From: Alkalimarinus coralli
GTDB taxonomy: Bacteria > Pseudomonadota > Gammaproteobacteria > Pseudomonadales > Oleiphilaceae
Direction: 5' to 3'
DNA: 64,000 bases
Assembly (NCBI RefSeq): GCF_023650515.1
Contig: NZ_CP096016.1
Span: 112,001-176,000, forward strand
The translations under genes and the position numbers were made by a program. This document shows positions 1 through 64,000 of this stretch, piece after piece. The first letter of the stretch is position 1. Every line of letters begins with the position of its first letter. The notes beneath the pieces are model-generated. The model saw only the letters and a program-made list of their open reading frames with translations. It had not been told where the DNA came from and did no database searches.

Positions 1-685
1 TATTGCCCTTGAGATAGGCGTTGGTCATGCCTCTATGTTGTGGTGCTAGCTCAAGCAGTGATCGTAAAGGCTTTACGTACTCCACACCTAACAGCTCTTT
101 TGATGAAAAGTCTACGTTTTCCTTTTGAATGCTCAGTTTTGCGACGATAACCGCTACTAAAAAAGCGAAAATGACTCCCAGTACGATGAACTGGTGAGCC
201 AATTTAATATTGCCAAATTTAGCCAAAACCGATGCGATTCCGGTCTTGACCGGGTTGCCATTCTTTAGACCGAGCTTTCCATCTTTAATTTTTTGGAGAG
301 CTATTTCTGCCGCTTTAATTTCTTCTCGGGTCGGCTTCGAGCGAACAGACATGTACTCAACAATATTACCGTCTTTCCAAACCGGCGTTACATTGGCTTT
401 TACCCAATAAAAATCGCCATTCTTACAGCGGTTTTTCAGTACCTGAACCCAGGGCTTTCCCTCTTTAAGCGTGCCCCATAAGTCTTCAAATGCAGCAGGT
501 GGGATATCTGGATGACGGACTATGTTATGGTTGTGGCCTATCAGCTCTGCCTCGGAGAAACCACTGACATCAATAAACTCCTGATTAACGTAGGTGATAG
601 TACCTTTAAGGTCAGTCGTTGATACAAGGGTGTCACCTTCATCGAAATTAACCTCGTTATCGGTGACCGGCATGTTGATTTTCAT
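1..685 (-). CDS. Aer-type PAS domain methyl-accepting chemotaxis protein, 5' part only
   Basis: About 228 residues are visible, starting at the ATG at 685-683; the 3' part lies beyond the left edge. Residues about 15-125 form a PAS domain of the Aer type: TYVNQEFIDVSGFSEAELIG, then VRHPDIPPAAFEDLW and a WVKANVTPVW strand. A single hydrophobic segment (LAHQFIVLGVIFAFLVAVIVA) starts near residue 165. This is the usual layout of energy or redox taxis receptors, with PAS, membrane anchor, HAMP and MCP signalling domain in that order; the last two would be outside the window. The cofactor (FAD or other) cannot be told from the sequence. The gene is divergent from folA. Confidence 0.85.
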   Translation of the reverse strand, partial: MKINMPVTDNEVNFDEGDTLVSTTDLKGTITYVNQEFIDVSGFSEAELIGHNHNIVRHPDIPPAAFEDLWGTLKEGKPWVQVLKNRCKNGDFYWVKANVTPVWKDGNIVEYMSVRSKPTREEIKAAEIALQKIKDGKLGLKNGNPVKTGIASVLAKFGNIKLAHQFIVLGVIFAFLVAVIVAKLSIQKENVDFSSKELLGVEYVKPLRSLLELAPQHRGMTNAYLKGN

Positions 686-926
686 GTGACCTGGCTCCTG
701 AGCCTAACTAATTTTCAAACTATACTAGACGTCCGCGGGGGCAAAGATGGTTGGCCCACTTAGCCCCGTTTGTACTTTTTGTCTATGTAAGGAATTAGTT
801 TAAGAATAGACATAAATTTCTGATGTGCGAGGTTTATTGCCCCGTCTGGTAAGGTAAAATACGAATATAAATTAATAGTTATGAAAACATCACCTGCCAC
901 AAATCTATAGGGGCTTACTCACTACA

Positions 927-1430
927 ATGAAAAAATCGATTATCGTTGCGATGGCTGAAAACCGGGTCATTGGCAGAAACAATAAGCTACCTTGGTATTT
1001 GCCGAATGATCTTAAATATTTCAAATCCGTTACTATGGGAAAGCCCGTTATTATGGGGCGTAAAACCTTTGAATCGATTGGTAAGCCTCTGCCGGGTAGA
1101 TTGAATATTGTTATTACGCGTAATGCTGACTGGAGTCACCCAGGTGTTACCGTGGTGCATACGATTGAAGATGCGTTTTCTAAAGCAGAGGCAACGGCAC
1201 TGATTGATGGTGTTGATGAAGTAATGATTATTGGGGGGGATCAAATTTACCAAACGGCATTGAGCCTGGCCGATAGAATTTATCTGACCAAAGTGCATGC
1301 TGAAGTTGATGGCGATGCCTGGTTTACCGATGTGGACTGGGATCAGTGGGAAGAGTCCGCCAGAGAGGACTTTATGGCCGAGGACCCAAACCCTTACGAT
1401 TATAGCTTTATTGTTTATGATCGAAAGTAG
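927..1430 (+). CDS. folA: Dihydrofolate reductase
   Basis: 167 residues, the normal length. It reduces dihydrofolate to tetrahydrofolate with NADPH in the cytoplasm. The N-terminus SIIVAMAENRVIGRNNKLPW, the acidic active-site residue in LPNDLKYFK, the NADPH-binding MGRKTFESIGKPLPGR and the IIGGDQIY strand are all present in order. The ATG start puts the first beta strand at residues 3-9 as in other family members. The gene is monocistronic here, divergent from the chemoreceptor and convergent with ilvD. The PWYLPND variation is ordinary for chromosomal enzymes, and nothing marks it as a mobile resistance type. Confidence 0.97.
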   Translation: MKKSIIVAMAENRVIGRNNKLPWYLPNDLKYFKSVTMGKPVIMGRKTFESIGKPLPGRLNIVITRNADWSHPGVTVVHTIEDAFSKAEATALIDGVDEVMIIGGDQIYQTALSLADRIYLTKVHAEVDGDAWFTDVDWDQWEESAREDFMAEDPNPYDYSFIVYDRK

Positions 1431-1462
1431 GGTGATAAGAAAGTAGGGTGTTAACCTATGTT

Positions 1463-1500
1463 TGTAGCCGTGATGAAGGGAGGTACGACCGAAATCAAGG
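1463..1500 (+). repeat. REP-like dispersed repeat, copy 1
   Basis: A 38-bp element between folA and ilvD. It begins TGTAGCC, has GGAGGTACGAC in the middle and ends ATCAAGG. It matches, with a few differences, the element at 42221-42259 and the inverted copy at 42314-42352. Similar TGTAGCC...GGAATC elements are common between genes in gammaproteobacteria, so I class it as REP-like. No inverted partner is evident nearby. Confidence 0.6.
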
Positions 1501-1602
1501 GTGTTATCTATAGAATACCTAGTAGCCTTATAGCGGATACTGGTCTCTAAAGGCATCGTTGATTGCGTTTTACTTCATCACGACTATCAGGCAGGCTGGA
1601 GG

Positions 1603-3447
1603 TTAATCCAGCATATCCAGATTTCTAACAGCGCCTTTATCAGCACTGGTGGCCAGCATGGCGTATGCTTTTAGCGCGGCTGATACTTTACGCTTTCTTG
1701 GTTGGGCGGGTTTCCAGCCATCTTTGCCTTTGGCATCCATCGCGGTGCGTCGGGCGGCCAACTCCTCATCACTAATATTCACATTGATTGTACGATTAGG
1801 AATGTCGATTGTGATGCCATCCCCTTCTTCAATCAATGCTATTGCACCACCAGATGCAGCCTCAGGTGATGCATGGCCAATGGATAAACCTGAGGTGCCA
1901 CCAGAAAAGCGCCCGTCTGTTAGCAATGCGCAAGCCTTACCCAAGCCTTTTGACTTCAGATAACTTGTTGGATAAAGCATTTCCTGCATACCAGGGCCGC
2001 CTTTAGGGCCTTCGTAGCGTATGATGACAACATCGCCTTCCTGTACCTGATCATTGAGTATGCCTTCAACCGCCGCATCCTGGCTCTCAAATATCCGTGC
2101 CTTGCCGTTAAATAGCAGGATTGACTCATCAACACCGGCGGTTTTGACAACGCAGCCATCTTCGGCAATATTTCCGTAGAGAACGGCAAGCCCGCCTTCC
2201 TGAGAGTAGGCGTTCTCTTTGGAACGAATACATCCGGTCTCCCGGTCGCCATCAAGGCTTGGCCAGCGAGTGCTTTGACTAAACGCCGTTTGAGTGGGTA
2301 TACCAGCCGGGCCTGCTTTATAAAATTCAGCAATGGCAGGGTCATTGTTGCGCATAATATCCCACTTGTTAAGCGCCTCGGCCATGGTTTTGGAGTGCAC
2401 TGTTGGTAAATCTGAATGGAGAAGGCCGGCACGATCAAGCTCACCAAGAATGCCCATTATCCCGCCTGCGCGATGAACGTCTTCCATATGGTAATCTGGA
2501 GAGTTAGGTGCAACTTTGCACAATTGAGGGATCTTCTGAGATAGCTCGTTGATATGTTTAAGCGTGAAGTCAACTTCCGCTTCCTGAGCTGCGGCCAACA
2601 GGTGAAGAATGGTATTGGTTGAGCCACCCATTGCGATATCAAGGGTTATTGCGTTTTCGAATGCCTTAAAACTGGCGATGGAGCGGGGTAATACAGACTC
2701 ATCATCCTCTTCATAATAACGGCGTGTGATATCGACAATATGACGGGCAGCATCCAGAAATAGCTGTTCTCTGTCAGCGTGTGTGGCGAGCACCGTTCCA
2801 TTGCCAGGCAACGAAAGGCCGATGGCTTCGGTTAAGCAGTTCATTGAGTTTGCAGTAAACATACCGGAGCATGAGCCGCAGGTCGGGCAGGCACTTCGCT
2901 CATACTCTTCAACCGTCTTATCATCGGCATCAGGGTCAGCGGCAATAACCATCGCATCAACCAAGTCGAGCTTGTGTTCAGATAGTTTGGTTTTACCCGC
3001 TTCCATTGGGCCGCCAGATACAAAGATGGTAGGAATATTCAACCGCAGCGCTGCGTTGACCATTCCCGGTGTGATCTTATCGCAGTTCGAGATGCAAACC
3101 AGTGCATCGGCGCAGTGCCCGTTGACCATGTATTCGACTGAATCAGCGATCAGGTCTCGCGACGGCAAGCTGTAAAGCATGCCGTCATGGCCCATTGCTA
3201 TACCGTCATCTATCGCAATAGTGTCGAACTCTTTTGCGACACCACCGGCTTTTTCAATCTCTTTGCACACCAGTTGTCCAAGGTCTTTTAGGTGAACGTG
3301 TCCGGGAACAAATTGAGTGAACGAATTGGCGACAGCAATGATTGGCTTTTTGAAGTCATCATCTTTCATTCCTGTGGCACGCCATAAAGCGCGTGCGCCA
3401 GCCATGTTTCGGCCTGCGGTAGAGGTTTTTGAGCGATATATTGGCAT
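1603..3447 (-). CDS. ilvD: Dihydroxy-acid dehydratase
   Basis: 614 residues, standard length. It dehydrates dihydroxyisovalerate and dihydroxymethylvalerate in valine/isoleucine synthesis. The N-terminus [20 protein letters not shown] is typical of the long (E. coli-type) IlvD. Iron-sulfur cluster cysteines are seen in [10 protein letters not shown] and [11 protein letters not shown], and the C-terminal [15 protein letters not shown] motif is intact. The gene stands alone, convergent with folA, with a long 5' leader. I see no leader peptide or attenuator in that leader. Confidence 0.97.
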
Positions 3448-3954
3448 TAGACACTTCCAGTAAAACGGTCGATAAAATAGTTTGAGATTTCTGCACGGCT
3501 ACTGCGCTTACAAATACAGCGTTAAAAAATGGCTCAAAATTGTGCGCTCTCCTGGGTCGACCGGGACTTATTACCTATAAGTTGCGCTCTTTCGTCATTT
3601 TTTGCCTTGTCTATGCTGCGCTCGTAACGCCGAGCAAAGATCTCAGTGAATATTTATATCTAGCAAGCATACCAGAGATATTCGGCGGATTTAACTCTCT
3701 ATTGCCACAGCAATGTGAATACTTTGATGCAATCAATGGAATACCTGTTAAACTTTTGGATAATCCCTTTTACGTCAGAAAACGGCAATACTTCTGCGTA
3801 ACCCTTTGTTACTCTGACTAAAGTTAATGGCACGACTGAGCCGATAGCATGACGACGTTCGTTGCTAGATGTGGTTAATACATCCATATGGCTGAGACAT
3901 GTTTCCCTGATTTCAGGATTAGGCATACCAATATCTAAGGAATAGGTTCATTTA
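3448..3954. other. Intergenic region, ilvD upstream / HDOD upstream
   Basis: 507 bases between divergent genes. Short ORFs occur on both strands (about 93 codons on +, 75 codons on -), but they overlap each other and neither has a recognisable domain or good ribosome-binding site, so I do not call them. The half next to ilvD probably carries its promoter and 5' leader. I see no tRNA, riboswitch or strong hairpin. Confidence 0.4.
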
Positions 3955-5235
3955 ATGCACGCTTCGATCAAACTCAATGCTGATGCTTTAAAAAAGTTTC
4001 GTCCTCTTGATCGGTTATCTGAAAACCAGAGGATACTGCTCGCGCATAAAGCCCACTTTTCATCGTTTAAAAAGAAAAAAGTTATATTGGAGCGAGGAAG
4101 CCTGGATCATCATGATTACTTTTTGTTGAGCGGGACGATAGAACTGGAAGCGCCAGATGGAAGAACAAGAACGATTGAGGCGGGGTCAGATAAAGCAGAT
4201 GCCGCTATCGCTCACCTTCAGCCTCGTCAATATACCGTTAAGGCGGTTACTGATGTTGATTTTTTGGTGATTGAGCAGGATGTCCTCAATATTTTGCTTA
4301 AAGAGGCTCCAGTAAATAGTTATGAGGCCGGGGATGACTTTTCGGTTTCCGATGAAAGCTCTGAAGAGGACGAGGGCACTTATAAAGTGCTGATGAGTTT
4401 TTACCACGACTTAAAGTCAAACAACTTCACGCTGCCCAGCTTGCCCGATGTTGCTTACCGAATAAGGCAGATAGCAGATAAGGATGAAACATCTGCCGAT
4501 GATATTGCCAGGGTTGTTAATGCTGATCCGGCGATGGCGGTGAAGCTTATAAAGTCATGTAACAGTCCGCTTTACCGAGGTTTCAATGATGTGTCGTCGT
4601 GCCGGGATGCGGTGGTTCGCTTAGGGGTGCAAACAACACAGCAGCTGGTAACCGTCTTTTCAATGAGGGAGTTATTTAGAAGTAAAAAGGCCGAGCTTAA
4701 GCAAGCAATGACTGCATTGTGGCAGCACTCGAGAGAGGTAGCATCGGTTGCCTATGTGTTGGCTGAGCTGACGCCGGGTTTAAACAAAGACCATGCAATG
4801 CTCGCTGGTTTGATACATGATATTGGCGCTATACCGGTCATCTCTTATGCGGAGAATTTTCCCGAACTGTACGCAGATGAAACGGCGCTGAAAGATGCTG
4901 TTGATGAGTTAAGGGGCGAAATCGGGTGCACGATTCTTGAGCATTGGGGGTTTCCTAACGACCTGATCGAAGTTGTTTCGAAAGCAGAAGAGTGGACGTA
5001 TGATTCCGGGAGCGATGAGCCGGGCTACGCAGACATCATTATTGTCGCACAGATGCATGCATTAATTGGTTGCCCTAAGCGCAATGATCTCCCTCCTTTC
5101 AGCCAGGTGCCAGCGTTTCGGAAACTGGCAAGTGGGGGGCTTACTCCAGAGAGAAGCTTAAAGGTGATGGTTGAAGCGCGGCACAAAATTGAAGAGATTC
5201 AGCATGTGCTGGGGGATGACTTCAGGGTAGACTAA
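3955..5235 (+). CDS. Cyclic nucleotide-binding-like domain plus HDOD signalling protein
   Basis: 426 residues. Residues about 15-120 look like a cNMP-binding fold: VILERGSLDHHDYFLLSGTI, followed by beta strands up to VTDVDFLVIEQDVL. An acidic linker (DESSEEDEG) follows, then an HDOD domain from about residue 155, seen in LPSLPDVAYRIRQIA, VNADPAMAVKLIKSCNSPLY and AMLAGLIHDIGAIPVI. HDOD proteins are HD-like domains without the full metal site; they act in signalling and mRNA or c-di-GMP pathways. Ligand binding by the N-terminal domain is uncertain, because a clear cNMP phosphate-binding cassette (GE..G..RTA) is not evident. It is transcribed alone. Confidence 0.8.
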   Translation: MHASIKLNADALKKFRPLDRLSENQRILLAHKAHFSSFKKKKVILERGSLDHHDYFLLSGTIELEAPDGRTRTIEAGSDKADAAIAHLQPRQYTVKAVTDVDFLVIEQDVLNILLKEAPVNSYEAGDDFSVSDESSEEDEGTYKVLMSFYHDLKSNNFTLPSLPDVAYRIRQIADKDETSADDIARVVNADPAMAVKLIKSCNSPLYRGFNDVSSCRDAVVRLGVQTTQQLVTVFSMRELFRSKKAELKQAMTALWQHSREVASVAYVLAELTPGLNKDHAMLAGLIHDIGAIPVISYAENFPELYADETALKDAVDELRGEIGCTILEHWGFPNDLIEVVSKAEEWTYDSGSDEPGYADIIIVAQMHALIGCPKRNDLPPFSQVPAFRKLASGGLTPERSLKVMVEARHKIEEIQHVLGDDFRVD

Positions 5236-5238
5236 GGG

Positions 5239-6045
5239 TTATTTGCCGCTGGTTTCCTGTTGCGCTTTTGCAACATGGCTGACCTCTTTTTCTATTTTAT
5301 GCAGTCTCATCTCGATAAGCTCAAGCTTTGCGAGAATCTGTTGCTCTCTCTGAATAACCATTTTTTCGTCGCGAGAAACAAAAAACGCGGAAAAGCTCGC
5401 GGTCAGCATAGAAAATATACCGATTCCCATCAATATCAGGAATGAGGCGAATAATCGGCCTTCGGTACTGACCGGAACGACATCCCCGTAACCTACAGTG
5501 GTCACCGTGACCCATGCCCACCATATACCGTCCCAGGGAGTGTCGATTGCCGGGTCTAGTCCTGCAATGAGAAACCCCGCCATGACGGTGATGACAAAGC
5601 CAATCATCAGCGTTGTACCAAGATGGTTCCTTGCCAGGATTCGACGGGCCGTACTGGAAATATGGATAAGAATACCAGCCATGACGATGAGGCGAAGCGA
5701 CCTAAGCACGCCAGCAGCGGGGAACTCCTCCCACAGAACAGGAAACCCCAGGATAATGATGACCAGGTTGACCCAGTTGCCGATCAGGTAGTAAGACTTG
5801 TTTCGCACAAGGGTCGTAAGCAACACGGTTTCAAATAAGAAAAAGCCCCAGATAATCCAGTCGGTTATGAGAACAAAATTGGGGGGAACCGCGCCTTTAG
5901 CCTGAAGATACCATTCGATAACGATCCAAATCGCCATTAGTACCATGGGCCACTCAAGGTGCCCTGCATATTTTAGGGCGGCTGATGTTTCGTTGCGATC
6001 TACACCCGCTAAGCCAATAACTCTTGGAAAAGACTGATTGTTCAT
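5239..6045 (-). CDS. Voltage-gated type potassium channel protein
   Basis: 268 residues. The selectivity filter TVGYGD is at residues 183-188, within WWAWVTVTTVGYGDVVP. Hydrophobic segments lie before it (about 33-48, 58-80, 90-105, 112-130, 142-162) and after it (195-220), so this is a six-helix VGIC-type subunit. The fourth segment has spaced arginines (LRSLRL) followed by an ARRILARN linker, like a reduced voltage sensor. The tail after residue 225 is a short coiled coil (REQQILAKLELIEMRLHKIEKEV) that probably aids tetramer assembly. Its 3' end lies 3 bases from the convergent HDOD gene. Confidence 0.87.
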   Translation of the reverse strand: MNNQSFPRVIGLAGVDRNETSAALKYAGHLEWPMVLMAIWIVIEWYLQAKGAVPPNFVLITDWIIWGFFLFETVLLTTLVRNKSYYLIGNWVNLVIIILGFPVLWEEFPAAGVLRSLRLIVMAGILIHISSTARRILARNHLGTTLMIGFVITVMAGFLIAGLDPAIDTPWDGIWWAWVTVTTVGYGDVVPVSTEGRLFASFLILMGIGIFSMLTASFSAFFVSRDEKMVIQREQQILAKLELIEMRLHKIEKEVSHVAKAQQETSGK

Positions 6046-6230
6046 TAATTAACTAGGGTCATATAAGAGGTTTGTTTTTATAATGGTAGCAGAATATTCT
6101 TTCGCTGTTTTGGAAGGCTTGGTATTTTGGGACGCGTAGGATTTTTGGAAGGTTTAGTGTTTTCGAAAGACTAAAGCGCTTGAAAAATATAGTATTGAGT
6201 GGTTTGAAGTATTATAAACAGGATGAAAAT

Positions 6231-6755
6231 ATGTCACGAGTTGAGATCAGTTTCCCGGAATTCACCCACTTTAGTACTGAGTTGCCAGTGCGAATAGGAG
6301 ATGTAAATCAAGGTAGTCACCTCGGACATGACAGTATGGTCACTATGCTCCACGAAGCCCGTATTCAATTTTTTCGTTCGTTGGGTTATGACGAGCTAGA
6401 TATTGAAGGTGTTGGCACGCTGGTAGCGGATTTGGCCATTAGCTATCGAAATGAAGCTTTTTATGGTGACAATCTCAAATTTGATATTGCGGTAGAGGAT
6501 ATTTCCCGGAAAAGTTGCCAGTTTATATACCAGGTGATACGCACTGTGACGGTTGCGAAAACTGAAAAGAGTGAAGATGATCGCAGTGGTGTGAGTTGTG
6601 ATGCAGGCAGTGGCAGTACTGTACATAATAATGTAAAAAGTGGCGAAACTATTGCCGTGGCAAAAACAGGGATTGTGTTTTTTGACTATGCTGTGCGTAA
6701 GAGTGCGGCCATTCCGGCCGGATTTATTGAGCAACTGGAAAAACGATCAAGTTAA
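6231..6755 (+). CDS. Hotdog-fold acyl-CoA thioesterase (4HBT/YbgC-like)
   Basis: About 174 residues from the ATG at 6231. That start is preferred over a TTG at 6180 because AGGA lies 7 bases before it. The 4HBT pattern is clear: VRIGDVNQGSHLGHDSMVTMLHEARIQFFRSLGY, where the usual Y/N-x-x-H-x-x-N region is replaced by NQGSHLGHD, and later LAISYRNEAFYGD. The middle holds an unusual polar insertion of about 30 residues (KTEKSEDDRSG...) between strands. Its stop codon overlaps the start of the LON-domain gene by one base, so the two are translationally coupled. The substrate is unknown. Confidence 0.82.
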   Translation: MSRVEISFPEFTHFSTELPVRIGDVNQGSHLGHDSMVTMLHEARIQFFRSLGYDELDIEGVGTLVADLAISYRNEAFYGDNLKFDIAVEDISRKSCQFIYQVIRTVTVAKTEKSEDDRSGVSCDAGSGSTVHNNVKSGETIAVAKTGIVFFDYAVRKSAAIPAGFIEQLEKRSS

Positions 6756-7330
6756 TGAAAACACCCCTGTTCCCTTTAAAGTCAGTGTTGTGCCCAAAGG
6801 GTAGAATACCCCTTCAGCTATTTGAGCCCCGATACCTTGATATGCTATCTGAGTGTATGAAAACCGATAGGGGGTTTGTCGTGGTGCTGATTAAAGAAGG
6901 GGACGAAGTTAGCGGGTCGTGTGATTTTTATAATATTGGCACCTACGTTCGATTGATTGATTTCCAAAAACTCGAAAGTGGCTTACTTGGTATTACCGTT
7001 GAAGGGACATCCAAGGTGTTTTTAACTCATTTCTCTCAAGGCACGGATGGTCTATACAGTGGCCGGATAGAACACTTGATGGAAGAAGAGTATCTAAGCC
7101 TGCCGGATGAGTATCTGGAGCTAGCTACGTTACTGGAACAGCTAACACGGCACCCCGCTATTAAAGCGCTGAATATGGATATCGATTATGCTGATGGTCG
7201 ACAAGTTGGGTGGCGATTAGTTGAGCTACTGCCACTGTCAAAACAAGAGAAACAGTTTTTACTTGAGCTGACAGATCCGTTTGAGCGCTTAAAGCAAATA
7301 GAGTATTTGTTAACGCTGATGGAGCAATAA
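6755..7330 (+). CDS. LON substrate-binding domain protein
   Basis: 191 residues that match only the N-terminal (PUA-like) domain of Lon protease: LFPLKSVLCPKGRIPLQLFEPRYLDML, then GFVVVLIKEGDEV and GTYVRLIDFQKLESGLLGITVEG. No ATPase or protease domain follows. Stand-alone LON-domain proteins of this length are widespread in gammaproteobacteria and their function is not settled. The TAATG overlap with the thioesterase gene makes a two-gene operon. Confidence 0.88.
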   Translation: MKTPLFPLKSVLCPKGRIPLQLFEPRYLDMLSECMKTDRGFVVVLIKEGDEVSGSCDFYNIGTYVRLIDFQKLESGLLGITVEGTSKVFLTHFSQGTDGLYSGRIEHLMEEEYLSLPDEYLELATLLEQLTRHPAIKALNMDIDYADGRQVGWRLVELLPLSKQEKQFLLELTDPFERLKQIEYLLTLMEQ

Positions 7331-7381
7331 GCGGATTAATCAGAGACTCGTTTGTAGCGGTTGCTAATTATTGATAGATGG

Positions 7382-7519
7382 CTAGTAATTAAGAGGTTGC
7401 CAGTTATCAAGAGATTGCCAGTTATCAAGAGATTGCCAGTTATTAAGAGGTTGCCAGTTATTAAGAGGTTGCCAGTTATTAAGGGGGTGCTAGTTACTAA
7501 GAGGTTGATAGTTACTAAG
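7382..7519 (-). repeat. 18-bp tandem repeat running through and past the end of the DedA-PAP2 gene
   Basis: Between seven and eight head-to-tail units of 18 bp (on the - strand CTTAATAACTGGCAACCT and variants). They start inside the DedA-PAP2 gene (7493-7519) and continue about 110 bases beyond its stop. On the - strand the units stay in the frame of the gene and would encode a hexapeptide L-N/S/D-N-W/Y-Q-P/S. The stop codon of the gene (7490-7492) is a TAG at the position that is TGG or TAT in the other units. The next in-frame stop is at 7382-7384. Confidence 0.9.
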
Positions 7520-8941
7520 TGCTTCAGGTAGATTGATACTAACGTATAGCATTGCTGAGATCAGCCATCCGGCCACCGCTAAAATAGTGAAAAAATCGAT
7601 AGAGATCGGTTGTCTGTCAAAGCGACTATAACTGACCCGGGTTAGCGCGCAGATAAATAACCCCAGCAATATCCCCCCCAGAACGTCGCTCATCCAGTGT
7701 ACCCCTATATATAATCGGCTAATACCTATCATTAACATGGGGATGCTGAATAAACTGTAGACCATCCAACGTTTTCTTTGCTGAACTTCCTGAGCAATAA
7801 ACGCGGCAATGAGCCCGAGAAAAACTACGGCTCCGCTGGTATGACCGCTTGGAAATGCGTAAGAAGAAGGCCCACTAACTACCAAGTCGGGTCTGGGGAC
7901 AGCAAAATAGTCCTTCAATCCGATAGTCACGAAAGAGGTTGCAATACCCGCCAAGGTTATGTGGATGGCGGCGGCATAGTAGCCTCTGAAAAATAACAAT
8001 GACACGAAGATAGGAAACGAAATATAGAGAAGTTTTGGATCCCCAAGCAATGTAATCCCAATTACCACCGGGTCGTAAAAGGGATTTCTAAGCAGTGCAA
8101 AAAAAGTAGATGTCTGGTGGTTGAAAGCATCAAACCACTGTGTGTTTGTAACGGCCAGTGCTAGAAGAACAAACAGTGCCAGAGTTGATATTGCAAGGAC
8201 TAGCGAAGGCAGTGGGAACTCCCCTCCATCTGCTCGTTTGCTGGAAAATGCTCTCCAAAACTGGTGTGTTATGTTGTAGCGGGTTACCCACTTTTTCAAA
8301 TAGTCATAGCTGCGGCTTTTGTCCTGTAGCTCCCATTGAAGGCGGATAAACAACAGATAAGTGAATGCAAGCACTCCAAGTGCGGTCAGCAACACCGGGT
8401 AAAAGTGGGGTGGGAGATGAATATCCAGCGATATGGATGCCCCTACAAGATAGCCGGGCAATATATAAACAGGCGCCCAGCCAATTGCAGAAATAACATT
8501 AAATATAAAAAATCGTTTGGGTGACATGTTAAGCATGCCGGCAATCAACGGCAGTACAGGACGAATAGGGCCGACAAAGCGGCCAATCAATACGCTCTTC
8601 CCGCCATGCTTCTTGAAGAAAACCTGTCCATTACTGAGGAGTTTGGGGTAGCTGCGAACAGGCCATACAGAGGCAATTGAATCCTTGAAATGACGACCTA
8701 AATAATAGCTCAGTCCGTCACCGCATACTGCGCCAAAAAATGCCCAGAAAAGGGACGCCTCGATGGATAGAACGTTGCCCCCAGCGATAGCGGCAACCAT
8801 AAAAAGAAGCATGACGCCGGGTACGATAACCCCTGCGATAGCCAGAGACTCGATGAATGAGATGATGAATATCGCAAACGCGACCCAGTTTTGATGGGCC
8901 TGCAGTGCATCAATCAGAGGTTGAATACTGGTAATGTCCAT
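7490..8941 (-). CDS. DedA-type membrane protein fused to PAP2 phosphatase
   Basis: 483 residues. Residues 1-210 are a DedA/SNARE-associated domain (FVGPIRPVLPLIAGMLNMSPKRF motif region). Residues about 255-440 are a type 2 phosphatidic acid phosphatase with all three signature motifs: KDYFAVPRP, FPSGHTSGA and SRLYIGVHWMSD. This fused architecture is found in many gammaproteobacteria and is expected to act on undecaprenyl or phosphatidyl phosphates at the periplasmic face. The start ATG overlaps the stop of the upstream GGDEF gene by one base. The C-terminus LSNYQPLSN lies in a tandem repeat and ends early compared with the repeat array. Confidence 0.9.
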   Translation of the reverse strand: MDITSIQPLIDALQAHQNWVAFAIFIISFIESLAIAGVIVPGVMLLFMVAAIAGGNVLSIEASLFWAFFGAVCGDGLSYYLGRHFKDSIASVWPVRSYPKLLSNGQVFFKKHGGKSVLIGRFVGPIRPVLPLIAGMLNMSPKRFFIFNVISAIGWAPVYILPGYLVGASISLDIHLPPHFYPVLLTALGVLAFTYLLFIRLQWELQDKSRSYDYLKKWVTRYNITHQFWRAFSSKRADGGEFPLPSLVLAISTLALFVLLALAVTNTQWFDAFNHQTSTFFALLRNPFYDPVVIGITLLGDPKLLYISFPIFVSLLFFRGYYAAAIHITLAGIATSFVTIGLKDYFAVPRPDLVVSGPSSYAFPSGHTSGAVVFLGLIAAFIAQEVQQRKRWMVYSLFSIPMLMIGISRLYIGVHWMSDVLGGILLGLFICALTRVSYSRFDRQPISIDFFTILAVAGWLISAMLYVSINLPEALSNYQPLSN

Positions 8942-9984
8942 TACTGAGTGTGGTGGCTAACTCGATTATGTCCGTTGGTTTCCGCATCATTGAGTGCGAC
9001 GTGGGCTTGCTCTCTTAAACTTTCTGCCGTCGTGGAGCTGTTGTTTGGGGTCGTGGAACTGTTGTTTGGGGTCGTGGAACTATTGTTTGGGGTCGTGGAA
9101 CTATTGTTTGAGGTCGTGCACCCAAGGCTAATGGTCATTGTTCCGATGGTTTGCCACTGAGTCTCTTCAACCGTTCTGCGTACACGCTCGGCCATGATCA
9201 ATACGCCTTCCTGTGGCGTGTTGGGAAGGAGCAGGTAAAACAGGCTGCCTTCACAATAATAGTGACTATCACCCGCGCGAATGATGCCCCCGAGCAGCTT
9301 GGAAAGTTCTATGGTTAGCTCCTTTGCCGCATTATTCCCATGAACATCTGTAAACTGATCAAAGTAATCAACCCTTACGGCAATGAGTGACAGCGTGTTT
9401 CCTGTAACCTCAGAGCGGCTGATCTCTTTTGTGAGTGTGTCGTCCAAGTGCTTCATATTGTATGCACCCGTGAGCGGGTCGTGAAGCGATAACTCAATAA
9501 GTGTGCGGTTTTTGTGATGGTGAAGATAGGCAAAAATGCCGGCAACACTACTAACCAGAAGGTAACTGGTAAAAAACAGCAGGCCATTGTAGATGTTCTG
9601 CTGGTATGCAACGAGCAGGGTGACGGATGCTAGCACGACACCATTAAATATATTGGAGTCACGAAATGGCAGAATCAGATAGCTTAACAAACCAACAGGG
9701 TAAATCCAGAGTGTCGCATCGGTTGACTGTGCATCAATATTTGATGCGACTAAAACCACCATTAGGCCAAGAAGAATGAGGTGAGCGTAGTCTTTTATTT
9801 CAAAATATCGCTGTGCAAATGTGTACGCAATGCCAAAGCCAAACAGGGGAACCAGAAGTGCAGCGGTATAGACGAGCTCATAGAACCCATAACGGTAGTT
9901 CTGAATTGCCAAAAAAAACATAAACACAGCCGTGAGGCCATAAGATACGGCTCGAGTAATGTTTTTAAGCTGGAAGTCGCTCAT
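8941..9984 (-). CDS. Membrane protein with degenerate GGDEF domain
   Basis: 347 residues. Five or six membrane helices fill residues 10-155, followed by a GGDEF-type domain (LHDPLTGAYNMKHLDDTLTKEI, RVDYFDQF, TISLGC, NGHNRV). The signature aligned to GGDEF reads EGSLF (245-249), so diguanylate cyclase activity is unlikely. Between the SLG strand and the final helix sits a heptapeptide tandem repeat NNSSTTP, in a loop. Such proteins can act as c-di-GMP or GTP sensors or as partners. It is the second gene of a likely operon with the paralogue at 10006-11067 upstream and DedA-PAP2 downstream. Confidence 0.8.
   Translation of the reverse strand: MSDFQLKNITRAVSYGLTAVFMFFLAIQNYRYGFYELVYTAALLVPLFGFGIAYTFAQRYFEIKDYAHLILLGLMVVLVASNIDAQSTDATLWIYPVGLLSYLILPFRDSNIFNGVVLASVTLLVAYQQNIYNGLLFFTSYLLVSSVAGIFAYLHHHKNRTLIELSLHDPLTGAYNMKHLDDTLTKEISRSEVTGNTLSLIAVRVDYFDQFTDVHGNNAAKELTIELSKLLGGIIRAGDSHYYCEGSLFYLLLPNTPQEGVLIMAERVRRTVEETQWQTIGTMTISLGCTTSNNSSTTPNNSSTTPNNSSTTPNNSSTTAESLREQAHVALNDAETNGHNRVSHHTQ
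9035..9118 (-). repeat. 21-bp in-frame tandem repeat in the GGDEF-like gene
   Basis: Four consecutive 21-bp units (9035-9055, 9056-9076, 9077-9097, 9098-9118) differ at only a few bases. They encode NNSSTTP-type heptapeptides, so copy-number change would keep the frame and alter only loop length. Confidence 0.9.
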
Positions 9985-10005
9985 CCTTAATATGCCTTGT
10001 GGTTT

Positions 10006-11067
10006 CTAATTATCGATTTTATTTGGATTATTTTTTTTATCAATGATGTCAATGTCTGAGTCTATGTAGGAGCGGGCTCTATTATGCCCACTTTTTTGTG
10101 CCTGATGGAGGGCAGAGAGTGACTTTTCAAGCATTGACGCCGCACTGTCCCCAACATTTAGGCTCGCGGTTCCGATGCTGACAGTAATGGTCATTTTCGC
10201 ATCGCTTAATGAATCTTTGATGTTCAGTCGCAGTTTTTCAGCTGTTTTCATTGCGTCTTGCGTATTGGTATACGGAAATACGATCAGAAACTCGTGGTCT
10301 TGCCAGCGATAATAACTATCGAATGCGCGAAGGTTTTCGTGCAGTACATGCCCAAGCTTGTTTAGCAGTGCGTCATGGTCGGCAGCATCGACCTGATCAA
10401 AACCTTTATCATCTATGGCAAGCGCCATGACTGTCAGATCTGTTCCTTCTCTTTCGCTACGTTGAATTTCTTTGGTGAGATCATCATTCAGATGTTCTTT
10501 GGTAGAGGCTTGGGTGAGGTTATCTGTGCGTCTTAGAGGTTTTAACTGGCGATCTTTTATTTCGCGAAGAAAAACAAAACCGGCAGTGAGCGCCAAGCAT
10601 AGCAGGTAATTGAACAGTAGCGCCTGTTTGGCTGTGCCCTCACTCATTTGGGTTAGCAGAATGATTAAGCATATGCTGTAGAGCGAGACGGCTATAGCGG
10701 CTGCCTTTAATGGGTAAAAGAAGAACAGCAGCATAGGAAAAATGTAGCTCCACGAGCTGGCAGAGTATTCGCTTTGAACGGTGCTTAGTAAAGTGACTAC
10801 CGCTAAAAACAGCGTTGTAAGGTGAACCCAGGGGTTGCCGCTTGGAAGTTTCTGGCTCTCTTTTTCCTGCGAGCGACGTTTTTCAGTAAGGCCGCTCATG
10901 GTAAGCAAGACAGAAAAAACCAAGGCAGCAGATGCACCTTCAATCTGCCCGCTAAAAAGCCCGGTAAGCGCCAACAGTATGGTGATCGCTGCTCCACATA
11001 GGTAGGCATTGGTGCGCGTGATGTAGTTATTGGTGCGCATGGTGTAACTTAAGTCAGTCTGAGGCAT
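10006..11067 (-). CDS. Membrane protein with degenerate GGDEF domain, paralogue
   Basis: 353 residues. The N-terminal half has about six hydrophobic segments (residues 22-170). The C-terminal GGDEF-type domain starts near TDNLTQASTKEHLNDDLTKEI. The signature position reads QDHEF (256-260, in YYRWQDHEF), keeping only the last two residues of GGDEF, and the substrate-binding region is also altered (LAIDDKGFDQVDAAD). The layout and the shared DLTKEIQRSE/TLTKEISRSE segment make it a duplicate of the next gene downstream. Catalytic activity is doubtful; a sensing role is possible. Confidence 0.78.
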   Translation of the reverse strand: MPQTDLSYTMRTNNYITRTNAYLCGAAITILLALTGLFSGQIEGASAALVFSVLLTMSGLTEKRRSQEKESQKLPSGNPWVHLTTLFLAVVTLLSTVQSEYSASSWSYIFPMLLFFFYPLKAAAIAVSLYSICLIILLTQMSEGTAKQALLFNYLLCLALTAGFVFLREIKDRQLKPLRRTDNLTQASTKEHLNDDLTKEIQRSEREGTDLTVMALAIDDKGFDQVDAADHDALLNKLGHVLHENLRAFDSYYRWQDHEFLIVFPYTNTQDAMKTAEKLRLNIKDSLSDAKMTITVSIGTASLNVGDSAASMLEKSLSALHQAQKSGHNRARSYIDSDIDIIDKKNNPNKIDN

Positions 11068-11268
11068 ATTAATCTTTGTTATTATCCTTTAACAATTAAG
11101 GATGCAGGCGCCGTTCCTTAATTCAACGTTGGTGTCATCGGTTCAGAAGGTTATAATAACCTCTTTTGGCGTATCGTATAAATGATTGTTGCTCTCAGAA
11201 CACGTCTAAGACCTTAATTTTTATCCGATACCGTTTAATGTAGCAGCTTTATAGGTTGAAAACAGGCG

Positions 11269-12525
11269 ATGGATGTAAAAGCATACATGGTGGAAGTGGG
11301 TGAAAAGGCCCGCATAGCATCAGCTCAAATTGCTCAGGCTAGCACAGACGCAAAAAATCGTGCGCTGCTTGCAATGGCTGAAGCACTGGATAATGCTCGG
11401 GAAAAACTCGCAACGGCAAATGAACTTGATTTGGAAAACGGTCGGGCGAATGGTTTGGAACCGGCAATGCTTGATCGCCTGGAGTTGACGCCAGCACGTA
11501 TCGATACCATGATCGAAGGGCTTAAGCAGGTAGCCTCCCTTGCAGACCCTGTGGGTATTATTGATGATATGAAATACATGCCATCGGGTATTCAGGTAGG
11601 CAAAATGCGCGTACCCCTTGGCGTTATTGGCATTATTTATGAGTCGCGCCCCAACGTGACGGTTGAAGCAGCCAGCCTGTGCCTAAAATCTGGCAACGCC
11701 ACCATTTTGCGGGGAGGGTCTGAAGCGATACACTCTAATCAGGCTGTGGCAGACTGCATCAGTCAGGGGTTGAGCTCAGCCGGTTTGCCCGAAGACGCTG
11801 TACAGGTTATCAAAACAACAGATAGAGCTGCTGTCGGTGAACTGATTACAATGCCCGAGTATGTTGATGTTATCGTACCTCGTGGTGGTAAGGGCTTGAT
11901 TGAGAGAGTGAGCAAAGAAGCCAAGGTTGCGGTAATTAAACACTTGGACGGCATCTGCCATGTGTTTATTGACCGTGATGCCGATAGCGAAAAAGCTCTG
12001 AATATTGCCTTCAATGCAAAAACTCATCGTTACGGCACCTGCAATACGATGGAGACCTTGCTGGTCGATGAGCCCGTTGCTGAATCTGTTTTACCCATGC
12101 TGGCAGATAAATATCAGCAGGAAGGGGTTGAACTGAGAGGTTGTGATGCAACGCGACGAATTCTGACTGATATCAACTCAGCAACAGAAGATGATTGGTC
12201 GACTGAATACCTGGCCCCGGTTTTGTCTATCAAAATCGTCTCCGGTATGGAAGAAGCTATTTCTCATATCAATAAGTATGGCTCTCACCATACTGACTCG
12301 ATTATTACTGAGAACTACACTCGTGGTCGTCAGTTTATTACTGCGGTTGACTCCAGCTCAGTGATGATCAATGCATCGACTCGTTTTGCTGATGGTTTTG
12401 AGTATGGTTTAGGTGCTGAGATAGGTATCTCAACTGATAAAATCCATGCTCGTGGACCTGTTGGTTTGGATGGTCTGACATCGCAAAAGTATGTCGTGTT
12501 CGGTGATGGTCATATTCGCCAGTGA
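11269..12525 (+). CDS. proA: Gamma-glutamyl phosphate reductase
   Basis: 418 residues, full length. It makes glutamate semialdehyde for proline synthesis using NADPH. Characteristic segments are [33 protein letters not shown], the catalytic cysteine in [15 protein letters not shown], and the C-terminal [11 protein letters not shown]. It heads the conserved order proA-nadD-rsfS-rlmH. proB is not here. The 68-base gap to nadD is compatible with one transcript. Confidence 0.97.
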
Positions 12526-12593
12526 GCGCACTAAGAGTTAGCTATCTATATGAGTCGCTTGATACTGCGCTCTCCTGGTTATAAGAGCCTGCC

Positions 12594-13286
12594 ATGAAGA
12601 TTATTATGGGCGGCACTTATGATCCGGTGCACCATGGGCATTTGAGAATGGCCCTGGAATTAAGCGAACTCATTGGTTCCTGTCAAACATCTGTGAATAA
12701 TCCAGACTGTCAGACTGTTGAGGCAGTGACAGGCGCGGATGTTCACCTGCTTCCTTGTTATAAACCGGTTCATCGCGGTGAACCGGGGGCAACGTCTGAG
12801 CAACGTGTGGAGATGTTAACTATGGCGACTGATGGCGATGCAGCGTTAATTGTTGATCAGCGTGAGATCACCAGGCAGGGGCCGTCCTATACTGTTGATA
12901 CGTTGAAAGAGATGAGGCAGCAATTTGGCGATGACGAACCGATTGTTCTGGTGATGGGCGCAGATGCATTTAACGGGTTTGCCCGTTGGCACCAGTGGCT
13001 GGAAATTCCAAAGCTAGCCCATATAATTGTTCTAAGCCGGCCTGGCTGGAGGTTATCCACTTCCGGTGAGCTGAATAATCTTGTTAATAATTGTAGAACC
13101 GAAAAAATTGAATCATTGTTTGAATGTGCTGCGGGGTATATATTGCCGCTAGAGCTGTCTCAGCTCGATATTTCAAGCTCAAAAGTCAGAACTTCAATAG
13201 CGAAAGGGCATTCAGCCAGGTACTGGGTACCCGATCGTGTTTGGCGTTATATTTGTGATAATCAGCTGTATGGCTATCACGGTTAG
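12594..13286 (+). CDS. nadD: Nicotinate-nucleotide adenylyltransferase
   Basis: 230 residues. It transfers AMP to nicotinate mononucleotide in NAD synthesis. The nucleotidyltransferase motif GGTYDPVHHGHLRMALE is at residues 6-22, and the C-terminal ISSSKVRTSIAKG motif is intact. It lies in the usual place between proA and rsfS. A short insertion near residues 30-50 (CQTSVNNPDCQTVEAVTG) makes it slightly longer than most. Confidence 0.96.
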   Translation: MKIIMGGTYDPVHHGHLRMALELSELIGSCQTSVNNPDCQTVEAVTGADVHLLPCYKPVHRGEPGATSEQRVEMLTMATDGDAALIVDQREITRQGPSYTVDTLKEMRQQFGDDEPIVLVMGADAFNGFARWHQWLEIPKLAHIIVLSRPGWRLSTSGELNNLVNNCRTEKIESLFECAAGYILPLELSQLDISSSKVRTSIAKGHSARYWVPDRVWRYICDNQLYGYHG

Positions 13287-13390
13287 AAAACCAAGTAATT
13301 AATATTAACCTCCCAGAGGACGTAAACTGTCGAACTTGAGATTGGTCCAGTGAGTATAGGGCTTACAAGATTCTTCCAGACGAAAACTAT

Positions 13391-13732
13391 ATGCAAAGTG
13401 AACAGTTAAAAGACATCGTAGTAAAAGCGATGGATGATATGAAGGCCAAAGACGTTAATGTACTTGATGTCAGAGAACGAACCAGCGTTACGGAATATAT
13501 GATAGTGGCCTCTGGAACATCTAACCGTCATGTGAAATCAATTGCTGATAACATTGTTGATGAGGTCAAAAGCAACGGTATTCGGCCGCTCGGAATTGAA
13601 GGTGGGGCAGGCGCCGATTGGGTATTGGTTGACTTGGGCGGAATTGTCGCTCATGTGATGATGCCTGCCGCTCGTGAATTCTATGACCTTGAGCGGTTTT
13701 GGATTGATGCGCCTGATGCTGTTGCGGAATGA
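13391..13732 (+). CDS. rsfS: Ribosomal silencing factor
   Basis: 113 residues of the Iojap/RsfS family. It binds ribosomal protein L14 and blocks subunit joining in starvation. The VLDVRERTSVTEYMIVASGTS and GADWVLVDLGGIVAHVM segments are typical. The 104-base gap after nadD and short gap before rlmH keep the common gene order. Confidence 0.96.
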   Translation: MQSEQLKDIVVKAMDDMKAKDVNVLDVRERTSVTEYMIVASGTSNRHVKSIADNIVDEVKSNGIRPLGIEGGAGADWVLVDLGGIVAHVMMPAAREFYDLERFWIDAPDAVAE

Positions 13733-13788
13733 GCCCTGTTTTAGTGATATAGCGGCCCAAGCCTGAATACCTATTAAGTAGTCGACTC

Positions 13789-14259
13789 ATGAAAATAAAA
13801 CTAATAGCGGTAGGAACTCGAATGCCTTCATGGGTCAATGAAGGGTATGCAGAATACGCACGCCGCATGCCGGCTGAGTTTTCGCTTGAGTTGATTGAGG
13901 TAACCTTGGGCCAGCGCGGAAAAAATGCTGATATTGAGCGGGTTATCAAGCGTGAAGGCGAGCAGATGCTTGCATCCGTTGACTCGTCTGACTATGTTAT
14001 TGCGTTAGAGGTCAATGGCCGGAACTGGAGCACTGAAAAGTTAGCCTCACAGGCAGAAAACTGGCAAATGGGGGGGCGCAATGTCGCGTTGCTGGTTGGG
14101 GGACCTGACGGTCTGTCTGATGCTTGTCGGGCGAGGGCAGACCAGCAATGGTCGTTATCTCCCTTAACACTTCCTCACCCGTTAGTACGAGTACTACTCG
14201 CTGAGCAGCTCTATCGTGCTTGGAGCATTACGCGCAATCACCCCTACCACAGACAATAA
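13789..14259 (+). CDS. rlmH: 23S rRNA (pseudouridine1915-N3)-methyltransferase
   Basis: 156 residues of the SPOUT class. [20 protein letters not shown], the cofactor knot ([20 protein letters not shown]) and the C-terminal [24 protein letters not shown] are all present. It methylates the pseudouridine at position 1915 of helix 69. Always near rsfS in gammaproteobacteria. Confidence 0.97.
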
Positions 14260-14331
14260 TGGTCAAAAGGCTACCCGGTTGAAAAATAGCGCGCTGAAGT
14301 ATCACAGGTTTAAACATCGCAGGTCAAAACA

Positions 14332-16305
14332 TTGAACACTAGTAGAATGTTAAAGGACCCCATCAAGGAGAAACGGATATTCACCTTCCGTGCAATCCTC
14401 GCGATGTTCTTTATTATCGTGCTGGCGGTCGTCCTGGTATCTCGTGTTTATTATCTTCAAGTGGTTGATTATGACCACTATACGACTCTCTCAGACAAAA
14501 ACAGAATGCAGCTCCAGTCCGTAGCGCCTACTAGAGGGCTCATTTATGATCGGAATGGCGTTTTGCTAGCTGATAATCAGCCGGTTTTCAGTGTCTCAAT
14601 TGTCAAAGAGAGAGTTGAGAGCCTGGATCAGACGATAGCACAGATCGGCAGCATTATTGAGCTTAGCGAAGAACAGATTAAGAACTTTGACAAACGTCTG
14701 AAAAACCGTCGTAAGCCTTATGAACCCGTCCCGCTGAAATCCAAGCTCACAGAAGAAGAGATCGCTAAACTATCGGTGCAGAGGCACCTTTTGCCAGGGG
14801 TTGAGGTTGAAGCAGAGCTGGTAAGACATTACCCGCATGGTGAGATGATGGCCCATATGCTTGGGTATGTTGGACGGATCAATATAAAAGAACTCAAGCG
14901 GGTTGATGCCACCAACTATTCTGCTACTAACTATATCGGAAAGCTCGGTATTGAAAAGTTCTATGAGGATGTTTTACATGGCAGAGTGGGGCATCAGACG
15001 GTTGAAACAAACGCACGAGGGCGAGTGTTAAGAGTATTGGACCAGCAGCCATCGGTGCCGGGGCGGGATATTACGCTGAGTATTGATGTGCGTCTCCAGC
15101 AGGTGGCGATCGATGCAATGCAAGGTCAGCGGGGGGCGGTGGTCGCGATAGAACCGTCAACTGGGGGCATTCTTGCGCTGGTGAGTACACCAAGCTTTGA
15201 CCCCAACTTGTTTGTAACAGGCATTGATCATAAGTCCTATGCCGCCCTGCGCGACTCGCTTGATATTCCCCTGTTTAATCGTGCGCTCAAAGGGCAGTAT
15301 CCACCGGGCTCAACTATCAAACCCATTATTGGTTTGGCAGGGTTGGATACTGCAACGGTTAATCGGCAGACCAAGATTCGAGACCCAGGCTGGTATCAGC
15401 TAAAAAATGATAAGCGCTTCTATCGTGACTGGAAAAAATACGGTCATGGAATCGTCGACTTATACGACTCCATCGTACAGTCGTGCGACACCTTTTTTTA
15501 TAGCATGGCGTTTAAACTAGGCGTCGACCAAATGGAACTCTACCTTGATAAGTTTGGGATTGGCAGTCGCACAGCCGTGGATATCGATGAAGACCGGAAA
15601 GGGATTTTACCCAGCCGTGCATGGAAGAGGGGCACCAAAGGGCTACCATGGTTTCCGGGTGACTCCTTAAATATGGGGATTGGGCAAGGCTTTATGCTTG
15701 CAACACCGCTGCAACTCGCGACGGCAACGGCAGTATTAGCTAATAGGGGGCGGTGGCATCGTCCCCATCTGGCACTGAAAATCTCCGAAGGAACTAACCC
15801 GGACGAGCAGATTGAAATTCCTCGCATGCATGAAAATGATCCGCCTGATGTTATGTTGAATAACCCCGATGACTGGGATTACATTCTGGGTTCGATGGAA
15901 GACGTTATGCATGGCAAAAAAGGAACCGCCAGAGGCAGTGCGAGAAATGCTCCCTACAGAATGGCTGGGAAAACAGGCACCGCGCAGGTGGTCGGAATAA
16001 AGCAGGGCGAGGAATATGATGCCGAGGCATTGGCAGAACGCCATCGTGATCATGCGTTGTTTGTTGGTTTTGCCCCTGTTACTGCGCCTAGAATAGCGGT
16101 TGCTGTGATAGTAGAAAATGGCGGAGGAGGAAGTCGTGCAGCGGCTCCGGTAGCGCGGAAAGTATTTGATGCCTGGGTGTTGGGCTTTCCTGAACAAGAA
16201 CAGGAAGAACGTGCGGCTAGCGACGCAACGCTTGACCTCGCCCCTGCCCATGAGCGGTTAGAGCCTCAATTGGTATCGTCGGAGAGCCTTCATAATCATG
16301 GCTAA
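14332..16305 (+). CDS. mrdA: Penicillin-binding protein 2
   Basis: 657 residues. Class B transpeptidase of the elongasome. One membrane helix lies at about residues 20-43, then a pedestal domain, then the transpeptidase domain with active-site PPGSTIKP, SCD (QSCDTFFYS) and KTGTAQ motifs. I keep the TTG start at 14332 because AGG lies about 8 bases upstream; the ATG 15 bases later has no such site. Overlaps rodA by 8 bases, so the polymerase and transpeptidase are co-translated. Confidence 0.97.
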   Translation: MNTSRMLKDPIKEKRIFTFRAILAMFFIIVLAVVLVSRVYYLQVVDYDHYTTLSDKNRMQLQSVAPTRGLIYDRNGVLLADNQPVFSVSIVKERVESLDQTIAQIGSIIELSEEQIKNFDKRLKNRRKPYEPVPLKSKLTEEEIAKLSVQRHLLPGVEVEAELVRHYPHGEMMAHMLGYVGRINIKELKRVDATNYSATNYIGKLGIEKFYEDVLHGRVGHQTVETNARGRVLRVLDQQPSVPGRDITLSIDVRLQQVAIDAMQGQRGAVVAIEPSTGGILALVSTPSFDPNLFVTGIDHKSYAALRDSLDIPLFNRALKGQYPPGSTIKPIIGLAGLDTATVNRQTKIRDPGWYQLKNDKRFYRDWKKYGHGIVDLYDSIVQSCDTFFYSMAFKLGVDQMELYLDKFGIGSRTAVDIDEDRKGILPSRAWKRGTKGLPWFPGDSLNMGIGQGFMLATPLQLATATAVLANRGRWHRPHLALKISEGTNPDEQIEIPRMHENDPPDVMLNNPDDWDYILGSMEDVMHGKKGTARGSARNAPYRMAGKTGTAQVVGIKQGEEYDAEALAERHRDHALFVGFAPVTAPRIAVAVIVENGGGGSRAAAPVARKVFDAWVLGFPEQEQEERAASDATLDLAPAHERLEPQLVSSESLHNHG

Positions 16306-17446
16306 TCAAGAATTTCTGCGTCAACTCCCTGGCGGGGACTATCACCTGAAAAACAGAACTAGTTTGTTATTCAGGTTGCATATTGACCCTATATTGATGG
16401 TGCTTATTTTAATACTCTCCATAGTTGGTCTTTTTGTTCTTTATAGCGGCAGTGGAGAGAGCGCGGTTCATGTACAGAAGCAAGCGATGCGTTTTATGCT
16501 CGCGTTTGTGGTGATGATCGTGTTTGCCCAATTGGACCCGAGCGTGTATCGCCGTTGGGCTCCCTGGCTGTTTGCTATGGGGCTGATTGCATTGGCGGCA
16601 GTCTTGGTGATGGGGACGGGAGCAAAAGGAGCCCAGCGCTGGCTACAGTTGCCGGGTTTACCTCGTTTTCAGCCGTCAGAATTCATGAAACTTGCGGTTC
16701 CGATGATGGTGGCCTGGTACTTATCCGAGCGCTATTTGCCGCCCCGATTCAAACATGTACTGGGGTCCTTGGTACTTATTTTTATGCCTGTTGTTCTGGT
16801 TATTAAACAGCCGGATCTTGGTACCTCACTGCTGATAGCTGCTTCTGGCATCTTTGTGTTGCTGTTGGCTGGCATTAGTGGAAAGCTTGTAGGTGGCTTT
16901 ATCGCGTCGATAGCTGCACTGGTACCTGTTATGTGGATGTTTGTCATGAGGGACTACCAGAAGCAGCGGGTGCTGACGTTAATCGACCCTGAGAAAGACC
17001 CGCTGGGCTCCGGCTGGAATATTATTCAGTCTAAGACTGCCATAGGGTCAGGGGGCATGACTGGCAAAGGGTGGCTGGAAGGCACTCAGTCCCAGCTAGA
17101 CTTTCTCCCGGAAAGCCATACTGATTTTATTATTGCCGTGCTCGCCGAAGAGTTTGGTTTTGTCGGTGTCGTGCTGCTGATTTCGCTCTATGTGCTGATA
17201 GTGGCACGAGGCTTATACATTGCGATAAAAGCACAGGACTCTTTTGGCAGAATGCTCGCAGGTAGCTTAACGTTAACATTTTTTGTATATGTATTTGTCA
17301 ATATAGGCATGGTAAGTGGTATTTTGCCTGTTGTAGGTGTTCCGTTACCCTTGGTAAGCTATGGTGGTACATCGATCGTGACGCTGATGGCAGCCTTTGG
17401 TGTTCTAATGTCTATCCACACCCACAAGAAAATGCTCGATAAATAG
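16298..17446 (+). CDS. mrdB: Rod shape-determining SEDS glycosyltransferase RodA
   Basis: 382 residues and about ten membrane helices. Peptidoglycan polymerase partner of PBP2. Family signatures are AQRWLQLPGLPRFQPSEFMKL, WNIIQSKTAIGSGG, LPESHTDFIIAVLAEEFGF and the C-terminal GVPLPLVSYGGTSI. The start overlaps the mrdA stop. Confidence 0.97.
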   Translation: MANQEFLRQLPGGDYHLKNRTSLLFRLHIDPILMVLILILSIVGLFVLYSGSGESAVHVQKQAMRFMLAFVVMIVFAQLDPSVYRRWAPWLFAMGLIALAAVLVMGTGAKGAQRWLQLPGLPRFQPSEFMKLAVPMMVAWYLSERYLPPRFKHVLGSLVLIFMPVVLVIKQPDLGTSLLIAASGIFVLLLAGISGKLVGGFIASIAALVPVMWMFVMRDYQKQRVLTLIDPEKDPLGSGWNIIQSKTAIGSGGMTGKGWLEGTQSQLDFLPESHTDFIIAVLAEEFGFVGVVLLISLYVLIVARGLYIAIKAQDSFGRMLAGSLTLTFFVYVFVNIGMVSGILPVVGVPLPLVSYGGTSIVTLMAAFGVLMSIHTHKKMLDK

Positions 17447-17546
17447 CGTTTTCGTTTAAATATCCTGATAAGCTCGTCCCTGAGACCCACTTTGATGGAT
17501 TGGCCGCCTGAATTAATTGATAAAACAACAAAAAGGAATTGATACG

Positions 17547-18545
17547 TTGAATAAATATTTAACTCACCTTTTCCAGGTAACCTGGAAGCCCTCGGTGTTG
17601 GGGCTGCTGGCATCAGTAGCAATGACCGGCATGGCAAATGCCAACTATCTGGAGCATGAGGCAGTGAAACCCTTTGTGCTTGAAATGGTTGAAAAGCACA
17701 ACTTCGACAAACGCGAAATCGAAGCACTGTTTGCCCAGGCAGAGAAAAAACAGAGTATTCTGGACGCAATCGCAAGACCTGCAGAAAAGCGTCTTGAATG
17801 GAAGGGGTATCGCAAGATCTTCCTGACTGAAGATAGAATTACTCGGGGTAAGGCCTTTATGGCTGAGCACAAAGAGACGCTGGAGCGGGCTGAAAAAGAG
17901 TTTGGCGTACCGAAAAACATCATTACAGCCATTATTGGGGTTGAGACCCGTTACGGTAAAAACCGTGGTGGATATCGAGTCATCGATGCGCTATCGACGT
18001 TGGCGTTTGATTACCCCCCAAGAAGTAAATTTTTCAGAGGCGAGCTTGAGCATGTATTGCTGTTGTCGCGTGAACAGAAGTTTAACCCTATAGAACTCAA
18101 AGGTTCCTATGCCGGAGCGATGGGGTATGGCCAGTTTATTCCGAGCAGCTACCGTCATTATGCTGTGGATTTTGATGGTGATGGCGTGGCAGATATCCTG
18201 AATAACCCTGTTGACGCAATCGGTAGTGTTGCGAACTATTTTAAACAGCATAAATGGGTTGAAGGAGAGCCGGTTACAGGGCTGGCGAAAGTGAGCGGTG
18301 CCGATTATGAAAAAGCGCTTTATAAAGGACTAAAACCAAAGTATACCCTTGAAGAGATGGCCAAGTGGGGTGTTACTCCAGTGGATAACTTTGATCCTGC
18401 TGCCAAAGGAAAGTTACTCAAACTGGAAGGCAAACATGGTACCGAGTACTGGCTCGGCCTGCATAACTTCTATGTGATCACCCGGTATAACCATAGTCAC
18501 CTTTACGCAATGGCGGTATACCAGTTGTCAGAAGCGTTGAAGTAA
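17547..18545 (+). CDS. mltB: Membrane-bound lytic murein transglycosylase B
   Basis: About 332 residues from a TTG at 17547. That start has AAGGA 9 bases upstream and begins a clean signal peptide (MNKYLTHLFQVTWKPSVLGLLASVAMTGMANA region). An in-frame TTG at 17517 would add ten residues without a good ribosome site. The SLT_2 catalytic glutamate is in IGVETRYGKNRGGY, and AGAMGYGQFIPSSYRHYAVDFDGDG is present. No lipobox cysteine is seen, so it is more likely a soluble periplasmic form than a lipoprotein. Next to rlpA as in pseudomonads. Confidence 0.93.
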   Translation: MNKYLTHLFQVTWKPSVLGLLASVAMTGMANANYLEHEAVKPFVLEMVEKHNFDKREIEALFAQAEKKQSILDAIARPAEKRLEWKGYRKIFLTEDRITRGKAFMAEHKETLERAEKEFGVPKNIITAIIGVETRYGKNRGGYRVIDALSTLAFDYPPRSKFFRGELEHVLLLSREQKFNPIELKGSYAGAMGYGQFIPSSYRHYAVDFDGDGVADILNNPVDAIGSVANYFKQHKWVEGEPVTGLAKVSGADYEKALYKGLKPKYTLEEMAKWGVTPVDNFDPAAKGKLLKLEGKHGTEYWLGLHNFYVITRYNHSHLYAMAVYQLSEALK

Positions 18546-18559
18546 TTGAATTGATAGCG

Positions 18560-19516
18560 ATGAAGACTTTGTTAATGGATGTGCTTGTAAAGGGGCGAAT
18601 AGCCGGGGTAAGCGTTAAAGCGCTGAGTGTATTGTTAGTTGCACTGTTTGTTGTCGGGTGTTCTACACCTTCTCGATACAGTATGGATCGTGATGCAGCT
18701 CCCGATGTGGAGCTTGATGTCAGTGATCTCCCAGACCCGATTCCGGTTTATGAACCCAAAAGCCGAGGCGGAAACAAGTCGCCTTATAAAGTCTGGGGTA
18801 AAACCTATTATGTACTGCCTACTGCGGAAGGATACCGGGAGCGAGGTGGGGCATCCTGGTACGGCGCCAAGTTTCACGGACACAAAACCTCTAACGGTGA
18901 AACGTACAATATGTACGAAATGTCTGCGGCTCATAAGTCACTACCGCTACCGACTTATGCCAAGGTGACAAACCTTGATAACGGGCGAAGTGTTATTGTT
19001 AGAATTAATGACCGCGGGCCGTTTCACGAAGGCCGAATTATTGACCTCTCTTATGCGGCGGCAAAAAAGCTGGGTTATTACGATAAAGGCGTCGCAAATG
19101 TAGAGGTCGAGGCGATATCTGTTGCAAAGTACCCTGCCAAAACTACGCCCGTTTCTTCCACCCCGGTGGCTGTTAGCTCACCGACTGACCCGAACTCATC
19201 AGGCAGTGAAGTAGTTCGCCAGAGTGAGTTGGCAGATGGTTATGGTTATTTCGTTCAGGTAGGTGCGTTTTCCACTGCGTCCGCCGCTCACAGGCTTAAG
19301 CAACGTGTTGATGCCGAGACCAAAGGCGGCGTCTTTGCCAGTACGTCGAGTGTAAGTTCCTCGGGTGTCAGAACGTCGTCGGATGAAACAAAGGTTTTTC
19401 ATCGCGTGCGCTTGGGGCCTTTTTACGAACTGGAACAAGCAGAGCAACTGTTAAAGCAGCTTAACATGTCCAACCTGGGCTCTCCGATGATTATTACACG
19501 CCCTACCTCGTCATAA
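18560..19516 (+). CDS. rlpA: Septal lytic transglycosylase RlpA lipoprotein
   Basis: About 318 residues from the ATG at 18560 (a TTG at 18551 is also possible). A lipoprotein signal ends LLVALFVVGC, then the DPBB fold (GGASWYGAKFHGHKTSNGE and VRINDRGPFHEGRIIDLS with the catalytic aspartate and histidine region), and a C-terminal SPOR domain (YGYFVQVGAFSTASAAHRL ... HRVRLGPF). It cleaves denuded glycan strands at the septum in family members. Six bases or fewer separate it from mltB, so the two are coupled. Confidence 0.95.
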   Translation: MKTLLMDVLVKGRIAGVSVKALSVLLVALFVVGCSTPSRYSMDRDAAPDVELDVSDLPDPIPVYEPKSRGGNKSPYKVWGKTYYVLPTAEGYRERGGASWYGAKFHGHKTSNGETYNMYEMSAAHKSLPLPTYAKVTNLDNGRSVIVRINDRGPFHEGRIIDLSYAAAKKLGYYDKGVANVEVEAISVAKYPAKTTPVSSTPVAVSSPTDPNSSGSEVVRQSELADGYGYFVQVGAFSTASAAHRLKQRVDAETKGGVFASTSSVSSSGVRTSSDETKVFHRVRLGPFYELEQAEQLLKQLNMSNLGSPMIITRPTSS

Positions 19517-19725
19517 TGTCTAAATAAGCGAGTGTTTCAGCAATCAACGTGCTGGTAAGGCTAGTGCGTTCGTTGGTAAGGGTGATACGTTAGTAAGAAA
19601 AGAGTAATCACGCGAACGGGGTGAATCCTATACGTGGATAGGGTAGTATTTCATTCCAGTTGTTCATGCACTTCAGGGTTGAGGTGCAAACCTTCACGTC
19701 AAACTAAACTAATTGAGTCTGTTCT
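19517..19725. other. Intergenic region before dacA
   Basis: 209 bases that presumably hold the dacA promoter. There are short reiterations of GGTAAGG/GTTAGTAAG but no clear hairpin terminator for rlpA and no ORF I would defend. Confidence 0.3.
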
Positions 19726-20901
19726 ATGTTATCCCGGAAAACTTCAAACTTGCTCTGGCCTCTAATTTTTGTGTTCTCCGCTTTACTCTCCGTCAGCGGA
19801 TATTCTACAGCACAGCCTGCGCTAATTCCTGCTCCGCCTCAAATTGCCGCTAAGTCCTATATTCTGATGGATGCCAATAGCGGAGAGATCATTGTTGAAG
19901 AGAACTCCCAAGAGCAGCTGCCTCCTGCCAGCCTGACAAAAATGATGACTGCTTATATCGTTGAATATGAGATGGCGCAAGGCAATATCTCACCCAGCGA
20001 TGACGTCCTCGTTAGTGTAGAGGCGTGGCGCACGGGTGGCTCAAAAATGTTCATCAAAGAAGGGACTCGAGTGCCTCTGCAAGACATTTTGAAAGGTATT
20101 ATTATTCAGTCAGGAAATGATGCCAGTGTTGCTGTTGCGGAACACATTGCAGGGAGTGAAGGGGCTTTTGCGGACATTATGAACCAGCATGCCCAGATTC
20201 TGGGTATGAGCGGCAGCCATTTTGTAAACGCCACTGGCTTGCCATCTGAAGATCACTACTCGTCTGCATTTGACCTTGCTCGCTTGGCCCGAGCGATTAT
20301 TCAGGATTTTCCAGAACAATATGGGCTCTACTCCGAAAAGTACTTTACCTACAATAATATTCGTCAGCCGAACCGCAACCGTTTGCTATGGAGAGATAAG
20401 TCGGTTGATGGGCTGAAAACAGGCCATACTGATGCAGCGGGATACTGCCTTGTTGCCTCGGCAAAACGAGATGATATGCGGCTCATCAGCGTCGTAATGG
20501 GGACTACCAGTGAAGAAGCGCGAGCAAGAGAGACGCAAAAACTACTGAATTATGGTTTCCGCTACTATGAAACTCATGAGCTATACCAAACTGGGCAAGT
20601 GCTTCTCGACAGCAAGGTTTGGGCCGGCCAAACTGACGTGCTTAACCTTGGTGTAGCGAAAGATGTTGTTGTTACAATCCCTCGTGGGCAGAAAGGTAAC
20701 CTTGAAGCGGTACTTGATGTAGATAGCGTTATCAAGGCGCCTGTGAGTACCGGCCAAGAATTTGGGCGAGTTAAGGTCATGCTTAATGGCGAACTCGTAG
20801 TTGATGAGCCACTGATTGCACTAGAGCCTGTTGAAGAAGGCGGCTTTTTCAAGCGGATATGGGATATGATAAAACTATTCTTTATCGGGCTTTTCTCTTA
20901 G
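19726..20901 (+). CDS. dacA: D-alanyl-D-alanine carboxypeptidase (PBP5/6 type)
   Basis: 391 residues. Periplasmic DD-carboxypeptidase. Signal peptide ends near SGYSTAQPA. Active-site motifs are PASLTKMM (SxxK), QSGNDAS (SxN) and LKTGHTDAAGYC (KTG). The C-terminal domain ends in an amphipathic helix (GGFFKRIWDMIKLFFIGLFS) that anchors PBP5 to the membrane. It is followed by a strong terminator at 20934. Confidence 0.96.
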   Translation: MLSRKTSNLLWPLIFVFSALLSVSGYSTAQPALIPAPPQIAAKSYILMDANSGEIIVEENSQEQLPPASLTKMMTAYIVEYEMAQGNISPSDDVLVSVEAWRTGGSKMFIKEGTRVPLQDILKGIIIQSGNDASVAVAEHIAGSEGAFADIMNQHAQILGMSGSHFVNATGLPSEDHYSSAFDLARLARAIIQDFPEQYGLYSEKYFTYNNIRQPNRNRLLWRDKSVDGLKTGHTDAAGYCLVASAKRDDMRLISVVMGTTSEEARARETQKLLNYGFRYYETHELYQTGQVLLDSKVWAGQTDVLNLGVAKDVVVTIPRGQKGNLEAVLDVDSVIKAPVSTGQEFGRVKVMLNGELVVDEPLIALEPVEEGGFFKRIWDMIKLFFIGLFS

Positions 20902-20933
20902 TCACTTTGGTAGTATCCCGTGTAGCGAGTATC

Positions 20934-20964
20934 AGAGAGACCCTAGGGTCTCTCTTTTTGTTTT
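20934..20964 (+). terminator. Rho-independent terminator after dacA
   Basis: A perfect 22-base palindrome, AGAGAGACCC followed by its complement (20934-20955), then TTTTG and TTTT. It lies 33 bases after the dacA stop and immediately before the ribosome-binding site of dat, so dat probably depends on read-through or its own promoter. Confidence 0.85.
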
Positions 20965-20978
20965 CCAGGAGTTAAATA

Positions 20979-21836
20979 ATGAGTGTTGCATTTTTGAATG
21001 GTGAGTTTTTACCATTGGAAGAGGCTCGAATATCTCCGCTTGACCGAGGATTTCTGTTTGCAGACGGAGTCTATGAAGTCATACCGTTTTACAGCGGTAG
21101 ATCATTTGGGCTAGATGGTCATTTGGCACGCTTACAGAGAAGCCTTGACGCGATTCGGCTGACGGTAGATATGTCTTTAGCAGCGTGGCAGAGTTTGGTA
21201 ACTATGCTCGTTGAGAACAATGGGGGGGGAGATGTCTCTGTTTATCTTCAGGTCACGCGGGGCGCTTACTCGAAAAGGGATCACGGGTTCCCCTCAGAGG
21301 TTAAACCGACTATTTTTGCCATGGTAAGCCCAATTGATTCGCCGCTCGCAGCGGATGCCACGAAGGCGAAGGGTATCAAAGCGATTACAGTGCTGGATAC
21401 GCGATGGGATAGGTGTGATATAAAATCTATTTCATTGCTCCCAAATATCCTTTTAAAACAGCAAGCAAGTGATGCCGGGGCTCAAGAGGCCATACTCATT
21501 CGGGAAAATCGTGTTACTGAGTGTGCTGCGGCGAATGTCTTTGTTGTTAAAAATGGTACAATCTACACGCCAGAAAAAGATCAGCATATTTTGGGGGGCA
21601 TAACCCGGGATATTATTATCCGACTTGCATTGGAGCACGGTATGCCGTTAAAAGAGATGGTAATGGAGCCCGCATTTCTGGAAGATGCCGATGAAATCTG
21701 GATAAGCAGCTCCACCCGTGAAGTGGTGCCGGTTATTGAGCTGAATGGCAAAGTGATTGGTAATGGGAGCCCCGGCAAACTGTGGCAACAGATGGCCGAG
21801 TGCTACCAAGACAACAAAAAACGGATATTTGGTTAG
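20979..21836 (+). CDS. dat: D-amino acid aminotransferase
   Basis: 285 residues, class IV PLP aminotransferase. It interconverts D-alanine and D-glutamate with keto acids. LDRGFLFADGVYEVIPFY and the PLP-binding lysine region SISLLPNILLKQQASDAGAQ are seen, with ECAAANVFVV and ISSSTREVVPV later. AGGAG is 10 bases upstream of the ATG. Its place between dacA and ybeD-lipB is shared with other gammaproteobacteria. Confidence 0.95.
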   Translation: MSVAFLNGEFLPLEEARISPLDRGFLFADGVYEVIPFYSGRSFGLDGHLARLQRSLDAIRLTVDMSLAAWQSLVTMLVENNGGGDVSVYLQVTRGAYSKRDHGFPSEVKPTIFAMVSPIDSPLAADATKAKGIKAITVLDTRWDRCDIKSISLLPNILLKQQASDAGAQEAILIRENRVTECAAANVFVVKNGTIYTPEKDQHILGGITRDIIIRLALEHGMPLKEMVMEPAFLEDADEIWISSSTREVVPVIELNGKVIGNGSPGKLWQQMAECYQDNKKRIFG

Positions 21837-21977
21837 GCCAAAAGCGAGCCATACTTAACTGTAGTACATGTTGAGCGCACGGTGTGTTAGAGCGGTACTT
21901 GTTATAGACCGTACTTGTTATTGGCAGTAACAATGCCCATTAAGTTAGCATGATTGATTAGATATAGGTGTAGTGAT

Positions 21978-22247
21978 ATGAGTCAGCCTGAACCTCCTAA
22001 AATAGAATTCCCCTGTGATTATCCAATAAAAGTGATCGGCAAAGCTGCACCTGACTTCAAAGAGTTTGTGATTGAAACGGTCTCGGTTCACGCGCCTGAC
22101 CTGGATATTGAACAAGTAGACATTAACGCCAGTCGCAATGGAAATTTTGTCTCCGTCAGATTATCGATCATCGCAACGGGCAAAGAACAGCTTGATAACC
22201 TGTTTAAGGATTTGAAAGCCAGCGGCCGAGTGACGATGGTTATTTAG
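21978..22247 (+). CDS. ybeD: YbeD/DUF493 family protein
   Basis: About 89 residues from the ATG at 21978. An in-frame TTG at 21954 would add eight residues and is less likely. The segments IEFPCDYPIKVIGKAAPDF and the ending LKASGRVTMVI match the small ACT-like YbeD family. It is nearly always directly upstream of lipB; its own function is unknown. Confidence 0.92.
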   Translation: MSQPEPPKIEFPCDYPIKVIGKAAPDFKEFVIETVSVHAPDLDIEQVDINASRNGNFVSVRLSIIATGKEQLDNLFKDLKASGRVTMVI

Positions 22248-22257
22248 GTGTGAATGA

Positions 22258-23052
22258 ATGAGTTCTGACGCGTCTGATAAAAATAGCCTGGTCTCGCTAA
22301 ATAAACAGCTTCTTGTACGCAGCTTGGGCCTTGTCGACTATACACCGGCATGGGATGCAATGAAGTCGTTTACAGATAGCCGGAATGATCACACAGTTGA
22401 TGAAATCTGGCTGTTACAACATCCTCCTGTATTTACTCAGGGTCAAGCAGGAAAAGCTGAACATATTTTGGTGCCCGGTGATATTCCTGTCGTGCAGGTT
22501 GATAGAGGCGGGCAAGTCACTTATCACGGCCCCGGACAATTAGTTGCCTACATCATGGTCGATATTAAACGACGGAATATGGGGGCTCGTGCTTTGGTCT
22601 CATTGATTGAAGATGCAATTATTGACACCCTTTCTGCTTATGGAGTGAATGCTGCTGCGCGTAAGGATGCACCCGGCGTGTATGTGGAAGGGGCGAAGAT
22701 TGCGTCATTGGGTTTAAGAATAAGAAAAGGCCGCTCTTTTCATGGATTGAGTCTAAATATTGATATGGATATGGAGCCCTTTTCACGCATCAACCCATGC
22801 GGCTACAAAGGCATGGAGGTGGTGCAACTTAGTAAGCTGGATGGCGTTGCGGAGAGAGTTGAGTCAACGGCTTCACGCTCCGAAAGAGGCTCAGAATTTG
22901 TCGACTCCGTAGCAGAGGTGTTGCAACTGAAGCTTGCTTCGGCCTTTGGTTATGAGTCAGTGAGCCATGCCCAAACGTTACCAGAGTTTCAAGATCAGTC
23001 TAAATCTCAAGAACAAACAAACGAGTTGAACAATGAAAGAGTCGGAAAATAG
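22258..23052 (+). CDS. lipB: Octanoyl-[acyl carrier protein]-protein octanoyltransferase
   Basis: 264 residues. Transfers octanoate from ACP to lipoyl domains. [18 protein letters not shown] and the catalytic lysine and cysteine regions ([28 protein letters not shown]) are intact. The last 20 bases overlap lipA, and the C-terminal tail after about residue 220 is longer and more polar than usual. Confidence 0.96.
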
Positions 23053-24046
23053 TACTGGCGCGGGAACCACTTCGTCTGAGAAAGCCGAAGCAGTCAACAA
23101 ACGGCGGGTCGAGACGGGGGTCAAAATGCGAGGCGCAGAAAAGGTCGCTCGCATACCTGTTAAAGTTATCGCGACAGACAAAATGCCACGTAAACCTGAC
23201 TGGATACGAGTGCGTGTTCCGGCTACGCCAAAAATTGATGATATAAAGAAAAAACTCCGAAAGCATAAGTTACACACCGTGTGTGAAGAAGCATCGTGCC
23301 CCAATCTTGGGGAATGCTTTGGTGGTGGCACTGCCACGTTCATGATTATGGGGGATATCTGCACTCGTCGCTGCCCTTTCTGTGATGTCGCCCATGGTCG
23401 CCCAAAACCATTAGATCAGAGTGAGCCGACTCAGCTGGCAACAGCTATTGCGGATATGGGGCTGAGGTATGTGGTAATCACCTCTGTTGATCGGGATGAT
23501 CTTAGAGACGGGGGTGCAGGGCACTTTGCAAATTGCATTAGAGAAACCCGCGCATCGAGTCCGAACATTGAGATAGAGGTTTTAGTGCCTGACTTTAGAG
23601 GGCGCATGGATATCGCGCTGGATATTATGCAAGAGACCCCTCCTGATGTGTTTAACCATAACCTTGAAACGGTTCCTAGCCTTTATCGCAAAGTGCGCCC
23701 CGGGTCAGACTATGAGTGGTCGCTCAAGCTACTTAAAGAGTATAAAGCGCGCGCGCCACAGGTACTGACAAAGTCAGGATTAATGTTGGGTATCGGAGAA
23801 GAAATCGCTGAAGTTGAACAGGTTATGGAAGACCTGAGACGTCATGATGTTGATATGCTGACGCTGGGGCAATACTTGCAGCCAAGTAAAGATCACCTCA
23901 AGTTGGAACGGTTTGTCACGCCTGCCGAGTTTGACTTATTGGCTGAAAAAGGCCGTGCGATGGGGTTTAAGCATGTTGCAAGTGGGCCCATGGTTCGCTC
24001 ATCCTACCATGCTGATAAACAGGCTCATGGAGAGAAAGTAAGTTAA
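23033..24046 (+). CDS. lipA: Lipoyl synthase
   Basis: 337 residues, radical SAM enzyme. It inserts two sulfurs into octanoyl groups. The auxiliary cluster cysteines ([12 protein letters not shown]) and the SAM cluster motif [10 protein letters not shown] are present, as is the C-terminal [11 protein letters not shown]. The ATG lies inside the end of lipB. The N-terminal 35 residues are polar and extend the usual start. Confidence 0.97.
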
Positions 24047-24093
24047 TAGAGACCTTCGCTTACTTAATAGATGGACATAATTGAAGTTAGTTA

Positions 24094-25494
24094 ATGATGG
24101 TAGACGATAAAACCAATAGCACTGTATCCCGTATAAAAACGGGGAGTTTCGAACGACGGCTCAGCCTTACCAAAGCAGGTCTTTTTGCCAGCACCAGAAT
24201 GGCTGGACATGTTGCCGCGAATGTTTTCACGGGTAAAGACAAACGGATGGAACGCCGGAAAAAGATGCTCTCCCGGCAGGCTGACTTTTTGGTAAAGGAG
24301 CTTGGCAAGCTGAAAGGCAGCGTGGTCAAAATTGGCCAGGTAATGGCGCTGTATGGTGAGCACTTTTTGCCAGTAGAAGTGACGGAAGCGCTGCACACAC
24401 TGGAAGACCAGACCACTGCCCTGGAGTGGTCTGCGATCGAAAAGGTGCTTCGTTTTGAGCTAGGCGAAGAGACCCTGACTGAGCTGGAGATCGACAGAGA
24501 GCCCATAGGGGCTGCCTCATTAGGGCAGGTTCATCGGGCCACACGAAAGGCTGATGGAAAACAAATCTGTTTGAAAATACAGTATCCGGGCGTTGCCGAT
24601 GCGGTTGACTCAGACTTGGATGCAGTTGCGCAGTTATTAAAGCTGGCAAAACTGGTGTCGTTCAGCCAGGATTTTGATGAATGGCTGGAAGAAGTGAGAG
24701 TGATGATGCACCGCGAGGTGGACTATACGCTCGAAGCAGAGACCACCCGTCGATTCGGTAAGATGCTGCAAGATGACGACCGCTTTATCGTTCCAGAAAT
24801 ATTACTCGAATACTCAACGCCTCATGTAATGGCAACATCTTATGAACCTGGGCTGTCGGTATCAAGTGATGAAGTCTTGTCGCTATCTCAAGATAGGCGG
24901 AACAAGCTGGCACAAGGCGCGTTAGAGTTGTTTCTGAAAGAGCTGTTTATCTGGAAAGAGATTCAAACTGACCCGAACTTTGGTAACTACCGTATTCGCC
25001 TGGCAGACGAAGAGCATGCCAATGACAGAATCGTTCTTCTCGATTTTGGTGCCGTGCAAAAATACCCTGACTCATTTATTGACCCTGTATGTGACATGAT
25101 TTATGCGTCGTATATTCGGGATCTCGACAGGGTGGTCTCTGGTGGTGTTAAACTACATTTTATGCACGATGATTGGCCGGAAAAAGTGCTGAAAGAGTTT
25201 GGCGGCGTTTGTATGGCTGTTTTGGAACCCTTGGCTGATGGTGATGTTGAAGTCCCCGACTATGCTCTGAACGATCAGGGCGAGTATCGATGGAAGCAAA
25301 GTGATCTACCGACGCGGATTGCCAAGCGGGCAGCGATGTCGGCGATTAACCGATATTTTAAGATCCCGCCAAAAGAGTTTGTTTTTCTCAACCGAAAGCT
25401 CGTCGGTGTTTATACCTTTATATCTGTTTTAAGCGCTGAATTTAATGGACGGAATATTCTGCAACCTTATTTGACCCGGTTTAAAGGGCTATAA
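24094..25494 (+). CDS. ABC1/UbiB/AarF family atypical kinase
   Basis: 466 residues. ADCK-like fold: KLGQVMALYG-type motif KGSVVKIGQVMALYGEHFLP, the alanine-rich loop IGAASLGQVHRA, the lysine in ICLKIQYPG, and the metal site (QTDPNFGNYRI, VLLDFGAVQKY). Family members such as UbiB support ubiquinone synthesis, but several paralogues per genome are common. This one is not next to ubi genes, so I do not assign a symbol. Confidence 0.87.
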   Translation: MMVDDKTNSTVSRIKTGSFERRLSLTKAGLFASTRMAGHVAANVFTGKDKRMERRKKMLSRQADFLVKELGKLKGSVVKIGQVMALYGEHFLPVEVTEALHTLEDQTTALEWSAIEKVLRFELGEETLTELEIDREPIGAASLGQVHRATRKADGKQICLKIQYPGVADAVDSDLDAVAQLLKLAKLVSFSQDFDEWLEEVRVMMHREVDYTLEAETTRRFGKMLQDDDRFIVPEILLEYSTPHVMATSYEPGLSVSSDEVLSLSQDRRNKLAQGALELFLKELFIWKEIQTDPNFGNYRIRLADEEHANDRIVLLDFGAVQKYPDSFIDPVCDMIYASYIRDLDRVVSGGVKLHFMHDDWPEKVLKEFGGVCMAVLEPLADGDVEVPDYALNDQGEYRWKQSDLPTRIAKRAAMSAINRYFKIPPKEFVFLNRKLVGVYTFISVLSAEFNGRNILQPYLTRFKGL

Positions 25495-25608
25495 TAGTAC
25501 AGGTAGGCCGATAGTCAGCTAGGCTGATCGTGCAAATAGGCTTCAGCCTACTTGTATATCCGTTATTAAAACAGCCCTAAAAATAAATACAAAAAGTGAA
25601 ATTCTAAG

Positions 25609-26577
25609 ATGCTAAGAGTTGTATTAACTGGTGCGACGGGGTATGTCGGTCAAGCTATTCTCGATCAGCTGGCTATGCTGCCAGCGGGAACGGTCGCTGT
25701 TCGTGCATTGGTTAAAAAAGATAAGGCGTTTTCCGCCCGAGACTTTGTTGAAGTAGTCGAGGGTAATCTACCAGATATTCCTGATAATTTGTTTTTTGAA
25801 GAACCTCATCTGCTTATTCATTTTGGTATCAAGCAGGTTGATTTCCTAAAAACCGGTTTTTATGAAACGAACGTGCTTGGAACCCATAACTTATTATCAA
25901 AGTGTAATGCCAATACTTTGGGGGTGATTTACGGAAGCACGCTGTCGATTCAGGGCAACAGTTCAAACAAGCGGGTCTTGGAATCGGAACTTGTTCAGCC
26001 TGAAACAGCGCTAGAGCGCTCCAGGGCTCAAGCTGAGCAGTTAATCACAGAAGCGATGTCGAGAGATAACAAATGGGCATTTTGCTTAAGGCCCCGATTT
26101 ATATTGGGGCCTGCTGATTCGTTGTTAATGCAGGGGTTGCTGTGGTTATCCCGTTTTGGGGTTAGAGTCGGCGGGGGAGAGCAGCAGTACTCGGTGATTA
26201 CGGTTGAAGATTATGCTCGAATCGTGGTGGCACTTAGCTTAAAAGTTAATTCACATGACGCGACTGAGCAGCCGGTCAGGTGTGCGCTCAATATAGCCTA
26301 TCGACAGCCTGTTTCGTTTAATCAAATGTTTTCAGCGATCAGGTCTGAAAAGAATATTACAAACCGGGTCAAGTCGTTACCGATTCCAGTGTGGTTGCCA
26401 GGCCTGATAAAGTGGATTCCTCATGCGCTGGCCGAATCAGTTGCGACTCAGCTACAGTCAGTTGGCTTTAATCACTGCTGTGATGTGAGTGCACTAGAGC
26501 AACTATTGGGAGATGATGTGACCCGGTTGGACGGGATTGAAAAGCTGAAAGTGCTGTTAAATGATCCTGATAGCTAG
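25609..26577 (+). CDS. NAD(P)-dependent epimerase/dehydratase (SDR) family protein
   Basis: 322 residues. Rossmann motif VLTGATGYVGQAIL is at residues 4-17, and the RPRFILGPADSLLMQG segment fits extended SDRs. The active-site YxxxK is not obvious; the region after the first serines reads ERSRAQAEQL, so the catalytic tyrosine may be replaced. The substrate is unknown. Convergent with lpxC. Confidence 0.75.
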   Translation: MLRVVLTGATGYVGQAILDQLAMLPAGTVAVRALVKKDKAFSARDFVEVVEGNLPDIPDNLFFEEPHLLIHFGIKQVDFLKTGFYETNVLGTHNLLSKCNANTLGVIYGSTLSIQGNSSNKRVLESELVQPETALERSRAQAEQLITEAMSRDNKWAFCLRPRFILGPADSLLMQGLLWLSRFGVRVGGGEQQYSVITVEDYARIVVALSLKVNSHDATEQPVRCALNIAYRQPVSFNQMFSAIRSEKNITNRVKSLPIPVWLPGLIKWIPHALAESVATQLQSVGFNHCCDVSALEQLLGDDVTRLDGIEKLKVLLNDPDS

Positions 26578-26609
26578 GTTATGCAAGTTGCTTTAGCGCT
26601 TGCATAACC
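26577..26609. terminator. Inverted repeat between convergent SDR and lpxC genes
   Basis: GGTTATGCAAG at 26577-26587 pairs perfectly with CTTGCATAACC at 26599-26609, with a short GC/GC pair inside the loop. The position right after the SDR stop and 28 bases from the lpxC stop fits a bidirectional terminator, though no long T run follows on either strand. Confidence 0.6.
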
Positions 26610-26636
26610 CGTGCACTCCCTCTTACTCTCTGGTGT

Positions 26637-27632
26637 TTAAATTTTATGCTGTAAAACCTTACTTCTCCCTGTCATTTTGCTAGCAACCTGAGTGCTGGAA
26701 TCTTGCCAGTTACGTTCCGCAACGAGCCTTGGTCCAACAAGGTCTGTATACTCGGTATAGGTCATGAGACGCCAATTTCTTGGGTCTTCCATCAACGCTG
26801 ACACTAATTTGTGATTTAAGTCATGACCCCCTTTATGTGATTGATAACGGGCGATAATAGGGTAGCCTGATAGTGCCAGGTCTCCCATCGCATCCAATAC
26901 TTTATGACGGGCAAATTCATTTTTATATCGCAATGGTTCCTTATTGATAATGTTATGTTTATCAACCAGTATGGCATTGCTCAGTAGCCCACCCTTGGCA
27001 TACCCCGCGGCTTTTAATGCGTCTATCTGCTCTGCAAAACCAAAGGTTCTAGCATTGGCAACCTGGTGTTTAAACTCTGAGAACCCCATATCACAACTGT
27101 ATGATTGTTGACCTATTGCGGTATCAGGGAAGTCCAGGCTGACCGAAAAAGAGGGGGTAAAGCTAGGCACAAACGTCGCTGATTTATCCCCATCGTGAAC
27201 CTCAACGGTGCGTTGCACCCATAATATCGAGCGTTCTTTCTTAAGGAATCTTATTCCTGCTTGTTCAATATTAACAACGAAATCTTTTGCACTGCCATCA
27301 AGGATGGGTATTTCAGGGCCGTCAACCTCAACAATAATGTTGTCAATGCCGCACCCATACAGTGCCGCCATAAGGTGCTCTACTGTAGATATTGATGCGC
27401 CAAAGTCGTTGCAGAGCGTTGTAGAGAGAGTGGTATTGCTTACATTGTATTGACGAGCAAGAATCTCTCTTTTGGGGCGTGGCAGATCCATTCGCCTGAA
27501 TACAATGCCCCGAGTCTCTGTTGTTGGCTTGAGTTTTAGAATCACGACTTCGCCAGAGTGGAGGCCTATGCCGACAAAACTAATGGCTCGGTCTATCGTG
27601 GTTTGATAACGGGATTTTAATGAACTCATCAT
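26637..27632 (-). CDS. lpxC: UDP-3-O-acyl-N-acetylglucosamine deacetylase
   Basis: 331 residues. Committed step of lipid A synthesis, zinc enzyme. Zinc and catalytic residues are visible: STVEHLMAAL, EFARHKVLDAMGDLAL (histidine and aspartate), and SHKGGHDLNHKLV (general acid histidine). The length is a little over the usual 305, with a divergent C-terminal tail (STQVASKMTGRSKVLQHKI). Normally lpxC follows ftsZ in the division cluster. Here its neighbours are an SDR and an AraC regulator, so this may be a second copy. The fold and active site look functional. Confidence 0.9.
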   Translation of the reverse strand: MMSSLKSRYQTTIDRAISFVGIGLHSGEVVILKLKPTTETRGIVFRRMDLPRPKREILARQYNVSNTTLSTTLCNDFGASISTVEHLMAALYGCGIDNIIVEVDGPEIPILDGSAKDFVVNIEQAGIRFLKKERSILWVQRTVEVHDGDKSATFVPSFTPSFSVSLDFPDTAIGQQSYSCDMGFSEFKHQVANARTFGFAEQIDALKAAGYAKGGLLSNAILVDKHNIINKEPLRYKNEFARHKVLDAMGDLALSGYPIIARYQSHKGGHDLNHKLVSALMEDPRNWRLMTYTEYTDLVGPRLVAERNWQDSSTQVASKMTGRSKVLQHKI

Positions 27633-27755
27633 ATATCTCCTCTTTTTGATCTTTGAATATCATATAAAGAGGGTTAGAAGAGTGCGGGTCTCCAGGCGCC
27701 AATCGCCAGTCAGTTGACGACAACCGTCATACTATCAATAGGTTATTTTGTTTTA

Positions 27756-28802
27756 TTAAGCATGGTGAGCCACCGAGTGGTCTTTCTGATACTGATCCTT
27801 GCGGTACTGCTGTGGTGAAACGCCCTGCCAGCGTCGGAATGCTCTGGCAAAATTGGACGCATCGACGTAACCAAGCAGAAACCCAATCTCAATAATGGGC
27901 TTCTCTGACCCTTTGAGATAGTAAACTGCCAGCTCTTCACGTGTTTTGTTCAACAACTGTTTGAAGCTTGATCCGCGCTCATGAAGTCGTCTTTGCAGGT
28001 TCCTGATGCTCATATTCAGTGCTGATGCGGTATCTTTCTGGTTGGGAACACCGCTGGGTAGCTGCTCTATAAGTGTTGACTGAACCTGAACTTCAATATC
28101 GTCGCTGTTAAGTTTTCTAAGGTAATCAATGACGACTTGGTCGTTCATCCTTGCCAGCTCTGCATTTGCTGCAGGTTGTACTGTTTCCATGTATTTTTTA
28201 TCCAGTACGATACTGTTGCACTGTGAGTCAAACGCTACCTTGATGCCAAAAAAAGTGTCAAAACGATCCCGGCACGAGGGCTTTGGGCGTTTCATGGTGA
28301 CGGAGGCGGGAGCAACCTGAGGCCCCATACTGATTCTGCACATTTTAAAGAAGCTACAGATAGCTGCATCCGTTGAAATATACTCCAGCTCAGTATTGAG
28401 AGGCTGGTGATCAAAGACAATACAGTAACTATCCTTATTCTCATTCATAGAGAAATGACAGAGTGTTGATATGACCCGCTGGTAGCGAACCAGGCGATTA
28501 AGGCTATCTTTCAGTGTAGAGCTTGCTAACCAGGCGAGCCCTAAACCATGCAGTACTGCGGGCTGAAAATAGGACGCGTAGGTCAGTCCAAAAGCATCAT
28601 CTTTCGTTTGCCTGTAGGCTTCTTTCCAGATCTTCTGAACCTTATTGACTGGAAGTCGGCTACCCGGTTCATAAACGGTAGAAGGGGGAATATCGGCTTT
28701 TAGCGAGATAGCATCAAAGTCCAAGCCGTAGCTCTGCACGGCCTGTTTTAACACCGCAACGGAGGTCGCCAGCGTGGTGTAGTTATCCTGTGCGTTATTC
28801 AT
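27756..28802 (-). CDS. AraC family transcriptional regulator
   Basis: 348 residues. The N-terminal 200 residues resemble the arabinose-binding-like sensor of the OruR/ArgR-type AraC group (SRLPVNKVQKIWKEAYRQTKDDAFGL). The C-terminal double HTH is clear: ASALNMSIRNLQRRLHERGSSFKQLL and EIGFLLGYVDASNFARAFRRW. It is divergent from the GCS2-like gene at 28947, which makes that gene a candidate target, although this is only positional. Confidence 0.9.
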   Translation of the reverse strand: MNNAQDNYTTLATSVAVLKQAVQSYGLDFDAISLKADIPPSTVYEPGSRLPVNKVQKIWKEAYRQTKDDAFGLTYASYFQPAVLHGLGLAWLASSTLKDSLNRLVRYQRVISTLCHFSMNENKDSYCIVFDHQPLNTELEYISTDAAICSFFKMCRISMGPQVAPASVTMKRPKPSCRDRFDTFFGIKVAFDSQCNSIVLDKKYMETVQPAANAELARMNDQVVIDYLRKLNSDDIEVQVQSTLIEQLPSGVPNQKDTASALNMSIRNLQRRLHERGSSFKQLLNKTREELAVYYLKGSEKPIIEIGFLLGYVDASNFARAFRRWQGVSPQQYRKDQYQKDHSVAHHA

Positions 28803-28946
28803 GCTTCGTCAGTGTTTTGTGAGTTACGTTAAGGGGTGGTTATAAAATTATAGGAAAAATTGACGCAATACCTAGTAGCAGCCATAGATTAGTGCCTACA
28901 CTAAATGCAGGGAGCATTATAAGCAGGCTATTGAGGAATCTCGCAG

Positions 28947-30434
28947 ATGGGACAGTGGATTGATAAAAGTGAGTTTAGCCCTAAAGAATATGCCCGGTTT
29001 AATGAACGCCTGGCTGACAATCTTTCAGCCTTCAGAACGCTATTGGATCAGCAGGGCTTTGGCCTGGGTGTCCGCTCTTATGGCGCAGAGCTTGAACTGT
29101 ATATTATTGATCAGTCAGGCCAGCCTCTGCCGCTCAACAGGATACTTCAAGACGAACTGCAAGACCCTCATCTGACGCTAGAGTTGAATCGTTTCAATCT
29201 TGAATATAATTTGCCTCCTGTCTTAAGTAGCGACAAACCTTTTTCGCACCTCAGCCGGGCAATGAGCGCGGCTATCGAAAAGGTCTCAGCGGCAGCAGAG
29301 CCTTATGAAGCGCGTATCTTGCCTATTGGCATTCTGCCGACACTTGAAAAGCGGCATGTTGGCATGGATGCGATCACCGATATTCCCCGTTATCATGTTT
29401 TGGCAAATGCGTTAAGAGACAGGCGTGGCAGTGACTTCCATATCAATATATCAGGGCAGGACGCGCTCGAATTGAGTTGGGAGGATGTTACGCTAGAGGG
29501 GGCAAATACGTCATTTCAATATCATTACCGTGTTAACCCCGATGAATTTGCCTCGGCATTCAATGTTGCGCAGTTAGTCACGCCTCTGGCCTTGGCGCTG
29601 GGTGCCAACTCCCCGATTTTTTTTGGTCAACGGTTGTGGCATGAGACCCGAATTGCCCTGTTCAAGCAATCGGTTGACTGTCGTATGGACGACCCGCTGT
29701 CACAGCGTTTGCCCTCGAGAGTGTTTTTTGGGCATGGCTGGATACGAAAAGACATTTACGAACTGTTTGCAGAAAATGTTTACTTGTTTGAGCCATTGAT
29801 GCCTATTTGCAGTTCAGAAAACAATCATCAACAGGTGTTGCAAGGCGGAACACCAACGTTGGATGAACTGAGGCTCCATCAGGGGAGTGTCTGGAGTTGG
29901 AACAGGCCGATCTATGACCCTGCGGGTGACGGTCATTTAAGAATTGAAATGAGATCGCTCCCCGCTGGGCCAAGTGTAGAGAATATGATTGCCAATGCCG
30001 CATTAATGACCGGGTTAATCGAAGGCCTCAAACCCCATATAGATAAAATCCTGCCGGGCCTTCCGTTTCGCTACGCAGAACATAATTTTTATCGTGCGGC
30101 AAAGCACGGGCTGGAGGCCAGGCTATTTTGGCCAGAACCATCAGAGGGAACCCTCAAAGAACTGCCGGTTGTTGATATTCTCCAGTCAATGTTGGTGCTG
30201 GCGGAAGAAGGCTTGCACAGTATTAGCGTAGCAGAGAGCGATATAAATCATTACCTCGGGGTTATCAGAGATGGCCTGGAGGCAAGAGTGAATGGGGCCA
30301 AATGGCAACTCAACATGTTTGAAAAACTGTCACAACAGTGTGATAAAAAACAAGCGTTGATTGAGTTGGTAGACCGCTACTACCATAACAGCCGAAACAA
30401 CCAGCCTGTTCATGAATGGAGTGAGACTATATAG
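28947..30434 (+). CDS. Glutamate-cysteine ligase-like (GCS2 family) protein
   Basis: 495 residues. GCS2/carboxylate-amine ligase family: GVRSYGAELELYIID near the N-terminus matches the EEE-type ligand motif, then GSDFHINISGQD, NSPIFFGQRLWHETRIALFKQ and HLRIEMRSLPAGPSVENM. Family members join glutamate to cysteine or act on other amines. I cannot tell the substrate. It is longer than the YbdK group (about 370). Divergent from the AraC gene with 144 bases between. Confidence 0.75.
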   Translation: MGQWIDKSEFSPKEYARFNERLADNLSAFRTLLDQQGFGLGVRSYGAELELYIIDQSGQPLPLNRILQDELQDPHLTLELNRFNLEYNLPPVLSSDKPFSHLSRAMSAAIEKVSAAAEPYEARILPIGILPTLEKRHVGMDAITDIPRYHVLANALRDRRGSDFHINISGQDALELSWEDVTLEGANTSFQYHYRVNPDEFASAFNVAQLVTPLALALGANSPIFFGQRLWHETRIALFKQSVDCRMDDPLSQRLPSRVFFGHGWIRKDIYELFAENVYLFEPLMPICSSENNHQQVLQGGTPTLDELRLHQGSVWSWNRPIYDPAGDGHLRIEMRSLPAGPSVENMIANAALMTGLIEGLKPHIDKILPGLPFRYAEHNFYRAAKHGLEARLFWPEPSEGTLKELPVVDILQSMLVLAEEGLHSISVAESDINHYLGVIRDGLEARVNGAKWQLNMFEKLSQQCDKKQALIELVDRYYHNSRNNQPVHEWSETI

Positions 30435-30489
30435 GATCATAGGCGAATGGCTGCCTTGCTGTTATCTTCTAGTTTTCTGCTGAACATAG

Positions 30490-30570
30490 AATCGGGCGCA
30501 GGGCGCCCTCTTACAAAGACCTTGGCAAAATGAGTGGTTATAAAGAATAATCGGGCGCCCCGCGCCCGAT
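30490..30570 (+). repeat. Two GC-rich stem-loops in direct repeat
   Basis: AATCGGGCGC occurs at 30490 and 30549. The first forms GGGCGC/GCGCCC (30494-30508, 3-base loop). The second forms an 8-base stem ATCGGGCG/CGCCCGAT (30550-30570, 5-base loop). Each is followed by AAAATGAG. They lie between the GCS2-like gene and the aspartoacylase-like gene. They may act as terminators or mRNA-stabilising hairpins; neither has a T run. Confidence 0.55.
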
Positions 30571-30619
30571 AAAATGAGTTTTATTCAGAGACAATGTAAT
30601 AGGGGTGAAGTAACGTCAT

Positions 30620-31633
30620 ATGTTAAAGATTATCCATAACCCTGATAAATCACTTTTTGGCTCTTCTGTAGAGTCATTTTTACACCGGCTATCAGGGCCA
30701 GCAGCGATCTTTGTTGAAGGCAAGGATCGCTCCAGAACGCGCGCGGTATGCACACTATTACATGGCAATGAACCTTCCGGGATTTATGCCATTCATCAGT
30801 ATCTTTTAGCGGGCACTACGCCTGCGGTGAATGCCTTGTTTATTATTGGCTCAGTTAAGGCTGCGCTGGCCGAGCCCGTATTTAGCCACCGTACATTACC
30901 AGATATGCGAGACCTTAATCGCTGTTTTAAGCCGCCTTTTGAAGACCAGCAAGGTGAAGTGGCTGGGGCCATATTACAGCTTATTCACTCGGTTAAGCCC
31001 GAGGCGTTAATTGATCTTCACAATACATCAGGCTCAGGCCCTGCGTTTGGGGTGTCAATTAATGATGATGCTGACCACCTGGCGCTGACCTCCCTCTTTA
31101 CTAATGACCTGATTGTCACAGACTTAAGGCTGGGGGCGATTATGGAGATCAGCGAGGCGGATGTGCCTACCGTGACCATTGAGTGCGGTGGTGCGTCTGA
31201 CGCCTCTGCAAAGTTTGTCGCACAGGAGGGTATCTCACGCTACCTCGCCGCAGAGTCGGTTTATGCTGACCCCGGACTTGATTACCGGGTTAATATTTTC
31301 CGCAACCCTATACGTCTTGAACTGGAAGCTGGTAGCTATGCGGCGTACGCCAATGTTAAACAGTTAGATGCAGATATCACGTTGCCCGAAAATGCAGAGC
31401 GGCTGAACTATGGTATGGTGCCACATGAAGAACCGTTGGCTTATCTGAGTGATAAAGGGCTCAGCGTGCTGACAGCAAAAGATCATGACGGCAATGAACG
31501 GCTGCATGAGTATTTTGAGTGTAGGGGAGATCAGCTTTTTTCTATAAACCCGATCAAGCTCTTTATGGTGACAACGAATGCGGAAATTGCAGCCAGTGAC
31601 TGTCTGTTTTACTTTATAGGTTGCAATGAATAA
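30620..31633 (+). CDS. Succinylglutamate desuccinylase/aspartoacylase family protein
   Basis: 337 residues, zinc carboxypeptidase-like fold. Zinc ligands are in LLHGNEPSGIYA (H-x-x-E) and IDLHNTSGSGPAFG. The catalytic glutamate region is VPTVTIECGGASD. The substrate is an N-acyl amino acid in the family; it is not in an ast operon, so I do not call it AstE. The 3' end nearly touches the convergent YqaA-type gene. Confidence 0.82.
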   Translation: MLKIIHNPDKSLFGSSVESFLHRLSGPAAIFVEGKDRSRTRAVCTLLHGNEPSGIYAIHQYLLAGTTPAVNALFIIGSVKAALAEPVFSHRTLPDMRDLNRCFKPPFEDQQGEVAGAILQLIHSVKPEALIDLHNTSGSGPAFGVSINDDADHLALTSLFTNDLIVTDLRLGAIMEISEADVPTVTIECGGASDASAKFVAQEGISRYLAAESVYADPGLDYRVNIFRNPIRLELEAGSYAAYANVKQLDADITLPENAERLNYGMVPHEEPLAYLSDKGLSVLTAKDHDGNERLHEYFECRGDQLFSINPIKLFMVTTNAEIAASDCLFYFIGCNE

Positions 31634-31655
31634 ACGTACACAGGAAAAGGGCAAG

Positions 31656-32081
31656 TTAGGTTATGACGCTGTTTGTTAGGGAGATAACAACGCCGTAGCG
31701 AATGCCTTTGCCTATAAATACCAGAGTTATAAACGGCAGCATCCGAACCTTCATGATGCCTGCAACAAATGTAATCGGGTCGCCGACAATAGGTAACCAG
31801 GCAAACAGTAGGCTCCATAAACCATATTTGTTGAAGCTGTTTTGGGCTTTCTCAAGGCTGCCTGCTTTAAACGGGAACCATTTTTTGTGCTGGAAATGGA
31901 GCAAGTAACGCCCCAACGCCCAGTTAAGCAGTGACCCCAGCGTGTTGCCACAGGTGGCGCTAAGCCACAACCAAAGAGGCTCAGCACCATTTGCCAGCAT
32001 AACACTCAGTATGACCTCAGAGTAGAAAGGCAGCAGTGTTGCGGCGATAAATGAGGAGATAAACAGCGACAGGTAGGTCAT
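31656..32081 (-). CDS. YqaA-type DedA-like membrane protein
   Basis: 141 residues with four or five hydrophobic segments. MTYLSLFISSFIAATLLPFYSE and the PIVGDPITFVAGIMKV segment (G-D-P in a membrane loop) match the YqaA/SNARE-associated family. Role unknown, perhaps lipid transport. Convergent with the aspartoacylase-like gene, 22 bases apart. Confidence 0.85.
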   Translation of the reverse strand: MTYLSLFISSFIAATLLPFYSEVILSVMLANGAEPLWLWLSATCGNTLGSLLNWALGRYLLHFQHKKWFPFKAGSLEKAQNSFNKYGLWSLLFAWLPIVGDPITFVAGIMKVRMLPFITLVFIGKGIRYGVVISLTNSVIT

Positions 32082-32127
32082 GGGTTGGAATGAGGATCCT
32101 TAAAGCGAAGATGGTGCGAATAGGGCG

Positions 32128-33777
32128 TTACTTATTTGTGCGTTTTTCCAAATAGTTTTGAAATGCCTCTTTACGGCTATATTCAGGATGGTCTTTCTCC
32201 AGTGGCACACTGGCATTCAGGTATTCCAGTGCTTCATACAGCGCTTTTTCGCTGCGCTCTCCTGATTCAATCAACTTTAGCGTTGCCTGAATAGCGTTTA
32301 GGTTAATAGAGGGATGGTTAGGATATAGCGTCAGTGCGTCTCGGAATGACGACAACGCTTTTTCGTAATCACCAGCATCGTATTGGTGCTTGCCCTCACG
32401 ATTCTTTTCTGTAATTAACACCCGTTGATGGTGGGGGAGCGGGATATCCAGGATAGACTGAACCTGATCGACCAGATTCTTGTTGCCACTATGGTCTTTG
32501 ATAAGCTTTCTCAGCATACCTTCTGCGCTGGGGCGGTCGCCTGCTAACAGCTTTGTTTCAGCGATATCGATAACCAATGAAGGTTCTTGAGTGAGCAAGT
32601 CTTTGTGACGTTCAATCGCCGCATCAACAATGGCGATCGTCTCTTCATTGTCGCCTTGCTTGAACTTGTCGAGCGACCTGTAGAGGGTATCGTTAAGCTT
32701 TAATGATTCTTCGTCTTCGAATTTCTGAAGACCTTCTTTAATGACTTGTCGGCCATCCTGAATTCGTTCGCTGATGATTTTGCTATCTGACTCAGCTTCG
32801 ATTGCTTTTCTCAGCGTGCGTGAAAATGTTTCGTACTGTTTGACTGATTCCTTAAGTGTTCCCTGAGCAAGCTTAAGTACTGAACGGTTGGCTTTGACGG
32901 CGGTTTCAAGTTCGCCAATATCAGTGCTTAACTCACCGAGCCAGCGCTGCCTCTCAATACTCATGGGTGAGAGCGAAATCGCTTTCTCAACCGTTTCCTG
33001 AGCATCTTTTTTGCGCCCTTCACGCAGCAGGCAAGTGGCTAAGCTATCAATCGCTGGAACCGCCAGGCCATTGTTCTGGATGATGGCTTCAAACTCTTCA
33101 ATCGCCTGTGCCGTATTGCCCATTTCGGCGATACAGCGGGCACGCCCAATTTGCGCCCAGGTTAACGGATGCTTTTCCAGCGCTTTATCAAACTGCTCCA
33201 ATGCGCCTTCGTAGCGTTTTAACTCATAAAGTGTGCCGGCCTTCTTGCGTAAAGCCATATTGCTGTATTTGGGTTGCTCTGCCCGTATTCGGTCAGCTTC
33301 GGCAAACGCTTCGGCATATTGCTTGTTATCCAGCGCCTGGTTGAAGGCTTTAAAGGCCGCCTGCTGATTAACCAGGCGAGTAATACGCTGAATAAAGTCG
33401 CCCTGTGTAAATGGCTTGGCGATATAACCGTCCGGCTCGCACTCAATGGTTCCCAGAACGATATCTTTGGTTCGTTCCGCAGATACCACGACAAACAGGG
33501 TGGTATAGCTGAGCCGGTCAATGTGTCTCAAGTCTCGCAACAGTTGCTGACCATTCAGGCCCGCCCCCAGGTTGAAATCACACAATACCAAGTCGTACTT
33601 TTTTCGCGCCAGCAGCATGAAAGCAGACTGGTAGTCATTGGCTGTATCCACCTGTTTAGCACCCAACGACATTAACATATTACGGCCGATAGCGACGGCG
33701 GCCCCCATATCGTCGATGACAATGGCGCGCTTACCATGAAGTAAAGGTTTGGCTTTTGATTGTCCTGTAACCGACAT
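32128..33777 (-). CDS. Response regulator receiver-TPR protein
   Basis: 549 residues. Residues 10-130 are a CheY-like receiver: RAIVIDDMGAA, the phosphoacceptor aspartate in YDLVLCDFNLG, the threonine/serine in LFVVVSAE, and the lysine in GYIAKPF. The rest consists of TPR-type helical repeats (RYEGALEQFDKALEKHPLTW, YEKALSSFRDALTLYPNHPS). There is no DNA-binding or enzymatic output, so it probably acts through protein contacts. No histidine kinase is nearby. Confidence 0.88.
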   Translation of the reverse strand: MSVTGQSKAKPLLHGKRAIVIDDMGAAVAIGRNMLMSLGAKQVDTANDYQSAFMLLARKKYDLVLCDFNLGAGLNGQQLLRDLRHIDRLSYTTLFVVVSAERTKDIVLGTIECEPDGYIAKPFTQGDFIQRITRLVNQQAAFKAFNQALDNKQYAEAFAEADRIRAEQPKYSNMALRKKAGTLYELKRYEGALEQFDKALEKHPLTWAQIGRARCIAEMGNTAQAIEEFEAIIQNNGLAVPAIDSLATCLLREGRKKDAQETVEKAISLSPMSIERQRWLGELSTDIGELETAVKANRSVLKLAQGTLKESVKQYETFSRTLRKAIEAESDSKIISERIQDGRQVIKEGLQKFEDEESLKLNDTLYRSLDKFKQGDNEETIAIVDAAIERHKDLLTQEPSLVIDIAETKLLAGDRPSAEGMLRKLIKDHSGNKNLVDQVQSILDIPLPHHQRVLITEKNREGKHQYDAGDYEKALSSFRDALTLYPNHPSINLNAIQATLKLIESGERSEKALYEALEYLNASVPLEKDHPEYSRKEAFQNYLEKRTNK

Positions 33778-33976
33778 AGGCAGTGTTGTTATTCCTGAAG
33801 GATTTATAAGGCCGAAATTTACCAGATAAACTAATTAAGGTAAAAATAATTGAATCTGCTGGTATGATAAGAAGGTTAAGCCGCAGCTCTTTATATTGTC
33901 GGAGTCAGCGCCTTCCATTAAAAGCATATGTGCTTAATAGAGTGTATACGATAACCAGACTTCATGGGCCGTTATA

Positions 33977-34393
33977 GTGTTAGAAATTACCCCAAATATA
34001 TCGATCCCTGATGACGAGATTGATGTTTCTGCTATCAGGGCGCAAGGTGCCGGAGGTCAGAACGTGAATAAGGTCTCCTCAGCTATTCACCTGCGTTTTA
34101 ATATTAATGACTCATCCCTCCCTGAATTCTATAAGGAACGGTTATTGGCGTTACGAGACCGGCGAATCAGCAAAGAGGGGGTGATTATTATAAAAGCACA
34201 GCAGTATCGCACCCAGGAAAAAAACCGCGAAGATGCGTTGGCGCGTTTACAGGCGCTAGTTCGAAGTGCCGGTATTGTGCAGAAAGCAAGGCGTCCGACC
34301 AAGCCAAGCAAAGGGTCGCAAACACGGAGAATGGACAGTAAAACGCTGCGCGGCAAAATAAAAGCGCTACGGGGCAAACCCTTTGATCACTGA
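33977..34393 (+). CDS. arfB: Alternative ribosome-rescue peptidyl-tRNA hydrolase ArfB
   Basis: 138 residues, GTG start. RF-like GGQ motif in AQGAGGQNVNKVSSAIHLRF (residues about 21-40) and a basic C-terminal tail (RRPTKPSKGSQTRRMDSKTL) that enters the empty mRNA channel. It releases peptides from stalled ribosomes. Its last bases overlap the start of the pseudouridine synthase gene. Confidence 0.94.
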   Translation: MLEITPNISIPDDEIDVSAIRAQGAGGQNVNKVSSAIHLRFNINDSSLPEFYKERLLALRDRRISKEGVIIIKAQQYRTQEKNREDALARLQALVRSAGIVQKARRPTKPSKGSQTRRMDSKTLRGKIKALRGKPFDH

Positions 34394-35102
34394 GCGTCGC
34401 TCCAAGCGCACACGCATTGACCGTTTTATAAGTGCTCATCTTGAGATCAATCGACGTGATGTTAAATTGATGTTGGCGCAAAAGCGCATAGCGATCAATG
34501 GAATTGCCATCAATGATAGCCAGCAGGTTATTGATGAGTTCTCTCATGTAACGTTAGATGGACAAGTGTTGCAGGCCAATAAGCCCAAGTACCTGATGAT
34601 GAACAAACCCGCTGGCGTCGTCAGCGCGACTAAGGATGAGCAGCACCGAACGGTGATTGACCTGCTGGATAAAGCTACAGGCTCAGACCTGCATATTGTC
34701 GGACGGCTTGATCTTAACTCATCAGGTTTGCTTTTGTTGACCAATGACAGCCGATGGTCCAGAAAAATAATGGCGCCCGAGAACAAGGTCGAAAAGCGCT
34801 ATCGGGTGACACTCGAAAAACCATTGTCTGACGCCTATATCTCTGCATTTTATGAAGGGATGTACTTCGCTTACGAAGACATTACCACCAAACCCGCGAA
34901 GCTTGAGATAGTGAGCGACTATGTTGCAGACGTCAGTTTAACTGAGGGACGTTACCATCAAATTAAGCGGATGTTTGGCCGGTTTAGAAACCCGGTTTTA
35001 GCGTTGCATCGACTAAGTATTGGGCCGCTATTGCTAGACCCTCGGCTCGCTGTAGGGGAAAGTCGAGAGCTTCAGAGCGAGGAAGTTAGCCTGGTGGGGT
35101 AG
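34383..35102 (+). CDS. RsuA/RluE-type pseudouridine synthase
   Basis: 239 residues, TTG start overlapping the arfB stop. S4 RNA-binding domain (TRIDRFISAHLEINRRDVKLML), then the catalytic aspartate in IVGRLDLNSSGLLLLTND and the KRYRVTLE and GRYHQIKRMF motifs. A second synthase of the same family is at 36103-36789. Target rRNA site not determinable. Confidence 0.9.
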   Translation: MITERRSKRTRIDRFISAHLEINRRDVKLMLAQKRIAINGIAINDSQQVIDEFSHVTLDGQVLQANKPKYLMMNKPAGVVSATKDEQHRTVIDLLDKATGSDLHIVGRLDLNSSGLLLLTNDSRWSRKIMAPENKVEKRYRVTLEKPLSDAYISAFYEGMYFAYEDITTKPAKLEIVSDYVADVSLTEGRYHQIKRMFGRFRNPVLALHRLSIGPLLLDPRLAVGESRELQSEEVSLVG

Positions 35103-35285
35103 GGTAAAAGTCTTATTGTTACCTTTTAGGGGATTTGATTAGTAGGGGCTTTGACTAGGGATCAATAATTAATGGGGGGTTGTTTCCTGCTCATGATTTG
35201 ATGCTAAAACATGTTAATATGTTGCAAATTTTGAGTGCAGCGTGTCCCTACGCGTTCGTAATAAACTATTTGATGGAGCAGATTA

Positions 35286-36002
35286 ATGGGCAGAGCCTAC
35301 CAAAACCGTAAAGAGTCAATGGCTAAGACCTCTGATGCTAAAGCCAAGGTATATAGTAAATATGGTCGAGAAATCTATGTCTGTGCTAAAGCGGGTGGCG
35401 TAGACCCGGAAGGCAATTTGGCGCTACGTGGTATGATTGAGCGGGCCAAGAAAGATCAGGTGCCCAGCCATGTTATTGAAAAAGCAATCAATAAAGCCAA
35501 AGGGGGTGGTGGCGAAGACTTCTCTCCTGCACGTTACGAGGGCTATGGTCCAGGCAACTGCATGGTCATTATTGACTGTTTGACCGACAACCCAAATAGA
35601 ACATTTGGTGATGTTCGACAGTGCTTTACAAAAACAAAATGCAAAATCGGCACTCAGGGCAGTGTTAGTCACATGTTTGATCATGGGGCTATTTTTGTGT
35701 TCGCCAGTGAGGACGAAGAAACAGCACTTGAAGCCTTGATGGAAGCGGATGTTGATGTCATCGATATTGAAAACGAAGACGGCAAAATCACCGTTATTGC
35801 CCCTCATACCGATTACTTTAAGGCCAAGCAAGCATTAATGGATGCGTTTGAAGGGGTTGATTTTGATGTGGACGAGATTCAATTCCTGCCTCACAACACC
35901 ATGACCATTGAAGGTGATGATGTTGAAATGTTTGAAAAGTTTATGGATATGCTGAACGATGTTGATGACGTTCAAAACGTTTATCACAACGTAGAGCTAT
36001 AA
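35286..36002 (+). CDS. YebC/PmpR family protein, YeeN type
   Basis: 238 residues. The start [20 protein letters not shown] and [17 protein letters not shown] follow YeeN rather than the MAGHSKWANIKHRK of the YebC next to ruv[18 protein letters not shown] and [15 protein letters not shown] are family segments, and the end [11 protein letters not shown] is typical. YebC proteins were described as regulators and more recently as translation factors easing proline stretches; which applies here is unknown. Confidence 0.9.
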
Positions 36003-36032
36003 AGCACTCACCTGATCGTTTTCCCCATGTTT

Positions 36033-36064
36033 ATTCTCTACTCTGTTCATAAGCCGGGTAGAGA
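36033..36064 (+). terminator. Inverted repeat after the YeeN-type gene
   Basis: TTCTCTAC and GTAGAGAA form an 8-base stem with a 16-base loop, 31 bases after the stop. No T run follows, so terminator function is tentative. Confidence 0.4.
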
Positions 36065-36102
36065 ATGTCCAGATAGAGCGACCGTTTTCGCCCCTCCAAT
36101 AC

Positions 36103-36789
36103 ATGCGTTTAGATAGATTCCTCTGTAAAAGTACCGATTTATTGCGCCCCGAAGCGACTGCACTGATTCATCAAGGTAACGTGCAGGTTAATGGCGGTGT
36201 GGTAATAAACGAGGCTATCCAGGTGCATGAGAACAATAATATAACGCTTAATGGGGTTCGGCTTACGCCAAGGCCGTCGCGTTATATTATGCTTAACAAA
36301 CCGCTTAATACTATTTGTTCAAACGTAGATGAAGGATACCCTTCGGTATTTCGTTACGTTGAGGTTGAGCGGGCGCTCGACCTTCATATTGCGGGTCGAC
36401 TGGATACCGATACCACAGGTCTGGTATTGCTCACCGATGATGGTCGCTGGTCATATAATATTATTACCCCAAAGAAGGCGTGTAAAAAGCAGTACCGGGT
36501 TGGCCTGCGTGACCCTATAAGAGACGATGTGGCGCTAAGGTTTGAGCAGGGGATTCAACTACAAGGCGAAAAGTCCATCACACGACCTGCTAAGCTAGAA
36601 ACGATAAACTCAAAAGAGGTGCTACTGACGATCACCGAAGGAAGATTTCATCAGGTAAAGCGCATGTTTGCAGCGGTGGGAAATCGGGTTGTATCGTTAC
36701 ATCGACAGAAGGTGGGTGAGATTACGCTGGATATTGATGTGGGCCAGTGGCGCTATCTTACCGAAAAAGAAATAATGTATTTTAAATAG
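36103..36789 (+). CDS. RsuA-type 16S rRNA pseudouridine synthase
   Basis: 228 residues. MRLDRFLCKSTDLLRPEATALI is a short S4 domain; the catalytic aspartate lies in IAGRLDTDTTGLVLLTDD; KKQYRVGL and GRFHQVKRMFAAVGNRV follow. The overall form is close to RsuA (pseudouridine 516 of 16S rRNA), but the paralogue at 34383 makes a firm assignment unsafe. Confidence 0.88.
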   Translation: MRLDRFLCKSTDLLRPEATALIHQGNVQVNGGVVINEAIQVHENNNITLNGVRLTPRPSRYIMLNKPLNTICSNVDEGYPSVFRYVEVERALDLHIAGRLDTDTTGLVLLTDDGRWSYNIITPKKACKKQYRVGLRDPIRDDVALRFEQGIQLQGEKSITRPAKLETINSKEVLLTITEGRFHQVKRMFAAVGNRVVSLHRQKVGEITLDIDVGQWRYLTEKEIMYFK

Positions 36790-36835
36790 CAGGCGAAGCG
36801 GGCCTGTATAAGTTTGCTAAAACCGAACAAGGTTT

Positions 36836-38596
36836 ATGTCATGCATCATGAGTTATTCTGACTTAAGTCGGCGTCTGCCTTTTCTGAAATGGGCTAAACG
36901 CTATGACAAAACAACCTTTGTAGCAGATAGTATCGCTGCAATGGTTATCACCATCATGCTGATCCCCCAGTCTTTGGCCTATGCACTGCTGGCCGGTTTG
37001 CCGCCTCAGATGGGCTTATACGCCAGTTTATTGCCGCTGCTTGCCTACGCGCTATTAGGGGCGAGTGGGCCGCTTTCAGTAGGGCCGTTTGCGATCACCT
37101 CGATTATGACAGCTACGGCGTTAGCGGCGACGTTTCCTGAGCCGTTTACCTCTCAGCAGGTTGTGGGGGCCGTTGTGTTGGCATTTATGTCAGGCATGTT
37201 TTTGCTGGTGTTTGGATTTTTCCGACTAGGCTTTCTGACGAACTTTATCAGCTTCCCGGTAGTTACTGGTTTTATTTCGGCATCGGCTATCGTTATCGCG
37301 TCGAGCCAGCTAGGGAATCTGCTAGGTATTGAGGTCGACAATGCAAGCTTTTTTAATGTCATTGCGTCGACGGTTAAGCTGGTTGATCAAACGCATCTTG
37401 CAACCCTGTTGTTAGGCCTTTGTTCGATCACATTCCTGTTTATTATGCCTAAAATAATCAGGGCGTTGGTGTTGAGGTTTTCCTCGTCGGAGTTTGTAGC
37501 TGATAGCCTGAGTAAAACGGCCCCAATACTGGCCATGCTGGGGTCTATACTGGTTGTAGTATTGCTTGATCTTGAACACCAGGGTGTTGCCTTGCTGGGG
37601 CAGATTCCACAAGGTTTACCCGCCATACAACTACCTGACCTCAATCAGATGGAGTGGAGCCAGGCTACCTGGAAAAGCCTTCTCAGCTCGGCACTGCTGA
37701 TCAGCATTATCGGTTTTGTCAGTTCATTGTCCGCTGCTCAGGCTTTTGCGACCAAACAGAGACAGCGCATTAACCCCGACCAAGAGGCGATTAGCCTGGG
37801 AGTTGCCAACTTATCCGCAGGGCTTTCCGGGGCCTTTCCGGTGGCGGCCAGCCTTTCCCGCTCCGCGGTCAGCTTTAATGCAGGGGCCAAAACGCCTGCT
37901 ACAAGTGCATTTACGGCCGTAGGGATGGCGATCAGTTGTCTGTTCTTAACGCCTTATCTCTACTACCTACCCATTGTGACGCTGGCATCGATGATCTTTC
38001 TGGCGGTGCTGTCACTGTTTGACTTTAAAGCCATGCAACGTACCTGGGCGTTTAACCGAAAGGACTTTTCAGCCTTGCTGCTTACGATGCTACTGACTTT
38101 ACTGAATGGTGTGGAGTGGGGGCTTGTCAGTGGGGTATTGCTCTCTATCGCGCTTCATTTGTACCGGTCAAGTCACCCTCATGTGGCGGTTTTAGGGCGA
38201 GTGCCCGAGACAGAACACTTCAGAAACATTGAGAGACATGAAGTTATTACCGACCCTGAAATTATTTCGTTTCGAATTGACGAAAGCCTGTATTTTGCCA
38301 ATGCGCGTTTTCTTGAAGACAGGGTTAATGAGCTGGTTGCCTCTAACCCCAAAGCCAATCACCTGATACTGATGTGCAGCGCGATTAATGATATTGACGC
38401 AAGCGCACTGGAAAGTCTGTTTGAAATCAACCAGTACCTTAAAGATGCGGATATGACCTTCCACCTGTCTGAAGTGAAGGGGCCTGTGTTAGATAGAATC
38501 AAGCGCAGTGACTTTTTGCAGCAATTAACAGGAAACCTCTACCTAAGCCACTACTCTGCCTGGCGAGACCTTACCTCTCAGCCACTATATGACTAG
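36836..38596 (+). CDS. SulP family anion transporter with STAS domain
   Basis: 586 residues. The membrane part (residues 30-430, about 12-14 helices) begins DSIAAMVITIMLIPQSLAYA and contains the LYASLLPLLAYALLGASGPL signature. The C-terminal STAS domain covers about 450-570 (IISFRIDESLYFANARFLED and LILMCSAINDIDASALESL). Substrate may be sulfate or bicarbonate. An ATG at 36848 is an alternative start; the AAGG at 36829 is not ideally spaced for either. Confidence 0.93.
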   Translation: MSCIMSYSDLSRRLPFLKWAKRYDKTTFVADSIAAMVITIMLIPQSLAYALLAGLPPQMGLYASLLPLLAYALLGASGPLSVGPFAITSIMTATALAATFPEPFTSQQVVGAVVLAFMSGMFLLVFGFFRLGFLTNFISFPVVTGFISASAIVIASSQLGNLLGIEVDNASFFNVIASTVKLVDQTHLATLLLGLCSITFLFIMPKIIRALVLRFSSSEFVADSLSKTAPILAMLGSILVVVLLDLEHQGVALLGQIPQGLPAIQLPDLNQMEWSQATWKSLLSSALLISIIGFVSSLSAAQAFATKQRQRINPDQEAISLGVANLSAGLSGAFPVAASLSRSAVSFNAGAKTPATSAFTAVGMAISCLFLTPYLYYLPIVTLASMIFLAVLSLFDFKAMQRTWAFNRKDFSALLLTMLLTLLNGVEWGLVSGVLLSIALHLYRSSHPHVAVLGRVPETEHFRNIERHEVITDPEIISFRIDESLYFANARFLEDRVNELVASNPKANHLILMCSAINDIDASALESLFEINQYLKDADMTFHLSEVKGPVLDRIKRSDFLQQLTGNLYLSHYSAWRDLTSQPLYD

Positions 38597-38644
38597 CAAG
38601 CTCTGACTAGCAAGTTGCCATTTCAACACCTTGGGGCAAACGGG

Positions 38645-39910
38645 TTATGCCGCAAAAGCAAGGCCATACCGGTTATCCTCATGCCAGGCGATGGTGGCTC
38701 TCTTTTTGTCGAACTTAGGTGAACTAACCGATACCGGCCCTTTCATATCACCATCGTAGATAAGTTGAATGCCGCCCTCAGACATATCGACCACATCGCC
38801 TTGAGAAGAAGATGTGCCAAACTCAATATTTGCGACCAGTCCCGGTGTTAGCGCGCGGTTGAACTCACGGCGAGCGACGGCTCGGGTGTAGTGATCTTGA
38901 TGAGCGTGATGAATTGGCAGCAGGTTCTTTGGTTCATAGTCCTCTCTGTTGCTCTGGCGATCAAATACCGATTGATCTATGCGAACATTGATCGGCGGAT
39001 TATTTTCATCGCCATCAAGTACCCGGCGACCTGACTCTCCATTGATATTCTCCAATAAGCGGTAAAATCCGCTATATGACTTATAGAGCTTCCCATTGCT
39101 GTTCGGCTTTAGATTCTTCAAGCTTGACTCGTCGAATGCCAACCCCAGATTTTTGGCCTTTTCAATCATCCAAAGTAAAGCCAGGTCTGATAGCCCCGTA
39201 TTTGGGTAACCGCCGCCGATATTGGAGTGAACACCTGCAAACCATCGCTGTTCAACGCACTGGTCGTCGTCAATCTCGCCGGTCCATAAATCTGCTTTAA
39301 ATGGAGGACGCCTTTCATCAACGGCGAGCGCCTGGTAGGCATTTTTAATCGGTTTAGAGAGTTTGGTATCGAAAAAGCCAACCCAGCGACGCTTGACCAG
39401 GCGTCCCAATAACGGTGTGGGTGCCCCAAGTGCACCTACCGTATCCCAGGCCCCCATCATAAGAATCTCTGGCCGTTGATTGTTTTTGTACGGGTTTACG
39501 CCACGCTCTGAAGGAGGGGTACGATAATATGCGTAGGCTTGAGGCAGAGATTCCAACTGATTCTTGGGCAACAGGCCTATCGTGTTTAATAGCCCCCCTA
39601 GCGCTCGAACGGTATAAGCGCCTCGACTGAAGCCAAAGCAATAAATATCGTCACCCGTTTGGTAGTTGTGGGTGAGAAAACGATATGCATCGAGGATATT
39701 CTTCGCCACGCCAATGCCGAAAGCACCGCCTGCATACTTGTCCAGTCCGCCTTGCGTGCCGACCCCTTGATCGTAGAAGACGACTTGATGATGGTTGTTG
39801 GATGCGGGGAGGATTCCTCTTAAAATCTTAACCACGTTTGTTGGTTCACTGTCTGGCTCATTCCAGGTGCCATCACAGCAAATAACGATTCTTTTATTGT
39901 AACCTTTCAT
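38645..39910 (-). CDS. DUF2235 (Tle1-like) alpha/beta hydrolase fused to a PilZ domain
   Basis: 421 residues. Residues 5-330 are a DUF2235 domain: RIVICCDGTWNEPDSEPTNV, the nucleophile elbow CFGFSRGAYTVRAL (Ser at about 95), WDTVGALGAP (candidate acid) and WFAGVHSNIGGGYP (candidate histidine). The same domain is found in type VI phospholipase effectors (Tle1). Residues about 346-419 look like a PilZ domain with both c-di-GMP motifs: RREFNR (347-352, RxxxR) and DMSEGG (375-380, DxSxxG), ending AWHEDNRYGLAF. I know of no standard family with this order. Hydrolysis of lipids and gating by c-di-GMP are inferences. No VgrG or chaperone is adjacent. Confidence 0.82.
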   Translation of the reverse strand: MKGYNKRIVICCDGTWNEPDSEPTNVVKILRGILPASNNHHQVVFYDQGVGTQGGLDKYAGGAFGIGVAKNILDAYRFLTHNYQTGDDIYCFGFSRGAYTVRALGGLLNTIGLLPKNQLESLPQAYAYYRTPPSERGVNPYKNNQRPEILMMGAWDTVGALGAPTPLLGRLVKRRWVGFFDTKLSKPIKNAYQALAVDERRPPFKADLWTGEIDDDQCVEQRWFAGVHSNIGGGYPNTGLSDLALLWMIEKAKNLGLAFDESSLKNLKPNSNGKLYKSYSGFYRLLENINGESGRRVLDGDENNPPINVRIDQSVFDRQSNREDYEPKNLLPIHHAHQDHYTRAVARREFNRALTPGLVANIEFGTSSSQGDVVDMSEGGIQLIYDGDMKGPVSVSSPKFDKKRATIAWHEDNRYGLAFAA

Positions 39911-40053
39911 TTTGGGTTCCTCTTAGCGAATAGCGTGATAAGGAACTGCCTGTGACGCTCAAACCTGTGTACCGAAATCGACCATCAGATGTTTTCAGTT
40001 CAGTTGTTGTCAGTATAGTACAATAGCCGCGACCTGCCTCAGGTTCGCATCGA

Positions 40054-42045
40054 CTAGGCGTGCCTCATAGAGCCTGAGCAGATATCATGTAAAACCTCCC
40101 TTTCTTCGTGTTCTACTACGCCGTCAGCCCAGGCCACAGACTCTAACGAATAGATGATGACTTGTCTTAAATGCGGCAGGTAATGGAGGCTTTTCAGGCT
40201 GCTTTCCGGTGCCTCGTATTCCGCAACGTTGTCTTCTGTGCCCATTACTTTATTGAGTATGTCTTCAGCAATATTGCCTGAAAAATCGTCTAGTGAACTG
40301 TCCAGATGGAAGATAAGCTGTCTAATGATTTTTAGCTCAAGCGGGTGTAGATGATCATCACACTGCGCAACGACCAGGGCGTTTTTGACCAGAATGGTTT
40401 CTAACTGTCCTCGCTCCAATTGACGGGTTTCCTTGCAGATATTGTCATGGTAATAGCGAAGAAAACTGAACAGGCTCTGCATTGGTGAGTTCAATTTGTT
40501 CAGTTGATACCAATAGGGGATAAAGTAACCTATCAGAAGGCCAATGGAGCCAGCTTTTATAATCTCCATCAGCCAGCTAAGCGATTCGATATAAGACTGC
40601 CTGAAGCCGGGGTCTTTGGCGTGATACAGCATAAACACGATAGGCAACGAAAGCAGCGTCATAATTGCGCCTAGCTTGAGGCAGCACGTGACCCTGAATT
40701 TACTGAGTCGAACGGCTTCAGTTAATGGTTCTGGTTTATGGGCAAGCTCCAGTAGCCAGGCTAAGCTAAACCCTAGTATGAAATTTTGAATGGCGTATGG
40801 GTAAGTTCTTGCCATCGCGCCAGCTATGTCGGTCACGCTGTCATTGATAGACGCCTGTAGAGTCCGTAGCGCGAATACTGAAATAACCCAGCCAAGTGCT
40901 GACAGCACCCCCGCAGAAAATCGAGTAACAAATGCAAAGCTGTCACTCACAATAAATCGTTTACGAAAATTACGATTCATGTAAATCGCTGCAAAAACGG
41001 CTATGTTATAGGTTGTTGCCATTATCAGCGTTTGAAAAAGGGTTGATGTTGATAATAGGCTTTGGTCCCTTACCAGATTATCAAGCATGGACAGGCCAAA
41101 GTAGCCACCAAAAATCAACACCATAAGCTGTAATATTTGAAAGAACGTGATGTCTTTTATCGACTCGCCGCCATCATCGAAGCCTATCTGTCTTGTGACT
41201 TCGACGCGTTTCTTCTCGCTCAATTCTGAGCTGTTAATCATCAGAACCAAAAACTCAATGACCCACTTTTCAATTTGGTCGAGGCGATCTTCAATCGTGC
41301 TAAACAGGTTCCTTTGCATTTTTCTTGAGCGGGTATTGCCCGGCAGGTCTTCCGCCATTAGCTGAAAATAGCTGGACATCTTCTTGGTCAGGCTTTGCAT
41401 ATCAAAGAACAGCCGTTCGTATTCGGACTTATGCATCTCGATATAGCGGTTATAGCGAGGGTATTTTGAGTTGTTGCGTTTGCGTATTTCTAGCAATAGC
41501 AGCGAAACTTTAACCCATTGATAATTGACCGATGAGTCCGGCTCAAAGACCAAGTACTCGCGCCTATACTCCCATTCATCAGCCAGCTTCAATAGTTGCT
41601 CTTTTTGGTATGGGCTGGTCGTTGTGATGTGGGAGCGCTTTAGTTTTTCGATGCGAACAATCATGTAGGCAGGTATTTTTCCCAGATCCCACATACGCTC
41701 AAGAATTCGCTTATCAAATTTAGAAAGCCATGGAATGCTCGGCAGCATTGTCGTTAGAATCAGTGTGGCGCCAATCGCCGGGGGGATGCCTTCGAGTGCG
41801 GCTGAAATAGAAGGGAAGCCGGGAATCAGTTTACTAAGGGATGGATCTAATTTATTGAGATTATCAACACAGAGGTACAAACCTAAAAATACGGTAAGCG
41901 TAATCGTCAGGTAACAAAGATAGACAAGGTTGAAGCGAGTTATGGTTGTTGCGTATCGGTTTGACTCAGGAGTGTTGTATCGGCGAAATGAATATAAAGC
42001 GACCAAAAAAGCGCCGGTAGCAAGTTGTATGATTTCATCGTTCAT
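40054..42045 (-). CDS. Large multi-pass membrane protein with TerB-like C-terminal region
   Basis: 663 residues, not recognised as a named family. Hydrophobic segments occur near residues 38-60, 85-105, 305-325, 345-365, 385-410, 425-445, 460-480 and 500-520. A charged region of about 170 residues (130-300), rich in R/K/E and helical, separates the first two helices from the rest. The last 130 residues resemble TerB: helices with acidic pairs, NALVVAQCDDHLHPLELKII and SLESVAWADGVVEHEEREVL. TerB-like domains bind metals at membranes and occur with tellurite and phage-defence systems. It lies between the Imm49-like gene and the DUF2235-PilZ gene on the same strand. Confidence 0.6.
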   Translation of the reverse strand: MNDEIIQLATGAFLVALYSFRRYNTPESNRYATTITRFNLVYLCYLTITLTVFLGLYLCVDNLNKLDPSLSKLIPGFPSISAALEGIPPAIGATLILTTMLPSIPWLSKFDKRILERMWDLGKIPAYMIVRIEKLKRSHITTTSPYQKEQLLKLADEWEYRREYLVFEPDSSVNYQWVKVSLLLLEIRKRNNSKYPRYNRYIEMHKSEYERLFFDMQSLTKKMSSYFQLMAEDLPGNTRSRKMQRNLFSTIEDRLDQIEKWVIEFLVLMINSSELSEKKRVEVTRQIGFDDGGESIKDITFFQILQLMVLIFGGYFGLSMLDNLVRDQSLLSTSTLFQTLIMATTYNIAVFAAIYMNRNFRKRFIVSDSFAFVTRFSAGVLSALGWVISVFALRTLQASINDSVTDIAGAMARTYPYAIQNFILGFSLAWLLELAHKPEPLTEAVRLSKFRVTCCLKLGAIMTLLSLPIVFMLYHAKDPGFRQSYIESLSWLMEIIKAGSIGLLIGYFIPYWYQLNKLNSPMQSLFSFLRYYHDNICKETRQLERGQLETILVKNALVVAQCDDHLHPLELKIIRQLIFHLDSSLDDFSGNIAEDILNKVMGTEDNVAEYEAPESSLKSLHYLPHLRQVIIYSLESVAWADGVVEHEEREVLHDICSGSMRHA

Positions 42046-42220
42046 GACTCTCCTCGCATTTTTTCGTTGGGAGAACCTTTTCGAGGAACACGAAACAGCA
42101 AGGCGATGGCTTTTCTATCACAATAGTAGAAGGGGGGGCAGGAATTTACAAGCGAGTAGCCGCTATCCCGTTGCGACTGTGTTGCCTGCTCAGCGGCAGG
42201 TGTGAGAGCTACATTGCTAA

Positions 42221-42259
42221 TGTAGCCTTGCATGAAAGGAGGTACGACTGGAATCAAGG
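42221..42259 (+). repeat. REP-like repeat, copy 2
   Basis: 39 bp, TGTAGCCTTG...GGAATCAAGG, whose ends CCTTG/CAAGG are complementary. A palindrome GCTACATT/AATGTAGC (42208-42226) overlaps its left end. It forms an inverted pair with 42314-42352 and is related to 1463-1500. Confidence 0.7.
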
Positions 42260-42313
42260 TCATTCACTGAATCTTGATTATCCTCAGTGGTATTTCAGGC
42301 GCTAAGAAGAAAA

Positions 42314-42352
42314 CCTTGATTCCGTTCGTTTCTCACTGCATACAAGGCTACA
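42314..42352 (-). repeat. REP-like repeat, copy 3 (inverted)
   Basis: The reverse complement reads TGTAGCCTTG...CGGAATCAAGG, 39 bp, same length and ends as copy 2 but a different middle. 54 bases separate the two. Confidence 0.7.
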
Positions 42353-42381
42353 GTTTGGTGGAAAAAGCGCGCAGTACTGCG

Positions 42382-43245
42382 TTAGCCTTCTTCCTGTGAT
42401 TTGTTCAGCCCACCGATTAACAGCCCCTTCGGTAAAAGGTCGTGTTCAACAGTGACCCGTAACCCGGCATCAAGCGCCAGATTGGAGAGGGCAACGGCAT
42501 AGTCGCAGATAAACTCTTCTGCTGTTCCCCATAAATCCTCTGCGGGGATGTATGATTTTTTATAGAACTTCAGTTGTAATGCCAGGCCTTCATTAAATAC
42601 AACCTCATCCCGTTTCAGTATACCGTACAAGGTCATGCTAAGGGTAAAATAGTGCATATCCCCTCCCGTTTTTGGGGGTTTTTCGGCATACTCCTGAAGG
42701 GTTTTCTCTAACAATCGCTGGCCTTTTTGCAGCTCATTCAGCAAGGCATGCTTGTAGGCATAGGTGTACCGGTTGACCACTGCATCCATTTTTTTGCCAT
42801 CTTTACTGTCCTGATACCAGTAGGCCAGTGCTCTGGCGGTCTCAAAGTCAGCCCCCATTAAGGCGTAGTTAAAACCGTCAATGGCATTGGTCTCCATGAC
42901 CGCCGCCCAGTTTACCTGTCCATACCCTGCGCTGGGCGCTTTCGGGGGGGGGGATGTATCACCGACATAATCCGGGTCTGTGACGTCATAAGCCATTTTG
43001 AAGCATTTAAGCATACACTTGCCAGCGGTTGAGAATTCGTACCTGAACCTTTCCGGAGATTCGCCATTTAAAAAACGCGCGCGGCCTAAACCGGCATAAT
43101 CCATAGCTGTACCAGAATAAACACTCTGCAAGGAGATATCCTGCTCCTTGTACCACCCGCTTTTGTAATCATCTTCAGACTGTCGAATGGTTTTTAAATC
43201 ACCCTCAATCCAATAATCAATATCTTCCTGATCTGCTTTTTTCAT
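42382..43245 (-). CDS. Imm49-like immunity protein
   Basis: 287 residues, mostly helical, no signal peptide or membrane segment. The layout and the C-terminal part (WGTAEEFICDYAVALSNLALDAGL and VEHDLLPKGLL) resemble the Imm49 immunity family, though I base this on general pattern only. It starts at the base where the PAAR-nuclease gene ends, so the two are translationally coupled as toxin-immunity pairs are. A run of ten C (42944-42953 on the - strand) lies within the coding sequence and encodes SPPP. Confidence 0.6.
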   Translation of the reverse strand: MKKADQEDIDYWIEGDLKTIRQSEDDYKSGWYKEQDISLQSVYSGTAMDYAGLGRARFLNGESPERFRYEFSTAGKCMLKCFKMAYDVTDPDYVGDTSPPPKAPSAGYGQVNWAAVMETNAIDGFNYALMGADFETARALAYWYQDSKDGKKMDAVVNRYTYAYKHALLNELQKGQRLLEKTLQEYAEKPPKTGGDMHYFTLSMTLYGILKRDEVVFNEGLALQLKFYKKSYIPAEDLWGTAEEFICDYAVALSNLALDAGLRVTVEHDLLPKGLLIGGLNKSQEEG

Positions 43246-44408
43246 TATTTAAACGCCTCCATTACCAGTTGTTTGACTTTGTCAAAGCTCTCTATATTAA
43301 AATCATCCAGAGTATCTGTGACATTACCTCTTGAGTCCCGCTCCAGTATTCGCACCCGCCCGGTCTCTGTATTGGTATGGGTCGACAAATGGCGTTTTTG
43401 CCCTTTGCTACGAATAATCTCACTCCAGAGCTCAATTTCACTATTGACATAGGGGCCACCTTGCCTATTGGATGGCTGATTGACCTTTTTATGCTTTTGT
43501 TTGGTCATTAGTTTAGCTCTGCGTTTATTTTTCTTTTCCGAGCTTTGCCTTTCCAAATTGGTGTTTTTAGCGACTGCCAGGCTGTCTCTATTATTCCCTT
43601 TGGCTTCTATTTCAACTAGTTTACCGCTTTTGTCCAGTGCAAGGTCATCTGGCCCATGGTAACGGTCAATATAGCGCGGGTCTGTGGTGATACCCTGACG
43701 TTTTTTGGCCTGCTCCATCCCTACTTTGCCCAGTGCCTCACTGCTGGAGCGGCTGTTTAGCAAGGCTTGCTCAATATCCAGTATTATTTGATCAGGCTTG
43801 CGCAGCAGTGATTTGCCCCGACTACCCAGCGCCGTAATGGCAGATACAACCGCCGGTGTTTGCGGCAGGTTGCGCAGGCTCTTTGCTGCTGCCTGCTCTG
43901 TTTCATTGCTGAGTGGAATCATATCCCGGCCTTCGGTTTTATAGCGATAGGCAACCTCCTCAGCGCTTAGTATTTCGCCTGTGGCCTGATCCTGATATTG
44001 AATAATGCCGCTGCCAGCCATCCACTCCGCGTGAATTGCCGCATTCTCTCTGAGAAACTGATTAAGCAGCTCCTTGGCCCCGCCAACCAGTGTATCAATA
44101 AAGGACGCTTCAGCTGCAGGTGAGGGTTCCACTGGCGTGACATCGCCAATAAAAACATCACCGGAACCGCCGATAACAATACCACCGTGGGCGGTTACGC
44201 TCCCCATGGTCGCGGCGGGCATGCCGTTAATGAATACGGTTGAAGAACCTTGGACAATGGTATCTGGCGGGCCATTGCAAACAGCCATATCGCCTACGCG
44301 AGCGGCAGGTTGGCCATTAATGAAAACGTTTGATGAGCCGGTGGCAGTGGGGCCTCCCTTATGGCGGGTTTTGCCATCGACAAGGGGGCACTGGTGCATG
44401 TCGCCCAA
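43245..44408 (-). CDS. PAAR-repeat protein with PD-(D/E)XK nuclease-like C-terminus, type VI effector candidate
   Basis: 387 residues from a TTG. Residues 1-95 are a PAAR domain (GDMHQCPLVDGKTRHKGGP, GSSNVFINGQPAARVGDM, GSSTVFINGMPAATMGS), the tip of a type VI spike. The middle is a linker. The C-terminal 170 residues hold RYHGPDDLALDKSGKLVEIE then AKG: the D...ExK pattern of PD-(D/E)XK nucleases. The usual PAAR start residues (AAR before LGDMH) are encoded upstream in frame, but no ATG/GTG/TTG precedes them before a stop, and the only Shine-Dalgarno-like GGAGAGG is about 15 bases further up. The start is therefore uncertain. The target is presumably DNA or RNA of rival cells. Confidence 0.78.
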   Translation of the reverse strand: MGDMHQCPLVDGKTRHKGGPTATGSSNVFINGQPAARVGDMAVCNGPPDTIVQGSSTVFINGMPAATMGSVTAHGGIVIGGSGDVFIGDVTPVEPSPAAEASFIDTLVGGAKELLNQFLRENAAIHAEWMAGSGIIQYQDQATGEILSAEEVAYRYKTEGRDMIPLSNETEQAAAKSLRNLPQTPAVVSAITALGSRGKSLLRKPDQIILDIEQALLNSRSSSEALGKVGMEQAKKRQGITTDPRYIDRYHGPDDLALDKSGKLVEIEAKGNNRDSLAVAKNTNLERQSSEKKNKRRAKLMTKQKHKKVNQPSNRQGGPYVNSEIELWSEIIRSKGQKRHLSTHTNTETGRVRILERDSRGNVTDTLDDFNIESFDKVKQLVMEAFK

Positions 44409-44447
44409 GCGGGCGGCGTTATTTTAGCCTCTCCATCATTTGGTCAT

Positions 44448-44765
44448 TTACTTTTCCTGATACTCCATCAACTCTATAGGGGCACCGTTTACCTCTACAA
44501 ATGCAACCATTAAACCTTTACTTGGCGAGTTGGGTTGAATAATTATATTTTTCCCTTCTATTTCTTTTTGCAGGTCATCGACCACAAAAGCAACGTGCGG
44601 AACGGTTTTAACAAGTTCAGGGTATGGCGCGTTGTCCCAATACCTCTGCCACTGAATGCCGTACGGGTTGTTTTCATGGTCGGACACAGTCATTTTTAAG
44701 TGAGGCAGGTCTATCTCACCATCGAACTTCTGTTTGGTTGGTATGCCTATATGGTTAAATTTCAT
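44448..44765 (-). CDS. VOC family protein
   Basis: 105 residues. MKFNHIGIPTKQKFDGEIDL and PHVAFVVDDLQKEIEGK with AFVEVNGAPIELMEY give the single-domain vicinal-oxygen-chelate pattern. The first metal ligand histidine (residue 5) and the glutamate of IELME are present. Substrate unknown; not a full glyoxalase. Confidence 0.75.
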   Translation of the reverse strand: MKFNHIGIPTKQKFDGEIDLPHLKMTVSDHENNPYGIQWQRYWDNAPYPELVKTVPHVAFVVDDLQKEIEGKNIIIQPNSPSKGLMVAFVEVNGAPIELMEYQEK

Positions 44766-44795
44766 CTGCTTTCCTAGATGCTATGTGCGTATAAA

Positions 44796-45200
44796 CTACC
44801 CCAGTCCCTTGCCTGCATCTTTTTTATTGATCAGCTCAATGCTGTAACCATCAGGGTCTTTAACAAAGGCAATTATCGTTGTGCCGCCTTTTACCGGGCC
44901 GGGCTCACGGGTGACTTGTCCGCCTTTGGCTTTAATAGCGTCACAGGTGGCATAGATATCGTCGGTTTCCAGCGCGATATGGCCGTATGCGTTGCCTAGG
45001 TCATAGTCGCTTTGCCCCCAGTTGTAGGTCAGTTCAATCACCGCACCCTGGCTTTCATCACCGTAACCCACAAATGCCAGGGTATATTTGTATTCCGGAT
45101 TTTCTGATTTGCGTATTAGCTGCATGCCTAATACGTCGGTATAAAAGGCGATTGAGCGGTCTAAGTCACCGACCCGTAGCATCGTATGAAGGACTCTCAT
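44796..45200 (-). CDS. gloA: Lactoylglutathione lyase (glyoxalase I)
   Basis: 134 residues from the ATG at 45200 with AGGTG upstream; a longer reading frame to 45305 is unlikely. [40 protein letters not shown] and [10 protein letters not shown] carry the four metal ligands (H, E, H, E). Detoxifies methylglyoxal with glutathione. It lies where cobA sits after the nitrate reductase in Pseudomonas. Confidence 0.96.
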
Positions 45201-45225
45201 AAAGGCACCTGCTGAGTGATATGTT

Positions 45226-47964
45226 TTATGTTGCGCTAGACAATATCTTCTCAAGCTCAGGAATACAAGAGCCGCAATTGGTGCCAGCATTGATGCATTC
45301 ACCAATGCCCTGTACGGTGGTTAGCCCATTGTCTGCTATTGCCGATTTAATGGTGTTTTCGCCAACGCCGAAACAGGCGCATACTGTTTTTCCGCAGTCC
45401 TCTCTACCAGCGGGTGGTGAACCTGATAGCATGGCCATGCGTTCATCAACTTCAACATGACTTTTATTAAATAACTCCGCCAGCCATCCTCTTGTCGGCA
45501 GATCCAGGCTAGGGGATATAAACAGGCAACTCTCCAACATCTCACCCAAAAAGCGGGCACCGCGATATTTACGTTGTTTGATATCGGAGTACTCAACCCA
45601 TTCGGTTTCTGCTTTTTTGTTGTCGCAGAGTAGGGTTCTGGCCCAGATAGACAGATCATCGATCATCGTTTCTGCGGCGAGTTCATAACGATAGAACTTT
45701 TGACCCCGAATTTTCACCACATACTGAACTCCGTTGATCTCCAGTGCGCGGCGTGAGAGTAAAAAACCATACCACTGGGGTTTGTAAGGCAATATCGTTG
45801 CGGGGGTGTGTTTGCTTTCCGGCTGACCGGATAGAGGGTCGGTTACAGGGTTGACCAAGGCTCCGACTCGTCCTTTTGAGCTTAACTGTTCCGTCCAGTG
45901 CATCGGGACGAATACATTGCCCTGTTTCTGGTTATCGGTTACTTCGGCCCGGGCAATCATCTCACCGTAGCTCGTTTTGGTTAACACCAGCTCGCCATCG
46001 GTGATCGAATACTGTTTAGCATCTTCCGGGTGAATTTCTACGAACGGTTCTGCTTTGTGATTGTTCAGCTGGGGGGCCAGTGAAGTACGGCTCATGGTGT
46101 GCCACTGGTCTCTGATACGGCCTGTATTCAACACCAGAGGATATGCTTTGCTTAGCGGTGCCTCCGGTGGTTTGGGATTGATGGCAACCATTTGTGCTCT
46201 ACCGGTAGAGGTAAAGAAGTGACCATCTTCAAACATGCGTGAGGTGCCGTTAGGCGCGGCCTGGGTGACGGGCCATTGAACAGGTGTCAGCTCGTCGTAT
46301 TGCTGGTGGCTCAAGTTAGCGAGCTGTTCCAGATTAAAGTCACGTTTCTTGAGCGCTTTACTGTTTGCATCAAGCGTATTCTCAAATGCGGACAGTTGGG
46401 CGTGTTCTTTAAAAATGTCGTGTGCTGATTGAAACTGGAATGACGCTTCGAACCCCATTGCCCTGGCAACCTGGGTGATGATCCACCAATCCGGCTTGGC
46501 GTCGCCCGGGGCCGGGAGGATGGCGCGCTGCCGCGAAATGCGTCTTTCAGAATTAGTAACCGTGCCGTCTTTTTCACCCCAGCCCAGAGCGGGAAGCAGC
46601 ATATCGGCATACTGAGTGGTGTCGGTATGCTGCATGCAATCTGACACCACAACAAACTCGCACTTTGCTAATGCCGCTTTGACTTTGTTTGCATTAGGCA
46701 GGCTATCGACCGGGCTGGTGGCCATAATCCATACCGCTTTTATTTTGCCATCGGCCATCGCATCAAACAGGTCTACCGCTTTAAGCCCTGGAGCTGAAGA
46801 TACGTCATCTGTTCGCCAGAAGCGTGATACGCGGTCAACATTGTCGTCGCTGAAATCCATATGAGCGGCCAGCTGGTTTGCCAAGCCACCAACTTCTCGC
46901 CCTCCCATGGCATTGGGTTGCCCGGTAAGCGAAAACGGGCCAGCACCTACGCGGCCTATTTTACCGGTGGCAAGGTGAACGTTAATAATGGCATTGACCT
47001 TGTCTGTGCCTGAGCTTGACTGGTTGATACCTTGAGAATAAGCAGTGATGACGTTGTCGGCTTCCCCAAACCACTGGTAAAACGTTGCCAGATCGGCCTC
47101 ATCAATGCCACAGGTTTTTGCAACGTTAGAATGTTCTGAAGCCTTGTGATGCGCAGCAGACAGGGTCTCTGTAAAACCATCGACATGTTGCTCTATATAC
47201 TCTTCGTTTAACTGCTTATTGCTGGCAAGTGCAGACAGTAAACCGGTAAATAAAAAACCATCGGTGCCCGAATGAATGGGCAGGTGCAAATCAGCTATTG
47301 CGCAGGTGTCGGTGACCCTGGGGTCAATCACGACGATTTTTAATGCAGGGTTATTTTCTTTGGCTTTTTTAATTCGCTGATAAATGATCGGGTGGCACCA
47401 GGCCGTGTTGCTGCCGGTCAGAATAATGAGCTCTGCATGGTCAAAATCATCATAACAGCCGGGAACCGTATCGGTGCCAAAAGCACGTTTTTGAGCCGTG
47501 GTTGGCGAGGCCATGCACAGCCTGGAGTTGGTATCGATATTTGAGCTGCCAATAAATCCTTTCATCAACTTATTAGCGACATAGTAATCTTCGGTAAGCA
47601 ATTGACCCGAGATATAAAAAGCGACAGCGTCTGCCCCGTGTTGGTCGATAACTGCGCTAAATTGTTCAGCAGTTTTCTGGATTGCCTTATCCCAGCCTAC
47701 TTGAGCGCCTTGGTAGATAGGCGTGAGCAACCGTTCGTTGAGTGAGAGGGTGTCGGCCAGTGCGGTTCCTTTTGAACAGAGACGGCCATAGTTAGATGGG
47801 TGCTCCTCGTCTCCGCTCACGGTAATGATGCGGTTTTCAACATCCTTAACGGTTGCTTTTATGCCGCAGCCCACTCCGCAATAAGCGCAGGTGGTTCTGA
47901 CTTCTTTCAGCTCGGCTGTTTTAAGCTCAGTGGTTTGTTTGGCTTTTTTTTGCATAATGCTCAC
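45226..47964 (-). CDS. nasA: Assimilatory nitrate reductase, catalytic subunit
   Basis: 912 residues. Reduces nitrate to nitrite in the cytoplasm with Mo-bisMGD. The N-terminal [4Fe-4S] motif is [14 protein letters not shown], followed by [11 protein letters not shown]; the molybdopterin domains include [17 protein letters not shown] and [15 protein letters not shown]. The C-terminus has a BFD-like [2Fe-2S] domain ([19 protein letters not shown]). I keep the GTG at 47964; an ATG nine bases later is also possible. It is the last gene of nirB-nirD-nasA, after a structured 226-base gap. Confidence 0.95.
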
Positions 47965-48051
47965 TCTACACTTCTGTCTTACAAAAGTTTATAGATAGCT
48001 ATCATAACAAATAACTGATCTACATGAGTTTATTGTCAGGCCGGTTGGAGT

Positions 48052-48116
48052 GAAGCGTCACACTCCCAGAGTTGGGAGCAAAGAGAGTGTGAGCTTCGTA
48101 GGACTCAAGGAGTCCT
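48052..48116 (-). promoter_or_regulatory. Structured leader between nirD and nasA
   Basis: Two hairpins. AGGACTC and GAGTCCT pair around a 3-base loop (48100-48116). GAAGC-g-TCACACTC (48052-48065) pairs with GAGTGTGA-GCTTC (48085-48097), 13 base pairs with one bulge. Inside the latter, CTCCC/GGGAG (48063-48078) forms a competing small hairpin that uses three of the same bases. They could end or protect the nirBD message, or respond to a regulator. The hexaloops of known ANTAR (NasT) targets are not evident. Confidence 0.55.
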
Positions 48117-48190
48117 GTCGGCGGGGGGATCGTTGACTGCTCTCAAAAGAGGGGCGGTCGGAATTTTTTATCTTAAAGGGTGCTTATCTG

Positions 48191-48523
48191 CTAGGCGCAC
48201 TGGCTTTCAGCGTCTTCCAGAAGAAGGTAAACCATGCCACCTTCAAGTCGTGCTTCAAACGTCTTGGTGCAACCCGTGTCATGACCTTTTGCTTCGCCAT
48301 CATCCAAGCCAATGACCCAGTTATGGAGCGGGCAGGTGACAGACTTGCCGTGCACTATACCTTGGGATAGGGCACCCTGTTTGTGTGGGCAGTGATCGTG
48401 TAGTGCAAACACTTCATCTTCCATTGTTCTGAACACAGCAATGTCGCCCTGTTTTGTCTTAACAACACGTGAACCGAGTTTAGGAATATCGGTTAATTTA
48501 CCTATTTCGATGGTTTGACTCAT
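48191..48523 (-). CDS. nirD: Nitrite reductase small subunit
   Basis: 110 residues, Rieske-like fold. The two ligand motifs are replaced by conserved forms (FALHDHCPHKQGALSQG, VTCPLHNWVIGLDDG), where cysteine/histidine residues CPH and CPLHNW are present. It is 83 bases after nirB. Confidence 0.95.
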   Translation of the reverse strand: MSQTIEIGKLTDIPKLGSRVVKTKQGDIAVFRTMEDEVFALHDHCPHKQGALSQGIVHGKSVTCPLHNWVIGLDDGEAKGHDTGCTKTFEARLEGGMVYLLLEDAESQCA

Positions 48524-48606
48524 TGTAGTAATCTCTCGAAAAGTCTAAAAAATCTGTTTTGTCGCATCGGAGGTGTATCGCCTCCGACTATCAATTGACC
48601 TAATGG

Positions 48607-51054
48607 TTACACTTCTGCGAGTGGAATAAAGTTATGCTGATCAACGCCTTCGCTGGCGCGCTCTTTCCATGGGTCAACTTGCGCGAATTTCTGCGAGTAC
48701 AGGAAGCCTTCATAGTAGGCTTTGCGCTTCTCTGCATTTTCGACAATTTCGTCTTTGATATACTGAAGTCCTACGCGTTCGATCCATGGGGCAGTACGTT
48801 CGTTGTGATGGCCTTGCTCGCGGTACATCTGCATAAAGGCTCCGGTGTATTCGATAACCTCTTCTTCGGTTGAAACCTTAACCAGGAAGTCTGATACCCG
48901 TACTTTGATGCCTCCGTTACCTGCCACATAGATTTCCCAGCCGGAATCAACCGCTACAACGCCCAAATCCTTAATAGTCGCTTCAGCACAGTTTCGTGGG
49001 CAGCCTGACACTGCAATCTTGAACTTGGCTGGCGTCCAGGAGCCCCATGTCATCTCTTCTAGCTTGATACCGCAGCCGGTTGAGTCTTGAGTACCAAAAC
49101 GGCAGTATTGAGAGCCGATACAGGTTTTAACGGTACGAAGTGCTTTACCGTATGCATGACCGGATACCATGCCTGCATCGTTGAGATCTTTCCACATCGG
49201 GATAAGGTCGTCTTTCTTAACGCCAACCAAATCGATACGCTGACCACCGGTTACCTTAACCATAGGTACTTCGTATTTATCGGCTGCATCGGCAATAACA
49301 CGCAGGTCATCTGCTGTTGTTACACCGCCAAACATTCGAGGTACGACGGTATAGGTGTTGTCTTTCTGGATGTTGGCATGCATACGCTCGTTGGTGAAGC
49401 GTGATGTCATGTCATCTTCGTACTCACCAGGCCATGCTGCCAGTAGGTAGTAGTTAATGGCTGGTCGGCATACATGACAGCCATCTGCATTATTAAATTC
49501 AAGGAATTCGGATACTTCATGGAATGACTTAAGGTTATTTGGCTTAATTGCGTCACGTACCTGGTCATGACCATAACTGGTACATGCACAGATTGTTTTT
49601 TCATTTTCACTTGGGTTGTAGTCACCACCCAGCGTAGAAGAGATAACCTGCTCTACCAAACCGGTACAAGAACCACATGACGCAGAGGCTTTGGTTGCCG
49701 CACGAACTTCGTCTAGCGTGTAAAGGTTTTCTTCTGTAATCGCCTTTACGATGTCGCCCTTACAGACGCCGTTACAGCCACATATCTCGGCTGAATCAGG
49801 TAGATCCGCAGCAGCATTTACGCCTGCGTGGCCTGAGTCTCCCATATGGGCCTGGCCAAACAGCAAAGAGTCGCGGAAGTCGGCAACATTGGTGCCGTCT
49901 TTCATCAGCTGGAAGTACCATGAGCCATCAATGGTATCGCCATACATCACAGAACCGATGATCTTGTCTTCTTTCAATACGACTTTTTTATAGATACCGC
50001 GCTTTGGGTCTTGAAAGACGATTTCGTCAGTTTCGTCGTCACCGGTAAAGTCGCCAGCAGAGAATAGATCAATTCCGGTTACTTTTAGCTTTGTTGATGT
50101 CGCTTGAGTGCGGTAAATACCAATGCCGTATGCCGCCAGGTGGTTTGCAGCCACTTTTGCCTGATCCCAAATAGGTGCAACCAAACCGAACAGCTCTTCA
50201 CGATGCTGAATACACTCGCCTATCGCGTATATCTTAGGGTCAAAGGTTTGTAGTGTGTCGTTAACCACAATACCGCGTTCGCAGTGCAAGCCGACTTTCT
50301 GTGCTAATTCAATATTAGGTCGTATGCCGACCGCCATTACTACGAGGTCAGCCGGTAACTCTTCACCGTCGGAAAATGCAATAGCTTTAACATGGCCGTT
50401 TTCATCAGCTTTAAGCTCAGAGGTGTTTGCATTCATTTTGAATGATAAGCCGCGCTCCACCAGTGACTGCTCCAGCAGCTTGGCAGAAGGCTCATCGAGT
50501 TGACGGTTCATCAGTACTTCAAGGTTATGGACAACCGTGACATCCATTCCTTGCTTCATCAAACCGTTCGCGGCCTCAAGCCCCAGCAGGCCACCACCGA
50601 TCACAATGGCGTGCTTTTTCTCTTTGGCCGCATTAAGCATCGTTTCGACGTCGGCGATATCTCGGAATGCGATTACTCCATCCAGATCATGGCCGGGCAG
50701 GGGAATAATAAAAGGGTTAGAACCGGTAGCAAGAAGAAGGCGGTCGTACTCTGCTTCTGTGCCATCAGCAGCAATGACTTTTTGATTGCGACGATCAATA
50801 TCGACAGCCTTTTTATCTGCACCGGCATAAAGTGTAATGTTGTTCTCTTTATACCAGTCAAGATCATTGATCATGATCTCTTCAACCGTCTTTTCTCCGG
50901 TAAGAACAGGAGAGAGCATTATGCGGTTGTAGTTACCATATGGCTCAGCACCAAATACAGTAATGTCGTATTTCTCAGGTGCGATTTTGAGTAGTTCTTC
51001 TACAGTACGCATACCTGCCATACCATTTCCGATTACGACCAGCTTTTCTCTCAT
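48607..51054 (-). CDS. nirB: Nitrite reductase (NADH) large subunit
   Basis: 815 residues. Reduces nitrite to ammonium. FAD domain (VVIGNGMAGMRTVEELL), NAD domain (AIVIGGGLLGLEAANGL), two BFD-like [2Fe-2S] regions (CGCNGVCKGDIV and CACTSYGHDQVRDAI), then the siroheme/[4Fe-4S] domain with TCIGSQYCRFG and SGCPRNCAEATIKDLG. GGAGAG lies 6 bases before the ATG. A sigma-54 promoter candidate lies about 55 bases upstream. Confidence 0.97.
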   Translation of the reverse strand: MREKLVVIGNGMAGMRTVEELLKIAPEKYDITVFGAEPYGNYNRIMLSPVLTGEKTVEEIMINDLDWYKENNITLYAGADKKAVDIDRRNQKVIAADGTEAEYDRLLLATGSNPFIIPLPGHDLDGVIAFRDIADVETMLNAAKEKKHAIVIGGGLLGLEAANGLMKQGMDVTVVHNLEVLMNRQLDEPSAKLLEQSLVERGLSFKMNANTSELKADENGHVKAIAFSDGEELPADLVVMAVGIRPNIELAQKVGLHCERGIVVNDTLQTFDPKIYAIGECIQHREELFGLVAPIWDQAKVAANHLAAYGIGIYRTQATSTKLKVTGIDLFSAGDFTGDDETDEIVFQDPKRGIYKKVVLKEDKIIGSVMYGDTIDGSWYFQLMKDGTNVADFRDSLLFGQAHMGDSGHAGVNAAADLPDSAEICGCNGVCKGDIVKAITEENLYTLDEVRAATKASASCGSCTGLVEQVISSTLGGDYNPSENEKTICACTSYGHDQVRDAIKPNNLKSFHEVSEFLEFNNADGCHVCRPAINYYLLAAWPGEYEDDMTSRFTNERMHANIQKDNTYTVVPRMFGGVTTADDLRVIADAADKYEVPMVKVTGGQRIDLVGVKKDDLIPMWKDLNDAGMVSGHAYGKALRTVKTCIGSQYCRFGTQDSTGCGIKLEEMTWGSWTPAKFKIAVSGCPRNCAEATIKDLGVVAVDSGWEIYVAGNGGIKVRVSDFLVKVSTEEEVIEYTGAFMQMYREQGHHNERTAPWIERVGLQYIKDEIVENAEKRKAYYEGFLYSQKFAQVDPWKERASEGVDQHNFIPLAEV

Positions 51055-51107
51055 TCGTCTCTCCAGAATCTTTGGAAACTATTTATAAATGTAATGCAAA
51101 GACTCAC

Positions 51108-51123
51108 TGCACAAGTTGTGCCA
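51108..51123 (-). promoter_or_regulatory. Candidate sigma-54 promoter of nirB
   Basis: On the - strand TGGCAC-N5-GTGCA. This matches the -24 element exactly and the -12 element with one change (GTGC for TTGC). The motif overlaps a perfect palindrome GCACAA-G-TTGTGC (51109-51121). Distance to the nirB ATG is about 53 bases. Confidence 0.6.
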
Positions 51124-51231
51124 GTAAAATAAAAAAGCCTTTAAGTTATTGAAAGTAAATAAATAAGCTGTAATTATCAGGTGGTTTTTATGGTGTGGTA
51201 CAGCTAATAAAAAGCTCGATTATGAAGCGTA

Positions 51232-51248
51232 AGCACTAAAATAGTGCA
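51232..51248. promoter_or_regulatory. NtrC-like enhancer site 1
   Basis: AGCACTAAAATAGTGCA contains GCAC-N7-GTGC, the NtrC dyad (consensus TGCACC-N5-GGTGCA). It lies about 110 bases upstream of the nirB sigma-54 element and about 155 bases upstream of the narK one, typical for a shared enhancer. Confidence 0.65.
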
Positions 51249-51265
51249 TGCTCCTTTTTGGTGCG
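51249..51265. promoter_or_regulatory. NtrC-like enhancer site 2
   Basis: TGCTCCTTTTTGGTGCG matches TGCACC-N5-GGTGCA with one change in each half. It abuts site 1, with centres 17 bases apart. Confidence 0.5.
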
Positions 51266-51401
51266 CTGAGCATTTTTTATTGTGGGGCACGATTTAATTT
51301 CTATTTGCACTGATTTGGGGTTATTTAGATATTTATTGAGAAGTATATTTTGATATTACCTTGTTGGTAGTTATAAATATTATTGGATGACTTGCAGGAA
51401 C

Positions 51402-51417
51402 TGGCACTGCGCTTGCT
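51402..51417 (+). promoter_or_regulatory. Sigma-54 promoter of the narK-kinase side
   Basis: TGGCAC-N5-TTGCT, an exact match to the -24/-12 consensus, ending 41 bases before the narK ATG at 51458. Predicted transcription start is near 51428. Confidence 0.8.
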
Positions 51418-51457
51418 CATACCCAGGTACTTAAACTATTGGGTGCAGGAGTACTGA

Positions 51458-52933
51458 ATGTCTGCTGATAAGCTAAATATTCTGAATTTTTCAGATCGAA
51501 AAAACGTGACGCTACATCTTTCGTGGGTCGCTTTCTTTATAACTTTCTTTATGTGGTTTAGTCATTCGTCACTAATGCCACTGATTAAATCAGCGTTTGG
51601 TCTTACTGGTGCTGAAGTGAAGGCGCTGTTATTTCTAAACGTGGCCTTAACGATTCCTTCCCGAACATTAGTGGGAATGCTGGTGGATAAATTCGGCCCC
51701 CGGCTGATGTTTAGTGGGTTGTTAGTTATTTCCGGGTTATTCTGTATCGGCTTTGCGTTGGCGCAAACCTACGAACAGTTAGCGATGTTCAGGTTCTTGT
51801 TAGGGTTTGCGGGGGCAGGGTTTGTGATCGGCATTCGCCTGATTACCGAATGGTTTCCGGCAAAACAAGCAGGCACAGCACAAGGTATTTATGGCGGTTG
51901 GGGTAATTTTGGTGCAGCGGCAGCCGGGTTTATATTGCCCGCGTTAGCGGCTTTCTTTGGTGGCGAAGATGGCTGGCGCGCTGCGGCAGGTTCGGCGGGT
52001 GTGGTGTCGATTTTGTATGCGGTATTCTTCTATATTAAAGTTCGTAATACACCCAAAGGATCGACCTATTTTTCGCCGAAGAAGCTCGGCCCAATGGAAG
52101 TGACCAGCAAAGGTGACTTCTATCTGTATTTGATTATGTGTGCGCCTATGTTCCTGGCAATGGGTGTGATTACCTGGCGCTTGTCTCCCGCGGGCGTTGG
52201 GCTGCTTTCTGAAAGTGTGGCTCAAATGATCTGGCTGGGGTTGGGGGCTTGGTATCTATATCAGGTAAGCCAGATATACAATGTTAATAAACACAACCTG
52301 CGTACCGAGATCCCGGAAATTCATCGTTATAAGTTTAAACAGGTTGCGCTGCTGAATCTGGCCTATATGGTGACGTTTGGGTCGGAAGTCGCGGTTGTAT
52401 CGATGTTACCACTGTACTTTATTGATACTTTTGAAGTCTCGATTGCTATAGCGGCTGCAATGGCCTCCAGTTTCATGGCGATGAACCTGATTGCTAGACC
52501 TGGGGGTGGGTATATTAGTGATAAAGTGGGGCGGAAGAAGTCACTGCTGATAACGGTCATTGGCTCTGCGATTGGTTATGCGGGTATGAGCCTAATTAAT
52601 TCAGAATGGAGCCTGGGGCTTACCATGGCTGTCGTGGTTTTTTGCTCGTTCTTCGTTCAGGCAGGAGCCGGCGCAACCTTTGGTGTGGTGCCTACGATCA
52701 AGCGTCGTTTAACAGGGCAGATTGCAGGTTTGACTGGTGCCTATGGTAATGTTGGTGCGGCCAGCTTCCTGCTAGTTTATTCGTTGTCAGATGCTACGAC
52801 ATTTTTTACCGTTATTGCTATTGGTTGTGCGGTGGTGGCTGGTTTAATCATTCTTTTTCTGGAAGAGCCGAAAGGCCAGATCGCTGAAGTGTTGCCTGAT
52901 GGCACGGTTGAGTTGATTGATGTGGGCAAATAA
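51458..52933 (+). CDS. NarK/NasA-type nitrate/nitrite transporter, copy 1
   Basis: 491 residues, MFS with about 12 helices. [41 protein letters not shown] and GGWGNFGAAAAGF are the nitrate signature regions, the last repeated as AYGNVGAASF in the second half. It is close to the copy at 53145 along its whole length, so a tandem duplication. First gene of the sigma-54-driven group, and likely the uptake step for NasA. Confidence 0.93.
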   Translation: MSADKLNILNFSDRKNVTLHLSWVAFFITFFMWFSHSSLMPLIKSAFGLTGAEVKALLFLNVALTIPSRTLVGMLVDKFGPRLMFSGLLVISGLFCIGFALAQTYEQLAMFRFLLGFAGAGFVIGIRLITEWFPAKQAGTAQGIYGGWGNFGAAAAGFILPALAAFFGGEDGWRAAAGSAGVVSILYAVFFYIKVRNTPKGSTYFSPKKLGPMEVTSKGDFYLYLIMCAPMFLAMGVITWRLSPAGVGLLSESVAQMIWLGLGAWYLYQVSQIYNVNKHNLRTEIPEIHRYKFKQVALLNLAYMVTFGSEVAVVSMLPLYFIDTFEVSIAIAAAMASSFMAMNLIARPGGGYISDKVGRKKSLLITVIGSAIGYAGMSLINSEWSLGLTMAVVVFCSFFVQAGAGATFGVVPTIKRRLTGQIAGLTGAYGNVGAASFLLVYSLSDATTFFTVIAIGCAVVAGLIILFLEEPKGQIAEVLPDGTVELIDVGK

Positions 52934-53088
52934 TTATTAAGAAGGTAAGCGCGCACACTTTGGTTGCGCTCTTTTGGGGCTTGGCGCGTTTACTCGGTGC
53001 ACCAAACTGGTCTTTGAATAGATATAAGGGAGTGGTTGGGAGTATCTAATAAGGGGTATCTCTTTGAAGCTTAAGCGTATTTTGTTAT

Positions 53089-53103
53089 TGGCATCTATTT
53101 TGT
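53089..53103 (+). promoter_or_regulatory. Weak sigma-54-like element before narK copy 2
   Basis: TGGCAT-N5-TTGT matches the -24 core but not the -12 GC exactly. It is 42 bases from the ATG at 53145, the same distance as the strong element of copy 1, which is why I list it. Confidence 0.3.
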
Positions 53104-53144
53104 AGGTAAGTGCCTATTACTTTATAAATACATGGAGAACCCCA

Positions 53145-54614
53145 ATGTCTGGTGACGGCCTCAACCTACTAAATTTTGCGGATAAAAAAATCCGCATGTT
53201 GCATGTTTCATGGATTGCTTTCTTTATTACTTTCGTGGTCTGGTTTAACCATGCACCACTATTGGCTTTTATGAAGGAAGCATTTGATCTGACCAGTCAG
53301 CAAGTGAAAGCGCTGATGATCTTGAACGTTGCGATGACGATACCAGCGCGAATTCTTATCGGAATGCTGGTAGATAAATTTGGCCCCCGCATTATCTATA
53401 GCGGTTTGTTAATGGCCGCAGGTGTCGTCTGTACCGCATTTGCGCTGGCTCAAACTTACGAGCAGCTGGCGTTATTACGTTTCTTAATGGGCTTTACCGG
53501 TGCCGGTTTTGTGATCGGTATTCGCTTGGTCAGTGAGTGGTTTCCAGCTAAAACGGTTGGGGTTGCAGAAGGTGTCTACGGCGGCTGGGGTAACTTCGGT
53601 TCTGCTGCTGCCGCCATGTTGCTGCCATCGCTGGCACTACTGATTGGCGGTGAAGATGGATGGCGTTATGCGCTAATGTGCACCGGCGCTGTTGCATTTT
53701 TGTATGGTATTTTCTTTTATAAAGTGGCTAGAAACACGCCTAAAGGGTCAACTTATTTTAAGCCTAAAAAGACCGGTGGTTTAGAGGTTACATCCAAGCG
53801 AGATTTCTATTTCTACCTGGCTATGAATATTCCAATGTATATCGCTTTAGCGGTGCTTACCTGGAAGCTGGGGCCAGAAAAGATCAACTTGCTCAGTGAC
53901 TTTGCAAGCAATGCCATATACTTTGGGTTAGCTGCACTGTTTGTTTTCCAGACCAGCCAAATCTACAAGGTGAACAAAGAGAATCTGAAAAATGGTGTAC
54001 CAGAACTACAGCAGTATAAATTTAAGCAGGTTGCAGTATTGAACTGGGCTTATTTTGTTACCTTTGGTTCTGAGCTGGCCGTTGTTTCGATGTTGCCTTT
54101 GTTTTTTATGGAAACCTTTGAGTTAACCGCTGTGACTGCTGGCTTATTGGCGTCAGGTTTTGCCTTTATGAACCTGGTTGCACGGCCGGGTGGTGGTTGG
54201 TTAAGTGACCGGTTTGGTCGTAAGAAAACGCTGTCAATTTTGATCTGTGGTCTGGCGATCGGTTATATGGTGCTTAGCCAGATTGATAGCGCCTGGTTGA
54301 TACCGTTAGCGGTTGTGGCGACGATGTGCTGCTCTTTCTTTGTGCAAGCGGGCGAAGGGGCTGTGTTCGCCATGGTGCCTCTTGTACAGCGACGCATGAC
54401 AGGTCAGATTGCAGGTATGACTGGCGCTTATGGTAATGTAGGTGCAGTGATCTTCTTAACGGTACTTTCGTTTGTAGATGCATCGACATTCTTTATGTTT
54501 ATTGCCGGAGCCGCAGCCGTCTGTTTCATCTTTGTGCAGTTCCTGGATGAGCCCTCAGGCCATATGACAGAAGTAATGGAAGATGGCTCGGTACAGTTGA
54601 TAGAAGTGACCTAG
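53145..54614 (+). CDS. NarK/NasA-type nitrate/nitrite transporter, copy 2
   Basis: 489 residues, same architecture as the first: [54 protein letters not shown] and the second nitrate signature [10 protein letters not shown]. Both copies end in a conserved LIEV/LIDV motif after [18 protein letters not shown]. The two may differ in affinity or in nitrate versus nitrite preference. Confidence 0.93.
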
Positions 54615-54674
54615 TCAATAAGGTATCACGCCTGTCACAACCCCTGTCGCTGAGAGGTGGCCGGGGTTGCTCTG

Positions 54675-54760
54675 TTGATAGAGGCAGAGCTAGTAGGGAA
54701 GAGTCGATAGAGCAGAGCTGGTAGGGAAGAATTGATAGAGCTGAATTTATAGAACTGTAT
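54675..54760 (+). repeat. 28-29-bp imperfect tandem repeat before the kinase gene
   Basis: Units at 54675-54703 and 54704-54731 both read T(T/C)GATAGAG...CAGAGCT(A/G)GTAGGGAAGA; a third, decayed unit starts at 54732. They fill the space before the GAGGAG ribosome site of the kinase gene. Confidence 0.7.
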
Positions 54761-54774
54761 TCCGAGGAGTTTTG

Positions 54775-56502
54775 ATGCATTTAAGTAGTCGTTTAAACGC
54801 AGCAATAGGACAGGCGACGGATAAAGGCCCTAAGCATCAGAATGAGGATTGTCTGGGTATTATGATGCCTGACGATCCAGCGCTGACGATTAAGGGCATG
54901 GTCGCGGTTATTGCTGATGGCGTTAGCAGTGCTGAGGCAGGCAAAGAAGCCAGTGAAACCTGTGTTAAAAACTTTCTCAACGACTACTACTCGACCCCGG
55001 ACTCCTGGACCGTTAAAACCTCAGCTCAAAAAGTCCTGACGGCGTTAAATCGCTGGTTATATGGACAAGGGCAGCGGTTTATTGAAGCGCACAGGGGCTA
55101 TATCAGCACCCTCTCTATCTTGGTAATCAAGTCGCGGATGGCGCACCTTTTTCATATTGGCGATAGCCGTATCTATCGGTTAAGGGGGGGCGACTTTGAA
55201 CAGCTTACCAGTGATCATAGTGCGCATGTGAGTAAAGACAAAGCCTATCTTACCCGAGCGATGGGAATGGACATTCGGCTTGATGTGGATTATCGAACAG
55301 AAGCCGTCGAAGAGGGTGACCTGTTTTTTTTGAGCACTGATGGTGTGCATGACTTTTTGTCTCCCAAAGTGATTAAGAAAGCTCTGCAAACAGCCGATAC
55401 TAACGTCGAGATAACCTGCCAGCAGCTTATTGATATGGCTAAAGAGGCGGGGAGTGATGACAACTTAAGTTGCCAGATCATTCGCATTGAGCAACTGGCT
55501 GATGCAAACTCGGCTGATGTTTATAAAAAACTGAGTGATCTGCCGTTTCCCCCATTTTTAGAAAAGGGTATGTCGATAGACGGCTATCGTGTGCTCGGTG
55601 AAATCTACGCTAGTAACCGCAGTCAGCTCTACGTTGTTGAGGATATCGAAAGCCACAAAAAGTGGGCGATGAAAACGCCTTCCGTAAACTATGAAGACGA
55701 CCCGGCCTACATCGAACGATTTATCATGGAAGAGTGGATCGGGCGTCGCATAGACTGCCCCAATGTGGTGAAAGTGCCAGTAGAGGAGCGAAAGCGACAA
55801 TGTCTGTATTATCTCTGTGAGTATGTAGAAGGCGATACGCTGGCAGACTGGATAAAAAATACCTCTCGTCGAGACGTGCCTCAGGTGCTTGATATTATCG
55901 AGCAGGTCGTTAGAGGAGTTAGGTCATTGCACCGTAAGGAGACCCTCCACCAAGACCTGAAGCCTGATAATATTGTGTTGACCGAAGAGGGAGAAGCGAA
56001 GTTAATCGACTTTGGCTCATGCCTGGTTGCAGGAGTAAACGAAATAGCCACGCCCTTCGAACGCGATACCATATTAGGAACCGCGACTTATGCCGCGCCG
56101 GAGTATAAATTGCGCCGGGCGGGCAGCGTGCGCTCAGACCTGTTCTCAATCGCGATGATTACCTATGAAATGCTCACCGGCCATTTACCGTTTGGCGAAG
56201 CGTTTGAACGCTGTGAGAGTGCACAGGATTTTTCACGTCTCAGGTATGAGCCTGCCTATCGCTACAACCCAATGGTACCCGCCTGGATGGATGGCGCACT
56301 GCGAAAAGCGCTGCATATATCGCCGGAATTGCGCTACGAGTCACTGTCGGAATTTGTGTTTGATTTGAGGCACCCAAACCAACAGTTTATGCGGCTGAGA
56401 AATCAGCCCTTTCTTGAGAGAAACCCCATGCTCTTTTGGCAGATAACCAGTGGTGTGTTGTTGATCGGCCAGGTGGTCACGCTTTGGCTGTGGTTAGGGT
56501 AA
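54775..56502 (+). CDS. Bifunctional PP2C-type phosphatase / Ser-Thr kinase membrane protein
   Basis: 575 residues from the ATG at 54775, which has GAGGAG 5 bases upstream. Residues 1-245 are PP2C-like: GPKHQNEDCLGI, VIADGVSSAEAGKEAS, HIGDSRIYRLRG and GSDDNLSCQII carry the metal aspartates. Residues 265-540 are a kinase: the lysine in KKWAMKTPS, HQDLKPDNIVL (HQD for HRD, about 392) and LIDFGS (about 411). The glycine-rich loop is weak (LGEIYASNRSQ). A C-terminal helix (FWQITSGVLLIGQVVTLWLWLG) anchors it. The same gene type lies between the nitrate transporter and nirB in Pseudomonas aeruginosa (PA1782 region). The target is not known. Confidence 0.9.
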   Translation: MHLSSRLNAAIGQATDKGPKHQNEDCLGIMMPDDPALTIKGMVAVIADGVSSAEAGKEASETCVKNFLNDYYSTPDSWTVKTSAQKVLTALNRWLYGQGQRFIEAHRGYISTLSILVIKSRMAHLFHIGDSRIYRLRGGDFEQLTSDHSAHVSKDKAYLTRAMGMDIRLDVDYRTEAVEEGDLFFLSTDGVHDFLSPKVIKKALQTADTNVEITCQQLIDMAKEAGSDDNLSCQIIRIEQLADANSADVYKKLSDLPFPPFLEKGMSIDGYRVLGEIYASNRSQLYVVEDIESHKKWAMKTPSVNYEDDPAYIERFIMEEWIGRRIDCPNVVKVPVEERKRQCLYYLCEYVEGDTLADWIKNTSRRDVPQVLDIIEQVVRGVRSLHRKETLHQDLKPDNIVLTEEGEAKLIDFGSCLVAGVNEIATPFERDTILGTATYAAPEYKLRRAGSVRSDLFSIAMITYEMLTGHLPFGEAFERCESAQDFSRLRYEPAYRYNPMVPAWMDGALRKALHISPELRYESLSEFVFDLRHPNQQFMRLRNQPFLERNPMLFWQITSGVLLIGQVVTLWLWLG

Positions 56503-56538
56503 AGTGCCAATGAGTGGATATTTTGAGTCGTTTGTTTA

Positions 56539-56828
56539 TCACCCCCCCCCCTGGGAAGGCGGCGTGAAGTGTGGAAAATTCTCAGGATTTCAATTCGATG
56601 CAAACGCGGCCTGACACGATAAGGAACTATATAGCGAGTATTGGGAATGACTAACTCTCGTGCGCCATGAATTCGCCCAGAATGCCCTGGTGCGGGGTTT
56701 TCAGGCAAGCTTCAACTCCGGCGATAATACGTTTAACTACAAGTTGAGCAGCGGAGGGGCCTTTTGGCTATGTATTCAGCCTCATCATTAAGATTCTTAA
56801 TGGCTTTATTTAGCCATTTAACTTCCAT
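56539..56828 (-). pseudogene. ParE toxin, frameshifted
   Basis: The ATG at 56828 overlaps the end of the antitoxin gene and reads MEVKWLNKAIKNLNDEAEYIAK. The ParE-type sequence then continues in another frame (PSAAQLVVKRIIAGVEA) and returns to the first (GRIHGARELVIPNTRYIVPY, then RIEILRIFHTSRRLP). An extra base in the A run near residue 22 and a missing base near GCTTGCC explain both shifts; in between, frame 1 has a stop. Near the expected end is a run of ten G. With eleven G the frame would meet TGA TAA; with ten it reads on. The toxin should be inactive as written. Confidence 0.8.
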
Positions 56829-57060
56829 TAACTCCCCATTTATTGAGTGTGTTAAGCACCGCATTATCGGAAGCGAAATCGCCGTTATCAGCTTCGGTAA
56901 GTGCAGACTTTATTTCCTGAACTTGCCATTCATTTAGCTCTACAAAGTCGCGAAGTGCCTCAACAGCCAGAAACGATTTAGAGCGATGAGTTGCTTCGGC
57001 AAGTTGATCAAGACCCTGCTTAAGCTCCGAGTCGAGGTGAATGGTCATAGTGGTAGACAT
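56818..57060 (-). CDS. ParD/CopG-type ribbon-helix-helix antitoxin
   Basis: 80 residues. MSTTMTIHLDSELKQGLDQL is the RHH strand and first helix, followed by ATHRSKSFLAVEALRDFVEL; the C-terminal half (WQVQEIKSALTEADNGDF) matches the toxin-binding tail of ParD. The overlap with the broken parE gives the standard order. It is intact, so it may still repress its own promoter. Confidence 0.88.
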   Translation of the reverse strand: MSTTMTIHLDSELKQGLDQLAEATHRSKSFLAVEALRDFVELNEWQVQEIKSALTEADNGDFASDNAVLNTLNKWGVNGS

Positions 57061-57297
57061 GTTATTATCTCGCTGTAGTCAGTAGTACACACTATAACGC
57101 ATCACCTCAAACAAAGTGTCAAAGAAGAAAGTAAAAAATGCCGATCTATTTTTACCTGATATTGGCGCATGCCTGCTGCTTTTTTCCCTTTTGAATGAGC
57201 GAACAATAGGGCTGCAACCTTATACCATTAACGCTGGCATGGGCAGATTACGGAAATGGGGTAAACTGGTGGGGTAACAGCCCAGTGGTGTAAAACC

Positions 57298-57429
57298 CTA
57301 CTTAAACCACTTTTGAATCGTTCGGGTCGTCACGCCAATGGCTTTTGCAATATCTTTTTGTTTATAGCCTTCCATTCTCATTACCGCGGCAACGGTTTTG
57401 GGATTAAGTTCTAGTTCTTTAATGATCAT
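57298..57429 (-). CDS. Short HTH peptide
   Basis: 43 residues from an ATG at 57429 (a longer frame to 57546 has a poor N-terminus). MIIKELELNPKTVAAVMRME, then GYKQKDIAKAIGVTTRTIQKWF, is a clean helix-turn-helix of the resolvase or terminase-small-subunit type. There is no catalytic domain; it may be a remnant of a mobile gene. It lies between the ParDE remnant and the secretion operon. Confidence 0.45.
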   Translation of the reverse strand: MIIKELELNPKTVAAVMRMEGYKQKDIAKAIGVTTRTIQKWFK

Positions 57430-57704
57430 ATAAACATCTCTGCTTAACGTCTCTCCAATAATGGAATAGTTTGCCCAGAGAGTATGACAAACTGGTTTCA
57501 ACAGAGTGAAGGTTTTGTGAGGGAGGATAGCCTGATTGACATGCAAGTGAGACCTACATCATAAAACAGGATGGTTTAGAAAAATAACTGCGACATCCAT
57601 GCAGCATTTCGGCGTTTAAATCAAAAAATGCTACACCGATCTAGCAGTCGCTTGATTTGTGTTATTGAGCGGTGCGTCATTCTTTGTTACCGTTCCGCGC
57701 GATG

Positions 57705-57722
57705 TTCTAGAGGGCTCTAGAA
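57705..57722. promoter_or_regulatory. Palindromic operator candidate before the type I secretion genes
   Basis: TTCTAGAG-GG-CTCTAGAA, a perfect 8-base inverted repeat with 2-base spacer, ending 32 bases before the GTG of the ABC transporter gene. It could bind a dimeric repressor or be a short hairpin. No cognate regulator is identified. Confidence 0.5.
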
Positions 57723-57753
57723 TGCTTGGACAGGGTATTAAAAGGATGTTGTT

Positions 57754-59970
57754 GTGCCTCAGAACTCAAATGAGCGATCCGTCGATACGGGTCTGGCTTG
57801 TCTCATCATGGTCGCCCGTTTTCATCAAGTGGCCGCCGATCCTGCTCAAATCCATCACCAGTTTGGTACTCACGACAAACCACTCGACGAAACCGCTCTT
57901 ATCCGCGCAACCCGTCACCTCAAACTAAAAGCCAAAGCGGTGACCGCCCGCATTGATAAACTCGACAAACTCACACTGCCCGCCATTGCCGAAGATCAGA
58001 ACGGCCAATATGTGGTACTAGCCCGTGCGGGCGAAGGCAAGGTGCTGATTCAAGACCCGCTGGTGGGTAAACCGGAAATGCTCAGCGAGGAAGAATTTAA
58101 TGAGCGTTGGAGTGGGCGACTGCTAATGGTCACACGCCGTTCAGTGTTGCCGGGGATGACGGGGAAGTTTGATATCAGCTGGTTTGTGCCGGCGATTATT
58201 AAATACAAAAAAATACTCGGCCAGGTGTTAATTGCTTCGTTTTTTATTCAGTTGTTCGCCCTGATTACGCCGCTGTTCTTTCAGGTCATTATTGATAAAG
58301 TGCTCGTCCACCAAGGCTTAACTACACTCGATGTACTCTGTTTTGGCCTGATTGTTATCTCGCTGTTTGATGTAGTACTTAATGGCCTGCGAACTTACGT
58401 GTTTTCGCACACCACCAATCGAGTGGATGTCACCCTCGGCTCAAAACTCTTTAATCACTTGCTGCGTTTACCTATTGCCTTCTTTAATAGCCGACAGGTC
58501 GGCAATACCGTGGCGCGCGTCCGTGAGCTGGATACCATTCGTGAATTTATTACTGGTTCTGCACTCACACTCGTAATTGATCTGGCTTTTACAGTGATCT
58601 TTTTCGCGGTCATGTATTATTACAGCCCAACCCTGACTTGGATCGTTCTCGGGTCGATACCGCTCTACATCATCTTATCGCTTACCATTACCCCGATATT
58701 GCGTAACCGACTCAACGAAAAATTCAAACGCGGGGCTGAAAACCAGGCCTTTCTGGTGGAATCGATCTCCGGTGTTGAAACCCTCAAATCCATGGCGGTT
58801 GAACCGCAAATGCAACGCCGTTGGGAAGAGCAACTAGCGGCCTATGTTTCTGCTTCTTTCAAAGCCACCAATCTGGGGAATGTGGCGAGCCAAACTGCAG
58901 GTTTTATCAACAAAGCGGTGACGGTACTGATTCTTTGGGTCGGGGCATCGTTGGTGATCGCCGGTTCACTCAGTGTTGGTCAGCTCATCGCCTTTAACAT
59001 GCTGGCCGGTCGAGTCAGCGCCCCCATATTACGTTTGGTGCAACTCTGGCAAGATTTTCAACAAGCCAGCATCTCCATTGACCGACTGGGGGACATTCTC
59101 AACACCCCCTCCGAACCGGGTCATAACCCCAACCGCACCACACTGCCTGAACTAAAAGGCCGGGTTACGCTGGAACATATTACCTTTCGTTACCAACCCG
59201 ACCGTCCTGAAATCCTCAAAGACCTCTCGCTGGATGTAAACCCCGGTGAAATTATCGGCATAGTCGGCCGTTCCGGTTCCGGTAAAAGCACCCTCACCAA
59301 ACTGGTTCAGCGGCTCTACGTGCCGGAAGCAGGCCGAGTGCTGGTGGATGGGGTCGATGTTGCCCAGGTCGAACCCGCCTGGTTACGTCGCCAAATCGGG
59401 GTCGTGCTACAAGAGAACGTGCTGTTTAACCGCTCGGTAAAAGAGAATATTGCCCTCGCTGACCCCAGTTTGCCCATGGAACGAGTCATTCAAGCCGCCC
59501 AACTGGCCGGTGCTCATGATTTTATCTTACAGCTGCCCGAAGGCTACGACACCGTGGTGGGTGAACAGGGGGCTTCCCTGTCTGGTGGTCAAAAGCAACG
59601 TATCGCCATTGCCAGAGCACTGATCACCAACCCTAAAATCCTTATCTTTGATGAAGCCACCAGTGCTTTGGACTATGAGTCTGAACGGATTATTCAAGAC
59701 AATATGCGCGACATCTGTAAAAACCGAACGGTATTTGTGATTGCTCATCGCCTCTTAACGGTACGCATGTCAGACCGTATTATTGTGGTGGAACAAGGGC
59801 GCATTGTAGAAAGTGGCCATCATGACCAACTGATCGATCAACAAGGCTACTACGCCAAACTGCATAGCCATCAAAGCCATATCCCCTCGATTAGAACAGA
59901 TAACCAAGAGGCCAAAACGGTGACACCGAGCACCCCATTAATAGAAGAAACAGAAGGGGGGATCGCCTGA
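57754..59970 (+). CDS. Type I secretion ABC transporter with C39-like domain (HlyB type)
   Basis: 738 residues; GTG start with AAGGA 7 bases upstream. Residues 1-130 are a peptidase-C39-like domain. The catalytic cysteine position reads threonine (SVDTGLACLIMVARFHQV), so it should bind substrate without cleaving, as in HlyB. Residues 155-430 form six membrane helices. The ATPase has Walker A GRSGSGKST (about 504), signature LSGGQKQRIAIARAL, and Walker B ILIFDEATSALD. Pairs with the next gene; an outer membrane TolC is not here. Codon choice is richer in C than in neighbouring genes. Confidence 0.94.
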   Translation: MPQNSNERSVDTGLACLIMVARFHQVAADPAQIHHQFGTHDKPLDETALIRATRHLKLKAKAVTARIDKLDKLTLPAIAEDQNGQYVVLARAGEGKVLIQDPLVGKPEMLSEEEFNERWSGRLLMVTRRSVLPGMTGKFDISWFVPAIIKYKKILGQVLIASFFIQLFALITPLFFQVIIDKVLVHQGLTTLDVLCFGLIVISLFDVVLNGLRTYVFSHTTNRVDVTLGSKLFNHLLRLPIAFFNSRQVGNTVARVRELDTIREFITGSALTLVIDLAFTVIFFAVMYYYSPTLTWIVLGSIPLYIILSLTITPILRNRLNEKFKRGAENQAFLVESISGVETLKSMAVEPQMQRRWEEQLAAYVSASFKATNLGNVASQTAGFINKAVTVLILWVGASLVIAGSLSVGQLIAFNMLAGRVSAPILRLVQLWQDFQQASISIDRLGDILNTPSEPGHNPNRTTLPELKGRVTLEHITFRYQPDRPEILKDLSLDVNPGEIIGIVGRSGSGKSTLTKLVQRLYVPEAGRVLVDGVDVAQVEPAWLRRQIGVVLQENVLFNRSVKENIALADPSLPMERVIQAAQLAGAHDFILQLPEGYDTVVGEQGASLSGGQKQRIAIARALITNPKILIFDEATSALDYESERIIQDNMRDICKNRTVFVIAHRLLTVRMSDRIIVVEQGRIVESGHHDQLIDQQGYYAKLHSHQSHIPSIRTDNQEAKTVTPSTPLIEETEGGIA

Positions 59971-61361
59971 TGGCTGAACTTGCCAATATCTCAACGGCCA
60001 GCGCGCCCAAACCTTCCCGCTGGTCCCTGTTTAACAAAGAGGCCACAGTCTCAGATAAAGAGATGCTGGAATTTCTCCCCGCCGCTATCGAAGTCGAACA
60101 AACCCCCGCGTCAGCCGCAGGTCGAGCCATTATCTGGGCGATTGTGATCTTATTTACCCTTGCTTCGTTGTGGGCCTTCTTTGGTAAAGTGGATATCGTC
60201 GCGGTTGCCAGTGGCAAGATCATCCCCAGTGAACATATCAAACAGATACAACCGCTGGATGCCGGCAAAATAGAACAGATCCATGTGCGGGAAGGGCAGT
60301 ACATAAAGCAGGGTGAGCCACTTATTACCCTGGAATCAATTCAAACAGAAGCCGACGTACAGCGTTTGAGCCATGAACTGAACGAACAACAAGCCACCGT
60401 AAAACGCCTGCAAGCGTTTGAGCAGTGGTTAGCCAACCACGACAAACCCAATGATCAGAAGCCAGATCCATTAACCCCATCCCAACAAAACCTACTGAAT
60501 CAACAACGCGCCGAGCTCACCGCCCGGCTCAACGCACTAAAAAGTGAACAAGCAAGACAGAGCGCGGAGCAAGAGATGACCCAGGCCGAAGTCACCAAAA
60601 AACAACGTATACTGCCAGTACTGCAAGAACGGGTTGATGCCCTTGATACCCTGCGTAAAAAAGAATACGGCTCTAAACTGCAATACCTGGAACTCCGACA
60701 AGAACTGATCGAAGAAGAGCAAGACCTGTTAGTCCAGCAAGCCCGTTATAAACAGCTGGAAGCCTCGATACAGTCCACCCAAAACCAAATCGATACCCTT
60801 ATTTCCGAACAACGTAAAAACAACCTCACCCAGCTACAAGAAACCCAACTGCAAATCGCGGGTTTACAGCAAGAGCTGATCAAAGCGACTGAACGCAATC
60901 AACAACAAAAAATTACCGCGCCAATCAGTGGTCAAGTACAGCAACTGGCCGTACATACCATTGGTGGTGTGGTCACACCCGCACAACCGTTAATGGTGAT
61001 CGTACCCGAACAAAGTGAAATGGAAGCCGAAGTCCTCATACTCAATAAAGACATTGGTTTTGTGCATGAAGGCCAAAAAGCCGAAGTGAAGATTGATACC
61101 TTTAACTTCACCAAATACGGTTTGATCGATGCAGAGATAATGACCATCTCAGATGACGCAATACAAGATGAAAACCTCGGTCTAGTCTACAGTGCAAGAA
61201 TCAAACTACATCAAGATGGCCTGCAAGTAGAAGACCGATGGGTCAAACTAACGCCCGGTATGTCAGCCGTTAGTGAAATTAAGACCGGCAAGCGCCGACT
61301 GATAGAGTACTTTTTATCGCCGTTACTCAGGTATAAGCAAGAGAGTGTGAGGGAGCGGTAG
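59970..61361 (+). CDS. HlyD family type I secretion adaptor
   Basis: 463 residues; its ATG overlaps the stop of the ABC gene by one base. One membrane helix at about residues 52-70 (AIIWAIVILFTLASLWAFFG), a beta-barrel/lipoyl part (GKIIPSEHIKQIQPLDAGKI and ITAPISGQVQQLAVHTIGGV), and a long coiled coil between (about 115-315, rich in Q and E). The C-terminus HQDGLQVEDRWVKLTPGMSA matches HlyD. Confidence 0.94.
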   Translation: MAELANISTASAPKPSRWSLFNKEATVSDKEMLEFLPAAIEVEQTPASAAGRAIIWAIVILFTLASLWAFFGKVDIVAVASGKIIPSEHIKQIQPLDAGKIEQIHVREGQYIKQGEPLITLESIQTEADVQRLSHELNEQQATVKRLQAFEQWLANHDKPNDQKPDPLTPSQQNLLNQQRAELTARLNALKSEQARQSAEQEMTQAEVTKKQRILPVLQERVDALDTLRKKEYGSKLQYLELRQELIEEEQDLLVQQARYKQLEASIQSTQNQIDTLISEQRKNNLTQLQETQLQIAGLQQELIKATERNQQQKITAPISGQVQQLAVHTIGGVVTPAQPLMVIVPEQSEMEAEVLILNKDIGFVHEGQKAEVKIDTFNFTKYGLIDAEIMTISDDAIQDENLGLVYSARIKLHQDGLQVEDRWVKLTPGMSAVSEIKTGKRRLIEYFLSPLLRYKQESVRER

Positions 61362-61412
61362 GATTATGACAAGTAGATCTGACGCCTTTATAACAAATAT
61401 GGAACTGTAAAC

Positions 61413-62171
61413 ATGGTTAGCAATTCAAAAATTAAAATAGTTGTCGGCGCATTAGTTTTTCTTTGTGGGATTATTTACTTAATAGGTAACCTTTTTATAG
61501 TAGATTTTTATCCTACAAGCTCCGGTATATCTAAAAGTTATAGTGAGGATACGGATATCGTTGAGTTCTTTATTTATAGCCCAAAGGCTGGCCGTACAGA
61601 CTTATGCGTTCCAGAGGCTTATTTCCTTTACTCTAAAGATATTCGTCGAGGCGTCAAATCTGATATCACCCTACTACTTCATTACCCTAGCTTAAAGCCT
61701 TGGAATATCTACGCAGAAGAGTTTGTCAAGAAAAACCCTGATTACAAAAATTGGTCTAGGAAAAAGCAACGTGAATGGTTGGTCGAAAAATCACTATTAA
61801 CCCTTAGACCGCTTCATGGCGAAGACTTTATTCATCAGTTTTGGGACTCGGATTTTTTTGGTAAGGATAAACTCAAGAGACAAAGTGAATTTAGTGTATT
61901 CGAAAAATATGAAAGTGGGTTATGGCAATATACAGGGGATAGTAAAGCTTTACCCCAGTCCGACGATTATTTTGTTAGCCCAAATCCAGAGAACTACTCT
62001 TCTGTTTTCAAATGCAATACTAGTCATCGATGTACCCTAGAAACGTTTTATAGTGAATCTATGACGTTTGAATTTAACTTTTCACGAAATCATCTTAAAA
62101 AGTTCAAAAGACTGAATGATGATATTCAATCTTTAATTGAAACATTTGTTTGCAAAAAGGACTCGGAATAA
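61413..62171 (+). CDS. Single-pass membrane protein A, effector-associated, unknown
   Basis: 252 residues, not recognised. One N-terminal helix (IKIVVGALVFLCGIIYLIGNLFIV, residues 8-31) then a polar domain that should face the periplasm. Shared with the protein at 62343 are a PEAYF/PDAYF segment, a HYPSLKP/LYPEMKP segment, a C-x5-C pair (CNTSHRC / CVEGGKC) and a similar C-terminal helix. The gene ends one base into the small ORF start at 62171. Base composition is much more AT-rich than the secretion genes. An immunity role is inferred only from its place. Confidence 0.65.
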   Translation: MVSNSKIKIVVGALVFLCGIIYLIGNLFIVDFYPTSSGISKSYSEDTDIVEFFIYSPKAGRTDLCVPEAYFLYSKDIRRGVKSDITLLLHYPSLKPWNIYAEEFVKKNPDYKNWSRKKQREWLVEKSLLTLRPLHGEDFIHQFWDSDFFGKDKLKRQSEFSVFEKYESGLWQYTGDSKALPQSDDYFVSPNPENYSSVFKCNTSHRCTLETFYSESMTFEFNFSRNHLKKFKRLNDDIQSLIETFVCKKDSE

Positions 62172-62332
62172 TGCCTGTCAATGACCTAAATATCGAAGAT
62201 GTAAATGAAATAAGAGGATACTTAAATGCAGGGGATCGAGGCCAAGCCTATTATAAATATTATGAACTGACCGGTTCAGTTCAGTTCAAGCCCTTTCAAA
62301 TAACGACTTATATGGGGCCTGGGGAGGTATAG
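62171..62332 (+). CDS. 53-residue ORF: orphan head of the large effector-like protein
   Basis: MPVNDLNIEDVNEIRGYLNA, then GDRGQAYYKYYELTGSVQF, is clearly related to the first 55 residues of the ORF at 62992 (MPVEQITEEHIQELSAFIAD, GDRGGFYLRLYELTG; ITTY follows in both). It then stops at TAG right after the point where the long protein has its GGM motif. It is either a truncated copy left by duplication and deletion, or a small protein using the same binding head. ATG overlaps the stop of the preceding gene. Confidence 0.6.
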   Translation: MPVNDLNIEDVNEIRGYLNAGDRGQAYYKYYELTGSVQFKPFQITTYMGPGEV

Positions 62333-62342
62333 GGATCAAATT

Positions 62343-62978
62343 ATGAAAAATAGATGTTTCATTATTACCTTAGCAGTGGTCGTTGGGCTTATTGTTTCAG
62401 TACACTTCTACACAGAAAGAAATATTACTATGGAGGTAGGGAGGGGCGGTTATACCTCAACCTTTAGCATTCCGGATGCCTATTTCCGGGAAGCGTTTAA
62501 CAAAGAACTGTTTGGGTATAGGGAGATCGAATTGGAATATCTGTATCCTGAAATGAAGCCTTTAAAGCCTCATTACAAAAAACTTAGAAATGAACTGTCA
62601 GAAAAATTTAGAAATATTAGCCAGATTAATACAGCGCTCGAGAATAGAGTTTTAACTTTGAATATCTATGGAGCACCGGCCCCTATCAGTAAAAACAACT
62701 TAAATTCTAGAAATTATTTATCAGGAATACTTCTGGAAGAAAACTCTCATTTTGAAAAGTACGGCAAATCCGATTTGAGCTATTACGATTACCACTTTTG
62801 GATAAAAAATAAGGAGTTCCCGTACCTTATTGCCTGTGTTGAGGGTGGAAAATGCTCGATTCGATCTTCATTTAACCAAACAGTATCTTATGAGTTTGGC
62901 ATTACTGAAGAGCGATACAACGAATGGGGACTAATTGACAATTTGGTCCGCCTAGAAATTAGTAAATTTTTACAATAA
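62343..62978 (+). CDS. Single-pass membrane protein B, paralogue of A
   Basis: 211 residues, not recognised. An N-terminal helix (CFIITLAVVVGLIVSVHF, residues 5-22) and a periplasmic domain. Conserved features with protein A are listed in that entry. It is 13 bases before the large ORF and 10 bases after the small one, so all lie in one dense operon. Confidence 0.65.
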   Translation: MKNRCFIITLAVVVGLIVSVHFYTERNITMEVGRGGYTSTFSIPDAYFREAFNKELFGYREIELEYLYPEMKPLKPHYKKLRNELSEKFRNISQINTALENRVLTLNIYGAPAPISKNNLNSRNYLSGILLEENSHFEKYGKSDLSYYDYHFWIKNKEFPYLIACVEGGKCSIRSSFNQTVSYEFGITEERYNEWGLIDNLVRLEISKFLQ

Positions 62979-62991
62979 ATGGAATTAAATA

Positions 62992-64000
62992 ATGCCTGTA
63001 GAGCAAATTACTGAAGAACACATTCAAGAACTTTCTGCTTTTATTGCTGATGGAGATAGGGGCGGGTTTTACTTAAGGTTATATGAGCTAACCGGTGAGA
63101 AGCAAGTCCTTATTCAAGCAGCTATTACCACTTATAGTGGGGTCTGGGGTGGGATGGCTGTTACAGGTAATTATTTGGCTAAGTTGGCAGACTCTGAGCA
63201 CTATCAGTTAACTTTAGACCAGTTCTCTATGGATATTGTCGTAGCAACATTAGAGGCAGTAATAAATGATATTGTAGGGGACGGAACCGGAATAATAAAC
63301 GAAACGGATATGAAAGAGGCTGATCATGGAGTTTGGGACAGCAAACTCATGGGTTCCTTGTTCCCTGGAAATATCCAATTCATCACTGAGCCGTTGCTAT
63401 ACTTAGAGCGCTGGAATGATATATGGAGTGAAGGAACTTACAACTCCTTTAAGGCTGGTTTTACTGAATTAAGTCCATTTGAATCCGCAGAAATATATTC
63501 AGCTCTGGAGCTAGGTAAGCGCTATGATGATTTCGATGAGTTAAATTATATTAAGGACGACGGGTCTACTGATGGGGTTTTAAAAGTTTTTGACAAAAGT
63601 ACTGGGCATTTAGTGTTCATACAAGATATGGATCCAGATTTACCTTTCTCTATCCTGCCCGGTTTTGGGGAGGAAAACTATATTAGCGGACTGTCTCCAG
63701 ACTCTGATGCGTATGCAGCGCGTGAAGCACTTTGGGCCTTTACTCAATCAAATCAGCCAGCACATACAGAGTTTTTAGAAAATCAGGTGCCCCCAAATGT
63801 ATTTCAGGCCCATGCTCTAGATAATGGCTCTTATATTAATTCTGATATGGTTCTTTATCATCAAGAAATACTCAATAAAATACAACTGCTGGATGTGGCA
63901 AATGGCATAAGCGTTAATGATCGAGAACAAATAGTATCTCTTTACTCAAACCAAGAAGACAAGGGGATAGAAGGCTTCCTAAAGTCAATGGAAAGACTCT
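62992..64000 (+). CDS. Large effector-like protein, 5' part, runs off the window
   Basis: 336 codons are open to the right edge; the end is not seen. No domain is recognised. It begins with the head shared with the 53-residue ORF, then ITTYSGVWGGMAVTGNYLAK and LTLDQFSMDIVVATLEAVIN, an acidic, glycine-containing region, and a region rich in acidic and aromatic residues. There is no signal peptide, which suits type I export if a C-terminal secretion signal follows. The location directly after a type I transporter and two membrane proteins suggests a secreted toxin or enzyme. RTX repeats have not been reached within the window. Confidence 0.6.
   Translation, partial: MPVEQITEEHIQELSAFIADGDRGGFYLRLYELTGEKQVLIQAAITTYSGVWGGMAVTGNYLAKLADSEHYQLTLDQFSMDIVVATLEAVINDIVGDGTGIINETDMKEADHGVWDSKLMGSLFPGNIQFITEPLLYLERWNDIWSEGTYNSFKAGFTELSPFESAEIYSALELGKRYDDFDELNYIKDDGSTDGVLKVFDKSTGHLVFIQDMDPDLPFSILPGFGEENYISGLSPDSDAYAAREALWAFTQSNQPAHTEFLENQVPPNVFQAHALDNGSYINSDMVLYHQEILNKIQLLDVANGISVNDREQIVSLYSNQEDKGIEGFLKSMERL

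Follow-up and report, generated by a model that had tools for sequence, protein, structure and literature searches.

A DUF2235 hydrolase fused to a C-terminal PilZ domain in Alkalimarinus coralli and its relatives: a candidate c-di-GMP-controlled lipase of the producing cell

The window analysed here is a stretch of 64,000 nucleotides from Alkalimarinus coralli (contig NZ_CP096016.1, positions 112,001 to 176,000), and coordinates given without a locus name are positions within it. On its minus strand, positions 38645..39910 hold an open reading frame with an ATG start codon that encodes a protein of 421 amino acids. The original prediction had described this gene, without stating its strand, as a DUF2235 hydrolase joined to a PilZ domain. 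It is a real gene: Pfam finds both domains, and relatives share the architecture. Residues 6-250 (39161..39895, minus strand, as for all features of the gene) form a Tle1-like alpha/beta hydrolase domain that matches PF09994 (T6SS_Tle1-like_cat) with E=5.5e-78, a family formerly named DUF2235. The PilZ domain occupies residues 347-419 (38654..38872). The four motifs placed by the prediction, CCDGTWNEPD (residues 11-20), GFSRG (93-97), RREFNR (347-352) and DMSEGG (375-380), are all found at those residues. GFSRG is the nucleophile elbow (39620..39634) and contains Ser95, and the two C-terminal motifs contain the c-di-GMP motifs RxxxR (residues 348-352; 38855..38869) and [DN]xSxxG (residues 375-380; 38771..38788). 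No 19-residue segment of the protein exceeds 1.01 on the Kyte-Doolittle scale, and a strongly hydrophobic stretch, the mark of a membrane span or signal peptide, is absent. A search of NCBIfam gave no match to the fusion protein.

Taken from the window protein alone, the PilZ call is marginal. The match to PF07238 (20.1 bits, E=8.4e-4, residues 347-419) is present but below the Pfam cut-off of 22.5 bits, and the Pfam check proposed along with the prediction came out clearly for the hydrolase and less so for the tail. In a six-frame scan of the genome, the fusion tail scored 23.8 bits, above the cut-off, as the weakest of 15 PilZ matches. We therefore turn to the relatives, represented by a profile of 40 fused proteins that includes the window protein (profile A2); the protein of locus L034, which contains unknown residues, was kept out of the profile, and its tail retains both motifs. 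PF09994 was matched by 40/40 members and PilZ by 29/40 (E<=0.01, best 1.1e-6), leaving 11/40 with no PilZ match. Compared with the PDB, the tail of the profile matched the PilZ domain of BcsA (7lby and others) at E about 0.007. Alignment of the tail by hhalign with 12 of the 14 other PilZ domains of the same genome gave a probability of 97.4% (E=1.3e-11), a test biased upward by the choice of those 12 domains by motif pattern. Because the relatives match PilZ and keep its motifs, we regard the marginal single-protein call as settled, and these comparisons argue that the PilZ match is not due to chance.

Conservation was assessed over 59 fused rows, which represent 58 distinct genes, L023 and L171 being the same gene twice. 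Ser95, Asp156 (39443..39445, in WDTVG) and His228 (39227..39229, in GVHSNIGGG) are each kept in 59/59 rows. The hydrolase part of the profile found three relatives in the PDB, 9j3f, 4o5p and 6sjl, and the blocks GFSRGA, FDTVAAVG and GVHSDVGGG of 4o5p, presumably Tle1 of Pseudomonas aeruginosa, align with S95, D156 and H228. Given this alignment and general knowledge of Tle1, the three residues are predicted to be the catalytic triad, with Asp156 as its acid and His228 as its base.

In the tail, R348, R352, G380, W409 and G416 are invariant (59/59), residue 375 is D or N in 58/59 rows, and residue 377 is serine in 57/59, with T in L032 and N in L117. C371 is likewise kept in 57/59, and the next best tail column reaches 46/59. 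Judged by identity to the window protein, the tail evolves faster than the hydrolase: in the 55 rows from other genera, identity to the window protein is 15-38% in the tail (49 rows at <=30%) and 32-66% in the hydrolase part. The predicted ligand-contact residues are among the few tail positions kept by selection. For 12 pairs of near relatives, in several of which synonymous distances were saturated, dN/dS was 0.016-0.089 for the hydrolase (12/12 pairs) and 0.011-0.18 for PilZ (11/12 pairs, one pair not being computable).

A survey of genomes for the same fusion, which had been suggested with the prediction, found it, and found it to be rare. Counting a fusion where a match to the A2 profile had E<=1e-20 and reached the end of the PilZ part, we detected it in 22/163 genomes of a family sample, 12/293 of an order sample and 2/369 of a class sample; any match at all occurred in 79, 66 and 52 genomes, respectively. 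Among the 58 genomes around that of the window (own genome included), 27 matched, including 14 with a full-length match. Scanning the contigs of genomes yielded 53 loci, 28 with a PilZ-like tail in their translated C-termini; among the further loci, L033, L049 and L055 are cut off by a contig edge, and the proteins of most others stop shortly past the hydrolase. Among the carriers are Rheinheimera, Alkalimonas and Thalassomonas, as well as MAGs labelled Marinobacter, Neptunomonas, Spongiibacteraceae and Desulfuromonadaceae (two). The copy of Rheinheimera baltica DSM 14885 (L009 6001-7242) has an interrupted reading frame and was excluded from all counts; other Rheinheimera carry intact copies. 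We conclude that the fusion is real, rare and scattered over several families.

The fused genes group closely in a maximum-likelihood tree of the hydrolase domain (85 rows, 34 fused and 51 not, after 14 of 99 rows had been removed as near-copies or short): the fused label changes 3 times, compared to a shuffled mean of about 27. The tree search was quick and gave one support value, and L079 sits on a very long branch; a single origin of the fusion is compatible with it but not proven. On plasmids, 138 records hold relatives of the hydrolase, the best identity among the matches listed being 43.6%. Of the 30 rows listed for these plasmid relatives, most end at about residue 330-340, and two reach residues 367 and 371.

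Upstream of the fusion gene in the window, on the same strand, lie genes for a 663-amino-acid protein (40054-42045) that by eye is membrane-associated or hydrophobic and has a C-terminal TerB domain (E=1.4e-5), for an Imm49-family protein (42382-43245, by Pfam) and, 3.3 kb from the fusion, for a 387-amino-acid PAAR protein (43245-44408) whose C-terminal part has no assigned domain. The Imm49-family gene follows the PAAR gene, and together (42382-44408) they are likely a T6SS effector-immunity pair, which is probably unrelated to the fusion. By tblastn, the PAAR and Imm49 proteins had no match in 214 loci, and the window's sulfate permease and TerB protein matched only own-genome loci of that set. 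As a delivery partner for the fusion protein the PAAR protein was rejected, since PAAR is near the fusion in 1/27 genomes, the window's own.

Tle1 effectors would be expected to have a VgrG, a DUF4123 adaptor and an immunity gene beside them. This set does not adjoin the fusion in the window, where neither VgrG nor DUF4123 was found among the 16 ORFs scanned. Instead, VgrG and DUF4123 surround the other Tle1-type gene of this genome, near 2.69 Mb (L214 5957-11185), where we found a VgrG of 711 amino acids, a DUF4123 protein of 325, a 175-amino-acid protein with a lipobox-like start (by eye) and no Pfam match, and a 556-amino-acid PF09994 protein without PilZ. The last is 27% identical to the window fusion over 300 aligned columns. 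This is probably the genome's own T6SS lipase locus; the same gene order has been reported for Tle1 of P. aeruginosa, as has the toxicity of Tle1 directed to the periplasm (PMC13133936).

Across carriers, the presence of a T6SS was judged by the sheath family VipB (PF05943) alone, in genomes some of which are incomplete drafts; by this measure 27/33 fusion-bearing genomes have one. (Two of the genomes, G019 and G068, show the same places and seem to be one, so that the 33 carriers may be 32.) The fusion is thus not restricted to T6SS genomes, as a Tle1 effector would be. VipB is missing from 6/33 carriers: G009 (94% complete), G059, G065, which is a complete chromosome (Rheinheimera sp. D18), G071, and the MAGs G072 and G075, for which no completeness is given. 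PAAR (PF05488) was present in 20/27 carriers and absent from 7/27, and both VipB and PAAR are absent from G009, G059, G065 and G071.

The positions of VipB and the fusion could be compared in 23 of the 27 VipB-bearing carriers, and in 22 of these VipB is at least about 380 kb away or on another contig, with the proviso that draft contigs may adjoin. Thalassomonas is the one compared carrier with VipB near the fusion. In Thalassomonas sp. RHCl1 (L035, G073), which has 8 VipB matches, a T6SS cluster (L215 5338-19375) holds genes for VgrG, a large protein resembling a protein kinase, TssB, TssC and TssF. Measured downstream from the fusion, the VgrG gene ends at about 5.2 kb, and the part with TssB, TssC and TssF begins at about 11.9 kb. 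Between the fusion and VgrG are genes for a chemoreceptor, an FAD protein and a ferredoxin, the ferredoxin being assigned by sequence only. When 215 loci, with flanks mostly of 1.5-8 kb, were searched by tblastn with VgrG, TssB, TssC, TssF and DUF4123, a fusion flank was matched only in L035/L215. We conclude that there is no regular linkage of the fusion to T6SS genes.

No partner gene conserved across genera was seen beside the fusion in the loci read. Every neighbour found was lineage-local, and a conserved operon partner was rejected. In genus g5 (seven genomes, six with the fusion), a GGDEF gene adjoins the fusion in 6/6 genomes: in G022, G027, G032 and G446 it lies 90-95 nt downstream on the same strand, and in G008 and G444 it is divergent, about 0.4 kb upstream. 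These genes were assigned by Pfam in L061, L110, L106 and L211 and by motif in the other two. Because the adjacency occurs in one genus, and so reflects one or two events, and because such genes are numerous (74 GGDEF matches in G022 and 62 in the window's genome), its meaning for the fusion is suggestive only. Separately, in g5 loci L110, L113, L115 and L210, two GGDEF genes (372-373 and 405 amino acids) flank the fusion within about 4 kb. In family f215, pilin-like genes are divergent from the fusion in 4/4 loci read (L204-L207), with Pfam assignments (GspH, PilW) on L206 only. A YcjX-like/DUF697 gene is near the fusion in a sibling species of the window's, and genes for acyl-CoA ligase, acyl-CoA dehydrogenase or wax-ester synthase are near it in L103, L003 and L203. 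All these neighbours, the GGDEF genes included, are no more than leads, having been read with no control for chance.

We consider it reasonably probable that the fusion protein is a cytoplasmic DUF2235 serine esterase or phospholipase that is controlled by c-di-GMP through its own PilZ domain and acts on lipids of the cell that produces it. By sequence, the protein has both domains, the predicted triad and the ligand motifs, and selection maintains them. An enzyme working inside the cell is favoured because the motifs are conserved, there is no membrane or signal stretch, T6SS linkage is not regular and some carriers lack VipB. The GGDEF neighbours in g5 also count for it, as do the 62 GGDEF and 15 PilZ matches of the window's genome. 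Counted against it are the 11/40 profile members without a PilZ match, the 2/59 rows without the motif serine and 1/59 without D or N, the Thalassomonas T6SS cluster about 5 kb away, and VipB in 27/33 carriers. In the mechanism that we envisage, c-di-GMP would bind the RxxxR and [DN]xSxxG motifs of the tail, and the PilZ domain would then turn against the hydrolase so that the active site opens, as in BcsA; by analogy with BcsA, opening of the site, and thus activation, is more likely than closing. The substrate would be an acyl ester of a membrane or storage lipid, and its hydrolysis would be part of a c-di-GMP-driven change in lifestyle.

The original prediction had offered two settings for such control, the producing cell and a switch on delivery. 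The first draws its support from the fusion itself and from the conservation of the motifs. The second is weak at best. Here the protein would be a phospholipase effector of the T6SS, turned on or off by its PilZ domain during delivery, or would travel as cargo of the PAAR protein encoded 3.3 kb upstream. The catalytic family is named after Tle1 in Pfam, VipB is found in 27/33 carriers, the window's genome has both VipB and the same-strand PAAR gene at 43245-44408, and in Thalassomonas the fusion is followed downstream by the end of a VgrG gene at about 5.2 kb and by the start of TssB at about 11.9 kb. However, 6/33 carriers lack VipB, 7/27 lack PAAR and four lack both, and VipB is distant or on another contig in 22/23 compared carriers. 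PAAR is near in 1/27 only, and there it has its own Imm49-family gene beside it. T6SS genes on the fusion flank are confined to L035/L215, where three other genes intervene, and VgrG and DUF4123, missing from the 16 window ORFs, surround the separate Tle1-type gene of the same genome. In addition, c-di-GMP is a cytoplasmic messenger. With Thalassomonas as the only case in its favour, we judge an effector role to be very unlikely.

It is also conceivable that c-di-GMP binds to the tail and does not act on catalysis: ligand binding by a PilZ domain that has both motifs may leave the enzyme ungated. The domain would then serve to localise the protein, to oligomerise it or to hold a partner. The length of the inter-domain linker varies, and PilZ domains usually alter protein-protein or protein-DNA contacts, as stated in PMC4897644. 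We nevertheless think this unlikely, since no conserved partner gene is seen beside the fusion and control within a molecule takes its simplest form when both domains share one chain. That the domain is instead a structural relic, with c-di-GMP binding lost, would fit the 20.1-bit Pfam score of the window protein, the 11/40 profile members without a match and the faster divergence of the tail. Set against this, R348, R352, G380, W409 and G416 are kept in 59/59 rows and S377 and C371 in 57/59, where the next column reaches 46/59, and the PilZ dN/dS is 0.011-0.18 in 11/12 pairs; a relic is therefore improbable. A known anti-phage defence effector was also considered and rejected, 0 PADLOC families matching the fusion protein. 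Most of the evidence points to a fused branch of the Tle1-like family that acts inside the producing cell.

c-di-GMP is known mainly for steering motility, adhesion and polysaccharide. If the proposed in-cell function is correct, a lipid hydrolase under direct second-messenger control would connect the switch to sessile life with lipid turnover and would extend the well-studied c-di-GMP network to a new kind of target. An annotation of 'T6SS_Tle1-like' alone would then not mean a secreted toxin. In agreement with the view that the combination is undescribed, our search of an open-access library found no published description of a DUF2235-PilZ fusion, and the papers found there to contain both terms use them in unrelated places. 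In PMC3482391, DUF2235 appears in a list of toxin domains predicted to act on lipids.

The fusion protein shares with the Tle1 T6SS lipase effectors (PF09994; 4o5p) the hydrolase family and the blocks GFSRGA, FDTVAAVG and GVHSDVGGGY. It is shorter, at 421 amino acids compared to 556-884 for the own-genome Tle1-type protein and the three PDB relatives, and, unlike those effectors, it carries PilZ, has no VgrG or DUF4123 in the window and occurs in genomes without VipB. Cellulose synthase BcsA is likewise an enzyme with a C-terminal PilZ domain, the domain matched by the fusion tail profile (E=0.007), and c-di-GMP promotes its work through that domain, according to PMC8612006; BcsA is a membrane glycosyltransferase, whereas the fusion has a hydrolase fold and no predicted membrane span. 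Another lipid-related enzyme joined to PilZ is found in the NAS-PilZ N-acyl amino acid synthases Nas343 and Nas354, for which c-di-GMP control has been proposed (PMC4897644). As described there, they make N-acyl amino acids and are related to autoinducer synthases, whereas the fusion is a DUF2235 hydrolase. Because BcsA and NAS-PilZ are PilZ-fused enzymes already known, the fusion is not a new category. CapV is a patatin-like phospholipase of CBASS that is switched by cGAMP and forms part of a defence operon. The fusion protein would resemble it in being an intracellular lipase that responds to a cyclic dinucleotide; CapV differs in its hydrolase family, its receptor, its ligand cGAMP and its defence operon, and the fusion has no PADLOC match. 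More tentatively, as an idea that we find plausible without calling it probable, the fusion may represent a new class of c-di-GMP effector, a toxin-type hydrolase turned domestic lipase that would remodel the cell's own membrane or storage lipids as c-di-GMP rises, and thus a housekeeping counterpart of CapV.
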